From Planctomycetota bacterium (GTDB lineage Bacteria > Planctomycetota > Planctomycetia > Gemmatales > Gemmataceae), in assembly GCA_021807595.1 (NCBI GenBank), contig JAKBCS010000012.1, positions 1-58,185 on the forward strand: a stretch of 58,185 bases of DNA. The letters run 5' to 3'. Below are positions 1 to 58,185 of this stretch, one piece after another. How positions within the stretch are numbered: the first letter of the stretch is position 1; every line of letters starts with the position of its first letter. The notes below the pieces were generated by a model. The model worked only from the letters and a program-made list of their open reading frames with translations. It was not told the DNA's origin and ran no database searches. Made by a program: the position numbers and the translations under genes.

Positions 1-25
1 GGGGTGAGGGGGCGGTTTTCCGCAT

Positions 26-82
26 GGTTTCTCTCCCCCTCACCCCCAACCCCTCTCCCCCTCCGGGGGAGAGGGGAGCTTC
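26..82. repeat. C/G-rich palindromic intergenic element, copy 1
   Basis: A 12-bp arm CCCCTCTCCCCC (50-61) pairs perfectly with GGGGGAGAGGGG (65-76) across a 3-nt loop, and CCCCTCACCCC precedes it at 36-46. The same block order, inverted, occurs at 19026-19072. The bases GGGGTGAGGGGG at 1-12 look like the outer end of another copy in the opposite orientation cut by the window edge. It lies just upstream of the aquaporin gene. It is probably a dispersed extragenic palindrome; a transcription-termination role is possible but not shown. Confidence 0.7.
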
Positions 83-116
83 TGGGACAGACTCTAAGAA
101 CAGATTGTAGAGAAAC

Positions 117-866
117 ATGGACAGCAAACTTCGTATGGTTGCGACGGAAATGCTCGGCACGTTTCTCGTGGTTCTGGTCGGAGCGGGGACGGTGTGCGCT
201 TCGGCGCTAAGCCATCCGCCCTTTCAACCGACCGTGCCGGCGCTGGCCGAGGGATTCGCCCTCGCCGTCGCTCTGACCGTTTCGTTCCAGGTCTCGCCCG
301 GCTGTCTCAATCCCGCGCTCACCCTCATGCAGTGGGTCTTCAAACGCATCGACAATGCGCAAGCAGGCGGGCTGATTCTCGCGCAAATGCTCGGTGCCGC
401 GTTAGCTGGACTCGTGCTGCGCTTGACATTTAACTCGTCGGTGTACGCCGAGATGCACGGCGGCACTCCGCATCTGGCCGCCTTTAATCCGGCGAATCAG
501 TCCCTGCAACTATCGCAACTCGTCAGCGGCACGGCTTTCGAGTTGTTCTTGACCTTCCTCGTCGCCTTGGCCGCCTTCGCCACATTATTCGACCGCCGCG
601 CGCCGCGATTGGGCGGCTTGATGGTCGGTCTGGCGCAGTCGGCAGTCGTACTGTTCGGCTCTCGTTTCACCGGTGGTTCGGCCAATCCGGCCCGCTGGTT
701 CGGTCCCGCCTTGTGGGAAGCGACCGTGCCGAATACGACGCCGCCGAACTGGCTGGCCGAGACCGTCATCTACGTCGGCGGGCCCGTTCTCGGCGCGCTG
801 TTGGCCGCCGTTTTGTATGTGAACCTCATCCTGCCCCCAGAGAAGGGAACGGAGTCTCTGCGATGA
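117..866 (+). CDS. Aquaporin / MIP-family channel
   Basis: This 249-residue integral membrane protein is a major intrinsic protein that would pass water or small neutral solutes across the cytoplasmic membrane. Both hallmark NPA boxes are present, the first at residues 65-67 (CLNPALTL) and the second at 190-192, followed by the selectivity-filter arginine R193 (GGSANPARWFGPALW). Six hydrophobic segments fit the fold and the length is normal for the family. The stop overlaps the start of the DUF3501 gene (ATGA), so the two are probably translationally coupled. Water versus glycerol specificity cannot be decided from the sequence. Confidence 0.9.
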   Translation: MDSKLRMVATEMLGTFLVVLVGAGTVCASALSHPPFQPTVPALAEGFALAVALTVSFQVSPGCLNPALTLMQWVFKRIDNAQAGGLILAQMLGAALAGLVLRLTFNSSVYAEMHGGTPHLAAFNPANQSLQLSQLVSGTAFELFLTFLVALAAFATLFDRRAPRLGGLMVGLAQSAVVLFGSRFTGGSANPARWFGPALWEATVPNTTPPNWLAETVIYVGGPVLGALLAAVLYVNLILPPEKGTESLR

Positions 867-1462
867 AGACGCTGACCTTCGACGATCTGCTGCCTCTCGA
901 AGAGTTTGCCACGCGCCGCCGCGAATTCTTCGAGGCGCACGGCCGCTATCTCGACCGCTATCGCCGAGTTCGCATCGGTTCCGCTCTGACGCTGTTGTTC
1001 GAGAATCGCCAAACCCTGTGGTTTCGCCTTCAAGACGTGTTGCGCGTGGCCCGCCTAAGCGAACCGGCGCAGGTGCAACCCGAACTGGATCTTTACAACC
1101 GCCTCTTGCCGCGCCGCAATCGTCTGCAAGCGGCTCTCCTGCTCAAAGTGGACGAGACGCGGATGCAGGAAGAGTTGTCGGCGTGGCAAGATCTGCGCGG
1201 CGACGACTTGATTTTACACCTCGGCGACTCCCGTTATCCCGCCAACCTGTTGACCTGCCGCCCGGAGGACCGCTGCATCGGTACGGCGCATTGGGTCCAA
1301 TTCGTTCTCGACGAACGCGGTCGTCATCTCCTCGGCGACTTCGATTCTCATGCCCATTTCTCCGTCCGCCGCATCAACTACCAACACGACAGCGCCACGC
1401 TGAGCGACGAAGTGCGGCAAAGCCTCCTCGACGATCTCCAAATGTCCGACCGCGACGAGTGA
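863..1462 (+). CDS. DUF3501 family protein
   Basis: A 199-residue soluble protein starting at an ATG that overlaps the aquaporin stop codon. It matches the DUF3501 pattern as I know it: the opening MKTLTFDDLLPLEEF, a central FENRQTLWFRLQDVLR segment, and HWVQFVLDERGRHLL near the end. The biochemical function of this family is unknown; elsewhere it is often found near rubrerythrin-like and Fe-S oxidoreductase genes, neither of which is here. Coupling to an aquaporin is the only contextual hint. Confidence 0.8.
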   Translation: MKTLTFDDLLPLEEFATRRREFFEAHGRYLDRYRRVRIGSALTLLFENRQTLWFRLQDVLRVARLSEPAQVQPELDLYNRLLPRRNRLQAALLLKVDETRMQEELSAWQDLRGDDLILHLGDSRYPANLLTCRPEDRCIGTAHWVQFVLDERGRHLLGDFDSHAHFSVRRINYQHDSATLSDEVRQSLLDDLQMSDRDE

Positions 1463-1564
1463 TCGACGCTGTGCCCATCGAAGCATCCGACGAGGGATTC
1501 TCTGCCGTCGAACGACGCGAAGAGAACTATTCCGAGAATTAGATACATTCGAGACAAAGTATTT

Positions 1565-2290
1565 TCAATACCCCGCGCATTGCATATCCGCCTCGCCCTC
1601 AATCGGCGGTAGAGCGAGACGGCGACGGCATTCGTCGAGGATCTCGCGCGTGCGGCTGGCACCGATACGGCTGACACCAAGCGCCCGCACTTCGAGCAGT
1701 TTGTCGAGGTCGCGCACGCCGCCGGCGGCTTTGACTTGGACGTGCGCCGCCGCATGTTGGCGCATCAAACGCAGATCGTCGAGCGTCGCCCCGCCGCTGC
1801 CGTAGCCGGTCGAAGTCTTCACCCAATCGGCCTTCAGTTCGCTGCAAATGCGGCACAGATGTATCCTGTGTTCGTCGCGGAGATAACAGTTCTCAAAGAT
1901 GACTTTCACCTTCTGCCCGGCGGCATGTGCGACCTCGATCACCGCTCGAATGTCGTCGCGGACGTAATGCCATTCTCCGCTGAGAACCTGACTGATGTTG
2001 ACCACCATATCCAACTCTTCGCCGCCGTCGGCGAGCGCTTGCTCGGCTTCGGCACGCTTGACGGCCTTGGCATGTCCACCGTGCGGAAAGCCGACGGTCG
2101 TACTCGCCTTCACGGTGCTGCCGCGCAGCAATTCGGCGGCGCGTCTCAGATAGTACGGGAGGATGCAGACGCTGGCCACGTTGTAGGCCCTCGCCAATCG
2201 GCAACCCGCTTCCAGTTCGGCCACAGTCAAGGTCGGGTTGAGTAGCGAATGATCGATCGTCTTGGCGATGTCCGTATAGGTGTAATCCAC
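1565..2290 (-). CDS. deoC: Deoxyribose-phosphate aldolase
   Basis: Cytosolic class I aldolase that splits 2-deoxyribose 5-phosphate into acetaldehyde and glyceraldehyde 3-phosphate in deoxynucleoside catabolism. The 241-residue TIM barrel carries the Schiff-base lysine K158 in DWVKTSTGY, the second active-site lysine K187 in VKAAGG, and D94 in EELDMVVN. The start codon is GTG with GGAG about nine bases upstream. It lies 29 bp downstream of a sugar-phosphate isomerase gene on the same strand, so the two probably form a carbohydrate-catabolic operon. Confidence 0.95.
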   Translation of the reverse strand: MDYTYTDIAKTIDHSLLNPTLTVAELEAGCRLARAYNVASVCILPYYLRRAAELLRGSTVKASTTVGFPHGGHAKAVKRAEAEQALADGGEELDMVVNISQVLSGEWHYVRDDIRAVIEVAHAAGQKVKVIFENCYLRDEHRIHLCRICSELKADWVKTSTGYGSGGATLDDLRLMRQHAAAHVQVKAAGGVRDLDKLLEVRALGVSRIGASRTREILDECRRRLALPPIEGEADMQCAGY

Positions 2291-2319
2291 GGTGGCTAAC
2301 TCCGCGAGGGCAAAAAGGG

Positions 2320-3243
2320 TCAGCGCCCTGTAGGGATAAAGTTCCGCAAGTACGTCGCGCTCTGCCGCAACGCTGCCTGGCGCGAGGATAGCGAATCCTC
2401 ATAGGCGCGATCCTCGACTTCGACGCACACCGGTCCCCGATAGCCGATCTCGTTGAGCGTCGAGACGAACGCGCCCCAATTCACGTCGCCGAGTCCGGGC
2501 AGTTTCGGCGTATGATACTGATGCGGCGTGGCCAAGATGCCGACCTCGTCGAGACGAAGTCGGTCGATACGGGCATCCTTGGCGTGAACGTGAAAAAGAC
2601 GATTGTGGAACTCGCGCAGCGGGCGCAGATAATCCATCTGCTGCCAGACGAAGTGCGACGGATCGAAGTTCAAACCGAAATTCGGACTAGGTATATCTTG
2701 AAACATGCGCCGCCAAACGGCCGGCGAGATAGCCAAGTTCTTGCCGCCGGGCCATTCGTCGGCGGTAAAGAACATGGGGCAGTTTTCGATGCCGATGCGT
2801 ACTTTTCGTTCCTCGGCCAGAGCAATCAGGGGACGCCAAACGTCGAGGAAGCGCGGCCAATTGTCGTCCACGGAGCGCGTCCAATCGCGGCCAATGAAGC
2901 TGTTGACCTGCGACACGCCGAGCGTAGCGGCGGCGTGGATGACGGCGTGCAGATGCTCGACGGCGACGCGCGCCTCGGCCTCATTCGGAGATAAAGGATT
3001 GGGATAATAGCCAAGTCCACTAATCGCCACGCCGGTTTCCTGGCACAGTTTCCGCACGCGCTCGGCGTCGGCCTGGGTAAAGCTGGCGGCATCGAGATGC
3101 GTCACCCCGGCATAACGTCGCTCGGCCTTGCTGACGGGCCAGCACAGCACTTCGACGCAATCGTAGCCCGCCTCCGCGGCGAAGCGGAGAACCCAATCGA
3201 GCGATTGTTCGGGCAACAGCGCGCTGACAAAACCCAGTTTCAC
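2320..3243 (-). CDS. Sugar phosphate isomerase/epimerase (AP-endonuclease-2-like TIM barrel)
   Basis: A 307-residue xylose-isomerase-like TIM-barrel protein. Recognisable segments are [20 protein letters not shown] at the N-terminus, a central [10 protein letters not shown] and a [14 protein letters not shown] metal-site segment, and [10 protein letters not shown] near the end. I chose the GTG start at 3243 because a perfect AAGGAG sits eight bases upstream (3252-3257); an in-frame ATG at 3300 has no such site. The substrate is unknown; it lies directly upstream of deoC. Proteins of this kind usually isomerise or epimerise sugars or sugar phosphates and bind divalent metal. Confidence 0.88.
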
Positions 3244-3322
3244 GCGAGAATCTCCTTGCGGATTCAATCGTCGAAGCGCTTTCGACGCGGCAGTTTCCAT
3301 GATATGAAAACCAGTTACCCAT

Positions 3323-4666
3323 TCAGCTGCGAAACACCCAGCGTAGCATCTCGCCGAGCTTCGCTCCTTTCCCCTGCATCAGAAGGCCGACGCGGAAAAT
3401 GCGGCCGGCCGCCCATACGCACAACAAGGTGGTCAGAAGTACGAGGACGACGCCGAGCAGCGGTTGCCACCACGGCACACCGGGAGGCACCGATTGCCGC
3501 AAGATCATCAGCATGGGTGTGGAGAACGGCACGAATGAGAACGTCGTCGCCACAACGCTGTTCGGCTCTTGCAAGACGCTGCTCATGAGGAACATCGGCA
3601 TCATGGCCAACAGCATGACCGGCCACATGAGATTTTGCGTCTCTTTCATGTCCGTGCAGGCCGCGCCCACGGCGATGAACAGCGAACCGTACATCAGCGC
3701 CGCCAACGATTGAAAGACCACAAACCACGCCAGTAATTCGGGAGGAATGTACTCCGCGAAGCCGTACTCCTGCGCCGCCCAATACGCGCCGCCGAGATAT
3801 ACGGTCGTGATCGTCAGCGAGACCGCCGTCATGCCCAGCAATTTGCCGAGCATTAGATCGAAGGGACGCACCGAACCGAGCAACACCTCGGCGATCCGCT
3901 GCATCTTCTCTTCGACCACGCCTTGCATCATCGGCGTCGCGGTCATCATGATGACCATGAACATCAACAACATGAAGCCGATCGGCACCGCCACCGGCGC
4001 GATGCGGCTCTGCAACGACGCATCCTCGATCGCGCCGTTGGCCGGGTTGCGGCGCGTGAGCCCCATTGCTTCAATCGGCACAGGGCGCAGAATCGCTCGA
4101 AGCTTGGACATCGGCTCGCGCACTCGTTCTCGCTCAAAACGGAGTTCTTGGATAGCAAAAAGGATTGGTTCTTCGATCAGATGAGGGAAATCGAGATTCG
4201 TGGGCCGATTCGACTGATAACGCACGACTTTTTTGGGTCTGCCGGTCGCGTCCGAAGGCGGTTGCAGAACCTCCGCACCGATGTCGAGAAAGCCAAATAG
4301 CTCGCCCTTGTGTACGCGCTGAGAAAGCTCGAGGCGTTGTTCCGCCACTGCGTCTGAGTCCGATGCCGATGCAGGGATCTGCTCGATCTCGAAGCGCGGC
4401 AAGATCGGCTTCTTCGTGGCGGGATCGATGGTATGTTCGTTGTAGTGCTGAATCGTGCTTTCGATGGACGGATAGAGGCGCGCGCCTGCGGTTCGGTCGA
4501 CGATGGCGAATCGCTTCGTTTTGGTATCGTGATAGTCGCGTAAAAGCCATTGCATGAGAATACTACCGCTCATCAGCACCGGCATAATGATGAGTGTGAC
4601 GAGAAACGATTTGGTGCGTACGGCGGCGAAGTATTCGCGCAGAGCGACGACGAACATTTTACGCAT
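3323..4666 (-). CDS. ABC-2 type transporter permease (NatB-like)
   Basis: A 447-residue membrane permease with one N-terminal transmembrane segment ([17 protein letters not shown]), a large extracytoplasmic domain of about 200 residues, and then five or six hydrophobic segments including one with a [17 protein letters not shown] loop, as in NatB/YhaP-type sodium or drug exporters. The ATG at 4666 overlaps the stop of the upstream ATPase gene by eight bases and has GAGGAAA upstream. With that ATPase it makes a complete exporter. The substrate is not predictable. Confidence 0.9.
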
Positions 4667-5567
4667 GGTTCGTTTCCTCGGGGCTTGCGATGCGCACAAA
4701 GATGTCGTGCAGCGTGGGACGGCCGATCTCGAAGTGGCGCACTCTTCCTCGCCGCATCAACTCGGCCAATATCTCTTGCGTGTCCGCTTCGGGAGCGAGA
4801 CGCAATTCTTGAGCGCGTCCGAGATCCGTCACCTTAGCGACTCCGGGCAGATCGTCGAACCGCGCCGTGCCGTCGAGATGAACGCGCACCGTATCGTTGC
4901 CGTAGGCGTCTTGGATCGACTCCAGAGTACCGTCCAGAACCTTGCGGCCCTTGTAGATCATAAAGATGAAATCGCACAAGTTCTCGGCCACGCTCATGTC
5001 GTGCGTCGAAAACACGATGGTCGCGCCGTCGCGGCGCAGTTCCAAGATGGCGTCGCGCAGCGTTTCGGCGTTAACCGGATCGAGGCCGCTGAACGGCTCG
5101 TCGAGCAGAATCAGTTCCGGACGGGCGATCACCGTGGCGATGAACTGCACTTTCTGAGCCATGCCCTTGGACAGCGTTTGCACCTTTTTATCGGCCCAGG
5201 CGAGGAGATCCATGCGTTTGAGCCAAGCGTCGATGTCGGCCCGACTGTTGCGAAAGCCCTTTAATTCGGCGTAGAATCGCAGCACTTCGCGGACGCCCAT
5301 CTGCTTGTACAGACCGCGTTCCTCGGGCAAGTACGCCACGCGGTCGAGAATCGAGGGCCGCGGCCGGTTGGCTTCGTCGAGAACGCGGATGACTCCAGCA
5401 TCGGGGTAGAAGATACGCATAATCATGCGCAGCGTCGTCGTCTTACCGGAGCCATTCGGTCCGATAAATCCGTAAATGCTGCCGCGCGGCACCTGCAAAC
5501 TCAGGTTGTCCACGGCGAGGTGTTGGCGAAACGATTTGCTTACCGCTTCGATGGCGACGGCGGACAT
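4659..5567 (-). CDS. ABC transporter ATP-binding protein (NatA-like)
   Basis: A 302-residue cytoplasmic ATPase partner of the permease gene it overlaps. It has Walker A GPNGSGKTT, the signature LSKGMAQK and Walker B LILLDEPFSGLDP with the switch histidine in VFSTHD. A C-terminal extension of about 80 residues after the nucleotide-binding domain resembles the DUF4162 tail of NatA-like proteins. The ATG at 5567 is preferred over one 51 bases upstream because GAGG precedes it and the protein then starts right at the ABC domain. Confidence 0.93.
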   Translation of the reverse strand: MSAVAIEAVSKSFRQHLAVDNLSLQVPRGSIYGFIGPNGSGKTTTLRMIMRIFYPDAGVIRVLDEANRPRPSILDRVAYLPEERGLYKQMGVREVLRFYAELKGFRNSRADIDAWLKRMDLLAWADKKVQTLSKGMAQKVQFIATVIARPELILLDEPFSGLDPVNAETLRDAILELRRDGATIVFSTHDMSVAENLCDFIFMIYKGRKVLDGTLESIQDAYGNDTVRVHLDGTARFDDLPGVAKVTDLGRAQELRLAPEADTQEILAELMRRGRVRHFEIGRPTLHDIFVRIASPEETNHA

Positions 5568-5621
5568 GCGTACCTCGTTATTCGGGCGCGACGGAGCCTT
5601 GCGGTTCGTTATCCTCAAGTA

Positions 5622-6290
5622 TTATGAACTCGGCTTATTCTCCAGCTTCCAAGGGGACTTTTGCCTATAGCGCCGCTGCGCCGCGCCGGACTCTGAGCCT
5701 ACGGCCAACGATTGCAGCGACAGATCCATGATCTTTCGCAGCTCGTTCGCTCGCCCCTTGCCGAAGATGAAGACGACGGCGACTTTAGGTTCGCTTTGAG
5801 CTACGTTGACCGAGTAGGTATACGGATCTTCATCGTATTCCCAACTATCGAACGGCAACGGCGTAGTTCGCTGCGGCGTCCACGCTTTTGCCGAGCGCGG
5901 ATAGACGCGTTGTACCTCTTCCAGAAATGTGCTGTTGTCCGAGGCAAAGGCCAGCGCGACGACCGGGAAGGCCCCGCCGCTACCGCTGGGACGATAGCGC
6001 CAAAACAGTTTGTTGCCCTCCACTTCACCGCTGGACTGCGTCCCTTTGGGCGGACGGAAGAAGACATCGGCCGCCGGGACTTCTTGGCCCTCCTTGTTCT
6101 TCTGCGTGGGGATGGTCGCGGGTTCGTCGAGAAACTTGTTCTCCTCGCGGAAGCGTTCTTCGCGCTTCTGCGTTCCTTCCATTCGTTTCTCGTATTCCGA
6201 TAATCCGCAGGCCGGTACCATCGAGAGGCAGAGGGCCAACGGCAGCCGGCGCACGAATGTGTATAAAAGATCGCAAATCGTCCACTTCAT
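5622..6290 (-). CDS. Putative lipoprotein of unknown function
   Basis: A 222-residue protein with a basic N-terminus and a hydrophobic stretch ending in VPAC at C28, a weak lipobox, so it may be a lipoprotein. The rest is hydrophilic with a charged region (about residues 35-65) and a C-terminal alpha/beta-looking half. I recognise no enzyme motif. It lies upstream of the ABC exporter genes on the same strand, with 54 bp between its stop and the ATPase start, so it could be co-transcribed. It is divergent from the SDR gene. Confidence 0.65.
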   Translation of the reverse strand: MKWTICDLLYTFVRRLPLALCLSMVPACGLSEYEKRMEGTQKREERFREENKFLDEPATIPTQKNKEGQEVPAADVFFRPPKGTQSSGEVEGNKLFWRYRPSGSGGAFPVVALAFASDNSTFLEEVQRVYPRSAKAWTPQRTTPLPFDSWEYDEDPYTYSVNVAQSEPKVAVVFIFGKGRANELRKIMDLSLQSLAVGSESGAAQRRYRQKSPWKLENKPSS

Positions 6291-6391
6291 CGCGGTATCC
6301 TCACAACGGGGATTCTCTCCTACAACATACCATACGAGAGAAACTATGTGTGTATCGTTCGTGGGACGGGCGAGTTAGCGAAGGAGGCGTC

Positions 6392-7150
6392 ATGGTCCGC
6401 TACGATTTCACGGATAAGGTCGTTCTGGCGACGGGCAGCTCCCGCGGCATGGGGGCATCGATTCTCGAAGGTTTTGCCGTCGCGGGGGCAACCTGCATCG
6501 TCAACTATTTCGCCGACGCGGATGGCCACAATCGCCGCGATGCCGACGAGACTGCCGAGCGTCTGCGCAGGCACGGCAAACCCGTCCACGTTTTCGACGC
6601 CGACGTGAGCCGGTACGACGCTGTGGCCACACTGATGGAACGCATCGCCGCCACCGCCGGAGGACTCGATATCCTCGTCAACAACGCCGGTATTCTCCGC
6701 GATCGCACGGTCAAGAAAATGACCCCGGAAGAATGGCACGCCGTCTTGCGGACGAATCTCGACGGCGTGTTTTTCTGCTCGAAGCTGGGGGCGGAGATTC
6801 TGCGCGACGGCGGGCGCATCGTCAACATCGCCTCGATTGCCGGCATCGCGGGGTTTCACGGCCAGGCCAATTACGCGGCGGCCAAGGCGGGGGTCATCGC
6901 GCTGACCAAGGTGATGGCCAAAGAGTTGGCGCGGCGGCATATCGCGGTGAACGCCGTCGCACCCGGCGTCATTGCCACGCCGATGTTGGCCGGGTTGAAG
7001 CCGGAAGTTCTCGCCGACTATGAGAGGCAAATCCCGGCGGGGCGCGTGGGCCGACCGGAAGAGGTGGCTCATGCGGTGCTGTTTTTCGCCTGCGAGGAGA
7101 GCGGTTACATTACCGGCCAGACGTTGCCTATCACGGGGGGCTGGTTCTGA
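6392..7150 (+). CDS. SDR-family oxidoreductase (FabG-like)
   Basis: A 252-residue short-chain dehydrogenase/reductase. The nucleotide-binding loop is TGSSRGMG, followed by LVNNAG, the catalytic serine in NIASIAG and the YAAAK tyrosine/lysine pair; PGVIATPM and the end GYITGQTLPITGGW are typical of 3-oxoacyl-ACP reductases. Length and motifs fit FabG, but paralogues with other substrates look the same and no other fatty-acid synthesis gene is adjacent. The start has an excellent AAGGAGG at 6381-6387. It is divergent from the lipoprotein gene at 5622. Confidence 0.88.
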   Translation: MVRYDFTDKVVLATGSSRGMGASILEGFAVAGATCIVNYFADADGHNRRDADETAERLRRHGKPVHVFDADVSRYDAVATLMERIAATAGGLDILVNNAGILRDRTVKKMTPEEWHAVLRTNLDGVFFCSKLGAEILRDGGRIVNIASIAGIAGFHGQANYAAAKAGVIALTKVMAKELARRHIAVNAVAPGVIATPMLAGLKPEVLADYERQIPAGRVGRPEEVAHAVLFFACEESGYITGQTLPITGGWF

Positions 7151-7213
7151 CTTCGGCGGATGGGTCGCGCTAAGTTCAGAGCCTCCGAACATCTGTCGCA
7201 TGGGAGATACAAA

Positions 7214-7906
7214 ATGTTTCGCTTCCTTCCCCCTCGCGCCTGCTTGCTGCGGGATCGTTCGCGGCTGCCGAGCGATCGGCCATTGCCGTCTCTTCACCGC
7301 CACTTTCGAGACAGCAACGACGCGACGGCATCCGGCGAGTTGGCGCGCGATCCACGTTTGGCAGCGGTCGAGGCGGCGTTGGTGGCAGCGGATGAGCCTT
7401 TGACGCTGCGCCGTCTCGCCGCTGCCGCCAGTCTCAACGACTCCGCCGAGATGCGCCTTCTCGTGGAGCGTTTGCGCGAGTTGTACGAACGCGACGGCTC
7501 GGCGTTCGACATTGAGGAGTTGGCAGGTGGGGTTCAATTGTTGACGCGGCCCGAATATCATCCCTGGTTGGCGCGTCTGCGGCGAGCGAACAACGAAGTC
7601 AAGCTGTCGGCGGCAGCGCGCGAGACGTTGGCCATCGTCGCCTATCGCCAGCCGATCGCCCGCGCCGACGTGGAAGCGATTCGCGGAGTGCAATCGGGAG
7701 ACATGCTCCATCAGCTCATGGAGAAAGGGTTGGCCCGCATCGCGGGGCGCGACGACTCGCTGGGCCGGCCCGTTTTGTACGGGACGACTCGGAAGTTCCT
7801 ACAGACTTTTGGTCTCCGCAATTTGCGCGATTTGCCCCAGGCGCGCGAGTTGACCGAACCGACCAAGAAGAAAAAGAAAGCCGAGAATAAAGAAACGGAA
7901 GACTGA
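7214..7906 (+). CDS. scpB: Segregation and condensation protein B
   Basis: Kleisin-binding subunit of the SMC-ScpAB condensin, active on the nucleoid in chromosome segregation. The core shows the paired winged-helix pattern: an ALVAADEPLTLRRLA segment, LAGGVQLLTRPEY, then LSAAARETLAIVAYRQPIAR followed by GRDDSLGRPVLYGTTRKFL. The C-terminus is a lysine-rich tail. The ATG at 7214 (GGGAG upstream) is preferred over one at 7160; about 45 residues before the core are family-atypical and basic. No scpA is next to it. Confidence 0.9.
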   Translation: MFRFLPPRACLLRDRSRLPSDRPLPSLHRHFRDSNDATASGELARDPRLAAVEAALVAADEPLTLRRLAAAASLNDSAEMRLLVERLRELYERDGSAFDIEELAGGVQLLTRPEYHPWLARLRRANNEVKLSAAARETLAIVAYRQPIARADVEAIRGVQSGDMLHQLMEKGLARIAGRDDSLGRPVLYGTTRKFLQTFGLRNLRDLPQARELTEPTKKKKKAENKETED

Positions 7907-7969
7907 GGCCGCGACGAGAGCGTGACCCTTCTCTTTCCTTTGCTGGACGCTCCCATAAAAAGACGGTAC

Positions 7970-8007
7970 GGACACGGGATTCCGCGTGACATCCTGTCTC
8001 CGTGTCC
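7970..8007 (+). promoter_or_regulatory. Inverted repeat in the leader of the HEAT/TPR gene
   Basis: GGACACGG (7970-7977) pairs with CCGTGTCC (8000-8007) around a 22-nt loop. It sits between the scpB stop and the GTG start at 8042 and could be an attenuator or a weak terminator. No T-tract follows. Confidence 0.3.
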
Positions 8008-8041
8008 TTCTCAGCCGGGCAATCAGCCAAGAGGTACGAAC

Positions 8042-8734
8042 GTGAGCAATTCCCTGCTCGTCGAATACTACCAACAGATCCCCGAAGGCCGATCCGCCGT
8101 CAAGCCTAAGATGACGCGGAAGGAGGCCATTGAGGTGTTCAAGCAGCGCATCGCCGAGCGCTACACCGAGGGCACGTTGCTGCGCATTTTGTCTCACGGC
8201 GATAACGTCAGCCGCCGCGCCGGGCTATTGGCCTTGGGACTACTCGGCAATTCAAGTGTCTGTCCCGGCATCGCCGCCTGCCTGCACGACGAAGACCGTG
8301 AAATCGCTCAGACGGCCTCCGATACGCTGTGGACGTTGTGGTTTCGTGCCGACACCCCAGCCAACAACGCGGAACTTCAACGCCTTGCCCGTGTGCGCGA
8401 CCGCGACAAATCCTTGGCCGGACTCACCGCCTTAATCGAGCGCGCTCCCGAATTCGCCGAGGCGTACAATCAACGCGCCATCGTACACTTTCGCCTGAAA
8501 AAGTTCGACCGCGCCGTCTCCGATTGCGAAAAAGCCCTGGCGCTCAATCCGCAACATTTCGGCGCGCAAGCGGGATTGGGACAATGTTACATGCAGATGC
8601 GGAAACATCGAGCGGCCTTGAAAGCGTTTCGGGCAGCTCTGCGCATCAATCCGCACATGGACGGCGTGGCCGAAACGATTCGCGCGCTGGAGAACGCGCT
8701 GGGCGAAGAAGGCCGGCGCGACGATAAGAAATGA
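8042..8734 (+). CDS. HEAT-like/TPR repeat protein
   Basis: A 230-residue cytosolic protein. Residues about 45-110 look like a HEAT-type helical pair (VSRRAGLLALGLLGNSSVC, then DEDREIAQTASDTL), and residues about 130-215 contain two or three TPR motifs (AEAYNQRAIVHFRLKKFDRA; HFGAQAGLGQCYMQMRKHRA). It is probably a protein-protein interaction scaffold with no enzymatic residues. The GTG at 8042 is chosen because AAGAGG precedes it and the sequence before it in frame is low-complexity; an ATG at 7922 is less likely. Confidence 0.8.
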   Translation: MSNSLLVEYYQQIPEGRSAVKPKMTRKEAIEVFKQRIAERYTEGTLLRILSHGDNVSRRAGLLALGLLGNSSVCPGIAACLHDEDREIAQTASDTLWTLWFRADTPANNAELQRLARVRDRDKSLAGLTALIERAPEFAEAYNQRAIVHFRLKKFDRAVSDCEKALALNPQHFGAQAGLGQCYMQMRKHRAALKAFRAALRINPHMDGVAETIRALENALGEEGRRDDKK

Positions 8735-8738
8735 CGCT

Positions 8739-9188
8739 CTATGCCAGCTTCGGTCCGGCTTCGATCGTCAGGTTGCCCAAGTTACATCGCACCGCCGTGA
8801 GATGAATCCGCAGACGTAATTTTTGTAACGAGGCGTGCTGGCTCAAATCGACGCGAATGACATCGTCCTCGACGCGAACGCCCGTTTCGTGAGCCAGCAT
8901 GTCGCGGATCGTCTTGAGCAAGACGCCTCGAAGCATCCCCGCCGGCACTCCCGACACCTTGACTGCGGCCAAGCGGACGCAGACAATGCTACCCATGCCG
9001 CTGACTTCCCACAACGTCTCGAAAGCCATTTTCATCAGCATGGCCGGGTAGTCGCCCAGCACAATAATGCCTTCCGGCGTCAAACGCACCCGCAGGTTTT
9101 CGACGGCGCTTTTGCCCTTCGACAATTCTTGGGCCAATTCGTTCAACTCGTCTTCGCCGATCGATAATCGTAACGATTGTATTTCCAT
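8739..9188 (-). CDS. Conserved-looking protein of unknown function
   Basis: A 149-residue soluble protein without signal peptide or membrane segment. It alternates amphipathic helices and strands (RVRLTPEGIIVLGDYP; RIHLTAVRCNLGNLTIEAG), like a small two-lobed beta/alpha domain. I do not recognise the family. The start lies seven bases after the stop of the next gene upstream on the same strand (9196-9915), so the two are almost certainly an operon, and it is convergent with the HEAT/TPR gene. Confidence 0.75.
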   Translation of the reverse strand: MEIQSLRLSIGEDELNELAQELSKGKSAVENLRVRLTPEGIIVLGDYPAMLMKMAFETLWEVSGMGSIVCVRLAAVKVSGVPAGMLRGVLLKTIRDMLAHETGVRVEDDVIRVDLSQHASLQKLRLRIHLTAVRCNLGNLTIEAGPKLA

Positions 9189-9195
9189 GCCTGGC

Positions 9196-9915
9196 TCATT
9201 TACCCGATTTCGTCGCGGTTTCCAACATCACTTCGTCGTCGCTGGTGTACCACGCGATCGCCACATTCACTAGCTCGACGCGCACCGGCAACCCAGCCGA
9301 TGGCCCATTCCATTTCTCCGGATCGAGGTTCGGCACGAGGAACTCGAACGACTGCCCAGCCGATGCCGTCTGATACCCCACAACCGAGCCATCGAGCAAG
9401 ACGTATAGTTCCAGAGGCCGTTCGGCGGTTCCAACGACTCGCCCTCCGACACGCAGTTCCACGCGGTTATCCGTCAAGAGGGCGGAGCGGCACAAGTCGG
9501 CCAAATAGGCGCTGCATCGGATCTCCAAAGCCACCTCGCCCCACAAGCCGTCTGTCTCCGCTGTACCGTCGAGGTCCACGATCAATTGATTGCGACTCTT
9601 CAGATGGTTCGTTACGTCAAACGCGCTCCCCGTGACCACTCGGCCCAAGGACCGTTCGTTGAGCATCGCCTCGGCCCTGCCCCCGACTCCCGCGAACGTC
9701 AGCCACGCCCGTTCGTAATCGTCGAGTCGTCCGGGATAGCCGAAGGCACGGCGCAAGCGCACTCGTCCGGCAAAGCCGGCAAGCCCGCCCTCGCTCCAAC
9801 GGCATGGCATGCAAAGACGGCACGGCGAGGGCAACGGCTCTCCCGCGCGTTCTCCAAGTCGTTGCAGTGGTTGACACTCCCAAGGCCCGCGCAGTCGAAT
9901 TCGGTGCGGATACAT
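9196..9915 (-). CDS. Unknown protein with a jelly-roll-like domain
   Basis: A 239-residue protein, start ATG with GGAGC upstream. The N-terminal 45 residues are rich in Cys, Pro and Arg (SPCRLCMPC). The middle (RAFGYPGRLDDYERAWLTFAGV, then LNERSLG and FDVTNHLKSRNQLIVDLDG) resembles the sugar-binding jelly roll found at the N-terminus of glycoside hydrolase family 2 enzymes, but no catalytic domain follows. The C-terminal 90 residues are beta-rich. An accessory binding protein is a guess. It is in operon with the small unknown gene downstream. Confidence 0.72.
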   Translation of the reverse strand: MYPHRIRLRGPWECQPLQRLGERAGEPLPSPCRLCMPCRWSEGGLAGFAGRVRLRRAFGYPGRLDDYERAWLTFAGVGGRAEAMLNERSLGRVVTGSAFDVTNHLKSRNQLIVDLDGTAETDGLWGEVALEIRCSAYLADLCRSALLTDNRVELRVGGRVVGTAERPLELYVLLDGSVVGYQTASAGQSFEFLVPNLDPEKWNGPSAGLPVRVELVNVAIAWYTSDDEVMLETATKSGK

Positions 9916-9945
9916 GAAAGCTCCATCGAGAATAGAGACGGTGCG

Positions 9946-10695
9946 TCAAGTTGACTCTGCGATCTTCGTCTTCATTTCGTGCAGCAAATGCGAATAATCG
10001 GCATAGGGAGTCGTACACGGCGGACCTTGGGCGTGCCAGTAAACCCCGTCGTGTGGCGTATTGCCCAGAGCGACGAGCGAACTGGAAACGGTGCCGCGAT
10101 CCTCGGTGCGAAAACAGATGGGAGGGTGGTCCGGCTCGCTTTGAGCGCACAGCGTTCGTAGTGCATGGAGGCACTTCTGCGCCGTAGGGTGCGCGCGCCC
10201 ATTCAGCCAATCGAGAGCGTAGCGCGCACGCGCATCGCCGACATCGTTGATGTCGCGGTTGGTCAGAACGTGAATGCCGGGCGGCAACGGCTGGACGCGC
10301 AGCCAATCGCCGGCGTGGAGGACGACAGCGCGACCGGCATCGACGACGAGAAAATTGGCACCGTCGAAGCGATCTTTCTCCAACCGCTCGATGGCGTAAT
10401 CGACCGCCGCCGCCGCCGAGGGGCAGGCAAGCATCTCGCGGACGAGCAAGCCGCGACTACGGGGGCTAGCCGGCACTTCGAGCTTGCGTCGATTGGTGAC
10501 GGCCACGAACACATCGCTTTCATTGACGCCGAACCACGTTCCGCCCTCGATGGGATCGATCCCCGCAACGAGGCGGCACGGACCCTCCAAGAGGCGAGGA
10601 GGTTCGCCGCCGCGCCGATAAAACTCTTCCCGGTTGGCCCCGACGACTACGGGAGCATCCTCGGCAACGCGAAAGTACAAGGCCAAGAGACACAT
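9946..10695 (-). CDS. NRDE family protein (TANGO2-like)
   Basis: A 249-residue protein of the NRDE/TANGO2 family, named for an N-R-D-E box that here reads NREE at residues 21-24 (VVVGANREEFY). The Met-Cys start, GGTWFGVNESDVFVAVTNRR, NFLVVDAGRAVVLH and HVLTNRDIND are all as expected. The Cys2 residue could be the nucleophile of an Ntn-hydrolase fold, although no reaction is established. GAGG precedes the ATG. Confidence 0.88.
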   Translation of the reverse strand: MCLLALYFRVAEDAPVVVGANREEFYRRGGEPPRLLEGPCRLVAGIDPIEGGTWFGVNESDVFVAVTNRRKLEVPASPRSRGLLVREMLACPSAAAAVDYAIERLEKDRFDGANFLVVDAGRAVVLHAGDWLRVQPLPPGIHVLTNRDINDVGDARARYALDWLNGRAHPTAQKCLHALRTLCAQSEPDHPPICFRTEDRGTVSSSLVALGNTPHDGVYWHAQGPPCTTPYADYSHLLHEMKTKIAEST

Positions 10696-10765
10696 GAAGC
10701 AACCTCACGGAGTTTCGACTGCGGGAGTATTCCGTGCTTATTGTACTCTTGCGGCAGCGTCGTCG

Positions 10766-11737
10766 TCAGGCACTTTTGCGCAGCGACTCTCGCGCGCGGG
10801 GCGCGGGACGAAGGCGTTCCAGCCGTCGAGGACGCGCCGGGCGGTCGAGCAGTGCGTCGATTTCTTGCAAGCGCGGCAACAATCCGCGCCCATTGGCGAT
10901 CTGAATGGCCAATCCCGGCCGTGCGTTTGCCTCCAGCAGCATCGGGCCAGAGTCTTCATCGACGACAATATCGACGCCGAGATACCCCAAGCCCACCGCG
11001 CGCGCCACCCGCCGCGAAAGCTCGAGGATCTCTCGCCAAAAGGGAACCTGCATATCGACGACCAGCCGCCCCGTATCGGGATGCCGTTCGATGAAGCGAT
11101 TGCGCTGCACGGCATGGTGGGTGATGCCCGTTGCCAAATCGACGCCCGCTCCGATGCCGCCTTGATGCAGATTGGCCCGCGCATTGGAGGCTTTCGTCGG
11201 CAAACGCAGCATGGCCATCGCGGGTTCATTGCGATAGAGGATCACCCGCACGTCCGGGATGCCCTTATAGGTAATCGCCTCGAACGCGGGGTGCAGATGG
11301 ATGCGCCGCTGCACGATGGCCGTGTCCGGCTGTCCGCCCAAGGAATACATTCCGGAGAGAATATCGGATAAATGCTGGCGCAGCGCATCCATGCCGACGC
11401 GCTCGCCGTTGTGCCGTCGGTACGCGCCCCCCTCGCGTCCAACGAGAACCAGAATGCCTCGTCCCGCCGAGCCGCGGTTGGGTTTGACGACGAATTCGGA
11501 ATGCGTGCCCAGCAACTCCGGCAATCGCCGCAGCATCGAATACGACGACACCTCCCGGTACACTTCGGGAGTCGGCACGCCGATGCGGCGGCAGAGCCGC
11601 GCCATGCGCAACTTGTCGTCGACGAGGGGAAAGCGCGAACGCGGGTTGTGGTCGAGGATGCAGGCGGCATTGCGATGATTCATCCCCAGAATACCCAGTT
11701 CGCGCAATCGACGCGCGGCCTTGAACAACCAAAACAT
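10766..11737 (-). CDS. Alpha-L-glutamate ligase-like ATP-grasp protein
   Basis: A 323-residue ATP-grasp enzyme that looks like the RimK-related alpha-L-glutamate-ligase-like group: MNHRNACILD-like opening, FVVKPNRGSAGRGILV in the ATP lid, LRLPTKASNARANLHQGGIGAGVDLATG, and the C-terminal LEANARPGLAIQIAN metal/ATP segment. Such enzymes would ligate an amino acid to a carboxylate acceptor. The ATG at 11737 is preferred because a GGAGG lies eight bases upstream; the ATG at 11752 overlaps that site. In other bacteria members often sit beside an inactive-transglutaminase membrane protein, which is absent here. Confidence 0.87.
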   Translation of the reverse strand: MFWLFKAARRLRELGILGMNHRNAACILDHNPRSRFPLVDDKLRMARLCRRIGVPTPEVYREVSSYSMLRRLPELLGTHSEFVVKPNRGSAGRGILVLVGREGGAYRRHNGERVGMDALRQHLSDILSGMYSLGGQPDTAIVQRRIHLHPAFEAITYKGIPDVRVILYRNEPAMAMLRLPTKASNARANLHQGGIGAGVDLATGITHHAVQRNRFIERHPDTGRLVVDMQVPFWREILELSRRVARAVGLGYLGVDIVVDEDSGPMLLEANARPGLAIQIANGRGLLPRLQEIDALLDRPARPRRLERLRPAPRARESLRKSA

Positions 11738-11779
11738 ACCGTGGACCTCCAAGAATAGCGCGGGCGTCGTTTCCGTTTG

Positions 11780-12706
11780 TCAGCGCGGCGTCGAAGGGGT
11801 GGACGGGGGAACGGCGCGAGCGTTGATCGGCAGTTCGAGGCGATCGAGGTGCTGCTTGAATGCCTCGTTGAGATTCGGAACCAACACGGTCAATCGCTGC
11901 GCCAGTGGGCTGGGATTGTTCTTCGAGCGCAATTCTTGCAGATACGCCAATAACACGGCTCGCGTTTCGGGATTCGCTTGCATCATCCAATGCGTCCACA
12001 GCCAGGCTTCTCGATATTCGGCAGATTTCATATCCCGAACATCTTTCATACGCTCCAGACGGTCGAGATCCGGCTGGCAGGCGTTGCCGAGATCGCGGCG
12101 GAGCGTTTCGACGTGCGAGGCGTTGATGCAATGTTCCGAAGGCGGCAGTTCGAAGTATTCCGCCAACCCTTCGTCGAGCCACAACGGCACGTCGCGGATG
12201 ACGCTGTGCAACAGAGCGTGTGTCAATTCGTGGCGCAAATCTTGTTGGATCCGATCTCCCCAATAGGTGTAGACCAACAGATCGTCCGAACCGCCGAACG
12301 GTTTCGGCTTTTGCACGAAGAAGGCGCGGCGCGGTGGCAAATCCGGATAGGTGGCGCGCATGAACTCTTCGTAGCGCTCTTTGTTCTCGAACAGATAAAC
12401 CCGCACGATGGAGTGCGTGGGCGGCAGATGCAAATCGCCGTAAACGCGGTCGCGCAGCCTGGCCAACTCTTGAAACAGCGGTTTGTTGCGGTCGATTTCA
12501 AAATCCGAGAGAAACACATACGGCGCGATGCGGAAGGAATAGCGGCTCGGCGGCGGCAGCGAACCGTGCGCGTCGGCGAGCGCTTTGTCGTTCTTATCGC
12601 GCGAGAGCAGGCGCGAGCCGTAAGAATTGCAACCGAGCGAAGTTACCAAAAGCAGAACAAGCGGTGCCAAAATTGCTCGTTTCCAGCCACCAGCGTTGCG
12701 AATCAT
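11780..12706 (-). CDS. DUF1570 peptidase-like lipoprotein
   Basis: A 308-residue exported lipoprotein: positively charged start, hydrophobic helix and lipobox SLGC with C26. The catalytic-looking part carries HELTH (H159, E160, H163) followed by PLWLDEGLAEYF with E179 as the likely third zinc ligand, the gluzincin-like arrangement of DUF1570/MA-type domains that are common in planctomycetes. It is therefore probably a zinc metalloprotease anchored to a membrane, with unknown substrate. GGAG precedes the ATG. It is 42 bp upstream of the ATP-grasp gene on the same strand. Confidence 0.85.
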   Translation of the reverse strand: MIRNAGGWKRAILAPLVLLLVTSLGCNSYGSRLLSRDKNDKALADAHGSLPPPSRYSFRIAPYVFLSDFEIDRNKPLFQELARLRDRVYGDLHLPPTHSIVRVYLFENKERYEEFMRATYPDLPPRRAFFVQKPKPFGGSDDLLVYTYWGDRIQQDLRHELTHALLHSVIRDVPLWLDEGLAEYFELPPSEHCINASHVETLRRDLGNACQPDLDRLERMKDVRDMKSAEYREAWLWTHWMMQANPETRAVLLAYLQELRSKNNPSPLAQRLTVLVPNLNEAFKQHLDRLELPINARAVPPSTPSTPR

Positions 12707-12835
12707 GTACGCTTTCTCCGAATATCGCTGGGGATTCCCGAATGCACGCTCGTGGCTGTGGCCGCGCCGCTCCAGGACGCGAAGGGGGGATGATACGAAG
12801 CGAGTGGACGCCTCGCAAGCCGAGTTCGCCGGAGA

Positions 12836-14530
12836 TTAACCCAGAGTCCGTCCGTTGCGCAGATTCCGTTGGACTTTGCGCGCGGTTGCCTCGGCGATCC
12901 GTCTCCACCAAAGTTTCCATCCGGCACGACCGCGCAAACCCCAGCGCAGATAGACGCGCAGAAAGCGCAAACGGTCGCTGCGCGTCACGCCCGGATGGTT
13001 CAGAAAACTGGCATTCAGTCGAGCCAGGTTTTGCGCGCGCCGCTCGCGCCGAAGTTTGCCCGGGCGGCCCGCGCCCACAAGGTCGATGAGATGGAGCGAG
13101 ACATCGTTTTCGCGGTCGATAGTAGATGCGCCGGAGACTAGCAGGTTGGCCGCCTTCAAATCGCGGTGCGAGAGACGGCGCTGATGCAAGGTAGCGAGGA
13201 GATGCGCGGTTTGGTCGAGAAGGCGGCGCAGGGAGGATCGGCATTCTGCGGGGGGCAGGGTGCGGAGACTATCCACGAACGCCCGTAAATCCATCGCGTC
13301 GGAAACTTTCTCGGTCAGCAGATACCCCTCGCGCGGCAGACCGAAGCGATGGCGATGCCAGACGGCCAAGGGGCGCGGCGTCGGCAGACAGCGCAAGCGC
13401 AGCGCATGACCCATGACGTAGGACCGCAGAGCCGGTGTCGGACGGAACAAGGCCGCCCACGGATCGCTCCAGCGCGTGACGGCGAATCGCTTGTAGACGA
13501 CACGGCGGGGGCCATGCGGCGTGGACAGGTCGAACTCGACGACGGCGGAACTGGGCGACCTTTTCAGGATCGAGACGTCGGGGCGCTGAAATGGCTCATC
13601 GGGAGCAGCCGCCAGTGCGGCCAGCGCCTCGCCGAAGACATCCGCCGCTACATGACCCGACACCTCCCCGGATTGAATGGAACGAAAGTGGCGATTGCGT
13701 TGAACACTTCGACGATCCAGTTTGTGCCACAATCGCAGATTGGAGCGCAAAGTCCCGCGCTCCAGTTGCTCGATTGCGTCCGATGGAGGAGATGTCAGCG
13801 ACTCGTAGAAGCGCCAGAAGCGGAGTCGATCGGTGAGCTGGGATCGCAACAAAAACCAGCGATTAAGCAAAATAAGATTGGCCCTCCGAGCCGGCCACGC
13901 CAACGGCGCTCCGATGCGAACGGCGTGCAGATCGACGAGGAACAACTCGACGCGGTCGTCGGCGTCGAGGCGCAGGAGAAGGTTGCCGGGATGCAAGTCG
14001 TGATGGGCGACGCCGGCATCGTGCATCTGGGCGAGCAGCCGGGCCAACGCTGCGGCAAGACGTTGGCGCAAGCGCGCTTGACGCCGCGACGGCCACTGTG
14101 GCCATGTGATTTCGAGAAACGAATTGAGGGGTCGTGTCTCCGGCAGTGCCCGCGTGAGAAGATAGCTATCGCGCGCCGAAGTGCCTCGGCACGGTTCGCC
14201 GACCGCCAATGCCTCGAACGTCGGAATGCCGCGCGCCGCCACCGCACGCGCGTGTCGGTATTCGACCCGCGCTTTGCTCGGCCTTATCCATTCGCGGAGT
14301 TTGGCCCGATAATCGGCCAGTCGATTGTGTTTGAAATAGAAGTCGATCTCCGGCAAAACGACGTGATAGACGGTGCGATGGGGTCCGTGCTTGACGATGT
14401 GAGCTTGCCCCGTCGCCAGCCACTCGTCCAGGCGCGGGCCGTCCGGCCCAAAGAGAAATGCCAAGCCCGGCTCGATTCGCCAGCGAACGCCGCCGCGTGC
14501 CAAGACGATCTTCTCCGCCACCGCGTCCAT
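12836..14530 (-). CDS. Fusion of two WaaP/InaA-type lipopolysaccharide kinase domains
   Basis: A 564-residue protein containing two complete kinase-like domains of the LPS-core kinase superfamily. Domain 1 (about 1-250) has K67 (FYFKHN), the loop HHDLHPGN (D178, N183) and the metal aspartate D200 (LVDLHA). Domain 2 (about 310-540) has K347 (VVYKRF), SHRDLKAAN (D457, N462) and D483 (LIDLVG). Both keep the residues needed for phosphotransfer, so both may be active on sugars of a lipid-linked saccharide. The ATG at 14530 lies five bases after the stop of the GT4 gene; an upstream in-frame ATG at 14581 would overlap that gene. The fusion is unusual for the family. Confidence 0.88.
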   Translation of the reverse strand: MDAVAEKIVLARGGVRWRIEPGLAFLFGPDGPRLDEWLATGQAHIVKHGPHRTVYHVVLPEIDFYFKHNRLADYRAKLREWIRPSKARVEYRHARAVAARGIPTFEALAVGEPCRGTSARDSYLLTRALPETRPLNSFLEITWPQWPSRRQARLRQRLAAALARLLAQMHDAGVAHHDLHPGNLLLRLDADDRVELFLVDLHAVRIGAPLAWPARRANLILLNRWFLLRSQLTDRLRFWRFYESLTSPPSDAIEQLERGTLRSNLRLWHKLDRRSVQRNRHFRSIQSGEVSGHVAADVFGEALAALAAAPDEPFQRPDVSILKRSPSSAVVEFDLSTPHGPRRVVYKRFAVTRWSDPWAALFRPTPALRSYVMGHALRLRCLPTPRPLAVWHRHRFGLPREGYLLTEKVSDAMDLRAFVDSLRTLPPAECRSSLRRLLDQTAHLLATLHQRRLSHRDLKAANLLVSGASTIDRENDVSLHLIDLVGAGRPGKLRRERRAQNLARLNASFLNHPGVTRSDRLRFLRVYLRWGLRGRAGWKLWWRRIAEATARKVQRNLRNGRTLG

Positions 14531-14535
14531 GCTCG

Positions 14536-15543
14536 CTAAGCCGCAAGCGGCTCCCTCAATCGATCCAAGATTCGCACCCATTTTGCCGCGCCCGCCCCCA
14601 CACTATACCGCTCCTGTACCAGTTGCCGACCGGCCTCTCCCATGCGATGCCGCAATTCCACATCGCCCGCCAGACGGCGTATCGCCTCAATCCATCTCTC
14701 TGGAGTCTGTGCGAGAAACCCCGTCTCGCCGTGCCGCACCATCTCCCATTGCACCCCAACGGGGTTGGCGACGACGGGCAGTCCGGCGGCAAGATATTGC
14801 AACACTTTTAAGCCGCATTTGCCTCGGCTCCACGCATCGTCGGGCAGCCAACTGATGCCGATGTCGGCCGCGGCGATCTCCTGGGACTCGGTCGCCTGCA
14901 TCCACGGAACGGGAACAATGGGAAGATCGTGCAATGTCAAAAAGCGATCGCAGACCAGTTTCAATCGCGTCCCCGGCACGTCTCGACCGACGGCTTCCAA
15001 CCACGGTGCGATGGCTTGCAGGCCGCGCAGCGTACTCGCCGATCCGACCCAGACGAGATCGATTCCCGACCGTGAGGATGCCTTTTCGATCGGCCGATAG
15101 AACTGGGGATCGACACAGGTTGGAATGACTTGGATGCTCCGGGCGCTGGTCCAGCGTGCGGCCTGTTCGGCGAGGAAGGTGTTGCCGGCGATCACCGCAT
15201 CGGCGCAGCGAACCATGCCGACAAAGCGATGCAGCCGCCTCCGGTCGTGCAATCCTTTTGCCGCGTAGGAATCCCGCAAGAACACGGCATCGTCGAAATC
15301 GAAGAGAAGTCGGCGAACCGACCGGCGCAACAATTGTCGCTGCCATCCCACCAACAATCGACGCTGTACGATGACGTTTTCGCCGCGCAGATTTTGAAAC
15401 AGCGAGGCTCTCTTCCACCAAGAGGAAGGTAGTGGCAGCAATTCCAGCGCATGCCCCGCTCGTTCCAGAATCGGACGAAAGGCCGCCAAGCGATAGCGAC
15501 AACAGACATGCTCGGTATTGTCTACTAAGCCGATCCACTTCAT
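14536..15543 (-). CDS. Glycosyltransferase (GT4-like, GT-B fold)
   Basis: A 335-residue glycosyltransferase. The C-terminal Rossmann half shows DLVWVGSASTLRGL, ADIGISWLPDDAWSRGKCGLK and VLQYLAAGLPVVANPVGV, the family-4 donor-binding pattern, with the E/R residues of the nucleotide-sugar site. The N-terminal acceptor half begins KWIGLVDNTEHVCCRYRL. The ATG at 15543 has GGAGA upstream. It is tightly linked (5 bp) to the double kinase gene, so it very likely acts in the same surface-saccharide pathway. Donor and acceptor are unknown. Confidence 0.9.
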   Translation of the reverse strand: MKWIGLVDNTEHVCCRYRLAAFRPILERAGHALELLPLPSSWWKRASLFQNLRGENVIVQRRLLVGWQRQLLRRSVRRLLFDFDDAVFLRDSYAAKGLHDRRRLHRFVGMVRCADAVIAGNTFLAEQAARWTSARSIQVIPTCVDPQFYRPIEKASSRSGIDLVWVGSASTLRGLQAIAPWLEAVGRDVPGTRLKLVCDRFLTLHDLPIVPVPWMQATESQEIAAADIGISWLPDDAWSRGKCGLKVLQYLAAGLPVVANPVGVQWEMVRHGETGFLAQTPERWIEAIRRLAGDVELRHRMGEAGRQLVQERYSVGAGAAKWVRILDRLREPLAA

Positions 15544-15562
15544 CGCGTTGTCTCCGGCCACG

Positions 15563-16036
15563 TTACGATTTGCGTTCCGGTGTCGGCGTCGGCAAGGTCG
15601 GCGTCTCGGAGCCGGACGGAGGGGAGGCCGGATCGGGTGGCGGTGGCTGAACCGGATTGGGCGGTTCCGGAGGTGGAGACGGCTTGATGCCGCGCGCCTT
15701 CCAGGTCACGGTGCGCGCATTACAGTTGGGATTCTTGATCGCGAAACCATCCTCCTCCTCGCTTTGGATCAGGCAATCGTCGAACGTACAACTGATTTCC
15801 ACGTTGGGCTTTCGGAGATAGGGGATCGGATAGCGGACGAAGAAGTGGTCGTTCGCTGGAACGACTGCTTTTCCTTGCTGACAAAGAACGCCTTCTTCGC
15901 TCGTCTGTGTTTCGATGGTGCGATTGCCGATGGACAGGCTCATACAGCCCATCACGATGGCGAGCATGATACAAGCGGCGACAGCGCCGACGGGAGCCGA
16001 CAGTATCTTATCGGCAATGCACGAGGAAGGGGGCAC
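15563..16036 (-). CDS. Proline-rich lipoprotein of unknown function
   Basis: A 157-residue lipoprotein: hydrophobic signal ending MGC with C31 as lipidation site, a central domain with four further cysteines (C52, and C83, C88 and C104 by approximate count) that may form disulfides, and a Pro-rich C-terminal tail of about 40 residues suited to spanning a wall. A GTG start is supported by AAAGGAG six bases upstream. It sits between smpB and the GT4 gene on one strand with short gaps. No homologous family is recognised. Confidence 0.72.
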   Translation of the reverse strand: MPPSSCIADKILSAPVGAVAACIMLAIVMGCMSLSIGNRTIETQTSEEGVLCQQGKAVVPANDHFFVRYPIPYLRKPNVEISCTFDDCLIQSEEEDGFAIKNPNCNARTVTWKARGIKPSPPPEPPNPVQPPPPDPASPPSGSETPTLPTPTPERKS

Positions 16037-16090
16037 GGACGACTCCTTTCGTTTCCGGGCGGACCTCGCCTCATGCGAGATCCTTGCGAT

Positions 16091-16579
16091 TCAGCGCCGG
16101 CGATCGGACATGGCTCGGCGTATTTCCTTCTGGGCGTCGGCCTTTTTCGCCGCCTGGCGCTTGTCGTGCAGCTGTTTGCCGCGCGCCACGGCCAACTCGA
16201 CCTTGGCCCGCCCGCCCTTGAAGTACATCCTCAACGGTACCAGAGTAAACCCTCGCTGCGACGCTTTGCCTGCAAACTTTTCGATCTCGCGGCGATGCAG
16301 CAACAGCTTGCGCGGACGTTTGGGCTTGTGGTTCATGCGATTGCCCATGCTGTATTCGGGAATATCGCTGCCGATCAACCACAATTCACCGTCGTCGAGC
16401 TTGGCGTAGGCGTCTTCCAAACCGCCCGCGCCTTCGCGCAAACTCTTGACCTCGGTACCGGTTAGCACCAGGCCGCACTCCAGCGTGTCCTCGACGGCGT
16501 ATTCGTGAAACGCTCGCCGATTGCGGCAAATGATTTGAATGCCTTCGTCCTGGTCTTTTTTGCTCGGTTTGCGCGCCAT
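16091..16579 (-). CDS. smpB: SsrA-binding protein
   Basis: RNA-binding partner of tmRNA in ribosome rescue. The 162-residue protein contains RRAFHEYAVEDTLECGLVLTGTEVKSLR, the DAYAKLDDGELWL segment, RPRKLLLHRREIEKF and a basic C-terminal tail that inserts into the ribosome. AGGAGA precedes the ATG at 16579; an in-frame start 72 bases upstream is not needed. It is the first gene of a possible transcript smpB, lipoprotein, GT4, double kinase. No tmRNA gene was found in the window. Confidence 0.96.
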   Translation of the reverse strand: MARKPSKKDQDEGIQIICRNRRAFHEYAVEDTLECGLVLTGTEVKSLREGAGGLEDAYAKLDDGELWLIGSDIPEYSMGNRMNHKPKRPRKLLLHRREIEKFAGKASQRGFTLVPLRMYFKGGRAKVELAVARGKQLHDKRQAAKKADAQKEIRRAMSDRRR

Positions 16580-16735
16580 GGTCTTTCTCCTACCTATCAT
16601 GTTAACAGAAACGCGAGGGAGAGAAAATATCGGTCGAATCCGCATTGACACGCTAACAGTTTAGGGAGTATCACCCCATTGTTTGCGGTGCGGCAAGGCA
16701 CGGAAAACCGCGAACGAGTAGGAGACTCCGACGAC

Positions 16736-18106
16736 ATGGCCGATCTGCCCGCGACCGATCCGCGACACCTACCGCCACGGCGGGGAGAACGCCTCGTCCT
16801 TGTGGCGTTCGTCGTTGTCGTGGCAAGTTTTGCCGTCTTGGTCGAGCATCGCTCGGCGTTCCAGCAGACGCGCAAGGGCGATCTCAATGTCTTTCTTCGC
16901 GCCGGATGGGCGGTACGCGCCGACGCCGATCTCTACGCTGTCACCGACGACAACGGTTTTCACTATCACTATCCGCCGCTGTTGGCCATCCTCGCCGCCC
17001 CATTGGCCGACGCGCCCGCCGGAGCGGATCGCGCTGGGATGCTGCCGTATTCCATTTCGGTGGCCGTCTGCTACCTCCTCAATCTCTTTTTCCTCGCCTT
17101 CGCCGTTCATCGACTGGCGCGCGCACTGGAACGAACCCCTTGGGGTCGGACGCGATTGAACTGGCCCGTCGGCAGCCGGGGGTGGTGGGCGCTGCGCATG
17201 ACGCCGATCTTCGCCTACCTCATTCCCATAGGTCACACACTCAGCCGTGGCCAGGTCAATTTGTTGTTGTTGGCGCTATTCGCCGGGTTTCTCGCGGACC
17301 TTCTGAACGGGCGACAATTTCGAGCGGGTATCTGGCTTGCCGGCGCGATCTGCATCAAGATCATCCCGGCCTATCTGCTGCTTCTGCCATTGTGGAGGCG
17401 CGACGGCCGCTGTCTCTTCGGCTGCGCCGTGGGGCTGTTTCTGGGATTGGCGGTCGTTCCCGGCGTCTATCTGGGACCGACGCGCACCGTCGAATGCTAT
17501 CGGAAGATGACATACGCGGTCCTGTTGCCGGGATTGGGAGGCGGAGAAGACGCCTCGCGGGCCGCCGAGTTGACGAACCAAACGGCGACGGAAGGGCAGT
17601 CAATCCTAACCGTGTTGCACAATACGCTCCATTACGATTTTGCCACGCGCCCACCCAAGGCTTCCCTGGAACTGCGGCTGATTAGCTATGCGATTGGCGG
17701 CGTGCTGACGCTGTCCGCTTTGTTTGCATTCGGTTGGCGACAACGCGACGACGGTATCGATCTTTTCCTCTTATTCGGCCTGTTAACTCTGAACATGCTG
17801 CTGATAAGTCCGGTGTGTCATCTGCACTACTTCAGCTTGTTGGTGCCGTTGGCGATGGGACTCGTCGCCGATCGATGGCGGCGCTTCGAGGACGTGAACT
17901 TAGGTTGGTGGCTGATGGGCGCGCTGATCGTCAACGGCGTCGCAGACTTTTTGCCACAACTGCCTGACATGAACGTCTTTCGAGATTGCGGATCGGCAAT
18001 GTATGGAAGCCTGATCGTATGGGCGATGGGAGCGGCGTTACTCTGGCAACGGCGACCTCGACCAAGTGTTCCCGCGCCGGCGATCGCTCGGCGCTGGGCG
18101 GCTTAG
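16736..18106 (+). CDS. DUF2029 / GT87-type membrane glycosyltransferase
   Basis: A 456-residue polytopic membrane protein with roughly nine or ten hydrophobic segments. It has GDLNVFLRAGWAVRADADLY, the early extracytoplasmic FHYHYPPLLAIL and GQVNLLLLAL, all typical of the GT-C family 87 (PimE-like) polyprenyl-phosphate mannosyltransferases. It would transfer a sugar from a lipid-linked donor outside the cytoplasm. AGGAG precedes the ATG at 16736. It is 15 bp upstream of the WaaP-like gene on the same strand and divergent from smpB. Confidence 0.85.
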   Translation: MADLPATDPRHLPPRRGERLVLVAFVVVVASFAVLVEHRSAFQQTRKGDLNVFLRAGWAVRADADLYAVTDDNGFHYHYPPLLAILAAPLADAPAGADRAGMLPYSISVAVCYLLNLFFLAFAVHRLARALERTPWGRTRLNWPVGSRGWWALRMTPIFAYLIPIGHTLSRGQVNLLLLALFAGFLADLLNGRQFRAGIWLAGAICIKIIPAYLLLLPLWRRDGRCLFGCAVGLFLGLAVVPGVYLGPTRTVECYRKMTYAVLLPGLGGGEDASRAAELTNQTATEGQSILTVLHNTLHYDFATRPPKASLELRLISYAIGGVLTLSALFAFGWRQRDDGIDLFLLFGLLTLNMLLISPVCHLHYFSLLVPLAMGLVADRWRRFEDVNLGWWLMGALIVNGVADFLPQLPDMNVFRDCGSAMYGSLIVWAMGAALLWQRRPRPSVPAPAIARRWAA

Positions 18107-18121
18107 GGAGACCCTCGGCTC

Positions 18122-19009
18122 ATGGCGAGTAGGACGGGAACGCTCTGGCAACGACTTTTTCTCGGCGTGCGTCGACTGCGCCATCAACCGCATTGGCCGG
18201 AGATCGCGGGGCCGGATTGGGCCGAATCCATCATGCAAGCCGCCGTCACCGACCGCTTTCACTCCAAACAAGGACGCACCATCGCCCGCTGGACTTTGGA
18301 GAATCAGGATAAACGATTGGTCGTTTATTTGAAGCGACATTATCGCTTACCGCGACTCCACGGCTGGATGGCGCTGCTGTGGCCGGAGGGCAATTGGTCG
18401 CCGGCCATGCAGGAATGGGAGCATCTCGAACAAGCCCGCGCCGTCGGATTGCCGGTTCCCGTGGCGGCGGCCGGCGGCGAGTTTATTGGGCCTTGGGGAC
18501 AGTTTCGCAGTTTCCTCGCCGTCGAGGAACTGACCGGAATGCTGGCCCTGCACGAGGCCATTCCCCTCGCCGCTCAACGTCTCGATCCGCATACGTTCCG
18601 GCGCTGGAAACGCGGCCTCATTCGCCAGATGGTCGTCCTGACGCGCAATCTCCACGATCGCCGCTGGTTCCACAAAGATCTCTACCTGTGTCACTTCTAC
18701 ATCGACGAAGAAGACACTCTCCGACTGCCGGAGGATTGGAGCGAGCGCGTTCGGATCATCGACTTACACCGCCTGGCGCGCCATCGTTGGACTTGGCCGT
18801 GGTGGAGAATAAAAGACCTCGCTCAGCTCTTGTATTCGTCGGATGTGAAGGGAGTCGAGGGCCGCGATCGGCTGTGGTTTTGGCGAATCTATTTCGGTTC
18901 GGTTCGGCGGCATCGCAGCATCCGCTTGTTGTGGCGAATGATCCGCCTTCAAGCGTGGAATTATCAACGTCGCCACGATCGTCGCCTGAGAAGACGAAAT
19001 GCGCTCTAA
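18122..19009 (+). CDS. Lipopolysaccharide kinase, WaaP/RfaP-like
   Basis: A 295-residue kinase-fold protein of the WaaP (LPS core heptose kinase) group. K71 (VVYLKRHY), the catalytic loop HKDLYLCHF (D186) and the metal-binding IIDLHR (D214) are intact; KDLAQLLYSS follows as in known WaaP proteins. It is predicted to phosphorylate a sugar of a lipid-linked core on the cytoplasmic face. It pairs with GT87 upstream and converges on a GT9 heptosyltransferase gene, supporting an LPS-like pathway. Confidence 0.9.
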   Translation: MASRTGTLWQRLFLGVRRLRHQPHWPEIAGPDWAESIMQAAVTDRFHSKQGRTIARWTLENQDKRLVVYLKRHYRLPRLHGWMALLWPEGNWSPAMQEWEHLEQARAVGLPVPVAAAGGEFIGPWGQFRSFLAVEELTGMLALHEAIPLAAQRLDPHTFRRWKRGLIRQMVVLTRNLHDRRWFHKDLYLCHFYIDEEDTLRLPEDWSERVRIIDLHRLARHRWTWPWWRIKDLAQLLYSSDVKGVEGRDRLWFWRIYFGSVRRHRSIRLLWRMIRLQAWNYQRRHDRRLRRRNAL

Positions 19010-19025
19010 GCGGCGCTCCGAGAAA

Positions 19026-19072
19026 CCCCTCTCCCCCGGTATTCAGGGGGAGAGGGGTTTGGGGTGAGGGGG
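19026..19072. repeat. C/G-rich palindromic intergenic element, copy 2
   Basis: CCCCTCTCCCCC (19026-19037) pairs with GGGGGAGAGGGG (19046-19057) across an 8-nt loop, followed by GGGGTGAGGGG at 19061-19071. It is the inverted counterpart of the element at the left window edge. It lies between two converging genes and could end transcription from both sides. Confidence 0.7.
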
Positions 19073-19086
19073 CATTGCGGATAGTC

Positions 19087-20223
19087 CTAAGCGCTGATGC
19101 GCCGCTCCGTCGCCAAAACGCGCTCGATTCCATCGATCACCATGCTCGGAGTCACTTCGTTCATGCAAGCGTGTTGGCGCGGACAATCGCTTAAGCGCCG
19201 GAGATAGCAGGGCGCACATTCCTTCTGAACGCGCACCACGGCCTCCGGACGGCGATAAGGGCCGATCCAAATCTCGTCCGTCGGACCGAACACGCCGACC
19301 ACCGGACGATGGAGCGCTACGGTCAAGTGCATCGAACCGGAGTCGTTGGTGACGCACAATTCCGCACGGCGAATGAGGGCGGCCAATTCCGACAGCGAGG
19401 TTTGGCCGCACAAATCGAGGATGCCGGGAGCGCGCTGGGCCACAGCGCGGCAGCGTTCTCGCTCGCTCGCCGAACCGGCCAATACCACGGCTCGACCCGT
19501 GCCGCGCAGATAGCGCGCCACGGCCGCGAACCCCTCGACGTGCCAATGTTTCGTCGGCCAAATCGTGCCGGGAACAACCACCGCGAACGATTGGCTGCGC
19601 ACCCCAAATCGGCTCAGTAGCGCCTCGACGCGCTCCGTCGAGCGCGCCGGGATGGGTACTTGAAACTCCGCCGGTTCGTCGTCGAGACCGAGAATCGGTG
19701 CGAGCGATAGATAGCGATCTACCGCATGAACGTCGGAACGCGGCAGCGGAATCCAATGCGTGTACGATAACCACGCTCCTTCGCGCGTCCCCGTCCAACC
19801 GTGTCGATAGGCGTCCTCCGCGAGCTTGCGATCCTCCGCCGAACGTGGACCGGCATGAGGGCGGTCGAAACCCAGGCGTACCGGCGCATGAGTCGCCATT
19901 GTCAACACGGCAGAGCGAAATTGTCCGTGAAGATCGAGAACCAGATCGTAGCGCGTCCGCCACAGCTCGGCGAGCATATGTCCGATGCCGCGCAACCAGC
20001 CGCGCCAATCCCGCGCCAACGCGCCGCGATCGAAGAGGATGACGTTGGAAAGTGCGGGATGGTGGCCGATCAGTTCGGCAATCGGTGGGGTCAGCACCCA
20101 GTCGATCCGCGCCTCCGGATAGCGCCGGCGCAGCTTGGCCAACACCGGCAGCGTGTGAATCACATCGCCCACCGCCGAGGGCTTAATTATCAGGATACGT
20201 CGGAAGAATCGAGTTTTAAGCAT
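19087..20223 (-). CDS. Glycosyltransferase family 9 (heptosyltransferase-like)
   Basis: A 378-residue GT-B protein. ILIIKPSAVGDVIHTLPVL at the N-terminus, DLVLDLHGQFRSA, VVVPGTIWPTKHW in the linker, and LCVTNDSGSMHLTVAL plus VVGVFGPTDEIWIGPY at the nucleotide-sugar site are characteristic of WaaC/WaaF-type ADP-heptose transferases. Whether the donor is ADP-heptose is inference. The ATG at 20223 is the only good start; the open frame runs much further upstream but into the neighbouring gene. Convergent with WaaP. Confidence 0.92.
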   Translation of the reverse strand: MLKTRFFRRILIIKPSAVGDVIHTLPVLAKLRRRYPEARIDWVLTPPIAELIGHHPALSNVILFDRGALARDWRGWLRGIGHMLAELWRTRYDLVLDLHGQFRSAVLTMATHAPVRLGFDRPHAGPRSAEDRKLAEDAYRHGWTGTREGAWLSYTHWIPLPRSDVHAVDRYLSLAPILGLDDEPAEFQVPIPARSTERVEALLSRFGVRSQSFAVVVPGTIWPTKHWHVEGFAAVARYLRGTGRAVVLAGSASERERCRAVAQRAPGILDLCGQTSLSELAALIRRAELCVTNDSGSMHLTVALHRPVVGVFGPTDEIWIGPYRRPEAVVRVQKECAPCYLRRLSDCPRQHACMNEVTPSMVIDGIERVLATERRISA

Positions 20224-20253
20224 GGATAGATTCACAGCAAAAATCGGTTCGTG

Positions 20254-20332
20254 GCTGAGTGCTGAGTACCCCGATCGGGATCGGAACGAAGTATCCGTGT
20301 ATTTTGGATGAACGCAGAACTCAGAACTCAGC
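20254..20332. repeat. Inverted repeat with 14-bp arms between two envelope genes
   Basis: GCTGAGTGCTGAGT (20254-20267) and ACTCAGAACTCAGC (20319-20332) pair at 13 of 14 positions across about 50 bases, and a further partial copy GAACTCAGAAC follows at 20336-20346. The arms themselves are built from repeated ACTCAG-like units. It lies in the 128-bp leader upstream of the heptosyltransferase gene. Confidence 0.55.
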
Positions 20333-20351
20333 GATGAACTCAGAACTTCCT

Positions 20352-20987
20352 TTACGCTGAGCGGCGGAAGAGCGATAGGGTCTTCTTCACGAAAGCGGAC
20401 ACGCGATGGCGGTATCTCTCGCGCCGCTCGACGGCTTGCGACGTCACCCAGTTGAACTGCACGACCCGGCGCGGGCCGACGAACGGCTTGTGTCCGTGCC
20501 ACGAATTCTCGGTTCGGCGAAATACCAACAGCGTTCCCTCGGCAGGCGGAATTTCCACGATGGTATCCTCGATATCGTGCGGCGAGCGCAAGAGGCGCAA
20601 GCGTCCTCCGGTCTGTTCCCAGGTCGGATTCATATAAATAAGGACCGTTAATAGCTTCGTTATCCCGTCGGTGTGAATGTTGCCGTCGCGCGTGCCGCAC
20701 CTGCCCCGCACCGTGATCATGTTGGGGCGGCCGCTCAAGTCGATGGCGAACTTTTCTTCGCAAGCCGCGCGAAACGCCGAACCACGCAAGTCGTCCAAGA
20801 GGTGTTGAAACCCGGAACCGAACGACAACCCGGCAACGGGAAAGCTACCGGGGCTTTGAATGGTCGGATAGTCGGCATTGATTGCCGCCAACGCAGCCGG
20901 TTGGACGAAATGGGGAACGATGAGATACGGAAAAGGTTCGTGAGTCAACGGCGTCGAACGGAATGCCGCCAAATCGAGCCGATTCAT
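20352..20987 (-). CDS. 2OG-Fe(II) oxygenase
   Basis: A 211-residue non-haem iron dioxygenase of the prolyl-4-hydroxylase-like type. The iron facial triad is seen as H105 and D107 (NIHTDGITK) and a distal histidine H164 or H166 (SWHGHKPF), followed by RR (173-174) for 2-oxoglutarate. AEGTLLVFRR is the typical strand before it. Start ATG at 20987 with GAGGAGG upstream. It is probably in operon with the heptosyltransferase, so it may hydroxylate a lipid, sugar or protein of the envelope; the substrate is unknown. Confidence 0.85.
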   Translation of the reverse strand: MNRLDLAAFRSTPLTHEPFPYLIVPHFVQPAALAAINADYPTIQSPGSFPVAGLSFGSGFQHLLDDLRGSAFRAACEEKFAIDLSGRPNMITVRGRCGTRDGNIHTDGITKLLTVLIYMNPTWEQTGGRLRLLRSPHDIEDTIVEIPPAEGTLLVFRRTENSWHGHKPFVGPRRVVQFNWVTSQAVERRERYRHRVSAFVKKTLSLFRRSA

Positions 20988-21112
20988 GGCTCGCGCCTCC
21001 TCTGCCCAGGAATGGTCGTCCCAGCTGCCCACGAAGGGAGCATCCCATTCCGTTACAGAGTTTATCGTCGTGGTAGGCGCGATTCTCGAGCAATTCTTCC
21101 GACTAAAACGAT

Positions 21113-22717
21113 TTAAGCGCCTGCGGAGGCGGCGACGGGCGATTGTTCGTAGGTTCGTCCGTTGACACTACCGTTGCGTTGGCGGAGCGAGAGTTGATAG
21201 AGTCGTTCGCCGGTCTCGGTCGGGTATTTGCCGGTCAAACAGCCGCGGCACAGGCGGCTAGCGTCCAATCCAATGCAACGAGCCACGGCTTCCAGAGGGA
21301 GATAGAACAGCGAGTCCGCGCCCAATTCGGCGGCCATCGTGTTCTGCTCCGCCTCGGTGATGCGGCTGCCGCGCATGAAACGCGGGGCGAACAACTCGCG
21401 CATGGTGGACATATCGATGCCGTAGAAACACGGCGCGACAATCGGAGGACAAGCCACGCGCACATGGATTTCGCGCGCGCCGCCACGATGTCGCAGATCG
21501 TGCAGAAGCGTTTTCATGGTCGTACTGCGCACGATAGTGTCTTCGATGAGTAAAATCCGCTTCCCTTCCAACACCTCGCGCAGCGGCGTGTACTTCAGCT
21601 GGACGCGCTCGGCTCGATTCTGTCCTTCGATGAAGGTCCGGCCAATGTAGCGGTTGCGAATCAAGCCCTCGAACGACGGAATGCGCAAAGCGGCGGCCAT
21701 CGCATCGGCGGCGGCCTTGCCGGTGTCTGGAACCGGCACCACAATCGTATCGTCGTCGAGCGCGACGCGATCCATCTGCACCTCTTGCCGCGCCAATTCC
21801 TCGCCGAGCGCGCGGCGGGTCAGATAAACGCTGCGATCGTCGAGAGTGCTGGCCACGTTGGCGAAGTAGATCCACTCGAAGAAACAGTGCGACGGCGTGC
21901 GTCGTTCGGCAAAACGCTCGTGGCGGACCTCGCCGTCCTGTATCACGATCATCTCGCCGGGTTCGAGCGAGCGAATGTTTTGGAAGCCGAGGTTGAACAA
22001 CGGCACGCTCTCACTGGCAGCGGCGAAGAGCAAGGCATCGTCGTCCCAGGCGTAGCACAGGGGCCGAAAACCGTTGGGATCGCGCAGCACCACCATGTCG
22101 CCCATGGCATTCAGGAACACCATGTTGTAGGCACCGTCGAATTGGCGTCCCAAACTGCGAAATACCTCGACGAGATCGGGCCGTTCGCTGCCGCACTCGC
22201 TCAGCTCGTTGCTGAGGTAGTGCATGATGATCTCGGTGTCGATGTTGCGGGTCAGATGATATTCGGTCTGGGTGAGGAGTCGGTCGCGGAGTTCGGCGAA
22301 GTTGGCGAGTTGGCCGTTGAAGGCGAAGGCGAACCACTTCCATTTACAGCCGTGATGCCGCTCGAACGGCTGGGCATAACTGCGATCCGAAGCGCCGCAA
22401 GTGGCGTAGCGGACGTGGCCGATCGCCGCGCGTCCGGCGTACTCGCGCATGATGCTCTCGACCTTGGCGTGATGGTTGGAGCGAAACGCCTCGATCACCG
22501 TGCCGATCTGTTTGTAGGTGTCGAGCAGCTTTTCGCGCCGGGGATTGAAAGTCGAGAAGCCGGCGGCGAGCTGACCTCGATTCTGCAAATCGAGCAACAT
22601 GCGCGGCATGAGCCGCGATACCTGATCGGCTCCCGCTAAGGGAGCCAAGGGAGAAGCCTGCGAACCAGGCAAGTGATACAACGCCGCGATGCCGCACTCG
22701 TGTTGCAACTCGTCCAT
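21113..22717 (-). CDS. purF: Amidophosphoribosyltransferase
   Basis: First committed enzyme of purine biosynthesis, making phosphoribosylamine from PRPP and glutamine. The N-terminal Ntn-type glutaminase starts [13 protein letters not shown], so the nucleophile C8 needs removal of a seven-residue propeptide, as in the Bacillus-type enzyme. The PRPP loop is [14 protein letters not shown]. Cysteines in [22 protein letters not shown] and CRGC before LTGKYPTE fit the four ligands of the 4Fe-4S cluster of the Bacillus type. Length is 534 residues. The ATG at 22717 is chosen because it gives this propeptide. Confidence 0.95.
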
Positions 22718-23051
22718 GCAGGGATTCCCCGATGAGGGATGTCGAAGGTCATCTCCAAACGCTTGGCCGCGATCCGCTAAGTCCGAGGAGACAAAGTAGA
22801 TTGTACGAACGGATTCGGTAGTTCGCAAGAAAATCAAACGCGGACACATCTTTTTTTCGACGCCCATACGCTTTCTCTAGCGCGGACGGCAGGAAGGTAT
22901 CGTCCGGCACGACGTTCGACGTTGGCCAATTTTCACTATTCGGAACAAATATCCAAACGATTCGCAGACGCTTTTCGTCTGGAATGTGGGAAAGGATTTC
23001 GTAAGGACTTTTCCCCTGTTCCAATTCACCGATCACCTTTCAGGAGACACG
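22718..23051. promoter_or_regulatory. Divergent intergenic region purF / secreted paralogue pair
   Basis: 334 bases between two divergent genes. It should hold both promoters, but I could not assign -35/-10 boxes with confidence. An open frame on the minus strand (22749-23036) crosses most of it and was not accepted as a gene. Confidence 0.4.
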
Positions 23052-23678
23052 ATGCGTTCCGTTCTTCGCTTGAGTTTTGCTTTCGTCTTAAGCGCCGCCA
23101 CGACCGTCGCCGTCGGAGCGGACGGCAAGAAAGAAAAAGAAAAGCCCGCGCCGCTGCCGGTGACACTCAAACTGATCGCCAAGAAGAAAACCTGTCAGCT
23201 GGATCTTGAGGGCAAGACACCGGAACAGTTCCGCGAAGCCATCGAGGAAGCAAAAAAAACTTTCCGCTATCCCAAGCCGCCGGAGGTCGATCTGACTTTA
23301 GAACTCACCAATACCAGCGATAAAGACGTAGCCATTTGGAGTACCGGCGATCCGGTGCAGGTGATTTTGGATTTGAAGGGCAAGGGGGCCGTGAGCGTCA
23401 GTCCCGCGATCGCCATGACGCGAGAGTTTCGCGTTCCTCAGGCGCTGATGTTGCCGGCCGGCAAGAGTCACACCATCCCCATCAAAAGTCTGAAGTATGG
23501 CATGCGCGGCATCAGCCAACAAGCCTACTGGACCGATGCCGGTGAATATACCCTCACCGCGCGCTTCATGACCGGCATCTCCCCGCCGCCGCCGGACAGC
23601 AAGGAAGTCGCCGGCGGATTCGCGCGCATCACCCTCACCAGCAATGCCGTGAAGCTCAAAGTCGAACTGAAAAAGTAA
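23052..23678 (+). CDS. Secreted beta-rich protein, paralogue A
   Basis: A 208-residue secreted protein with a clear signal peptide (about 22 residues, ending AVGA). The mature part is beta-rich: VDLTLELTNTSDKDVAI, VQVILDLKGKGAV, LPAGKSHTIPIKSL and AGEYTLTARF read like a single immunoglobulin-like sandwich. AGGAG lies five bases upstream of the ATG. It is the first of a tandem duplicate pair with the gene at 23802. No enzyme residues are seen; function unknown. Confidence 0.8.
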   Translation: MRSVLRLSFAFVLSAATTVAVGADGKKEKEKPAPLPVTLKLIAKKKTCQLDLEGKTPEQFREAIEEAKKTFRYPKPPEVDLTLELTNTSDKDVAIWSTGDPVQVILDLKGKGAVSVSPAIAMTREFRVPQALMLPAGKSHTIPIKSLKYGMRGISQQAYWTDAGEYTLTARFMTGISPPPPDSKEVAGGFARITLTSNAVKLKVELKK

Positions 23679-23801
23679 CCGCCCGTCCGTACAAAAACCC
23701 TCGGAGCCGGAAGCGTAAGTGGCGGAAATCCTCCATCAGTTCAGCTTGCGGTTCTGTCTCGTTCGCCTAATCATTTACGCTGGGATGAAAAGGATCAAAC
23801 G

Positions 23802-24425
23802 ATGATGTGGAGGAAGATCGGATCCGCGTCGCTGCTTCTGGCGCTGCTGCTCGCAGCAGCGCCCGCCCCGGTGAAAACGAAAAAACCAAGCGGAAAGACC
23901 GATCCGCCGGGCGCGCCGCTCGAAGCCGTCCTAAAAGCCAAGAAGGCGAAGTATACTCTCGACCTGGGAGGCAAGAGCGCGGACGAGGTTCGCAAACAGA
24001 TTGCCGCTGGAAACTATCCCGAAGCTCCAGCTGTAGAGCTGGTGTTGGAAATCAAAAACACCGGGCGCGAGGAAGTGAAAATCAAAATCGGCGGCACATA
24101 TAACGTTGTCAGCCTCGACTTGAAAGGTTCCGGCGCGGTGAGCGAAAAACTGAAGCGGCGCATCACCCCCAAGTTCGTGATCGCTCCGCGCACTGTCACC
24201 CTGGAACCAGGCAAAAGCGCGAGTGTACCGATAACGAGCCTGAGCTACGGACTCAGGGGAGGCGAGCGAGCATGGTGGCTGGAGCCGGGTAAATATCAAC
24301 TGGCGGCCGGGTATCGCACCAGCGTGTCGCCAAGGCCGAAAGATGCCAAAGAAGAACCGGGCGACTTCGGCGCGGTGACGGTCACGAGCGCGCCCATTGA
24401 GTTGGAAGTGGAAACACCGAAATAG
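23802..24425 (+). CDS. Secreted beta-rich protein, paralogue B
   Basis: A 207-residue secreted protein paralogous to the preceding gene. Shared blocks include the KKAKYTLDLGGKSADEVRKQI segment (LDLEGKTPEQFREAI in A), SLDLKGSGAVS, LEPGKSASVPITSLSYGLRG and the closing VTVTSAPIELEVE. The signal sequence is about 20 residues, ending AAAP. The two copies are only about 35-40 percent identical by eye, so the duplication is old. Convergent with the ABC-2 permease gene. Confidence 0.8.
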   Translation: MMWRKIGSASLLLALLLAAAPAPVKTKKPSGKTDPPGAPLEAVLKAKKAKYTLDLGGKSADEVRKQIAAGNYPEAPAVELVLEIKNTGREEVKIKIGGTYNVVSLDLKGSGAVSEKLKRRITPKFVIAPRTVTLEPGKSASVPITSLSYGLRGGERAWWLEPGKYQLAAGYRTSVSPRPKDAKEEPGDFGAVTVTSAPIELEVETPK

Positions 24426-24431
24426 TCCATC

Positions 24432-24459
24432 GGCCGCGCGACCTTTCAGCCGCGCGGCC
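24432..24459. terminator. GC-rich hairpin between convergent genes
   Basis: GGCCGCGCG (24432-24440) pairs perfectly with CGCGCGGCC (24451-24459) around a 10-nt loop, right after the paralogue B stop and before the convergent permease stop at 24489. No T-tract on either strand, so termination is only likely from position. Confidence 0.4.
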
Positions 24460-24488
24460 ATCCACACGCCCCTCGCAGCGAGGAGGCG

Positions 24489-25490
24489 TCAGTAATCTTG
24501 AACTGCGAAATGTCGGGCCGATGCGCATAACGCGACCAAGGCGAACAGCAAGGAAGTAGCCAACGAAAGCGTGGGATGGAAAGCGGAAAGCCGATCCAGA
24601 GAGCGAAATACGTCCGCACGATGGAACGAACGGCCCGCATCGAGAGCATCGAACAGCACTATGCTGAGATCGGACGGCTTGGGAAGCATCCAGTAGCCGG
24701 CTTCGGCGAGCACTCGGACGGACGCCGAAGGGGCATCGGCTTCGGAGGCGACACGAACGGAGTGGCGACTCAAGTTCACCCCCCAACATATCAGCCAAAA
24801 CGCAAGCGAACCGAGTACGCAGACGATCGAGCTACGCGCACGCACCGCCAGGAAAGAGGAAACGGCGAAGAAGGTGGCAAAATGGACAATAAAGATAGGG
24901 ATACACAGCAGATACTCAAATCTCCAGCAGCCGGTCTTTAGCCCCAAAGCCAGCCAGGTGCCAAGGACGAAGATGACAACCTGAGCGGCGACGAACGCTA
25001 ACACGCCGACATATTTGCCGACTAATATCAGGCCGCGCGGCACCGGCTTGACGAGCAAAACCGATGCGGAGCAGGGATCGAGAAAAGATGAGAAAAAGCC
25101 GCCAGTCCAGATCAAAGCCAGAAAGATGCCGAGCGTGTCCGCCACGAACCCTGCGAGAAGCAATTCTAGAAAATGCACGGATTCGGCAGCATCTCTCCCT
25201 AAAGGAACGCGGATGAGGCCAAAAAAGACGGTTAACTCCCCGCCGACCACGACAACTCCAGTGTTAGACGACTTCACCGCTGCAGCAAGAGGGTCGTCAG
25301 CGGGTAGAAAATCGGCGCGTTCTCCATTTCGCTCCAGGGGTGCCTCTCCGCGCACCCCCACGCTCAAACAAATTAGAATGAATATGCCGCTAAAGACAAG
25401 CATCAACCAGGACAATCGAGCGGCGTTTGCCTGGCGAAATGTATCGCGGACAAACCATCGAAAAACATAAATCGAAGTGGGGAGATTCAT
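24489..25490 (-). CDS. ABC-2 type permease-like membrane protein
   Basis: A 333-residue membrane protein with six hydrophobic segments and an extracytoplasmic loop after the first (about residues 47-100). The segment SSFLDPCSASVLLVKPVPRGLILVGKYVG is the loop typical of NosY/ABC-2 permeases. No ATP-binding subunit is adjacent, so it is an orphan or works with an ATPase encoded elsewhere. It lies 81 bp downstream of the TadG-like gene on the same strand; no strong ribosome-binding site is seen. Confidence 0.72.
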   Translation of the reverse strand: MNLPTSIYVFRWFVRDTFRQANAARLSWLMLVFSGIFILICLSVGVRGEAPLERNGERADFLPADDPLAAAVKSSNTGVVVVGGELTVFFGLIRVPLGRDAAESVHFLELLLAGFVADTLGIFLALIWTGGFFSSFLDPCSASVLLVKPVPRGLILVGKYVGVLAFVAAQVVIFVLGTWLALGLKTGCWRFEYLLCIPIFIVHFATFFAVSSFLAVRARSSIVCVLGSLAFWLICWGVNLSRHSVRVASEADAPSASVRVLAEAGYWMLPKPSDLSIVLFDALDAGRSFHRADVFRSLDRLSAFHPTLSLATSLLFALVALCASARHFAVQDY

Positions 25491-25571
25491 GGATTACCAT
25501 CTCAAATGAACAACCGACCATTATTACCTTAATCCAAGTTGAAAGGACATAATCGTCGATTGTAATTGTAC

Positions 25572-28160
25572 TTATCGAAGGAGCGACACGGGAACGATTC
25601 CCACAGTCATAATCGTGGAAATAGCCGTCTGCAAATCCTGGGCTACCGTTGCATCACTTCCTGTAACAACCTTATAAGACGGCAACGCAGTAGCGGACGA
25701 GGACTGGGTGTTGCCTATGTACTGTATCTGTTGCAAGGTTTGCAGCGCGCCTGCCGCAAGCGGGCTAGAAGGTTCAAAAACGGGTCCGAAAGCGATGGTG
25801 TGAATGAGAACCGGTTTGGTTGCCGTCGCGTATCCGGGCGGGTTGGCTGTGGTTGGCGAAACGATCTGCTGGCAGAGAGAGTTAATCTGAGACAATACAG
25901 ATGACGCGTTATTGCCGACGTTGCTCACTCCCGTGGGAAACTCGCTGGAGGAAGGGTTGGAGCTGTTATACCGAATGTTAAAATACGAATTATAAGCGCC
26001 GTTATTGGCAAAATTAGCGCTGGCCGTATAGTTGGGCAAACCATCGGTCTCCAGGATAATGACTTTCTGCGCCCCCTTTCGGCCCAGACCGCCGGCGTCG
26101 CCTGGCAGCGCGGGCGAAGGGTTGTACGTTTGCAGAGAGGTATTGCTGCTGAACTGATTGTACGCCAACATCAATGGATAGGCGAAGCAGGTTCCACCCA
26201 TGGCGCGGGGAACTTCAATATTATTATTGTAGTCGTAGGGGTTGATGGTCGAGCCGGGGTTATCCAGTGTGTAGGGCGGAAACCACTGAGCGTTTATCAT
26301 ACGCGTGTAGTTCTGTCCCAAGGGGGAACGAACGCGATTGAAACGGCCGCCGTACCATGTGTCGTTGACGGCGTCGAGCGGAGCGCTGTAAAAAATCAAC
26401 GATACCCAGTCGTTGGGATGATTGCTTTGTATGGTTTGAATGGCGGCTTGCATGCCGAGTTTGGCGGCGTAACAAGGTGCCTCGTGACAGGTGCCGGGCC
26501 ACCAAGCATATTTAAGATAACCGAGATAATCTCCCGTCAGGCTCCAGCCGTTGTAGTTCCCCAGAAAATCAATCATCGTCATCGGTCCAAACCAAAAGTG
26601 CATCATCGGCCTGGGCGGATTGTCGGTGTAGCTCATGTATTGCCCGGTGGTCGGCTTTTTGCTGACCTGCTTGTTGGGATTGCCCGAATTCGTCCAAGAG
26701 AAATCGTCGCCGTAACCCGTCCATTTGGTGAAGTTCGCGGGATAGTCGTAGGTCGAGTCCCAGTATTGATTGGCTCCGATCTGAATGTTTCCCAGAACCC
26801 AGTCGATATAATCCTTCCAGAAGCGCTCGTTCAGATCGGTAAGGGGATACTGCGTCCAAAAGCGTTGATTCAACGTGGTATCCGTGCCGCTGGGAATAGC
26901 GGTGTAATACTGAATATAACCGGCCGTTAGTTGTGGCGGAAACGAATTGGGACCGGTGTTTTGCAGCCAATTAAGAATGGCTTGATAATTGACGTAGTAA
27001 TTGACCGTGCCGTTGTCGATGGGCGGTGTCCAATTGCCCTGGGAGTCCCACAGTACAGTATTGTCGTCAACCGGTGTGGTCTGATCGTTCTTGAAGAAGA
27101 ACTTTTGCCGCCAATCGTTCGCGGATCGTGGATCGGGCGGCCAGATAAAAAAAGTTTTCCCCCAATAGTTCGGACCTTGCGAATAGCCGTTATAGGGAGC
27201 ATTAGTGTAGTAGGTGTACCCATTACTCTCGAAGTTTGCATTTCGGCCCGTTCCGCCCGTAATATCTTTTACCGAAAGAGCGTAAGAGTTACCGGAGTTC
27301 CCGTTGGCTTTAAGAGGAACATCGCCCCCTGGAGTGACGGCGTAAGAACTCGATGCCGGGGTAAAGGCTGGAACGGGCGAGGCACCCACCTGTTGATAGA
27401 AATCGCCAACAATCGCCGGACGATTAAAGTCGGTCGCATTGGACTGGCTTATGTTGGCAGCATCGAAAGTGTACCCGCCGATTACATTGGTAGACGAGGT
27501 CTGCTGCAAAGCGATACTGTTGGACGAATAGTGTCCGAAGGTTGGAATCGTACTTTCAGGATTATTCGGTGTGTCGATCGGTCCAAAAAAGCCATCCAAC
27601 GATTTCGACAAACCCATTAAGCTGGAGAATCGCATCGAACCGGAAAAATCTTGGATAATGGCCATGTCGATGGGGCGGGAGATTGCCGTTGCCGTCGCTT
27701 GCGTGTTGAAGGCACTAATACCGAACACAGAAGCAAACGCGGTCTGCCCCGCATAAGATACCGTACTGTTCACCAGCGTCCAATTATCGCTGGCATTGTT
27801 CACCGATCCGTTATCGAGGGGATAAGCCAAGAATTGTCCTTGCGTGGTGTCATAATAGTATTTTCCGACGATGATACCGACCTGGCTCGATTGAATCGTT
27901 TGAGTCAGCACCGTGTTGGAAGTGGCGGCGGCGGTCGCCGCCGGCGTCACGGCCGCGTAGTTGTTATTGTTGCTCTGATTTCCGGTCAGCATGCGAACGC
28001 CCGTCAATGCGGCGCAGTCCGCGGCGTTCTGACACTGATTTTTGGCGATGGCGATTAAACCGATATCTATGGCCAGCGCTACCATTCCCAAGAGGCCTAC
28101 CAAGGCGATGGCCAACAACGGAATCACCGCCGCGTTGCGATGAGATCGACACAATTTCAT
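25572..28160 (-). CDS. TadG-like pseudopilin-associated protein with vWA domain
   Basis: An 862-residue exported protein. The N-terminus AAVIPLLAIALVGLLGMVALAIDIGLIAIAKNQ is the TadE/G-type membrane helix followed by the NAADCAALTG segment. A von Willebrand A domain begins at PIDMAIIQDFSGSM (MIDAS D171, S173, S175) and resumes near VIILETDGLPNY, with an insertion of about 450 residues rich in Asn, Tyr, Trp and Pro between them. It is the last gene of a TadE-TadE-TadG run. GAGGG precedes the ATG. Confidence 0.82.
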   Translation of the reverse strand: MKLCRSHRNAAVIPLLAIALVGLLGMVALAIDIGLIAIAKNQCQNAADCAALTGVRMLTGNQSNNNNYAAVTPAATAAATSNTVLTQTIQSSQVGIIVGKYYYDTTQGQFLAYPLDNGSVNNASDNWTLVNSTVSYAGQTAFASVFGISAFNTQATATAISRPIDMAIIQDFSGSMRFSSLMGLSKSLDGFFGPIDTPNNPESTIPTFGHYSSNSIALQQTSSTNVIGGYTFDAANISQSNATDFNRPAIVGDFYQQVGASPVPAFTPASSSYAVTPGGDVPLKANGNSGNSYALSVKDITGGTGRNANFESNGYTYYTNAPYNGYSQGPNYWGKTFFIWPPDPRSANDWRQKFFFKNDQTTPVDDNTVLWDSQGNWTPPIDNGTVNYYVNYQAILNWLQNTGPNSFPPQLTAGYIQYYTAIPSGTDTTLNQRFWTQYPLTDLNERFWKDYIDWVLGNIQIGANQYWDSTYDYPANFTKWTGYGDDFSWTNSGNPNKQVSKKPTTGQYMSYTDNPPRPMMHFWFGPMTMIDFLGNYNGWSLTGDYLGYLKYAWWPGTCHEAPCYAAKLGMQAAIQTIQSNHPNDWVSLIFYSAPLDAVNDTWYGGRFNRVRSPLGQNYTRMINAQWFPPYTLDNPGSTINPYDYNNNIEVPRAMGGTCFAYPLMLAYNQFSSNTSLQTYNPSPALPGDAGGLGRKGAQKVIILETDGLPNYTASANFANNGAYNSYFNIRYNSSNPSSSEFPTGVSNVGNNASSVLSQINSLCQQIVSPTTANPPGYATATKPVLIHTIAFGPVFEPSSPLAAGALQTLQQIQYIGNTQSSSATALPSYKVVTGSDATVAQDLQTAISTIMTVGIVPVSLLR

Positions 28161-28207
28161 CGATTGACCCTCTCGAAGCTCTGTTTGGTTTCACGCAGAC
28201 TACGTTG

Positions 28208-28654
28208 TCAATCCGCTTCGCTATACATAACGGCGCGTACTTGCACCGGCATGCTGCCCGCCATCTGCAAGAAATTGGGCAACGCGGGAGAGTAGGTGCC
28301 ATTTATCTGTACGGCGATTGCTTCGCCAAATCCCGCCGAATTCCACGATCCAATGTTGTTTCCCGTACTGGGATCGATCTGGAACACTTGGATGCTCATT
28401 CCGCTAATCTGTGTAGTCTGTCCCGCGAGATAATTCGTCACGATCGCGTCAATTTGAGCAGTTGTCATACTGCTTTGGCCAACTACCGCCGCACGCGCTC
28501 CCTCACGCGCCGCATTATTCATCACCTGTAAGGTCATGATAAAGCGACCGTACTCGATCACGCCGAAGATGAACATGAAGAAAACAACAGCGATAAAGGC
28601 GAATTCGACAATCGTCGTCGCCTTGCGTCGAAGCGGCGATGGACGTTTTGACAT
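28208..28654 (-). CDS. TadE-family pseudopilin (second copy)
   Basis: A 148-residue membrane-anchored protein: basic N-terminus, TIVEFAFIAVVFFMFIFGVIEYGRF and NNAAREGARAAVV are the defining features of TadE-like pseudopilins, with the glutamate five or six residues into the helix. The periplasmic tail is beta-rich. It lies between the other TadE gene and the TadG-like gene. Confidence 0.88.
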   Translation of the reverse strand: MSKRPSPLRRKATTIVEFAFIAVVFFMFIFGVIEYGRFIMTLQVMNNAAREGARAAVVGQSSMTTAQIDAIVTNYLAGQTTQISGMSIQVFQIDPSTGNNIGSWNSAGFGEAIAVQINGTYSPALPNFLQMAGSMPVQVRAVMYSEAD

Positions 28655-28679
28655 GGTTTCACCGGGTAATTTCGATGTG

Positions 28680-29171
28680 TTATTGAATGGGCAGCGTCGT
28701 ATTTACCGTCACGGGTAGATCGACCATGCTAAACCAGGTGGCAGTCCCTGTTATTTGACTGTTGGCCGACACGACATAGGACAAAGCGTCCCAGGCAACA
28801 TCTTTGAAAGGTATTGTCACCGCGACGTTGATCTGATCCAGTTGTTGCGCATTGCTCACGTCGCCCCCCGAAGTGACATCGACGACGCTAACTACGACAT
28901 TCGAGGTCGGCAATCCGGCGTTTTGCAAATACTGAATCACACTTTGTTCCACTTGAGCACTGGTATTCAGCCCGGTCGAAGCCTGCCGTCCGCCAACTCG
29001 GGCCGCGTTGCTCAACAGTTGCTGCACCCGCACCATGTCGCCCACTTCCCACAATCCGGCCAGCACCAGCAGTAGCAAAGGCAAAACCACAGCGAATTCA
29101 ACCGCCGCGACTCCGCGTCGATTGCTTCGATCGCGCTGCTTGTGTGTCGATTTCACGTCACCTGCCCTCAT
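28680..29171 (-). CDS. TadE-family pseudopilin (first copy)
   Basis: A 163-residue membrane-anchored protein. The segment RRGVAAVEFAVVLPLLLLVLAGLWEVGDM followed by SNAARVGGRQASTG is typical of TadE. The upstream start at 29171 has no good ribosome-binding site; an in-frame GTG at 29156 is an alternative. It is the first gene of the three-gene Tad-like run. Genes for the secretion ATPase and channel (TadA, RcpA) are not in the window. Confidence 0.85.
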   Translation of the reverse strand: MRAGDVKSTHKQRDRSNRRGVAAVEFAVVLPLLLLVLAGLWEVGDMVRVQQLLSNAARVGGRQASTGLNTSAQVEQSVIQYLQNAGLPTSNVVVSVVDVTSGGDVSNAQQLDQINVAVTIPFKDVAWDALSYVVSANSQITGTATWFSMVDLPVTVNTTLPIQ

Positions 29172-29374
29172 GTGCGAACTGAAATTTCAAGGTTTCACAC
29201 CAAGTCTAGGTGACGATTTGCCCTCTTGCAAATTGCGTCTGCGGATTTTTCCGATTGAACGGTTTGGGAGTGAGAATTGGCTACTGAAAGTTTGTGTATG
29301 AAGACACGGTCTCCCCGCTCGCGCTTGGGGGAATTGGGGCAAGAAAATGCGGCTTCGATCTTCTGGATAAGCGA

Positions 29375-30502
29375 TCAGTTCACCAGCGCAGTGGAATTGG
29401 ATTGCATCGCGGACGTTCCCTCTTCGGGGATCGCGTCTATGTATTCGTAAAACACATTTCGCTGTCGCGGTATGTATCCCGCCTCTCGGATGGCGCTCTT
29501 GATTTGCTCGAGCGTCAGATAGTGTACGGTTCCAGCTGAAGCAACGACATTTTCCTCAATCATCAGGCTTCCCATGTCGTTGGCACCGAAAAACAGCGCC
29601 AGTTGACCGACCTTCAATCCCTGTGTCACCCAGGACGATTGAATGTTGGGGATGTTGTCGAGATACAAGCGCGAGATGGCCTGCGTCTTTAGGTACTCGT
29701 AGGCACCAACGGGCGGCACGTCGGACATGGCCGTGTGTTCCGGTTGAAAGGTCCAACAGATATATGCCGTGAAACCACCGGTCTCGTCCTGTAGTTGGCG
29801 CAGTCGCTCCAAGGTCTCAACGCGCTCGGCCAATGTCTCGATGTGTCCGAACATCATCGTGCAGGACGATTTACCGCCCAGCTCGTGCCAAACCCGATGC
29901 ACTTCCAACCATTCGTCGGTCAGACACTTGTTGACGGTCATGGCCTTACGAACGCGATCGACGAGAATCTCGCCGCCGCCACCCGGCAGACTCCCCAGTC
30001 CCGCTTCTTTCAACCGCGCTAATACTTCACGAAGGGGTAATTTATTGATCTTATGAAAGTGCCAAATCTCCGGCGGGCTGAAGGCATGGAGATTGAAATC
30101 GGGATAGCGTGCTTTTAGGTCGCGCAGTAAATCTTCGTACCATTCCAACTTCAACGTCGGATGCATGCCGCCTTGCATCAATGTCTGATCGCCGCCCAGT
30201 GCGATGGTTTCTTCGATTTTCTTGTAGATCTCTTCGCGCGGCAGGACGTAGGCGTCGGCATCGTTGCTCTTGCGATAAAAGGCGCAGAAATCGCAGACGG
30301 CGGCACAAATGTTGGTGTAATTGATGTTGCGGTCGATATTATAAGTGCGATACCGCTCCGGGTGCAGACGGCGGCAAACGGCGTCGGCGGCGCGGCCGAG
30401 AGCAGGCAGATCGCGGCAGTCGAAGAGCGCGACTCCTTCGTCGAAAGTCAACCGTTCACCGTCAACAGCTTTTTGCAAGATGTTCCGAATGGTAGTATTC
30501 AA
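29375..30502 (-). CDS. mqnC: Cyclic dehypoxanthinyl futalosine synthase
   Basis: Radical SAM enzyme that cyclises dehypoxanthine futalosine in the futalosine route to menaquinone. The cluster motif is NICAAVCDFCAFYR with C66, C70 and C73; GGMHPTLKLEWYEDL, LPGGGGEILVDRVR and CTMMFGHIET follow as in MqnC. Length 375. The start is TTG at 30502, supported by GAGGAG six bases upstream, and overlaps the end of mqnA by 41 bases. No quinone-ring genes are nearby. Confidence 0.95.
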   Translation of the reverse strand: MNTTIRNILQKAVDGERLTFDEGVALFDCRDLPALGRAADAVCRRLHPERYRTYNIDRNINYTNICAAVCDFCAFYRKSNDADAYVLPREEIYKKIEETIALGGDQTLMQGGMHPTLKLEWYEDLLRDLKARYPDFNLHAFSPPEIWHFHKINKLPLREVLARLKEAGLGSLPGGGGEILVDRVRKAMTVNKCLTDEWLEVHRVWHELGGKSSCTMMFGHIETLAERVETLERLRQLQDETGGFTAYICWTFQPEHTAMSDVPPVGAYEYLKTQAISRLYLDNIPNIQSSWVTQGLKVGQLALFFGANDMGSLMIEENVVASAGTVHYLTLEQIKSAIREAGYIPRQRNVFYEYIDAIPEEGTSAMQSNSTALVN

Positions 30503-31280
30503 CGTTCACTCCTCGTCGAGCCAATCCTAGCTCGCAGGCCAACATATAGTAGTGGTGCAACCCCGCTTGCTCGCGCGGTCCAAGGTCAAAATGTAAGATA
30601 TTCGAGAGATAGCGGCGACAGAATCCAGCGTCAAGTCCCAGACGTGGGGCCTCGGCGTAAGCGATGGGGCCGGCGCGATCGAGGCCGCGTTCCTTCGCTT
30701 CTCGCAGCGCCTCGTCCACGCCGCACAGATCGACCCCTTCGCGCACCGCCCACACCGCATAGACGAAAGGCAGTCCCGTCCACTCGAACCATTCTTGACC
30801 GAGATCGAAAGCGTACTGAAAACCCGGCAAACAGGCGCGCATGGCGCGATCGCCGATCAGCAACACGGCGTCGGCGTCCGCTCCTTCCGCCTCTCGATCC
30901 ATCGGCAGAGACACCATTTCCGCCGACACGCCATAGCGATGACCGAGCAGTACGCGCGTCAAGGCGGCGCTCGTGCGCGAACCGGCATCGAGGGCGACGC
31001 GGCGAATGGAACTCCACGGAACGCGGCTAAACAGCGTCACACTTAGCACCGGACCGCGCGACGCGATGGCGATGTTCGGCACTATCGAGTAACGACCGGC
31101 ACGGAAATACTCGATGACGGGAATGAGGGCCACATCGAGTCGTTCCTCCGCCAATAGGTCCGCCAAACGACTCGGCACCTCGAGAATCAACTCGGCTTGA
31201 GGCGCGAGATGCTCCAGATCGCAGATGAGCGGTTTGGTATTCAGATAATTCACCGCCCCGATACGAATCGGTTGTTCCAT
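30462..31280 (-). CDS. mqnA: Chorismate dehydratase
   Basis: First enzyme of the futalosine menaquinone pathway, dehydrating chorismate. The 272-residue periplasmic-binding-protein-like fold starts RIGAVNYLNTKPLICDL and contains DVALIPVIEYFRAGRYSIV and DAVLLIGDRAMRA. The ATG at 31280 has AGGAGA upstream; the longer frame running to 31661 carries low-complexity filler. Transcribed first, with its 3' end overlapping mqnC. Confidence 0.94.
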   Translation of the reverse strand: MEQPIRIGAVNYLNTKPLICDLEHLAPQAELILEVPSRLADLLAEERLDVALIPVIEYFRAGRYSIVPNIAIASRGPVLSVTLFSRVPWSSIRRVALDAGSRTSAALTRVLLGHRYGVSAEMVSLPMDREAEGADADAVLLIGDRAMRACLPGFQYAFDLGQEWFEWTGLPFVYAVWAVREGVDLCGVDEALREAKERGLDRAGPIAYAEAPRLGLDAGFCRRYLSNILHFDLGPREQAGLHHYYMLACELGLARRGVNVEYYHSEHLAKSC

Positions 31281-31410
31281 GAACCGTCTCTCCTGGTCGC
31301 CCATCGGCTTCGAGCCTTTCGCCGACATTATAGGGGTCTTGGCGCAGTCGGTCAGGATCTCCGTCCCCCAGCTACCAACTAAACCGAGGAGCGTCGAAAA
31401 ATACAACACG

Positions 31411-31450
31411 AAAAGGCCGCTTGCGGTTCGGGAAAGCACCACAAGCGGCC
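31411..31450 (-). terminator. Rho-independent terminator after the YTV-protein gene
   Basis: GGCCGCTTG (31415-31423) pairs with CAAGCGGCC (31442-31450), extended by GGT/ACC inside, leaving a 10-nt loop. On the minus strand it is followed by TTTT (31411-31414). It lies about 27 bases past the stop of the YTV gene. Confidence 0.8.
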
Positions 31451-31476
31451 CGGTGGAAAGAGGTTGCGAACGGTCG

Positions 31477-33543
31477 TTACTTGGCCGGCACGACCGCGAT
31501 TGCTTCTTGGGTGGCCCGATAGGTGACGCGGGCAAACCATTCCGACGCTTTCGGACGATTACCAACCGGTACCGCGGGCAGACACGGCGGCGGACAGACC
31601 GGCACGCACACCGGCACTTGTCGGCACGTCTTGTAAGAAACGCAATAGGGTTGCATTTCACAAGTGACGCGTGGCACCATCTGAACCTTTTCCTCGGCGA
31701 CCATGCGGCAGGTCACATAGGGGACCATGCAAGTCCGTTGTTCCCATACCATGCGACAGCGGGTGCAGGGGATCACGCGGCAATGTTCTTCCGGAATCAT
31801 TTTGCACGTCGTATACGGGATACACACTTCCTTGACCTCCGGCACCATATAGCAGCGGCGGCAGGGGATCATGCGGCAATGTTGCTGCGCGACCATGTGG
31901 CACGTTGTATAAGGGATGCACACTTCCTTGACTTCCGGAACCTGATAGCAACGACGGCATGTAATCATCCGACAATGTTGCTGTGCGACCATGTGGCACG
32001 TCGTATAGGGGATGCACACTTCTTTCACTTCCGGAACCTGATAGCAGCGCTGACACGTTACCATGCGACAGTGTTGCTGAGCGACCATGTGGCACGTCGT
32101 ATAGGGCGTACACACTTCTTTCACTTCCGGCACCATGGTGCAACGACGGCATGTTATCGTTCGACAATGTTGCTGAGCGACCATATGACACGTCGTATAG
32201 GGGATGCACACTTCCTTTACTTCGGGTACCAAATAGCAGCGGCGACAAAGGATCGTACGGCAATGATCCTCGCGGATCATCTTGCAAGTCGTATAGCAAT
32301 GCGGCTTCATCACCGTATAGGGAACTTGCTTGCAAACCGAGTAGTTCACGACCTGGCAGTGTTCGCGCGGGACGTAGTGGCAGCAGCGGATCGTGCGCAC
32401 TTCTGTGCGCGGCACCCAAACGCGCTGGCACACCCAATGGCCGGGGCATTGCACGGCGTAAGACACCGTCGGTCCCGGACAGTAGCGCGAGCAACAGGTA
32501 CAGGGATCGAACGACCACGTTCCCGGCATCTGGCAGCAGCGCTGCACGACTGGGCCGGGGCAGTAGTGCTGCGTCACCTGCCAGCAACCCGTGCAGACGG
32601 TAATCGGCTTCTCGGTCCACACCGGCTCGTAGGTGCAGTAGCGGCACACCGATTGGCGCGGCTCCGACACCGTGCGATAGCACGTCACCGGAACCTGGCA
32701 AACGTGCTGCTCGTACACCGGACGATAGGTGCAATAGTGCTGCGGCACTTGGTATTCCTGTACGCATTGTTTATAGGTCGTATAGCAGCACTTGCGAACG
32801 TGTTGTTGATAGACCGGATGATAGGTGCAATAATACTGCGGAACTCGATACTCTTGCCAGCACGGTTTGTAGGTTGTGTAGCAGCTTTTTTTGACGTGGT
32901 GCTGATAGACCGGGTGATAGGTGCGGTAGTATTGCGGCACCTGATACTGTTGCACGCACGTCTTGTAGGTCGTGTAGCAGCATTTCTTGACGTGGTGCTG
33001 GTAGACCGGGTGATAGGTGCAATGATACTGCGGCACCTGATATTCTTGCACGCACGTCTTGTAGGTCGTGTAGCAGCATTTGCGAATGTGCTGCTGATAG
33101 ACCGGGTGATAGGTGCAATAGTACTGCGGAACCTGATACTCTTGCCAGCACGGCTTATAGGTCGTGTAGCAACATTTCCGAACGTGCTGTTCGTACACCG
33201 GCCGACACACGGTGTATTTTTGCACCACGTTGTAGGTCTCTTGGACCGGCTTGCAAACACTGTAACATTGGGGGCGGACGTGCTGTTCGTAAACGGGCCG
33301 GTAGCAGACGGATCGGCACTCTTGTAACACCGTGCGATAGACCGGCCGATAGCAAACGCAGGTGCGGTCCTCGTAGACGGTCTGATAGCAGACGCGATAG
33401 TTGACGGTGGGCATGCAGCACTGTTCGGAGCAGCCGCCCTGAAGGGGATAACAACACGCGCCGCAGTGGGACGCCCGCGCCGCGTCCGCCAACGCCGCCA
33501 CGCCGAGGACGGCTAACAGCGGCAAGAAGACTTTCAGCCTCAT
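31477..33543 (-). CDS. Cysteine-rich YTV-type repeat protein, predicted wall component
   Basis: A 688-residue exported protein with a signal peptide (MRLKVFLPLLAVLGVAALA) and a mature part very rich in Cys, Tyr, Val and Gln. Two repeat series occur: an N-terminal one of 32 residues with the core KCCYTTYKTCVQEYQVPQY (five CYTTYK copies), and a C-terminal one of 32 residues with the core CHMVAQQHCR, then CRRCYQVPEVKEVC and IPYTT (six copies). Planctomycetes lack typical peptidoglycan-only walls and carry Cys-rich YTV-type proteins thought to make a disulfide-linked shell; this protein fits. GAGGAG precedes the ATG at 33543. Confidence 0.87.
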   Translation of the reverse strand: MRLKVFLPLLAVLGVAALADAARASHCGACCYPLQGGCSEQCCMPTVNYRVCYQTVYEDRTCVCYRPVYRTVLQECRSVCYRPVYEQHVRPQCYSVCKPVQETYNVVQKYTVCRPVYEQHVRKCCYTTYKPCWQEYQVPQYYCTYHPVYQQHIRKCCYTTYKTCVQEYQVPQYHCTYHPVYQHHVKKCCYTTYKTCVQQYQVPQYYRTYHPVYQHHVKKSCYTTYKPCWQEYRVPQYYCTYHPVYQQHVRKCCYTTYKQCVQEYQVPQHYCTYRPVYEQHVCQVPVTCYRTVSEPRQSVCRYCTYEPVWTEKPITVCTGCWQVTQHYCPGPVVQRCCQMPGTWSFDPCTCCSRYCPGPTVSYAVQCPGHWVCQRVWVPRTEVRTIRCCHYVPREHCQVVNYSVCKQVPYTVMKPHCYTTCKMIREDHCRTILCRRCYLVPEVKEVCIPYTTCHMVAQQHCRTITCRRCTMVPEVKEVCTPYTTCHMVAQQHCRMVTCQRCYQVPEVKEVCIPYTTCHMVAQQHCRMITCRRCYQVPEVKEVCIPYTTCHMVAQQHCRMIPCRRCYMVPEVKEVCIPYTTCKMIPEEHCRVIPCTRCRMVWEQRTCMVPYVTCRMVAEEKVQMVPRVTCEMQPYCVSYKTCRQVPVCVPVCPPPCLPAVPVGNRPKASEWFARVTYRATQEAIAVVPAK
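31750..32290 (-). repeat. 96-bp tandem repeats, C-terminal series of the YTV gene
   Basis: Six tandem copies of a 96-bp unit; for instance, the GTAT of the TTCGTCGTAT-type stretch recurs at 31811 and 31907. Each encodes 32 residues beginning CHMVAQQHC or CKMI. Copies differ mostly in synonymous positions and at a few residues. Confidence 0.75.
32740..33180 (-). repeat. 96-bp tandem repeats, N-terminal series of the YTV gene
   Basis: About five copies of a 96-bp unit, e.g. GTAGGTCGTGTAG at 32965 and again at 33061. Each encodes 32 residues around CCYTTYK. The period is the same as the second series although the protein sequence is different. Confidence 0.75.
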
Positions 33544-34291
33544 CTCGGGACTCCTCGTCATACAGTTCCGGTTCGACATGCCGGCCGCGCTACCGAATCG
33601 AACGACGCGCGCTGCCGTTGATTAGAATGTGCCCGATTACAACGATGGCGCAAAGTCCGCTTTATGGAAAAACCAGCGAATTTGGGAAAGAGGCGTCGAA
33701 TTGATTGGACTCTGCCGCAAGGTTGGAGTTTTACGCAAGATCGGCAAAATGTGCGGATTGAACGATTCGACCGAGATTGAAGCGTTCTCACCCCGCGGGG
33801 GAATAGGTTACGACTCCATCGCAACTCAATCATGTTAAAGCACTTGCGCGCACACAAATGAGAGATCAGCATCGCGCCATCTTCGAGAAAGAGACCCAAA
33901 CGATTGGTTTCCACGATCCGTGACAGCGCGGCGGAGATACGAGTCTTAACCAGAACGTGCGTGAAGATCTGTTCCTTGCCGATGTCGATCCGGATGCGTC
34001 CGGCTTCGGGACAATCCACTGTGCGCCCAGCGTCGAACGGACGCGAGATCGACTACCCCATGGGGCACGCTAACTCGATCCAACTCGGTTAGGAACGTGG
34101 CCATCTGTTCATACTCTTCGGAAGTAAGGTAACTCAAAGTGCATCCTATCCTCGTCGACACAAACTTGTGCGAAGCGGCAGGTGGAGTTGTGCTTGCTCG
34201 TTTGGGTGCGATTGTGCGATAACCTTGCTTCGCCTATGGGTTGGCGTGTTCCTGTGCCGACCCCCTTCTGGCCTTTCGGAGAAATCGAGAC
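33544..34291. other. 748-bp region with no accepted intact gene
   Basis: It should carry the YTV-gene promoter (minus strand) and the leader of the secreted-protein gene at 34292. The only coding signal is a frameshifted minus-strand frame, listed separately. No RNA gene or repeat was found. Confidence 0.5.
33780..34161 (-). pseudogene. Frameshifted small gene, family not recognised
   Basis: The minus strand first reads LTSEEYEQMATFLTELDRVSVPHGVVDLASVR, then needs one frame change near 34030-34040 to continue as GRTVDCPEAGRIRIDIGKEQ and LVKTRISAALSRIVETNRLG, ending near FNMIELRW. The two stretches look like one alpha/beta protein of about 115 residues. The coordinates of the ends are approximate. 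It could be a pseudogene, a sequencing error, or chance. Confidence 0.3.
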
Positions 34292-35377
34292 ATGACCCCT
34301 ACTCGTTGGTCGGCGGCGCGTATCGGATGGATCGGACTGGCGTTCCTCGTTTGCTCGGTTTGCGGTGCGGCGGATCTTGAGCCGGGATTGCCGAAAAACA
34401 CAACGGCCGTCCTCACCGTAAACCTCAAACAGATGTTGCACTCCCCGCTGGTGAAGCACCACGGTCTGGCCACGCTTCGCCAAGCGTGTCGTGAAACCGA
34501 GGAAGCGCGCGCCGTTTTGCAGGCGCTCGGCGTCGATCCGCTGCGCGATCTCGACCGACTGACCGCTGCCTCGGTGGGCCACGGCGAGAAACCGTCGTTC
34601 CTTTTCATCCTGCGCGGTCGATTCGATACGTCGCGTTTTTCCACGGCGGCCAAACGACTCGCCAAGGAATTCAACGAGCGCTTTGAATGGAAGAAGGAAG
34701 GCGATCTCAAATATCTCTACCTTGTCGAGACCGGTGGACACGGCTCGATCGTCCTCGGCGCGGGGGCCAAGGCCGCGAAGGGCGCGATGCTGAACCTGCA
34801 ATCGAACGGTTGTCTGCTCGATCTGTTTCCCAAATACTGTCTCGCTCTGGCCGACAAGAATACCCTGGTCGTCGCCTCGTCCGACGAAATCTTGAAAGAA
34901 ACGTGCAAGCACCTCTGCGATCCCAGAGCCGCTTCGGCGAACAAGACGATGCGCCGTTTGTTCGCCGAACTCGACGGCAAGCAATCCATAGCCTTCGCCG
35001 TCTGCCCTCCACCCGCGACATTTGAGACGCTCGCGGTCGACGAAGGCAAAGACGAGAAGCTACAAGCGAAGCCGTCGCTACTCCGCGAAATGATCGGCGG
35101 CATCACCGTGACGGACGATTTCAAACTCCGCTGCACCATCAAGGCGACGAGCATCGAAGATGCTCGCAAGGTCATGGACGGATGCGAGGAAGTGCGCCTA
35201 CGCTTGGACGGCCTGATGACATGCCTGGCTGGGACCAGTAAGGAATACGCCTTCCTCAAGGAGATACCGCGTTCGTTCCTCGCCGTTCGCAAGGGCAACG
35301 TCTTACTGATCGAGGGCCGCCTCTCGACGGAGACGTTGAACCGCCTCTTCGCTTCGTGTTCATTCATCGGTCGATGA
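34292..35377 (+). CDS. Secreted protein of unknown function
   Basis: A 361-residue exported protein with a signal sequence (IGWIGLAFLVCSVCGAA, cleavage near ADLEPG). The mature part has regular alpha/beta elements (TAVLTVNLKQML, FLFILRGRFDTSRF, KNTLVVASSDEIL, AFAVCPP) reminiscent of the repeated cystatin/SRPBCC-like arrangement of large planctomycete exported proteins, but I recognise no family. The ATG at 34292 has GGAG upstream and fits the signal peptide. A strong terminator follows. Confidence 0.8.
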   Translation: MTPTRWSAARIGWIGLAFLVCSVCGAADLEPGLPKNTTAVLTVNLKQMLHSPLVKHHGLATLRQACRETEEARAVLQALGVDPLRDLDRLTAASVGHGEKPSFLFILRGRFDTSRFSTAAKRLAKEFNERFEWKKEGDLKYLYLVETGGHGSIVLGAGAKAAKGAMLNLQSNGCLLDLFPKYCLALADKNTLVVASSDEILKETCKHLCDPRAASANKTMRRLFAELDGKQSIAFAVCPPPATFETLAVDEGKDEKLQAKPSLLREMIGGITVTDDFKLRCTIKATSIEDARKVMDGCEEVRLRLDGLMTCLAGTSKEYAFLKEIPRSFLAVRKGNVLLIEGRLSTETLNRLFASCSFIGR

Positions 35378-35385
35378 TGTCTTGG

Positions 35386-35428
35386 GGCGTCGTTCGCGCG
35401 TCCGCGCGAGCGACGCCGATCCTTTTTT
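35386..35428 (+). terminator. Rho-independent terminator
   Basis: GGCGTCGTTCGCGC (35386-35399) pairs with GCGCGAGCGACGCC (35404-35417), 14 bp with one wobble and a 4-nt loop, then CTTTTTT by 35428. It ends the secreted-protein gene at 35377. Confidence 0.88.
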
Positions 35429-35572
35429 CGCAATTGCAAGTTTGGTCGTTTCTCACCTTTCAGCGCAGCGCCTGTCGCTTTCTCTTCCCGCGCCGCATAG
35501 AATAAAGATTGAAGTAACTCTTCCCCTGAGACCACAGACCCGTGGAGCCTCATCGCGAAAGAGGATACGAAC

Positions 35573-36307
35573 ATGAGATCGCTTCCCGTCCCTCTCAGCC
35601 ACGGGCTGAGCCTCGTACTGGGCATCGCCATCGCGGCGACGGCTCACGGACAACAAAAGGCCCCGGCCAATGCCCCGGAAGGCTCCGTGCATCGCATAGT
35701 CATCCAGGAGGGCGCGCATTCCCGCGTGTCCTACATCGTCAGCGGCAATCTTTCCGCCGAGGATCGCGCCGCCGTCTTCAATCTCGAACGCGCGGAAAAC
35801 GATTTGGCCTACGTTCGGAATTTGCAAGGTCTGAAACTGCAGTACGTTCAAAGCGAACGGACCTTGGAGCCGAAACGCCGCGTCGTGCAAGATCAACTCT
35901 ATGGCAGACGCCTTTACTCCGGCAGTAGCAACACGGGCTACGTCGGTTACGGCGGCGGTGGATACGGCTATGGCTATCCCGGACCTTACGGATATAATGT
36001 GGGATATTCTCCGTATTACTTCGGCGGCTTCGGCAACGGCTACGGCTATCCAGGGGCGATGTACAGTTCATTGGGAACCAGTTCCTCGTCCGAGATTCGC
36101 AGCCTGCAATATGGCGTGGGCGACGAAGGACGCATGAAAACCGCATTGTCCCAAGTGATTGCTCACGATGCGTCTGCCGAGTATGCCGCCGCCGCGCTGA
36201 AAAACTACGAGGCCGCCGCCGCTCGCGCCGCCTCGTCGCCGGTGCTGTCCCGCGATTTGGGGATGAAAAAGAGCGCCGCCCCCTCGAGAGAGAAGACGCC
36301 GAAGTAA
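35573..36307 (+). CDS. Secreted Gly/Tyr-rich protein of unknown function
   Basis: A 244-residue exported protein: signal peptide cleaved near AHGQQ, a first domain of about 75 residues (VHRIVIQEGAHSRVSYIVSG, AAVFNLERAENDL), then a Gly/Tyr-rich stretch of about 55 residues built of GYG, YGY and YPG units, and an Ala-rich helical C-terminus. The Gly/Tyr part suggests an adhesive or self-associating surface protein, as inference only. GAGG lies upstream of the ATG. Confidence 0.75.
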   Translation: MRSLPVPLSHGLSLVLGIAIAATAHGQQKAPANAPEGSVHRIVIQEGAHSRVSYIVSGNLSAEDRAAVFNLERAENDLAYVRNLQGLKLQYVQSERTLEPKRRVVQDQLYGRRLYSGSSNTGYVGYGGGGYGYGYPGPYGYNVGYSPYYFGGFGNGYGYPGAMYSSLGTSSSSEIRSLQYGVGDEGRMKTALSQVIAHDASAEYAAAALKNYEAAAARAASSPVLSRDLGMKKSAAPSREKTPK

Positions 36308-36335
36308 CGGCTCATTCTCGTTCGACAGGGCGATC

Positions 36336-36400
36336 GGTTAACCGCGACATGCGGCGGAGTGGGAGTCTCTGTCGCGCTCCGCTCCGCGTCGCGGCTAACC
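36336..36400. repeat. Extragenic palindrome with 13-bp arms
   Basis: GGTTAACCGCGAC (36336-36348) and GTCGCGGCTAACC (36388-36400) pair at 12 of 13 positions. The right half, positions 36379-36400, recurs in inverted orientation at 57831-57852 with one mismatch. It lies between two + strand genes. Confidence 0.6.
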
Positions 36401-36438
36401 GACGGTTCGGCCAATTCGCATGGCCTGTGGGAACCGAC

Positions 36439-37215
36439 ATGCAATCCAACATTCTGCAAACCGATCTCCGCGATGAAGTGATGTACGTCACTCTGAATCG
36501 TCCGGAGAAGCGCAATGCGCTCTCACTGGAGTTGTTGCGCCTGCTTGAGAAATCGCTTCGAGAAATTGCCGAAGACGAACGAGTCCGCGTCGTGGTCGTA
36601 GCGGCTGCCGGATCGATCTTCTGCGCCGGGCACGATCTCGGCGAAATGCTCGGTCGTTCGGAGGAGTTTTACCGCGAGTTGTTCGCCCTCTGCTCGCAGG
36701 TGATGCAACAATTCCGAGCCCTTCCGCAGCCGGTCATCGCCCGCGTGCAAGGCACGGCGACGGCGGCAGGATGCCAACTCGTGGCCGCATGTGATCTCGC
36801 CGTCGCTGCCGACACCGCCTCGTTCGCCACCCCCGGCGTCAAGATCGGTCTGTTCTGCACGACGCCGATGGTTCCGTTGGTGCGAACCATCGCGCCGCGC
36901 GCCGCCTTGGAAATGCTGCTGACCGGCAAAGCCATCTCCGCGCATCAAGCCCTCGTTTGGAATCTCATCAACTGCGTCGTTCCCGCCGAGCAACTCGATG
37001 CCGCCGTCCGCGAGTACACCGACGCCATCCGTTCTTCCAGTCCGCTCACCATTCGCATCGGCAAGCGCGCTTTCTACGACCAACTGGCTCTCGACGAGGG
37101 CCATGCCTACGAACGCGCTCTGGAAGTCATGACTTGCAACGCTCGATTTCGGGATGCGCAAGAGGGGATGAGCGCCTTCGTCGAGAAGCGTTCGCCGCGC
37201 TGGACCGGACAATGA
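36439..37215 (+). CDS. Enoyl-CoA hydratase/isomerase family protein (ECHDC3-like)
   Basis: A 258-residue crotonase-fold protein. VMYVTLNRPEKRNALSLEL, the oxyanion loop FCAGHDLGEM, GTATAAGCQLVAACDLAVAA and FATPGVKIGLFCTTPMVPL are diagnostic; the GCQLVA and GLFC elements are closest to the ECHDC3 branch rather than to classical fatty-acid hydratases. Position Glu164 of the classical enzyme is not obvious, so hydratase activity is uncertain. Start at 36439 with GGGA upstream. Convergent with a metallophosphoesterase gene. Confidence 0.9.
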   Translation: MQSNILQTDLRDEVMYVTLNRPEKRNALSLELLRLLEKSLREIAEDERVRVVVVAAAGSIFCAGHDLGEMLGRSEEFYRELFALCSQVMQQFRALPQPVIARVQGTATAAGCQLVAACDLAVAADTASFATPGVKIGLFCTTPMVPLVRTIAPRAALEMLLTGKAISAHQALVWNLINCVVPAEQLDAAVREYTDAIRSSSPLTIRIGKRAFYDQLALDEGHAYERALEVMTCNARFRDAQEGMSAFVEKRSPRWTGQ

Positions 37216-37229
37216 GTCTCGCGGCGCGA

Positions 37230-38117
37230 TCACCGCACCGCATCGCCGAATTGATGCTCGGTCACGTCACCGGATGGCCAATGAACCCATAAGAGACGCT
37301 TATAGTGGTAATCGCCTCCGACATTGTAGCCGCGGATGCCGTGCCAGCTGCCGGCGCGCTGACGGTGGGTGTGGCCGCAGAAAGCGAAGGCGATGCGATC
37401 GGCAAGACCGGCGAGCAATTCCTCCATCGAACAATTGCCTCCAAACGCTTCCCATAAGAGATCGTCTAAGGTCAACGGTGGCGATTTTTCCGGGAAACTG
37501 ATGCAGCGAAGGGGCGGATGATGCGCCACGACAAAGACGCGCTCCGCCTCCTCCAACGCCCTATGCAGATGGCGTTCGAGCTGTCGCACCACGCGCGCGG
37601 TGAAGCGGATATCGTCGAGGGGCCAACGAACGAAGTTTGCGTCGTTGTGTCGGCCTCGGGTAAACTGCTTGGTGGTCAATCGTTTCTCTTCACTGGGATA
37701 CTCGCGCCGCAGCGTCTCCAACGACCACGAGTAATCGTACCAGTTGATCGAGCCGGCCACGGCCAAGCGGCACTCCGGCAACATCATCGGCCCGCCGTCG
37801 AGATAGTGGAAGCCGAATTCCCGACATAGCGCCGGTAGGTCTTCTTCGTAAAGTTGCAGCGAATCGCGCGACGAATCGGATCGCACCCACAGATCGTGAT
37901 TGCCCGGCACCAACGCCTTGCGGCAGGGCAGATCGGCAAACAATTGCAGACAATCGGCGAAGTATTGTCCGGTACCGATATCGCCGGCGAGGATGAGAAC
38001 ATCGGGCATTCGCTCGCGCAGAAATGCGACGAGTAAGCGCGTGGCCTCTTCGCCGCGCCCGCCGTGACCCCAATGCAGATCGGCGGTGATCGCTACCTGC
38101 ACCGCGGCACTCGTCAT
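37230..38117 (-). CDS. Calcineurin-like metallophosphoesterase
   Basis: A 295-residue metallophosphatase. The five metal-site motifs are intact: D13/H15 (TADLHWGHG), GDIG (D46), GNHD (N73, H74), VVAHHPPL and CGHTHR. Two divalent metals would be bound; the substrate may be a phosphoester or nucleotide. ATG at 38117 with GAGGAGA upstream; an in-frame start at 38252 is rejected. Divergent from the small ORF at 38224. Confidence 0.9.
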   Translation of the reverse strand: MTSAAVQVAITADLHWGHGGRGEEATRLLVAFLRERMPDVLILAGDIGTGQYFADCLQLFADLPCRKALVPGNHDLWVRSDSSRDSLQLYEEDLPALCREFGFHYLDGGPMMLPECRLAVAGSINWYDYSWSLETLRREYPSEEKRLTTKQFTRGRHNDANFVRWPLDDIRFTARVVRQLERHLHRALEEAERVFVVAHHPPLRCISFPEKSPPLTLDDLLWEAFGGNCSMEELLAGLADRIAFAFCGHTHRQRAGSWHGIRGYNVGGDYHYKRLLWVHWPSGDVTEHQFGDAVR

Positions 38118-38223
38118 GAGAAATCTCCTCGCAGCCATTGAAACCGGACGCCGCATCGGCGAGTATGGACTACCGATCCTCAAAAACCGTCGGCTCGTCG
38201 TATTGTACAGGAGTTCCTCAACC

Positions 38224-38445
38224 ATGCGTGGCTTTCTCTGTACGGGAGCCACGGCCTATCTGCGCACCATCGAAGATTTGTTGAGAACGCCGTCGATGCT
38301 CGATCGGGCCTCGACGCCGAGCGAGGCGAGCCAAGACGTAGAGGCACTTCTCGAGGCGATTCAACGACTCGGAACCTTCTCGCTGGAGCCGCGTTTGCAC
38401 GACAAGACATTTCAGTACGACATTCGGCTCAGTTCGGCGAAATGA
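38224..38445 (+). CDS. Small protein of unknown function
   Basis: A 73-residue ORF with AGGAG about ten bases upstream of the ATG. It is predicted helical (TAYLRTIEDLLRTPSMLDRA; QDVEALLEAIQRLG) and ends QYDIRLSSAK. Its stop overlaps the next start codon (ATGA) by one base. No family is recognised. Confidence 0.5.
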   Translation: MRGFLCTGATAYLRTIEDLLRTPSMLDRASTPSEASQDVEALLEAIQRLGTFSLEPRLHDKTFQYDIRLSSAK

Positions 38446-38600
38446 AATCCTGGACGAGTGGGAAATGGAGCGAATCGTGGCAGCATTACTCGATTAAAAC
38501 AACCGACCCGAAATGGGCCTGGCAGCGGTATCGTCCGAGTAAGGAAGCTCCCTGGAACCTTCAGCCTGTGTCATCTCGTACTAACCTTGCCGGAGTTTCA
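38442..38600 (+). pseudogene. 5' remnant of a gene, possibly DUF1800-type
   Basis: The first 45 codons read SWQHYSIKTTDPKWAWQRYR and PSKEAPWNLQPV, resembling the start of planctomycete DUF1800 proteins as I recall them. After that the next recognisable element, CHL, is in another frame (about 38570), and the frames then blur before a minus-strand gene at 38691. It therefore looks like a decayed fragment. The assignment is from memory. Confidence 0.35.
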
Positions 38601-38690
38601 GCTAAAGGAAACGATAACCCCGCAGAACGAAATCGGGGCGCACAATCTCCACGGAGGGGCATTCAAGGCGCTGCGTGTGCCGCGCCAGCG

Positions 38691-39239
38691 TCATTTCTTG
38701 GCGATTTCCGGCACGGCTTTGAGGATGACGGCGGTGTGTTCGTCGTTTAGCTCGCCGGCACGGAAAGCGAAATTGCGGACGACCTTCTGCTTGACGGAAA
38801 GCATGACCGTCACCTCGGCATCGCGGCGGAGGAGATAACTCGGCGGCCCGACGACGTCCTCGAACACCGACAACGGCACGTTACGCACCGAATGTTTCTT
38901 GCTCCACTCCACCACCTTCGGATCGAAATCGGTCTGGTCGTCGCTGAGAAACGTCACCCACGCTCGCAGTTGCGTATCTTTGCGTTCGGCCAATTCTTTA
39001 TCAAGACCTCGCACCAGCTTGCCGAGAGGATCGCTCAGCTTCCGCGCGAAGACGATGACGGCGGGGCGGTCGGCCGTCTCGCAGATGAAACAGTGCGATT
39101 GGCCTCGCTCTTTCCCCACCGAGACGAGCGAGGAATACGGTCCCGGACGCTGCCCCGTTTTCAGTCCCGAGACCGCTGGCTCACCCGCGATCGCGAAGAG
39201 AATTAACGGTAGCGCCAAGAATCGAACGATGCGTTGCAT
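38691..39239 (-). CDS. Secreted thioredoxin-like protein of unknown function
   Basis: A 182-residue exported protein with a signal peptide (IVRFLALPLILFAIAGEP). The mature part has the pattern SHCFICETADRPAVIVFARKL, with a CFIC pair preceding a strand, suggesting a thioredoxin-like fold; VRNVPLSVFEDVVGPPSYLL follows at the cis-proline region. Whether the two cysteines are redox-active is unknown. GGAG lies upstream of the ATG at 39239. Confidence 0.75.
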   Translation of the reverse strand: MQRIVRFLALPLILFAIAGEPAVSGLKTGQRPGPYSSLVSVGKERGQSHCFICETADRPAVIVFARKLSDPLGKLVRGLDKELAERKDTQLRAWVTFLSDDQTDFDPKVVEWSKKHSVRNVPLSVFEDVVGPPSYLLRRDAEVTVMLSVKQKVVRNFAFRAGELNDEHTAVILKAVPEIAKK

Positions 39240-39308
39240 GATTGCAATCTCCACAGGAAAAGCGTGTCGGAGAGCGTAATTCTCATTATAGGCAAAGCAA
39301 ACGATGGG

Positions 39309-40481
39309 TCACGACGCACTTTCGCCGGCGAACATGCCCAAATAGCTGGTGTACCGCGAAAAGTCGATCTGCCGCCGAGCCACGGCCCGCTTCACGGCGC
39401 AGCGATCCTCGTGCGTGTGCGTGCAGTCGGGGTAGACACACAGAGGCACGAACGGGCGAAACTCTGGGAAAAAACCTTCGATTTCCTCCGGCAACAGATC
39501 CCACAATTGAAATTGCCGCACTCCCGGCGTATCGACCACCCACCCGCCGAAGTCGAGGCGAATCAACGCCGCCGCCGTCGTCGTATGACGGCCTTTTTGC
39601 GTCCCTTCGCTGACTTCGCGCACGCGCAATCCAAGCTCCGGTTGAATGGCGTTGAGCAAAGAAGACTTGCCAACTCCGCTTTGTCCGGAAAATACCGTCT
39701 CGCGGCCGTTCAGCCGTTGGCGCAAACGGTCGATGCCGAGGCCCGTGGCGGCGCTGGTCAACAGCGCCGTGACGCCGAGTTGGTTGTAAAGTCCCAACAG
39801 AGGTTGATAGCGAACGGGGTCGATCAGATCCGCTTTGTTGAGACAGAGGATGGGCCGAATGCCGCCTTGCTCGGCGCTGGCGAGATAGCGATCGATCAAG
39901 TGCGGCTTCAACTCCGGTTCCACCAGCGACAGCACGAACACGACTTGATCGACGTTGGCGACAATCACCTGTTCTTTGCCGCGCGAGGCGCGCGTCAACA
40001 GGCCGTGGCGCGGTTCGACGCGCTCGATCCATCCGTCGGCGGCGGCGGATTCGACGTGGGCGAGTTCGGTGGGCGGGCCGACGCGAATCCACACGCGGTC
40101 GCCGGTGGCGACGATGCTGCGCTCTTGCGTGGCCAACGTCCGCAGCAGTCGGCGAATGACACAGCGGTAGGGTTGGCCGTCTTCGGTCTGTACGATGCTG
40201 AACAGTCCATGCACGCGCAGAACCCGACCGGGACGACACGCCGTCACATCGACGGCCGGCATCTCCGCCGGTTCCTGCCCGCTAGGGGGCGCGCCCTCTG
40301 TATCGTCTTGAAGAATCGTCCGCCGCCGCGAGAGATCGCCTTTGGCGCGCACGCGCTCTTGTCCCGTCGTGGCTTCTTCGGTGAAGCCGTGATCCTGAAA
40401 GCCGCGCGTCCACTGTCGAGGTCGCGGCGGCTTGGAACGATTCTTGCGCAGATCCACGCGCACTTTCTTTTTCTTCGCCAT
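39309..40481 (-). CDS. rsgA: Ribosome small subunit-dependent GTPase A
   Basis: A circularly permuted GTPase that assists late 30S ribosome assembly. G4 NKAD (215-218) precedes G1 GQSGVGKSS (266-274), and G3 is VDTPG; the C-terminal zinc finger is CVYPDCTHTHEDRC. The OB domain is at about residues 85-165. The N-terminal 80 residues are an unusual basic extension rich in Lys and Arg. The ATG at 40481 is chosen; another at 40502 is possible. Confidence 0.95.
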   Translation of the reverse strand: MAKKKKVRVDLRKNRSKPPRPRQWTRGFQDHGFTEEATTGQERVRAKGDLSRRRTILQDDTEGAPPSGQEPAEMPAVDVTACRPGRVLRVHGLFSIVQTEDGQPYRCVIRRLLRTLATQERSIVATGDRVWIRVGPPTELAHVESAAADGWIERVEPRHGLLTRASRGKEQVIVANVDQVVFVLSLVEPELKPHLIDRYLASAEQGGIRPILCLNKADLIDPVRYQPLLGLYNQLGVTALLTSAATGLGIDRLRQRLNGRETVFSGQSGVGKSSLLNAIQPELGLRVREVSEGTQKGRHTTTAAALIRLDFGGWVVDTPGVRQFQLWDLLPEEIEGFFPEFRPFVPLCVYPDCTHTHEDRCAVKRAVARRQIDFSRYTSYLGMFAGESAS

Positions 40482-40790
40482 TCCCTCTTTACCTTCCGGC
40501 AAACTGCGGAAGCCCCCGCAAGTCGAGCCAATCCCGAAGCATCGCGCATCCAGGACCTGGCGGATAAGATTTCCGCCTCCCTCATTCTACTCCGTTCGCC
40601 AGCGTCGGCATTCTACTCCCTTTCAACAAACCTCTCCGTCGCAAAGAAGGCAGGACGCGCACGGAGCCTTCGATTTTCGTTTCGAGAGCGGAACTTTTTG
40701 CATCCAACGGGGTCTAATCTCTCGGATTATGGTACAGTGGATTGAGTGGGGCGAGACTCCTCGAACCACGCACCCTCAGAGGAATGGACT

Positions 40791-41627
40791 ATGCGAATTT
40801 GTTTCGGAATCGGCTTCCTCCTGTCGATGATCGGATTTTTAGCCACCGCGAACGCCGCCCCTCCAAAGAAGACGCCGCCGTCGGCCACACTGGATGCCGA
40901 TAAGTTGTCGCCCGGAGTGTTCACGGGTACTGTGGTCAGCGTCCCTGACACGGATCGCATGTTCACTGTGAACGTATCGTATCAGAAAATCCAGCTGAAA
41001 CCGGGCCAGAATCTGGGTCGAGCCAATCAGACGCTGCAGCGCGAGTACAATCGGATCATGCAACTTCAGGCGCAGGCCATGCGACCACCGGGGCGTGGGC
41101 ACAATCCGATGCGTGCCATGCAACAACTCCAAGGTGCCGTCGCGCAGTTCCAGAATAACCTGGCGCGAACGCAGGCAAATATGTTCCAGGTCGTCCAGGC
41201 CACGCAGAAGGTCGATTTCCAGGTCGATGAAAAAGTCAAAGTCCGCGTCAAGAATCTGCCGGAACAGTTCGACGACAAGGGCAACATCAAGAAGTACACC
41301 AAAGAAGAACTAACCGAACTCAAAGGCAAAGATAAGAACTTACCGGGCTACGAAAGCTCTATCGACGCGATCAAGCCCGGTCAAATCCTCCAGGTCGCCC
41401 TCGTCGTCCACAAGAAGCCGAAACCACTTTCTACTTCGCCTTCGGCTTCCGGCAAAGAAATTTCGACCGACAAAGCGAAGGACAAAGACGCGGTGAAGGA
41501 AGCCCCCAAACCGGCCGAAGAAGCATCGGTCGAACATCGGCTTCAGGTCGTCACCATTATGATCGTGAAGGACAGCGATTCATCGGCTCCGTCCACGAAC
41601 CCAGCCAAGAACAAGAAAAAGAAGTAA
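40791..41627 (+). CDS. Secreted protein of unknown function
   Basis: A 278-residue exported protein with a signal peptide cleaved near ANAAP. It has a beta-rich start (GVFTGTVVSVPDTDRMFTVN), a Gln-rich helical segment (about 75-135), a second beta element and a Lys-rich C-terminal tail. GAGG lies upstream of the ATG. It precedes the ATP-grasp gene by 18 bp and may be co-transcribed. Confidence 0.75.
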   Translation: MRICFGIGFLLSMIGFLATANAAPPKKTPPSATLDADKLSPGVFTGTVVSVPDTDRMFTVNVSYQKIQLKPGQNLGRANQTLQREYNRIMQLQAQAMRPPGRGHNPMRAMQQLQGAVAQFQNNLARTQANMFQVVQATQKVDFQVDEKVKVRVKNLPEQFDDKGNIKKYTKEELTELKGKDKNLPGYESSIDAIKPGQILQVALVVHKKPKPLSTSPSASGKEISTDKAKDKDAVKEAPKPAEEASVEHRLQVVTIMIVKDSDSSAPSTNPAKNKKKK

Positions 41628-41645
41628 TCTCGGCACGGATACTCG

Positions 41646-42782
41646 ATGACCGAGTCGTTGCTGATTGTCGGGGCAAGCACACGGGCGGCGGCATTCTCGG
41701 CTCTGCGTGCTGGGTTGCTGCCGAGGTGCGTGGATCTGTTTGCCGATCTCGATCTGCAACGTCGCTGCACTGCCGCGCGCCTCGACGGTCCCTATCCCGA
41801 AGGCTTTCTCCGCTTCCTCGAGAGCGGCCAATCCGGTCCGTGGATGTACGCGGGCGGGTTGGAGAATTGGCCGACCGTGGTAGAGCGAGGAGCGCGGTAT
41901 CGCACGCTCTGGGGTAATGATGCGTCTTCCCTCTCCCTCTCCCGCGATCCGGCATTTTTCACCCAAGTCTTGCATTCTAGGAACTTGCCCGCTCCGGCAC
42001 TGTTTGCAAAACCTCCCCGCAATCGGCGCTGGCTTCACAAACCACGACGCGGAGCGAGCGGCGCGGGCATATACTTCGGCACCGCGGAGGAACCGTCGAA
42101 CCGCGAGAACTACTTACAAGAGTTTATCGAGGGAGAATCTCTGGCATTGCTCTTTCTCGGCGACGGGCGGACGGCTCGGTTCCTGGGGATGACCCGACAG
42201 TTGGTCGGTACGTCTTGGTTGCACGCTTCGCCGTTTCACTACTGCGGGAGCATCGGCCCTCTCGACACCAGGGCGATCCGCTCTCCGTCGTTGGATGAAC
42301 TCGGACACGCGCTCGCTGCAGAGTGTTCCCTTACCGGCATCTTCGGCATCGATGGCATTCTGCGCGACGATGTTTTTTTTTCCGTCGAGATCAACCCGCG
42401 CTACACCGCTTCGGTCGAAGTCCTCGAGTATGCGACGGGATCGACACTGCTTGCGGATCACGCTCACATCTATGCCTACAGCCGTTTACCCCCTTCCCCT
42501 CCCCCGTCGCCATCGCCGAGGCAACGAATCGTCGGCAAAGCGATATTGTTTGCGCGCGAGGATCTCATTTTTCCGCACGAGGGGCCGTGGAGAACGGAAC
42601 TCGATGTACCCAAGCCGGTGCAAGCGATGCCGACCTTCGCCGACATTCCGTCCGCCGGCGAACGCATCGAGTCTGGTAAACCGATTTTGACCGTCTTCGC
42701 CTCCGCCAATTCGCCTTCCGCTTGTGAAGAGATGCTGCAACAAATCGCCGCCGAACTCGACCGTTGGCTTTACCGACGATAA
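41646..42782 (+). CDS. ATP-grasp domain protein
   Basis: A 378-residue enzyme. An N-terminal Rossmann-like part (SLLIVGASTRAAAFSALRAG) is followed by the ATP-grasp pieces WLHKPRRGASGAGIYFG, NYLQEFIEGESLALLFLGDG, and FFSVEINPRYTASVEV. A possible counterpart is the ATP-grasp ligase found in methanopterin-type C1 cofactor gene sets, which occur in planctomycetes, but that is an inference without neighbours to support it. No strong ribosome-binding site is seen. Confidence 0.82.
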   Translation: MTESLLIVGASTRAAAFSALRAGLLPRCVDLFADLDLQRRCTAARLDGPYPEGFLRFLESGQSGPWMYAGGLENWPTVVERGARYRTLWGNDASSLSLSRDPAFFTQVLHSRNLPAPALFAKPPRNRRWLHKPRRGASGAGIYFGTAEEPSNRENYLQEFIEGESLALLFLGDGRTARFLGMTRQLVGTSWLHASPFHYCGSIGPLDTRAIRSPSLDELGHALAAECSLTGIFGIDGILRDDVFFSVEINPRYTASVEVLEYATGSTLLADHAHIYAYSRLPPSPPPSPSPRQRIVGKAILFAREDLIFPHEGPWRTELDVPKPVQAMPTFADIPSAGERIESGKPILTVFASANSPSACEEMLQQIAAELDRWLYRR

Positions 42783-43023
42783 AGCCCGAAATCCCGAACG
42801 TCGCCTCGGAGCTTTCATGCGGCGGTCTTTATTCTCGTGACCTCGTTGAAACCACAATCGAGCGACCGAATGATGTCCAAGCGATTCGCCAGCATGGCCC
42901 AGATCATTGGCAAGCATCGGGCGGGCGGCCCAAGCGGTTTGCCGGAATCGCATTCAGCACTCGCCACTCGTTCGGGAGTGGTGTAGCATAATAAGATAGA
43001 AGAACCGTTCGGCGTCCGAGGGG

Positions 43024-44340
43024 ATGTGGGTGACACGCTTCGACCAGATCGAGCATGCGAGCCTGACGGATGTGGGTGTTCGGCGCAGTCACAATCAGGA
43101 CAGCCACGCCATCCAGCTCGCTCGCGACGACGAACAATGGCAGCAACGCGGCCACCTGTTTCTCGTCGCCGACGGCATGGGTGCGCACGCAGTCGGCGAA
43201 AAAGCCAGCGAGCAAGCCGCCTCGCTCATCCCACACACCTACCACAAGTACGTTCAGCAAGGTCCACGGTCGGCGCTGCGGAAAGCGTTCGTCGAAGCCA
43301 ATGCCAGCATTCACGCTTGCGGCAAGGCCAACCGCGAATTTGAAGGCATGGGCACCACGACCACCGCTCTGCTCATTCGTCCGGAGGGAGCCTGGATCGG
43401 CCACGTCGGAGACAGCCGAGCCTATCGCATTCGCAACGGACGCATCGAACAACTCAGTTACGATCATAGCTGGGTTTGGGAATACGCGCGCATTAAACGC
43501 ATCGACCCCTCCGAAGTGCATGACATTCCCAGTAATGTGATTCATCGCTGCTTGGGTCCCGAACCGTTGGTTGAAGTAGACATTGAGGGGCCTCATCCCC
43601 TGCAAAACGGCGACATCTTCCTTCTGTGCAGCGACGGGCTAAGCGGGCCGGTCAAAGACTACGAGATGGGAGCCATTGCCAGCGTGTTGCCCCCAGCCGA
43701 GGCGTGTCGGCTGCTCATCGACCTGGCCAACATGCGCGGCGGGCCGGACAACATCACGGTCGTCGTCGTCCGTGTCGGCGGCGTTTCGCCCGAAGCCAAC
43801 GGCGTCGCATCGGGGGTTCGTCCGCGACGCCGCATAACCTTACCTCGCTTACCGTGGTGGTCGTTCGCCTTAGTGGCTGGCATTCTCCTGGCCGTGTTTG
43901 CCATCCTTCTCGAATACCTCAGCTGGACGACGACGGCGGGCGTTGCCTTCACCTTCGCCCTCAACGCCATCGTGGCCGGATTGGCCGGCTTATTCGTACA
44001 CATTCGCCGCGAACGACAAAAAGCGGCCCTTGAGGACGACGAAGAGCCAGCCGCGCCGCGCATTCATCGGCATTCCTCCTGCAAAGTCGAACCCGACCTG
44101 CTTGAAAATCTAGTTCGTGCCGTCAAGACCCTGCAACAATTCGAGTTGGACAAGCATTGGACGCCCGATTGGAAAAGCTACGAAGAGCATACCGTCGCAG
44201 CCGAAACGCTGGTCCAACAAGGCGATCTCCCCAATGCCTTCCGCGAGTATTGCCGCGCTCTCTTGCCCTTGACCCGAGCCTTAAACAAGCATCGCAACAA
44301 GGAAGAGGCCTTCCGCCCCTTCTGGGACGAGGCGACCTGA
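43024..44340 (+). CDS. Membrane-anchored PP2C-type Ser/Thr phosphatase
   Basis: A 438-residue protein. The N-terminal 250 residues are a PP2C domain with RSHNQD (D26), VADGMG (D50), EGMGTT, GDSRAY, CSDGL (D204) and PDNIT. Two transmembrane segments (about 277-297 and 304-326) form a hairpin, followed by a cytoplasmic helical tail (about 345-438). It would reverse Ser/Thr phosphorylation by membrane kinases of the PknB type, none of which is adjacent. It is 19 bp upstream of pgm. Confidence 0.9.
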
Positions 44341-44359
44341 CACTTCAGGAGACAACCCA

Positions 44360-46000
44360 ATGGCACTGCACCCGCTGGCCGGCAAGCCCGCTCCCGCCTC
44401 ACTATTGATCGACGTGGGCCGCCTCGAACGCGATTACTACGAACGTCGTCCGAACGCGGACGATCCGACGCATCTGGTGAGCTTTGGAACGAGCGGCCAC
44501 CGGGGCACGCCGCTCGACGGCACGTTCACCGAATCCCACATTCTCGCTATCGCGCAGGCCATTTGCGAGTATCGTCAGAGCAAGGGTATCGACGGCCCGC
44601 TGTTCATGGGCAAAGACACCCACGCCGCCTCCGCTCCCGCGCAGCGTACCGCGTTGGAAGTGTTGGCCGCCAACGGTATCGAAACCGTGATTCAACGAGA
44701 CGACGGCTTCACCCCTACGCCGGTCGTCTCCCACGCCATCCTCGTGTACAACAAGGGACGGCAGGACCATCTCGGCGACGGCATCGTCATCACGCCCTCG
44801 CACAATCCGCCGGAAGACGGAGGCTTCAAATATAATCCTCCCAACGGAGGCCCCGCCGATACGGACATCACCGATTGGGTGCAGAACCGCGCCAATGCCC
44901 TGCTCCGCGCCGGCAACAAGGAAGTGCGCCGTATCCCCTACGAATCCGCACTTCGAGCCGCCACGACCCACGCCGACGATTTCGTGCTGCCCTACGTCAA
45001 AGACCTCGCCAATGTCGTCGATATGGACGCCATCCGCGCCGCCGGACTGAAACTCGGCGTCGATCCCCTCGGCGGCGCGAGCGTCCACTATTGGGAGCCA
45101 ATCAAGGATATTTACGGTCTCGATATAACCGTCGTCAATACTACGGTCGATCCGCGCTTCGCCTTTATGACGGTGGATCACGACGGCAAAATCCGCATGG
45201 ATTGTTCTAGCCCTTATGCGATGGCAAAACTCGTTGGTTTGAAAGATCGCTACCGCGTCGCTTTCGGCAACGATCCCGACTCGGATCGCCACGGTATCGT
45301 GACGCCATCGGCGGGCTTGATGAATCCCAACCACTTCCTCGCCGTGGCCATTCGCTATCTACTGACGCATCGACCCCATTGGTCGGCGAGCGCGGCCGTG
45401 GGCAAGACTTTGGTGAGCAGCAGTTTGATCGACCGCGTTGTGAAGGATCTGGGCCGCACGCTCTGCGAAGTGCCGGTCGGTTTCAAATGGTTCGCCCCCG
45501 GTTTATTCGACGGGTCCATCTGTTTCGGCGGCGAAGAGAGCGCCGGCGCGAGCTTCCTGCGCCGCGACGGCACGGTCTGGACTACGGACAAAGACGGTCC
45601 CATTATGGATCTTCTTGCCGCCGAGATCACGGCGACGACCGGCAAAGATCCCGGCGAACACTATCGAGAATTGACCGCTCGCTTCGGTTCGCCGTGCTAC
45701 ACGCGCATCGACGCTCCGGCCACACCGGCGCAGAAGGCGGCGTTGAAAAAACTATCGCCGGAGATGGTGACGGCGACGACGTTGGCCGGCGAGCCGATCG
45801 TGGCTAAGCTGACGAAAGCGCCGGGCAACGGCGCGGCCATCGGCGGCTTAAAAGTAACGTCGGCGAGCGGCTGGTTCGCCGCGCGTCCCTCGGGCACTGA
45901 GAACATCTACAAAATCTACGCCGAGAGCTTCAAGGACGAAAAGCATCTGCAATCGATTGTCGCCGAGGCACAAGAGATCGTTACTCGTGCGTTATCGTGA
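44360..46000 (+). CDS. pgm: Phosphoglucomutase (alpha-D-glucose phosphate-specific)
   Basis: Interconverts glucose 1-phosphate and glucose 6-phosphate. The 546-residue enzyme carries the phosphoserine loop in ITPSHNPP, the metal loop [10 protein letters not shown], the sugar-binding GEESAGASF and the phosphate-binding [12 protein letters not shown]. Length and order fit the Pgm type. AGGAG precedes the ATG. It could supply sugar donors for the envelope genes in this window, as inference. Confidence 0.96.
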
Positions 46001-46054
46001 GCAGCACAAAGGGGAGCCTCCGTCCGTCGGCAGCAGGAGCCGAGAACCGGTAAG

Positions 46055-46306
46055 ATGTCTGATTTCCGCGATGTAGATCCGAGCGAGTTGCGGGTTCCAC
46101 CATCTCGACGGCAGGGAGCAGACGCGGCCAAGCTGGCCCGGCAGATTGCTTTATTCGGTCGGTCAGCGGTCGGTATGCCGCCTCCGTGGGTGTACGAAGG
46201 TACGGATGGCGTGCTGACTCCCGGCACTCGAATTCGTGTGGAGGTAATCGGTAAGCTTCCCAAACCATTCGCCGGAGAGCCGAAGATCGGAGACCTACTG
46301 CCATGA
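46055..46306 (+). CDS. Small protein of a two-gene cassette, unknown function
   Basis: An 83-residue soluble protein (SDFRDVDPSELRVPPSRR, PPPWVYEGTDGVL, RVEVIGKLPKPFAGEPKIGDLLP). From memory similar proteins exist in several copies in this group, with a NGVTRA-like stretch between VYE..DG and the RVEV strand that is missing here, so this copy may carry an internal in-frame deletion. Its stop overlaps the next start. Confidence 0.6.
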   Translation: MSDFRDVDPSELRVPPSRRQGADAAKLARQIALFGRSAVGMPPPWVYEGTDGVLTPGTRIRVEVIGKLPKPFAGEPKIGDLLP

Positions 46307-46599
46307 GCGAGCTACAGTGCGAGGCATTGAAAGTGTTGGCCGAAATCTGGACCTTGGCACCGGAGGTACGGCTCGGTCAGTTGATGGCACACCTTGGATT
46401 TTTGGGTGAAGTTCACGTCGGCAAGAGCCTCGGCTATATCGACGATGATGAACTCATCGCCATCTTGTACCGCCATCGAACGGAGTTGAGATCTCGGTTG
46501 GCGTGTACAGGGAACCCGTCGATACCGCCGTGCGGAGACGCTAGCTCGGTTTCTGGGAGTTCCATATTGCAGGAGACGACTCCGGCGGTCGAACTTTAG
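46303..46599 (+). CDS. Second small protein of the two-gene cassette
   Basis: A 98-residue soluble helical protein (LQCEALKVLAEIWTLAP, VRLGQLMAHLGFLGE, IDDDELIAILYRHRTELRSRL) with a Ser/Gly-rich tail. The start overlaps the preceding stop by four bases (ATGA), so it is coupled to it. A DNA-binding or toxin-antitoxin-like pairing could be considered, but no recognised motif supports it. Confidence 0.6.
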   Translation: MSELQCEALKVLAEIWTLAPEVRLGQLMAHLGFLGEVHVGKSLGYIDDDELIAILYRHRTELRSRLACTGNPSIPPCGDASSVSGSSILQETTPAVEL

Positions 46600-46722
46600 T
46601 ATTCGGCGAGAGCGTCGATTCCGACACCGCCACCGCGACAACGTGGGTGTCGCCTCGACGGTCGGCTTGGCGCAAGGGGAATAGCGGCGGAGAGTAAACC
46701 CGAATCGAGTGCGCTCCGACTT

Positions 46723-47487
46723 TTATTCGTCCAGTTCGCGAAGGCGGCGGTCGGCATCGAAGATGGGGAGCGGCAGCGACTCGGCCAGGTGAAGGGCAGT
46801 TGATTCGTCGAGATCGCGCCGGGCGGTGCCAGAGCCGCGAAAGACTGGGAGACCACGACGTAGGGCCAGAATCTCGCGCCGGGTTCGGCCTTTCGGCGCG
46901 TCCGGCCAACGACCGATGCGCTCGTGGAAATCGAAGAACATCGGCACGATTTCGCGGATGTAGCGCCAGTAGCCGGGATTGTCGGACTGAATGAAAAACA
47001 GACCGCCGGGGATGAGGGTGCGATGCACCGAGGCGAGAAATGACGGTGCGATCAAACGCAGGTGGACTTGGCTGGGATTGTAATACGGCTGCGGATGATA
47101 GCAGTGGATTTCGGCAACGCTATGAGGGGGTAAATAAACTTCGAGCAATCGCTGGGCATCGCAGACGGCGAAGCGGAGGTTGGTCGAGCCGCGTTGATTG
47201 CCGCGCCGCGTGGCATAGCGGATGACGACCGGCAACACGTCGCTGCCGAGGTGATCGCAGTCGGGACGCCAAACGGAACTGCCGAGGAGAAAGCGCCCAT
47301 TGCCGCAGCCGAGATCGACAATCAGTGGCGCTGTACGGCCGAACAGAGCGGACACATCGAGCGGGCCTGTGGTGGGCAGTTTCTTGAGTGCGGTTTGCGT
47401 CCATTGGCTGGGATCGAGAATCTCACCGGCGAACGGAACGCCGAACTCGCGCTCGATATGCCGTCGTTTCTTGCTCTCTTCGGTCAT
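46723..47487 (-). CDS. TrmB-like tRNA (guanine-N7) methyltransferase
   Basis: A 254-residue SAM-dependent methyltransferase. The SAM-binding motif is IVDLGCGNGRFLL (57-68), with a SDVLP acidic loop and VCD at 108-110. The overall arrangement matches TrmB (m7G46 of tRNA), but the family's usual PDPWPKxRHxKRR stretch is replaced by HPQPYYNPSQVHLRL (131-145). It may therefore be a divergent methyltransferase acting on another substrate. The ATG at 47487 is preceded by GAGGGACG. Confidence 0.75.
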   Translation of the reverse strand: MTEESKKRRHIEREFGVPFAGEILDPSQWTQTALKKLPTTGPLDVSALFGRTAPLIVDLGCGNGRFLLGSSVWRPDCDHLGSDVLPVVIRYATRRGNQRGSTNLRFAVCDAQRLLEVYLPPHSVAEIHCYHPQPYYNPSQVHLRLIAPSFLASVHRTLIPGGLFFIQSDNPGYWRYIREIVPMFFDFHERIGRWPDAPKGRTRREILALRRGLPVFRGSGTARRDLDESTALHLAESLPLPIFDADRRLRELDE

Positions 47488-47726
47488 GGCGTCCCTCGTG
47501 GGGTGGGGAGACTCAGGGTTCGATCGCAACGGCCAACGTCTAACGCTCGGACCCCAATGGCATCGACCGTTGTTGTATCGTCGGGTAATCGCGTTGACAC
47601 TGCCCGATGCCCGTTGGAGCCTCCGCACATCCGCGCAGTTGGACCAGACGAGCCTCCCGGCCGTTTTGATGGTGACGCCGAAAACGAAAGACCGATCGCG
47701 CCCACGGGTTGCCGGCCCTCCTCTCC

Positions 47727-50282
47727 TCAATCTTCGCGGTGCGCGGCGCGAATGGCGAAACGTTCTTTGCTGCGGAAGGTCTCCACAACAAGTCCGCTGG
47801 AGTGGCTACGAATGGCGATAGCTCCGTAATGCTGGGTATCGAGGAGCCGCGCTCCGACTCGTTGATAGCGTTGTCGTACTTCGCGGGAAGGCGAGGGCCG
47901 TCCCTGACAAGAGACGACGACGCGAGGCCGCGCCCATTGTGCCAGTTCCGAGGTATTGGTGAGATGGCTGCCGTGATGCGGCGCTTGCAACACGTCCAAA
48001 TGCTGTGGCGGCAACTCGCCGAGTACGCGCCGCAGCCCCTCGCCCTCAAGATCGCCGGTCAGCAGAAGCGAATGCCCCGCGTGCCGAATTAGCAGTACCA
48101 GACTGCGTGTATTTTCGTTGCCCGAAGGACCGCGAGCGGGAGGGTGCAAGACCTCAATCGACACGGTGCCGAGCGTGAGGCGATCCCCCGCCTTCACGCT
48201 CCGGAGGGGAATCCGCCGATCGCGGAGTGTTTTCAACACATTTGCCACGCCTAAAGTAGATTTATCTGCGAACGACGGCGAGTAAGTCACCTGCCCGATG
48301 GCGAAACGGTCGAACAGATCGACGATACCGTTGAAATGGTCGAGGTCGGCGTGCGAGAAGATTACTTCGTCGATGCGGCGAATGCCCCGATGCCATAGAA
48401 AGGGGGCGATGTGGCGGCGCGCCGTTTCTGGACCGGCGAGCGAGCCGGCATCGTAGAGAAGGGTGCGCCCATCCGGCGTCTCGACGACCGTGCATCCGCC
48501 GTGGCCCACGGAGAGAAAGGTGCAGCGCAGCTCGTCGGGATTCGTTCGGGCCGCCCCGGCGACGAGACCGACACACACCCAACCGATGCCGGTGACACCG
48601 AACCACCGCCAATGTCGGCGCAGCGGCTCTTGGGTGAGGATTGCGAGCAACGCCAGGTAAAACAAACCGAGCCACCAATCGCCGATCGTACCGATGTAGA
48701 AGTGACCGAAGGGCATCCCGTCCCCAAGATCGACGAGCCATTCGCCCACATCCAAGCTCGCACGGACGAGTCCCGAGGACAGCAGCGACAACGGCGGACA
48801 CCATGCCCCCGTCAGCAGAAGCAGGAAACCCGCGAAGAGTGCCGCGGTGGTCAGTGCCACAAGGGGCGGCCCCAAGACCAGACCGATGGGCGACACAAGA
48901 GCATACCGCGAAGCCGCGAGGGGAGAAATTGCCAGCCAGATTATCAACGTAAGAGCGTAGCTCTCGAAAACGCGCCGTCCGAGGCGTCGAAGGATTCGCT
49001 GCCAAACGGGACGATTTCGATCGATTAACGTATTCAAGGGGTCCTCTGTGTCTTTGAAAAGATCGCGCGTGCCCCAGATCAAGACAGCGACCGAGAGAAA
49101 GGACAACAGGCATCCCGTAGTGAAAAGATCCGTCGGATTGACGAGGAGAACGGCAATCCACGACAGGGCGAAGAGATTGACCGGCAAAACGCGCGCGCGC
49201 AGAAGCAGCGCTCCGCACACGGCGCAGACCACCACCGCCGAGCGCAGCGCCGGCGGACGACCTCCCGTTAACAAGGCGTAGCCTAAAACGACCAGCGCTA
49301 CCAACCACGCACCGTACCGTTGCCGCACGCCGAGTCTCGGCAGAAAGAACCAGAGAAATCCGGCCAGAATCACGAGATGCTGGCCAGAGATCGCCAAGAC
49401 ATGAACGATGCCGGTGCGGAGGTATTTATCCCACTCGGCGCGCGTCAGGATCGACTCTTCGCCCAGAAGGAGGGCCGTCGCCAATCCGTGCAAGCGTTCC
49501 GGTAACGCCTCGCAGAGAATCCGCCGTCCGCCCCCGCGAATCGCCGCCAGCCAGCCGTCGAAGGAACTGGTCCAGCCACGTTCGAGGCGGAGCGCGGCTT
49601 CCGGTGTCTTCCGCGCCTTCATCGCGGTGCGAATGCCTCGGTCGCGCAAATAGTCGGCGAAATCGAACTCGCCGGGATTGCCGGGCGGCGCGATGAGGGC
49701 TAACTGTCCGACGATCTCCACTTCATCGCCGCAGTGCAACTCCGGCCAATGCTCGACGCCGGAAACGCGCACTCGTCCCGATGCCGCGTGCCAGTCGTCG
49801 CCGCGACGAATCGCCCGCACTCGTAATACGGTCGTGGTTTCCCCCTTGCGCGGCATCGAACGCAATGAATTGTCCGGCGGAGCGCGACGGGAGACGGGTT
49901 CCTCATCCAGTGTACCCCGCAATTGCGCGAAGCTCGGTTCCTCGGTCGCGTAATGGGAAATGTCGTCGTTCGCCACCACCTCGCGTCGATAGTTGTGATA
50001 CGCCGCTCCGAAAGCCACGGTTGCCAACGTCAGATAGACGAGCGGCAACCCTCGCGGCGCACCGACTCGAACACAAAACCAGGCGACGAGGCAGACTATC
50101 GCCGCGATCGAACTCCCCATCAACGGCAACGAAATGTATCGATCCAACAAAACTCCCGCCGTCAATGCCAACGCCGCCGGTACTAACGGCGCGAGCCAGA
50201 CGCTGTGCGGCAAGCGCGAATCGAGAATCGGACGCTCGGCCGAGGAAGCGGGATCGCCGGAAGTCGAGACTGGATCGGACAT
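47727..50282 (-). CDS. comEC: ComEC/Rec2-type DNA internalisation protein
   Basis: An 851-residue membrane protein predicted to form the channel for DNA uptake. An N-terminal DUF4131 region is followed by the competence domain (LLGEESILTRAEWDKYLRTG, HVLAISGQHLVIL, GGRPPALRSAV) of about nine helices and a C-terminal metallo-beta-lactamase domain with SHADLDHFNG and the ending APHHGSHLTNTSEL. The ATG at 50282 is preferred over a GTG at 50294. No other competence gene is in the window. Confidence 0.93.
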   Translation of the reverse strand: MSDPVSTSGDPASSAERPILDSRLPHSVWLAPLVPAALALTAGVLLDRYISLPLMGSSIAAIVCLVAWFCVRVGAPRGLPLVYLTLATVAFGAAYHNYRREVVANDDISHYATEEPSFAQLRGTLDEEPVSRRAPPDNSLRSMPRKGETTTVLRVRAIRRGDDWHAASGRVRVSGVEHWPELHCGDEVEIVGQLALIAPPGNPGEFDFADYLRDRGIRTAMKARKTPEAALRLERGWTSSFDGWLAAIRGGGRRILCEALPERLHGLATALLLGEESILTRAEWDKYLRTGIVHVLAISGQHLVILAGFLWFFLPRLGVRQRYGAWLVALVVLGYALLTGGRPPALRSAVVVCAVCGALLLRARVLPVNLFALSWIAVLLVNPTDLFTTGCLLSFLSVAVLIWGTRDLFKDTEDPLNTLIDRNRPVWQRILRRLGRRVFESYALTLIIWLAISPLAASRYALVSPIGLVLGPPLVALTTAALFAGFLLLLTGAWCPPLSLLSSGLVRASLDVGEWLVDLGDGMPFGHFYIGTIGDWWLGLFYLALLAILTQEPLRRHWRWFGVTGIGWVCVGLVAGAARTNPDELRCTFLSVGHGGCTVVETPDGRTLLYDAGSLAGPETARRHIAPFLWHRGIRRIDEVIFSHADLDHFNGIVDLFDRFAIGQVTYSPSFADKSTLGVANVLKTLRDRRIPLRSVKAGDRLTLGTVSIEVLHPPARGPSGNENTRSLVLLIRHAGHSLLLTGDLEGEGLRRVLGELPPQHLDVLQAPHHGSHLTNTSELAQWARPRVVVSCQGRPSPSREVRQRYQRVGARLLDTQHYGAIAIRSHSSGLVVETFRSKERFAIRAAHRED

Positions 50283-50515
50283 AAGCGCTCGCACTCATCG
50301 GACGGAGACCGTACACTATCTCAGCGATTGTCGTCGATCCGCGATGGCATGGCAAGAAAAAAAAGACGAGTTGCAAGAAGGTCTGCAGGTCGAGCAGAGC
50401 CATTCGCTCAGGGCGGTTGGATGATTCAAGGCGTCTCGCCGAGTTTGGCGGCATCCTTGCCGCCGGCATTATTCACGAACAGAAAACGGACGAGACGTGT
50501 CCGAATCGATCTGTG

Positions 50516-51241
50516 TCAGCCCCCCGACCCGATTGCTCGCAACGATCCAGCGCGTCGGGCGGCGAGGGGCGGCACGACCATCCCCAATCGTTTCTGTATC
50601 GCCCACATTCCAATCGCTCCGATACAGAGCATAATCCAAGCGGGTGGTGCGGGAGCCGCAGGCCCCGCGCCGAGAGGTTGAATGCTCGCGTCGGTATTTC
50701 CATTCGAGTCCTGGAAAGTTTGCGTCGTCGTGCTGCCGTCGGGGTTGAAATTAATGTCGGCCACCGTCCCGTTGGAATCGGTGGTTAGCAGCGTGGTGAC
50801 AAAGTCGTTTGCATACAACGTCACGGCAAAGGATCCGGCGCTGTCGAGCGAACCGGAAAAGGACACGTCAAAGCTGAAATAAGTGCCGTAGGTAACTGGT
50901 TGATAGACGTCATTTAGAGCACCAGTGTTGCTAATGGATAAAGTTCCAGGCAAGCTGCCCGAACCTCCTCCATCCGTACCGGCGGACGTGCCGTTCACGG
51001 AGGCTTCCAAGGTTGCATCGGTTGAGAAGTTCGTTACCGTAGCCGTCGCAGTCGGAGAACCAAGCCCGGGGGCAAACTGAATGTCAATAAAACCTTGTGT
51101 GCTTGAAGGCAGCGAGGATGTGTTTACGGTCACCAGGAAGTCGGCTTTGGCCGACGGAGCCAGGCCAAAGCCGACGGCGGTGGAAATCGAATAGAGAATC
51201 AATCGGAACAGTCTTTTGCATCGTTCGTTTCGCATCTTCAT
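50516..51241 (-). CDS. PEP-CTERM-like exported protein (NF038129-type)
   Basis: A 241-residue protein with a signal peptide ending SAKA and FLVTVNTSSLPSSTQGFIDI, ATVTNFSTDATL and FDVSFSGS, the pattern of the NF038129 group of PEP-CTERM proteins. The C-terminal sorting region reads PAPPAWIMLCIGAIGMWAI, a variant of the VPEP box plus helix, but 30 residues of a basic/Gly-rich tail follow where these proteins normally end. That tail may be a late frameshift or a true variant. Fate is probably extracellular. Confidence 0.75.
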   Translation of the reverse strand: MKMRNERCKRLFRLILYSISTAVGFGLAPSAKADFLVTVNTSSLPSSTQGFIDIQFAPGLGSPTATATVTNFSTDATLEASVNGTSAGTDGGGSGSLPGTLSISNTGALNDVYQPVTYGTYFSFDVSFSGSLDSAGSFAVTLYANDFVTTLLTTDSNGTVADINFNPDGSTTTQTFQDSNGNTDASIQPLGAGPAAPAPPAWIMLCIGAIGMWAIQKRLGMVVPPLAARRAGSLRAIGSGG

Positions 51242-51265
51242 CTCTCCCGGATAGAAATACTACGT

Positions 51266-54223
51266 CTAGCTGGTAAGTATGTCGGAGAACAACAACGGAG
51301 TAAAGTTAATGAGACTCAGCGATGGATCGCTGAAGAAGAGCGATATTTTCAGCGATTTTCCTGGGGCCAATTGACTCAACAAGGATGAGGGGATATGAAC
51401 GTAAGGCCCTTCGGTCGTCTTCGTAATCGTCAACGTGTAAGTCGTGGTGCCGACGACGATGGTTGCCTTGCTTAGCGTAACCCCGGCGGTGAGGTTTTCG
51501 ATGAGCAGGTCGAGAGACCCCTGGATGGCGCTGCCGCTGGTATTGGTGATGGTGAGCGTGCCGCCGAATAGTTTGGTGCCGCGATTGTAGAGGAAACCGG
51601 TACTGCTCACGCTAACCTGGCTCGTAACGTTATTGGCCGGGTTGAGCGTGACCGTTGCCTCGGCCGCAGTGACGCCGTTCTGGGATAGCACCACCGTCGC
51701 CGTGTACGGCTGCGTCGCCGCATACGTATGGTCGCCGAAGACTTGAATCTGATCGCCGGAGATCTTGATCGTCACCGGCGAACTGCTGAAAGCCGAATCG
51801 TCGGCGGATTGATCGCCCCAGTTGACGAAGGCGGAGTAATCTTTAGACGATGTCGCGGTCGTCGGTTGCGTGAATTGGGCCAGAAGGATAGAGACACCCT
51901 GCAGGTCGGAAATGGTCTTGGCCGCCGGAGGCGCGATAATCTCGGCCGGTGGCAGAGCGACCACCGGAGTCGCGTTAAACTGGTTGGGGGACGTGCTTAC
52001 GGGCGTCGTACCGGGAAACGGGCTGGCAACTCCGGTAAACCCAGACGTTCCGTCCGCGCCGTTATTCCCAAAATTGCCGGATGGATTGCCCGCACCTGCA
52101 ATTCCTCCGCTGCCTGCATACCCTTTACTTCCCTCGGTGCCACCGGGACCGGCACCAAGACCTTGGCCGCTCGTCACGGTGTTGCTGACGATGGAGGAAT
52201 CGGTACTCAGGGTGACGGTTCCGGAAGCGAGGTATAGCCCTCCTCCCGTGGCTAGGCCGCCGTTGCCGCCATTACCTCCACTGCCTCCATTCCCGCCGTT
52301 GCCGCCATTCCCGCCGTTGCCACCGGTTCCACCCTTTCCGCTTGGGCCTTGAGGGCCGAAACCTGTTCCGGAGTGGTTGTCGTTGGTGCTGAACCATGAA
52401 CCGTGACCTCCGGCACCACCCGAACCACCGGCTCCTCCAAGTCCTCCGCGCCCGCCGCCGCCGCCGCCGCCGCCCTTTCCTCCCACTACTCCCCCGCCGC
52501 CCCAACCTCCCGAAGCGGCATTCGATGAGATGGTCGAAGAGGTCAATCCCAAAGAACCTCCCGTTTGATAGATGCCGGCACCCAAGGCATTTCCCCCGTT
52601 GCCGCCGTTGCCGCCGTTGCCGCCGTTGCCGCCGTTGCCGCCATTGCCGCCCGAACCGCCCTTTCCACCATTTCCACCGACACCTCCCTGAAGCTCGGCA
52701 AAGTGTCCTTTGTCGTCACCATCCGTATCGCCATCATTAAAGGGAGCTGTCCCAGCGGCTACGCCTTTCGCACCCGCGCTTCCCGTTCCCCCCACACCTC
52801 CGGAACCACCCGCGCCGCCTTTCCCTCCGACGCCACCCCATCCCCCGGAACCCCCGACCGCCCGGTTGCTCTTCACATTCGTCTGAAAGAGAGTAACGGT
52901 AGCTTTATTCTGGTATATTCCACCGCCTGTGGCGTTGCCTCCATTGCCTCCATTGCCTCCGTTGCCTCCATTCCCTCCATTCCCTCCGTTAAATCCCACG
53001 CCGTTGACTACCTTGAGTTCGGACTTGCCCTTGCCTCCGTTGCCCCCATTCCCTCCAGACATTCCACTGGCTCCGTTACCCCCTATCGCACTGTTTCCAG
53101 ACACAGTGGCGGTGGCGATCAGCATTTGCCCGCCACTGATATAGATGCCGCCTCCCGCCGCATTCCCTCCGTTACCCGAAGGATTGGCTTTATGACCGTT
53201 GCCGCCGTTTCCACCGTCGCCGCCCAACTTTGCCCCCGACGACCCATTCTTGACCGTGCCCAAGGAGGTGTACCCGCCGCGCCCTCCCCTTCCTGCCCAT
53301 GCGTAATTGTTCTGAATCGTCGCGCCTTCGATAACGACCTTCGCTTGGTTAAGATAGAGTCCACCGCCCTGCGCTTTGCCTCCCGTTCCTCCTTTGATAG
53401 TTCCGGTGGCGGAAGCGAATCCCGAAGCGCCGGCCCCTCCAGAGGCAGAGTTGGATTCAATTTTGCCGTTTAGCAAAATGAGCTGTCCACCGGACATAGC
53501 GACGCCGCCTCCTTGAGCAGGGCTTCCCGCAGGAACGCTCGAAGCGCTCACGGATGGCTTGGTTCCGCCGCTTGCGTAGTTGTTCGAGACAATGCTGTTG
53601 GATAGGGTTATCGTACCTTTGCTCGAATAGATTCCACCACCCGCCGCCGCTCCAAACGGGTTATTCGCGGCATTATCCACGACCGTAGCGGACCTTAATG
53701 TCAAATTGCCGCCACTATTAAAGATCGCTCCTCCCTCGACCGTACCGGCAAACGAGGATGACTGATTCCCAAGCTCGAATCCTTCGATTTTCACATTCTG
53801 CATCGTTAGATTGGCCGTTGGGGCCAAATCCAACAGACGGGCGTTCCGCGCGCCGACGAACACGGGATCGAGTACCGCGCCGTTGCCGTTAATGGTCAGA
53901 TTGCTCGACGTAATAACCGGAAGCGCGTTGCCGCCATCGGAAGTTCCGTTGGTAAAATTGTTTATCGACGAGAATACATACAGCCCCTTGGAGGCCAACA
54001 CGATGGTATCGGCTTTTCCGTCGCTGTTGGCCGTGTTAACGGCGCTAATCAACCCCGCAACGTCGCCATTGGCGATGTTGAAAACCGTGGGCACGGTGCG
54101 GTCTTCCAATCGCTCCAACTGGAGCGGAACCGAGCGCCGTCGCTTGGCCGCGCGCTTCGCTCCGCGAGATGATCCATCGCTTGCTCCGAACCAACGCTGC
54201 CGCAGAGACTTCAACCACGTCAT
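51266..54223 (-). CDS. Giant secreted LEPR-XLL protein with beta-helix and Gly-rich repeats
   Basis: A 985-residue protein. Residues 36-45 (LERLEDRTVP) are the LEPR-XLL-type N-terminal element of planctomycete surface proteins. A right-handed beta-helix part follows (FNIANGDVAGLISAVNTAN, LTINGNGAVL, VEGGAIFNSGGNL). From about residue 240 to 700 it is interrupted by GGNGG and GGKGG stretches resembling PE_PGRS proteins. The C-terminus has a PKD-like domain (VNWGDQ, FGDHTYA) and a final Fn3-like domain (LYNRGTKLFGGTLTITNTSG). AGGAG precedes the ATG at 54223. Confidence 0.87.
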   Translation of the reverse strand: MTWLKSLRQRWFGASDGSSRGAKRAAKRRRSVPLQLERLEDRTVPTVFNIANGDVAGLISAVNTANSDGKADTIVLASKGLYVFSSINNFTNGTSDGGNALPVITSSNLTINGNGAVLDPVFVGARNARLLDLAPTANLTMQNVKIEGFELGNQSSSFAGTVEGGAIFNSGGNLTLRSATVVDNAANNPFGAAAGGGIYSSKGTITLSNSIVSNNYASGGTKPSVSASSVPAGSPAQGGGVAMSGGQLILLNGKIESNSASGGAGASGFASATGTIKGGTGGKAQGGGLYLNQAKVVIEGATIQNNYAWAGRGGRGGYTSLGTVKNGSSGAKLGGDGGNGGNGHKANPSGNGGNAAGGGIYISGGQMLIATATVSGNSAIGGNGASGMSGGNGGNGGKGKSELKVVNGVGFNGGNGGNGGNGGNGGNGGNATGGGIYQNKATVTLFQTNVKSNRAVGGSGGWGGVGGKGGAGGSGGVGGTGSAGAKGVAAGTAPFNDGDTDGDDKGHFAELQGGVGGNGGKGGSGGNGGNGGNGGNGGNGGNGGNALGAGIYQTGGSLGLTSSTISSNAASGGWGGGGVVGGKGGGGGGGGRGGLGGAGGSGGAGGHGSWFSTNDNHSGTGFGPQGPSGKGGTGGNGGNGGNGGNGGSGGNGGNGGLATGGGLYLASGTVTLSTDSSIVSNTVTSGQGLGAGPGGTEGSKGYAGSGGIAGAGNPSGNFGNNGADGTSGFTGVASPFPGTTPVSTSPNQFNATPVVALPPAEIIAPPAAKTISDLQGVSILLAQFTQPTTATSSKDYSAFVNWGDQSADDSAFSSSPVTIKISGDQIQVFGDHTYAATQPYTATVVLSQNGVTAAEATVTLNPANNVTSQVSVSSTGFLYNRGTKLFGGTLTITNTSGSAIQGSLDLLIENLTAGVTLSKATIVVGTTTYTLTITKTTEGPYVHIPSSLLSQLAPGKSLKISLFFSDPSLSLINFTPLLFSDILTS
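52260..53060 (-). repeat. Gly-rich 9-bp-unit repeat tracts inside the LEPR-XLL gene
   Basis: Several runs of CCGTTGCCG-type and CCTCCATTG-type 9-bp units (GGN GG on the coding strand) at 52260-52330, 52585-52660 and 52930-53060. They encode Gly-Gly-Asn triplets. Such tracts can change length by slippage. Confidence 0.7.
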
Positions 54224-54533
54224 TGGGGAGAACTCCTGGAGGGAACTCGGGTCGCTCACGAAAATATCAAGGGTGCAAAACACACAAAACCTGTCCGCGA
54301 TGAATCTTGTGGACTACCCCGGTTTTCGACGCTATGATATTCGTGCCGAGCGCCGAGAAAGCTCCCACAAGAGGAAAGCCGTCGCCTTTCGATAAAATCT
54401 GTTTATTCGCGCCCTCTGCTCTAACTTTCCTCATTTCTCGCCGCGAAATCAATTAGCCCAAACAGGTCAGTGTACTAATGTTCCCAATCGGACGGAGAGG
54501 AGATTGTTCCGAGGTGGGAGAAAGGGTGATGCA
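54224..54533. promoter_or_regulatory. Divergent intergenic region, LEPR-XLL gene / LuxR-type regulator
   Basis: 310 bases between two genes read in opposite directions. It probably holds both promoters and any operator for the regulator, but I identify no clear promoter box or palindrome. Confidence 0.4.
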
Positions 54534-55373
54534 ATGGGGCGTTCGGGGACGTTGCGATTGCGGGACGTACGGGCCGTCTTTCGGCTCGTTGGCGAAGCGC
54601 GCGAGCTGGGCGACGACTCGCAGCCCTGGAAGGAGCATGTGGCCGTTCAACTGCCCCGCCTCATCGGTGGGCGAGTCGGAATCAGTGTGGAGGGGATCGT
54701 TCCGCCGAGCGGCGCGTTCACCCACATCGGTTCGGTCGACCGCGGCATGGAAGAGAACGAGCGCCAGCTCTACGACCGCTACCAGAGTTCCTCCACTCAC
54801 TTGGGCGACCCCGCGATTCCTCCCTTTATTCGAGCGATCAAAAGCAAGGCGTTCTTTAGTTACGTCCGCCGACAGCGGGTGGAAGATGCGGCATGGTACG
54901 GATCTCCGCACGTCAACGAGATTCGGCGCGTCGCTCGATTAGACGATATGATTTGCAGCACCGCCCGGATCGCGTTCCCAGCTTCGGGGTTCCACGTTCA
55001 CGTCCTGGCCTTACATCGCAACTGGGGCGAGCAACCATTTGAGCCGAGGCACCTTCGTTTGGTCGAACTGTTTCACGACGAGCTGAGGCGCTTTTGGCGG
55101 AGAGATCCAGCTGCGAGCGAGCAAAGTGTGTTCGGAGGTCTAGCGCCCCGCCTGCGACAAACGCTCGCCGCATTGCTAACCGGAGCCAGCGAAAAGGAGG
55201 TGGCACGGAATCTGGGCCTGAGCCGCAACACCGTCCATCACTATGTGACCGACCTTTACCGCCATTTCCAGGTTTCCAGTCGAGGCGAACTCTTCGCCCG
55301 CTGTCGTGTCCTCGCTCGTCCCGCCGCTTTCCGTCCTCGACTGCTGTTGGATTCGCATTACGGTCTGGTGTAA
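54534..55373 (+). CDS. LuxR-type transcriptional regulator
   Basis: A 279-residue DNA-binding protein. The C-terminal helix-turn-helix reads RLRQTLAALLTGASEKEVAR and then NLGLSRNTVHHYVTDLYRHF, a GerE/LuxR-type domain; the N-terminal 190 residues form an unrecognised sensor-like domain with no receiver aspartate. AAGGG precedes the ATG at 54534. It is divergent from the giant LEPR-XLL gene and may control it; this is only positional. Confidence 0.82.
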   Translation: MGRSGTLRLRDVRAVFRLVGEARELGDDSQPWKEHVAVQLPRLIGGRVGISVEGIVPPSGAFTHIGSVDRGMEENERQLYDRYQSSSTHLGDPAIPPFIRAIKSKAFFSYVRRQRVEDAAWYGSPHVNEIRRVARLDDMICSTARIAFPASGFHVHVLALHRNWGEQPFEPRHLRLVELFHDELRRFWRRDPAASEQSVFGGLAPRLRQTLAALLTGASEKEVARNLGLSRNTVHHYVTDLYRHFQVSSRGELFARCRVLARPAAFRPRLLLDSHYGLV

Positions 55374-55450
55374 CGAGCCTCTGAGCTTAGCCCGATGGGT
55401 CGCCGAAACTGCCCGTAATCTACTTGAGCGATCCCTTTTGATCGAAGCGC

Positions 55451-57649
55451 TCAGGCCGACGGCGGAGTGGGTGCCAGCCGATCGAAGAACGAACCGAGAA
55501 ATGGCTCGTAGTGTTTCCAGCGCGCCACAGAGCGGGAATAGAGCGGCTGCCGCACCTGTGTGACGCTGGCGGTTCGTACGGGCCGTTGCACTTCGTGAAA
55601 AGCTAAGCAAGCCGGTTCCCAGTCCAGGCCGCACCAAGCGAGCATGCGCCGAGCCACACCCTCCAGGTCGGCCACCTGCTCCTCGTAATCGACTTCCAAG
55701 ACTGGCACGGGTAATACACGACGCCAATGATCCATAATGCGCAGATGCTCCTCGAAGCGGCTGCGGATGTGATCGAGATCGTTGGCCCAGCGGATGTGGC
55801 GGAAATGTGTCATCCAACACGACACGGCCACGTCGCGGAGATCGCGGCGGCAGTAAATGAACTTGGCCTTGGGGAACAGAAGAGAGAGCAGGCCCAGATA
55901 CATATAATTATCGGGCATTTTATCGACGATGCGCGCGGCCGCGGCATCTAGCGAGCGCAATCGTTCCAGGTGTACTCGCCCCAGGCGATGCAAATCGCTT
56001 GCACTCAGCTGGACCGATTTCTGCAAAGCATCCTCCTCGGTGGCGGAGTTTTCGTCGATTGCCAAAAACGATTTTCGGGCAAAAGTCAGTTCTCCCGCGC
56101 CGAATACCTGCGAGTGGCGAGCCAAGATCTGCTCCGTGAGCGTTGTGCCGGATCGAGGGAGACCGACGATGAACAGAGGAACTTCGGTATCGAATCCAGC
56201 GCCGTAAAGTCGGGAGAACAATTCGGGTGAGAAGGCGGATATTAATCCGTCGATGAAGCGATGATGGTTGTCGGGATCGTAAGCCTGGTTCGCCTTTTGT
56301 TGCCACTGCGATTTGAGCGCGTTGCCGAGTTGGAGTTGCTCGGCCGCCTCTCGATAGTTCTTGCGCGCGTCGCACACCTGAGCGAGGCCGAAATGCAAGT
56401 GCATGCGTTGGTGATCGGTCAGGTTGGGATCGGCCAACAATTGACGCAGTGCCGACTCGTCCTCGGCAGTCATTTTTCCGCGGAGAAGTACCGCGAGTTG
56501 GGCGTGGGCCGCGACGCTTTCGGGCCGTCTCTGGATCACGTCGCGGTATATTTTCTCGGCTGAAGCGAACTCGCCCAGTTCGACGAGGAGCGATGCATAA
56601 TTGCTTTGCGCGATGGGAAAGTCCGAGCGGAGGCGCAGAGCGGATTCGAAATACTCTCGCGCTGGCGCATACGCGCCTTGCTCGTGCCGCACCCATCCCA
56701 GTCCGTTATAGGCTTCGGCGAACTCCGGATCGAGCCGCAACGCTTGCTGATATTCCTCGGCGGCTCCGTCGTATTCCTCTTGTTCTTCAAAAGCGCTGCC
56801 CAGGAAACAGTGTAGCCGGGCGGAGTTTGGATCGAGCTCCAGGGCTTGGCGATACCAGGTGACGGCCTCTTCCAAACTGCCGTCTTCCTGCAAGACTTGG
56901 CCCATGTTTCCGTAGGTCAGCGCCAAATCGGGGGTCAATCGCAAGGCCTCGGCATAACTGGCGCGCGCTTCAACCAACTGCCCTTTTCGACGCAAAACAT
57001 TGCCCAGATTGTTGTGCGCCTCGGCAGTGTTGGGCTGCAAGCGCACGGCTTCGCGGCAGTGCAGCAAGGCAGCCTCCAAGTCGTTTCTTTCCAGAAGTAG
57101 CTGCCCCAGATTGCTGTGCGCCTCGCCCAAGTCGGGATGCTGCTGCAAGGCTAGACGAAACAAAGCGATGGCTCGGTCTTCGTCGCCGCCCAGACGAAAG
57201 GCGTTGCCGAGATTGTTGTGCGCCAGTGCGAAATGGGGGTTCAGGCGAACGGCCGATTCAAACTGCGCGCGCGCCTCTTCGATCTTGTTCTGTTGCAGGT
57301 AGATTAAACCGAGATTGTTCGCCGCTTCGGCGCAGGCGGGCTGGAGACGCAGAGCCGTCCGACAACAGCCGATGGCTCGATCCAGTTGTCCCAAAGCTCG
57401 ATACGCCTCGGCCAGGTTAGCGTGGAAGACGGCGACGCTCGGCCTCACGGCAATGGCTCGACCGATCAAATCCACTGCACGCGCGGAATCGCCTTCTTGA
57501 TGCGAAACGACGCCCAATAAATGCAGGGCGTCTGGGTGCATTGGTTCGTCGGCAAGTATCCGCCGATAGATCTCCGCCGCTTCCGGCAATCGTCCGATCT
57601 GATGCAACGATAGGGCGGTATTCAGATCGTCTCCTCGTTGAGGCGTCAT
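55451..57649 (-). CDS. TPR-repeat sulfotransferase
   Basis: A 732-residue protein. About eleven or twelve TPR units run from residue 5 to 390 (e.g. AEAANNLGLIYLQQNKIEEA, AEAHNNLGNVLRRKGQLVEA). The C-terminal 240 residues form a sulfotransferase domain with the 5'-PAPS loop FIVGLPRSGTTLTEQILARH (498-503 PRSGTT) and the 3'-phosphate-binding FIYCRRDLRDVAVSCW. It should transfer sulfate from PAPS to a protein tyrosine or a saccharide. The ATG at 57649 has GGAG upstream. Converges with the regulator gene. Confidence 0.9.
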   Translation of the reverse strand: MTPQRGDDLNTALSLHQIGRLPEAAEIYRRILADEPMHPDALHLLGVVSHQEGDSARAVDLIGRAIAVRPSVAVFHANLAEAYRALGQLDRAIGCCRTALRLQPACAEAANNLGLIYLQQNKIEEARAQFESAVRLNPHFALAHNNLGNAFRLGGDEDRAIALFRLALQQHPDLGEAHSNLGQLLLERNDLEAALLHCREAVRLQPNTAEAHNNLGNVLRRKGQLVEARASYAEALRLTPDLALTYGNMGQVLQEDGSLEEAVTWYRQALELDPNSARLHCFLGSAFEEQEEYDGAAEEYQQALRLDPEFAEAYNGLGWVRHEQGAYAPAREYFESALRLRSDFPIAQSNYASLLVELGEFASAEKIYRDVIQRRPESVAAHAQLAVLLRGKMTAEDESALRQLLADPNLTDHQRMHLHFGLAQVCDARKNYREAAEQLQLGNALKSQWQQKANQAYDPDNHHRFIDGLISAFSPELFSRLYGAGFDTEVPLFIVGLPRSGTTLTEQILARHSQVFGAGELTFARKSFLAIDENSATEEDALQKSVQLSASDLHRLGRVHLERLRSLDAAAARIVDKMPDNYMYLGLLSLLFPKAKFIYCRRDLRDVAVSCWMTHFRHIRWANDLDHIRSRFEEHLRIMDHWRRVLPVPVLEVDYEEQVADLEGVARRMLAWCGLDWEPACLAFHEVQRPVRTASVTQVRQPLYSRSVARWKHYEPFLGSFFDRLAPTPPSA

Positions 57650-57830
57650 AACAGGCTCCGATTTATACTCTTCCCTCCGTGAGTTATAGGAGGCGTTCAA
57701 GAACCCGTCTCGCACCGCCGCGCGCAGCCATGCGCTGCTCCGGTGCCACGACTTCGCGCCCGGTGACGGCAACCGCCCGACGAACGCCCTTGCCGGCGAT
57801 ACCCCAGCGCGGTCAGGTCCAATGATATTC

Positions 57831-57852
57831 GGTTAGCCGCGACGCGCAGCGG
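57831..57852. repeat. Half-copy of the extragenic palindrome
   Basis: Reverse complement matches 36379-36400 at 21 of 22 positions (core GTCGCGGCTAACC). No complementary second arm was found nearby. Confidence 0.55.
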
Positions 57853-58070
57853 GTGTCTATCCGGCGAACCGCGTGGGGGTGGGCGAGGAGTCACGCGGAC
57901 GGGAAGTGACGCGAGACTCCTTCGTAAGGGAAGATGGACGAAACGAGGCGATCATTTAAGATGGTCGCCGACCCGGGCCGAGGAGGGAATTGTCGCCTCG
58001 GCTAGCGAGCTTGGCCGTGAGTTCGGCAATAGTCATGCGTATTAGACGCATGACGGACCCGAAATGTTCC

Positions 58071-58113
58071 AAGAAAAGAAAAAAAAGGAGAGACGACTTT
58101 CGCCGTCTCTCCT
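58071..58113 (-). terminator. Rho-independent terminator
   Basis: AGGAGAGACG (58086-58095) pairs perfectly with CGTCTCTCCT (58104-58113) around an 8-nt loop; on the minus strand it runs into a T-rich tract (complement of the A-rich 58071-58086). It sits ten bases past the stop codon of the partial gene at the right edge. Confidence 0.9.
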
Positions 58114-58122
58114 GTCGTCGCC

Positions 58123-58185
58123 TCAACCGCTGGCCGAGCGGTGATAACGCTGCGACCGCCGCGCGTTGGGCCAATCGATCCCATC
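58123..58185 (-). CDS. 3' end of a gene running off the right edge
   Basis: The minus strand reads the last 20 residues DGIDWPNARRSQRYHRSASG followed by TGA at 58123-58125. The stop ten bases before a strong minus-strand terminator supports a real gene end. The protein cannot be identified from this piece. Confidence 0.5.
   Translation of the reverse strand, partial: DGIDWPNARRSQRYHRSASG

Follow-up and report, generated by a model that had tools for sequence, protein, structure and literature searches.

A tandem Kdo/WaaP-type kinase of the Gemmataceae as a candidate two-site kinase of LPS inner-core assembly

The closest described systems are kinases of the LPS core. WaaP (RfaP), the heptose(I) kinase of P. 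aeruginosa and E. coli (PDB 6dfl), is a single-domain enzyme whose helix-C Glu pairs with the ATP lysine (K51-E78); the substitutions K51A, D163A and D188N gave no growth, E78A retained growth but shifted the sensitivity to EDTA 128-fold, and the substrate residues Y165, H168 and R191 are needed for growth of P. aeruginosa (PMC6147952). WaaY, the heptose(II) kinase of E. coli, is also a single domain (232 aa), very divergent and unstable in its tree position, and the Kdo kinase KdkA is single-domain as well. P. aeruginosa PA5006, of at least 493 aa, is named a putative LPS kinase (PMC8707732). Nothing specific on tandem LPS kinases was found among open-licence papers, though an earlier description is possible. 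Here we describe a planctomycete protein in which two kinase domains of this type lie in one chain, and we propose, with a probability of roughly 0.55, that it acts in the cytoplasm as a two-site sugar kinase during LPS inner-core assembly.

Family and fold of the two halves

The window (the whole stretch of Gemmataceae DNA that was analysed, 58,185 nt) carries the gene at 12836-14530, where the original prediction had placed it. ORF reading puts it on the minus strand, from an ATG at 14530 to a stop codon at 12838-12836, with 564 aa encoded; the plus-strand reading of the same interval is interrupted by stops. Translation from an alternative ATG in frame at 14581 would lengthen the protein by 17 aa. 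The PF06293 (Kdo/WaaP) profile matched the whole protein in two stretches, and each half also matched alone. The N-terminal domain (residues ~40-285; 13676-14413, minus strand) scored 65.2 bits (E 7.2e-18) and the C-terminal domain (residues ~286-564; 12839-13675, minus strand) 60.5 bits (E 2e-16). Both scores exceed the gathering cut-off of 21.3 bits by much more than chance could account for. Aligned with each other, the halves show 34% identity over 201 aa (E 8e-17).

Structure prediction agreed with the profile search. The AlphaFold2 model of the whole protein, made with 18 aligned relatives, had a pLDDT of 89.7 and a pTM of 0.85, and its best Foldseek match in the PDB was WaaP (6dfl, E 4e-13). 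When modelled alone, the N-half reached a pLDDT of 90.2 and a pTM of 0.84 and was aligned to 6dfl by VIA-align with a Z of 18.2 (rmsd 4.3, 235 aligned), and residues 290-557 of the C-half were aligned to it with a Z of 20.4 (rmsd 3.7, 239 aligned). In both comparisons 6dfl was tied for the top with the Bud32/PRPK group. Both halves are predicted to be full kinase folds, and neither lacks a modelled ATP pocket, so the central claim of two LPS-kinase-type domains in one chain is upheld by profile and model alike.

RfaP was the top NCBIfam model for either half (68.9 bits for the N-half and 61.2 for the C-half) and KdkA the runner-up (29.1 and 42.3 bits), but these scores are below the equivalog cut-offs of 170 and 142 bits, respectively. 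Neither half was closest to Ser/Thr kinases. The Pkinase profile PF00069 gave 15.1 bits for the N-half and ~24 (23.8-24.2) for the C-half, below its per-domain gathering cut-off of 31.7, and 37.5 over the whole protein was reached only as a sum. PF06293 outscored PF00069 by at least 36 bits in both halves, and a genome scan with PF00069 returned roughly 75 Ser/Thr kinases, with scores of up to 205 bits, among which the double kinase was last. A Ser/Thr kinase identity was rejected on these profile scores.

The double kinase shares with WaaP the fold, the PF06293 family, the ATP lysine, the catalytic and metal Asp and a glycosyltransferase context. However, the positions of the WaaP substrate residues Y165, H168 and R191 are occupied by H, N and A in the N-half and by K, N and G in the C-half. 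Since these residues are absent from both halves, the double kinase is not a doubled heptose(I) kinase, and that candidate was rejected. The genome has WaaP-type kinases besides it: a separate single-domain kinase that keeps Y/H/R is encoded at 18122-19009 on the plus strand (PF06293 9e-20, RfaP 1.1e-25, signature KEHKDYHDHR), and the WaaP-type residues are also kept in domains 1 and 3 of a three-domain kinase encoded elsewhere in the same genome.

Asymmetry of the two kinase domains

All of the catalytic residues quoted in the original prediction are present in the translation. The core that in PKA numbering is K72/D166/N171/D184 corresponds to K67 (codon 14332-14330), D178 (13999-13997), N183 (13984-13982) and D200 (13933-13931) in the N-half, and to K347 (13492-13490), D457 (13162-13160), N462 (13147-13145) and D483 (13084-13082) in the C-half, all on the minus strand. 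The lysine and both aspartates of each half align with WaaP K51, D163 and D188, and an Asn stands at the position of WaaP H168. The catalytic loop is DxHxxN in the N-half, as in WaaY, and HRDLKxxN in the C-half. Conservation was counted among 77 aligned two-domain relatives that are 21-92% identical (about 71 distinct, as six occur twice in two collections). In the N-half, K67 and D200 were kept in all 77, N183 in 76 and D178 in 74 (three have Glu); in the C-half, K347 and N462 were kept in all 77 and D457 and D483 in 76. One relative (L102, genome G168) was the only one of the 77 in which the C-half had lost both the catalytic and the metal Asp. Pairwise dN/dS was 0.11-0.25 for both halves, which are under purifying selection.

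The two sites differ at the helix-C Glu (E91 in PKA, E78 in WaaP). The N-half has E90 there (14263-14261), and Glu is found in 77/77 N-halves. The C-half has S370 (13423-13421), and 72 of the 77 relatives have Ser (44) or Ala (28); Ser is also found in 17/19 C-halves of the proteobacterial double kinases described below. This state is common to the C-halves of both phyla, and marks the C-half as a distinct subfamily, not a decayed copy. The idea of a dead second copy was unsupported, given the core residues kept in 76-77 of 77 relatives and the low dN/dS. The original claim that neither half is an obvious dead copy therefore survives as far as the phosphotransfer residues are concerned, which are intact in both, but it overlooked the asymmetry at S370. 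Without the helix-C Glu, full activity of the C-half is less certain than was stated, and its activity may be weak or regulatory.

This leads to an alternative in which, as in pairs of a kinase and a pseudokinase, only the N-half carries out committed phosphotransfer and the C-half is a partner that binds ATP or substrate and is regulatory or of low activity. It would account for the near-absence of the helix-C Glu from C-halves, and a precedent for pseudokinase partners in this group is a three-domain LPS kinase, also encoded by this genome, whose middle domain is clearly dead. That protein is encoded by one ORF on the minus strand of contig C176 (L009:3703-6606), adjoins genes for heptosyltransferase II, HldE and LpxK, and resembles the double kinase in its tandem PF06293 domains; it differs in its WaaP-signature domains and its dead middle domain and is not an ortholog. 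In the four proteins examined, the lysine, the Glu and the metal Asp are all gone from this middle domain. The C-half of the double kinase, by contrast, has kept its core residues and is under purifying selection as strong as that on the N-half. Moreover, some kinase-like families function despite altered core residues, the helix-C Glu position included (PMC1821047). We therefore consider an N-half-only kinase unlikely, and a two-site kinase remains the preferred reading.

In many genomes of the family the three-domain kinase is represented by a two-domain ORF and a separate WaaP ORF. Between HldE and LpxK on contig C176 lies a 329-aa ORF (L009:9015-10004) with sub-threshold Pfam matches only (deoxyhypusine synthase-like).

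Locus, distribution and relatives

The gene order in the window is smpB-GT4-kinase-DUF1570, with all four genes on the minus strand. The GT4 glycosyltransferase directly upstream (14536-15561; PF00534 4.6e-11) ends in a TAG at 14538-14536, 5 nt ahead of the kinase ATG, which agrees with the translational adjacency noted originally. A DUF1570 protein (11780-12706; PF07607) is encoded directly downstream, and the order GT4-double kinase-DUF1570 is kept in 10 named loci (L070-L079). SmpB (16091-16651, named by reading the sequence) is often upstream of the GT4, as in the window (L070-L072 and L076-L078); it marks the locus and probably does not belong to the pathway. At two other named loci (L068 and L069) no match to a GT4 of the window type was found near the double kinase. 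The WaaP-type kinase mentioned above and a heptosyltransferase-like GT9 (19087-20220, minus strand; PF01075 3.3e-48; TIGR02195 147.6 bits, above the cut-off of 134.6) are only 4-6 kb away. A GT87 is also found at the locus, and a sugar-transfer-associated ATP-grasp protein (10766-11752; PF14397 4.8e-81) lies near it. Elsewhere in the window, a TPR-repeat protein with a C-terminal sulfotransferase domain (PF13469) is encoded at 55451-57772, and the ORFs at 51266-54283 (1005 aa) and 25572-28160 (862 aa) had no Pfam match at 1e-6.

Double kinases usually adjoin glycosyltransferases in other organisms as well. In Ca. Scalindua (L081) the gene lies directly behind one for heptosyltransferase II (152.2 bits with TIGR02195, against a cut-off of 134.6) and shares an overlap with a GT2 gene, and in a member of the Brocadiia (L083) it is found among GT2 and GT4 genes. 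The statement that LPS-core kinases are normally single-domain was too strong, because the two-domain layout is general in the Gemmataceae, recurrent in Planctomycetota and present in a proteobacterial family. Orthologs were found in 4/4 genomes of the genus, the three others being 92, 73 and 73% identical, and 59/61 genomes of the Gemmataceae had a match, mostly of full length. Among 244 genomes of the phylum with at least 90% completeness, a profile search found at least 47 with a single frame spanning both halves (at least 376 of 558 profile columns). The double kinase is thus near-universal in its own family and patchy in the phylum. Named relatives come from Gemmataceae, Isosphaeraceae, Zavarzinella, Aquisphaera, Ca. 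Scalindua, a Brocadiia MAG and one MAG labelled Deltaproteobacteria; no plasmid-borne relatives were found at 1e-5.

The proteobacterial relatives (L085 and L128-L145) likewise combine two kinase domains, arranged as in the planctomycete protein, the first with Glu and DxHxxN and the second with Ser or Ala and DLKxxN. In a Methylophilaceae MAG (L085) the gene for a double kinase of 499 aa is third in a row of four, after those for WaaP and a WapP/Q-like kinase and before one for a WapO carbamoyltransferase-like protein (this last identified by eye), which matches P. aeruginosa PA5009-PA5005 (operon order from PMC8005017). PA5006 was linked to the double kinases by its size and operon position (PMC8707732, PMC8005017). 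Relatives were found in 31/232 genomes of the class to which L085 belongs, and in about 20 of these both halves were present. Their neighbours, WaaP, the WapP/Q-like kinase and the carbamoyltransferase-like gene, differ from those in the window: the PA5006-type operon holds WaaP and heptosyltransferases, whereas the double kinase of the window adjoins smpB, GT4 and DUF1570. The WapP/Q-like kinase of L085 (L085:6611-7456) has HRALH in place of HRD, its catalytic Asp being replaced by Ala. In two other proteobacterial ORFs (L140, 741 aa, and L145, 728 aa) a WaaP-like domain is fused ahead of a PA5006-type double kinase.

The phylogeny of both halves that had been called for was run on two sets of domains, 127 in one and 87 in the other. 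C-halves from the two phyla formed one group apart from the N-halves and WaaP (FastTree 0.95, SH-aLRT 97); in the FastTree tree E. coli WaaY also fell within this group. A recent tandem duplication in the window's own lineage was rejected on the basis of this grouping. The common clade of C-halves argues for one old fusion. However, PA5006-type N-halves grouped with only a few planctomycete N-halves, and since the grouping of the N-halves of the two phyla is weakly resolved, the same two subfamilies may instead have been fused on two occasions.

The neighbourhood raises another alternative, namely that the two sites phosphorylate a non-core saccharide, for example an exopolysaccharide or an undecaprenyl-linked glycan that the partner GT4 makes. 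In NCBIfam this GT4 is matched best by models of exopolysaccharide GT4 enzymes, though with scores far under their cut-offs, and the presence of the ATP-grasp protein and the GT87 would fit, as would the separation of the locus from the LPS genes clustered on contig C176. However, PF06293, to which both halves belong, is the family of the LPS kinases, the Scalindua gene adjoins heptosyltransferase II, and the arrangement of the proteobacterial relatives beside WaaP is that of a core-LPS operon (PMC8707732). A non-core acceptor thus appears distinctly unlikely. A role as a protein kinase, in which one or both halves act on Ser, Thr or Tyr of proteins, is suggested by the HRDLKxxN loop and weak Pkinase match (24.2 bits) of the C-half and by the in vitro tyrosine kinase activity of WaaP itself (PMC9138534), but is highly improbable in view of the PF06293 scores, the last place among the Pkinases of the genome and the constant glycosyltransferase neighbours.

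A proposed two-site kinase of the inner core

The preferred reading is a kinase of the LPS inner core with two working sites. The original prediction had named the acceptor in generic form, as a lipid-linked saccharide; the LPS inner core is more likely, because the genome carries WaaA, LpxC, LpxK, HldE and heptosyltransferases. WaaA is uninformative as a discriminating partner, being present in 238/244 genomes of the phylum. In Planctopirus limnophila almost all of the lipid A genes (lpxABCDKL) are essential (PMC10632474). Each half would be a complete Kdo/WaaP-fold phosphotransferase with its own ATP lysine (K67, K347), its own Asp for binding Mg (D200, D483) and its own Asp for activating the sugar hydroxyl (D178, D457). 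The most likely job would be to place phosphates on two different core-sugar hydroxyls, those of heptose II, Kdo or the sugar that the partner GT4 adds, with the two enzymes acting in concert, and heptose I would be left to the other, WaaP-type kinases that the genome encodes. Catalysis at both sites, the LPS core as acceptor and the identity of the sugars are what we infer from the comparisons above.

A wider reading, which we put forward only tentatively and regard as rather doubtful, is that of an ancient two-active-site LPS kinase family in Planctomycetota and Proteobacteria, Pseudomonas included. One chain would serve two inner-core positions, with a second site that works without the Lys-Glu ion pair and with the glycolipid possibly passed between the sites.

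Core phosphates hold the outer membrane together, yet the position that is phosphorylated has been assigned for only a few of the core kinases. The double kinase is most likely a largely unstudied variant of the LPS inner-core kinases that acts at two sites. A fused pair found across the phylum, together with a counterpart in the core operon of P. aeruginosa that is so far a putative LPS kinase, offers a direct route to assigning more of the core kinases, and the C-half lends itself to testing how kinase sites may work without the helix-C Glu.
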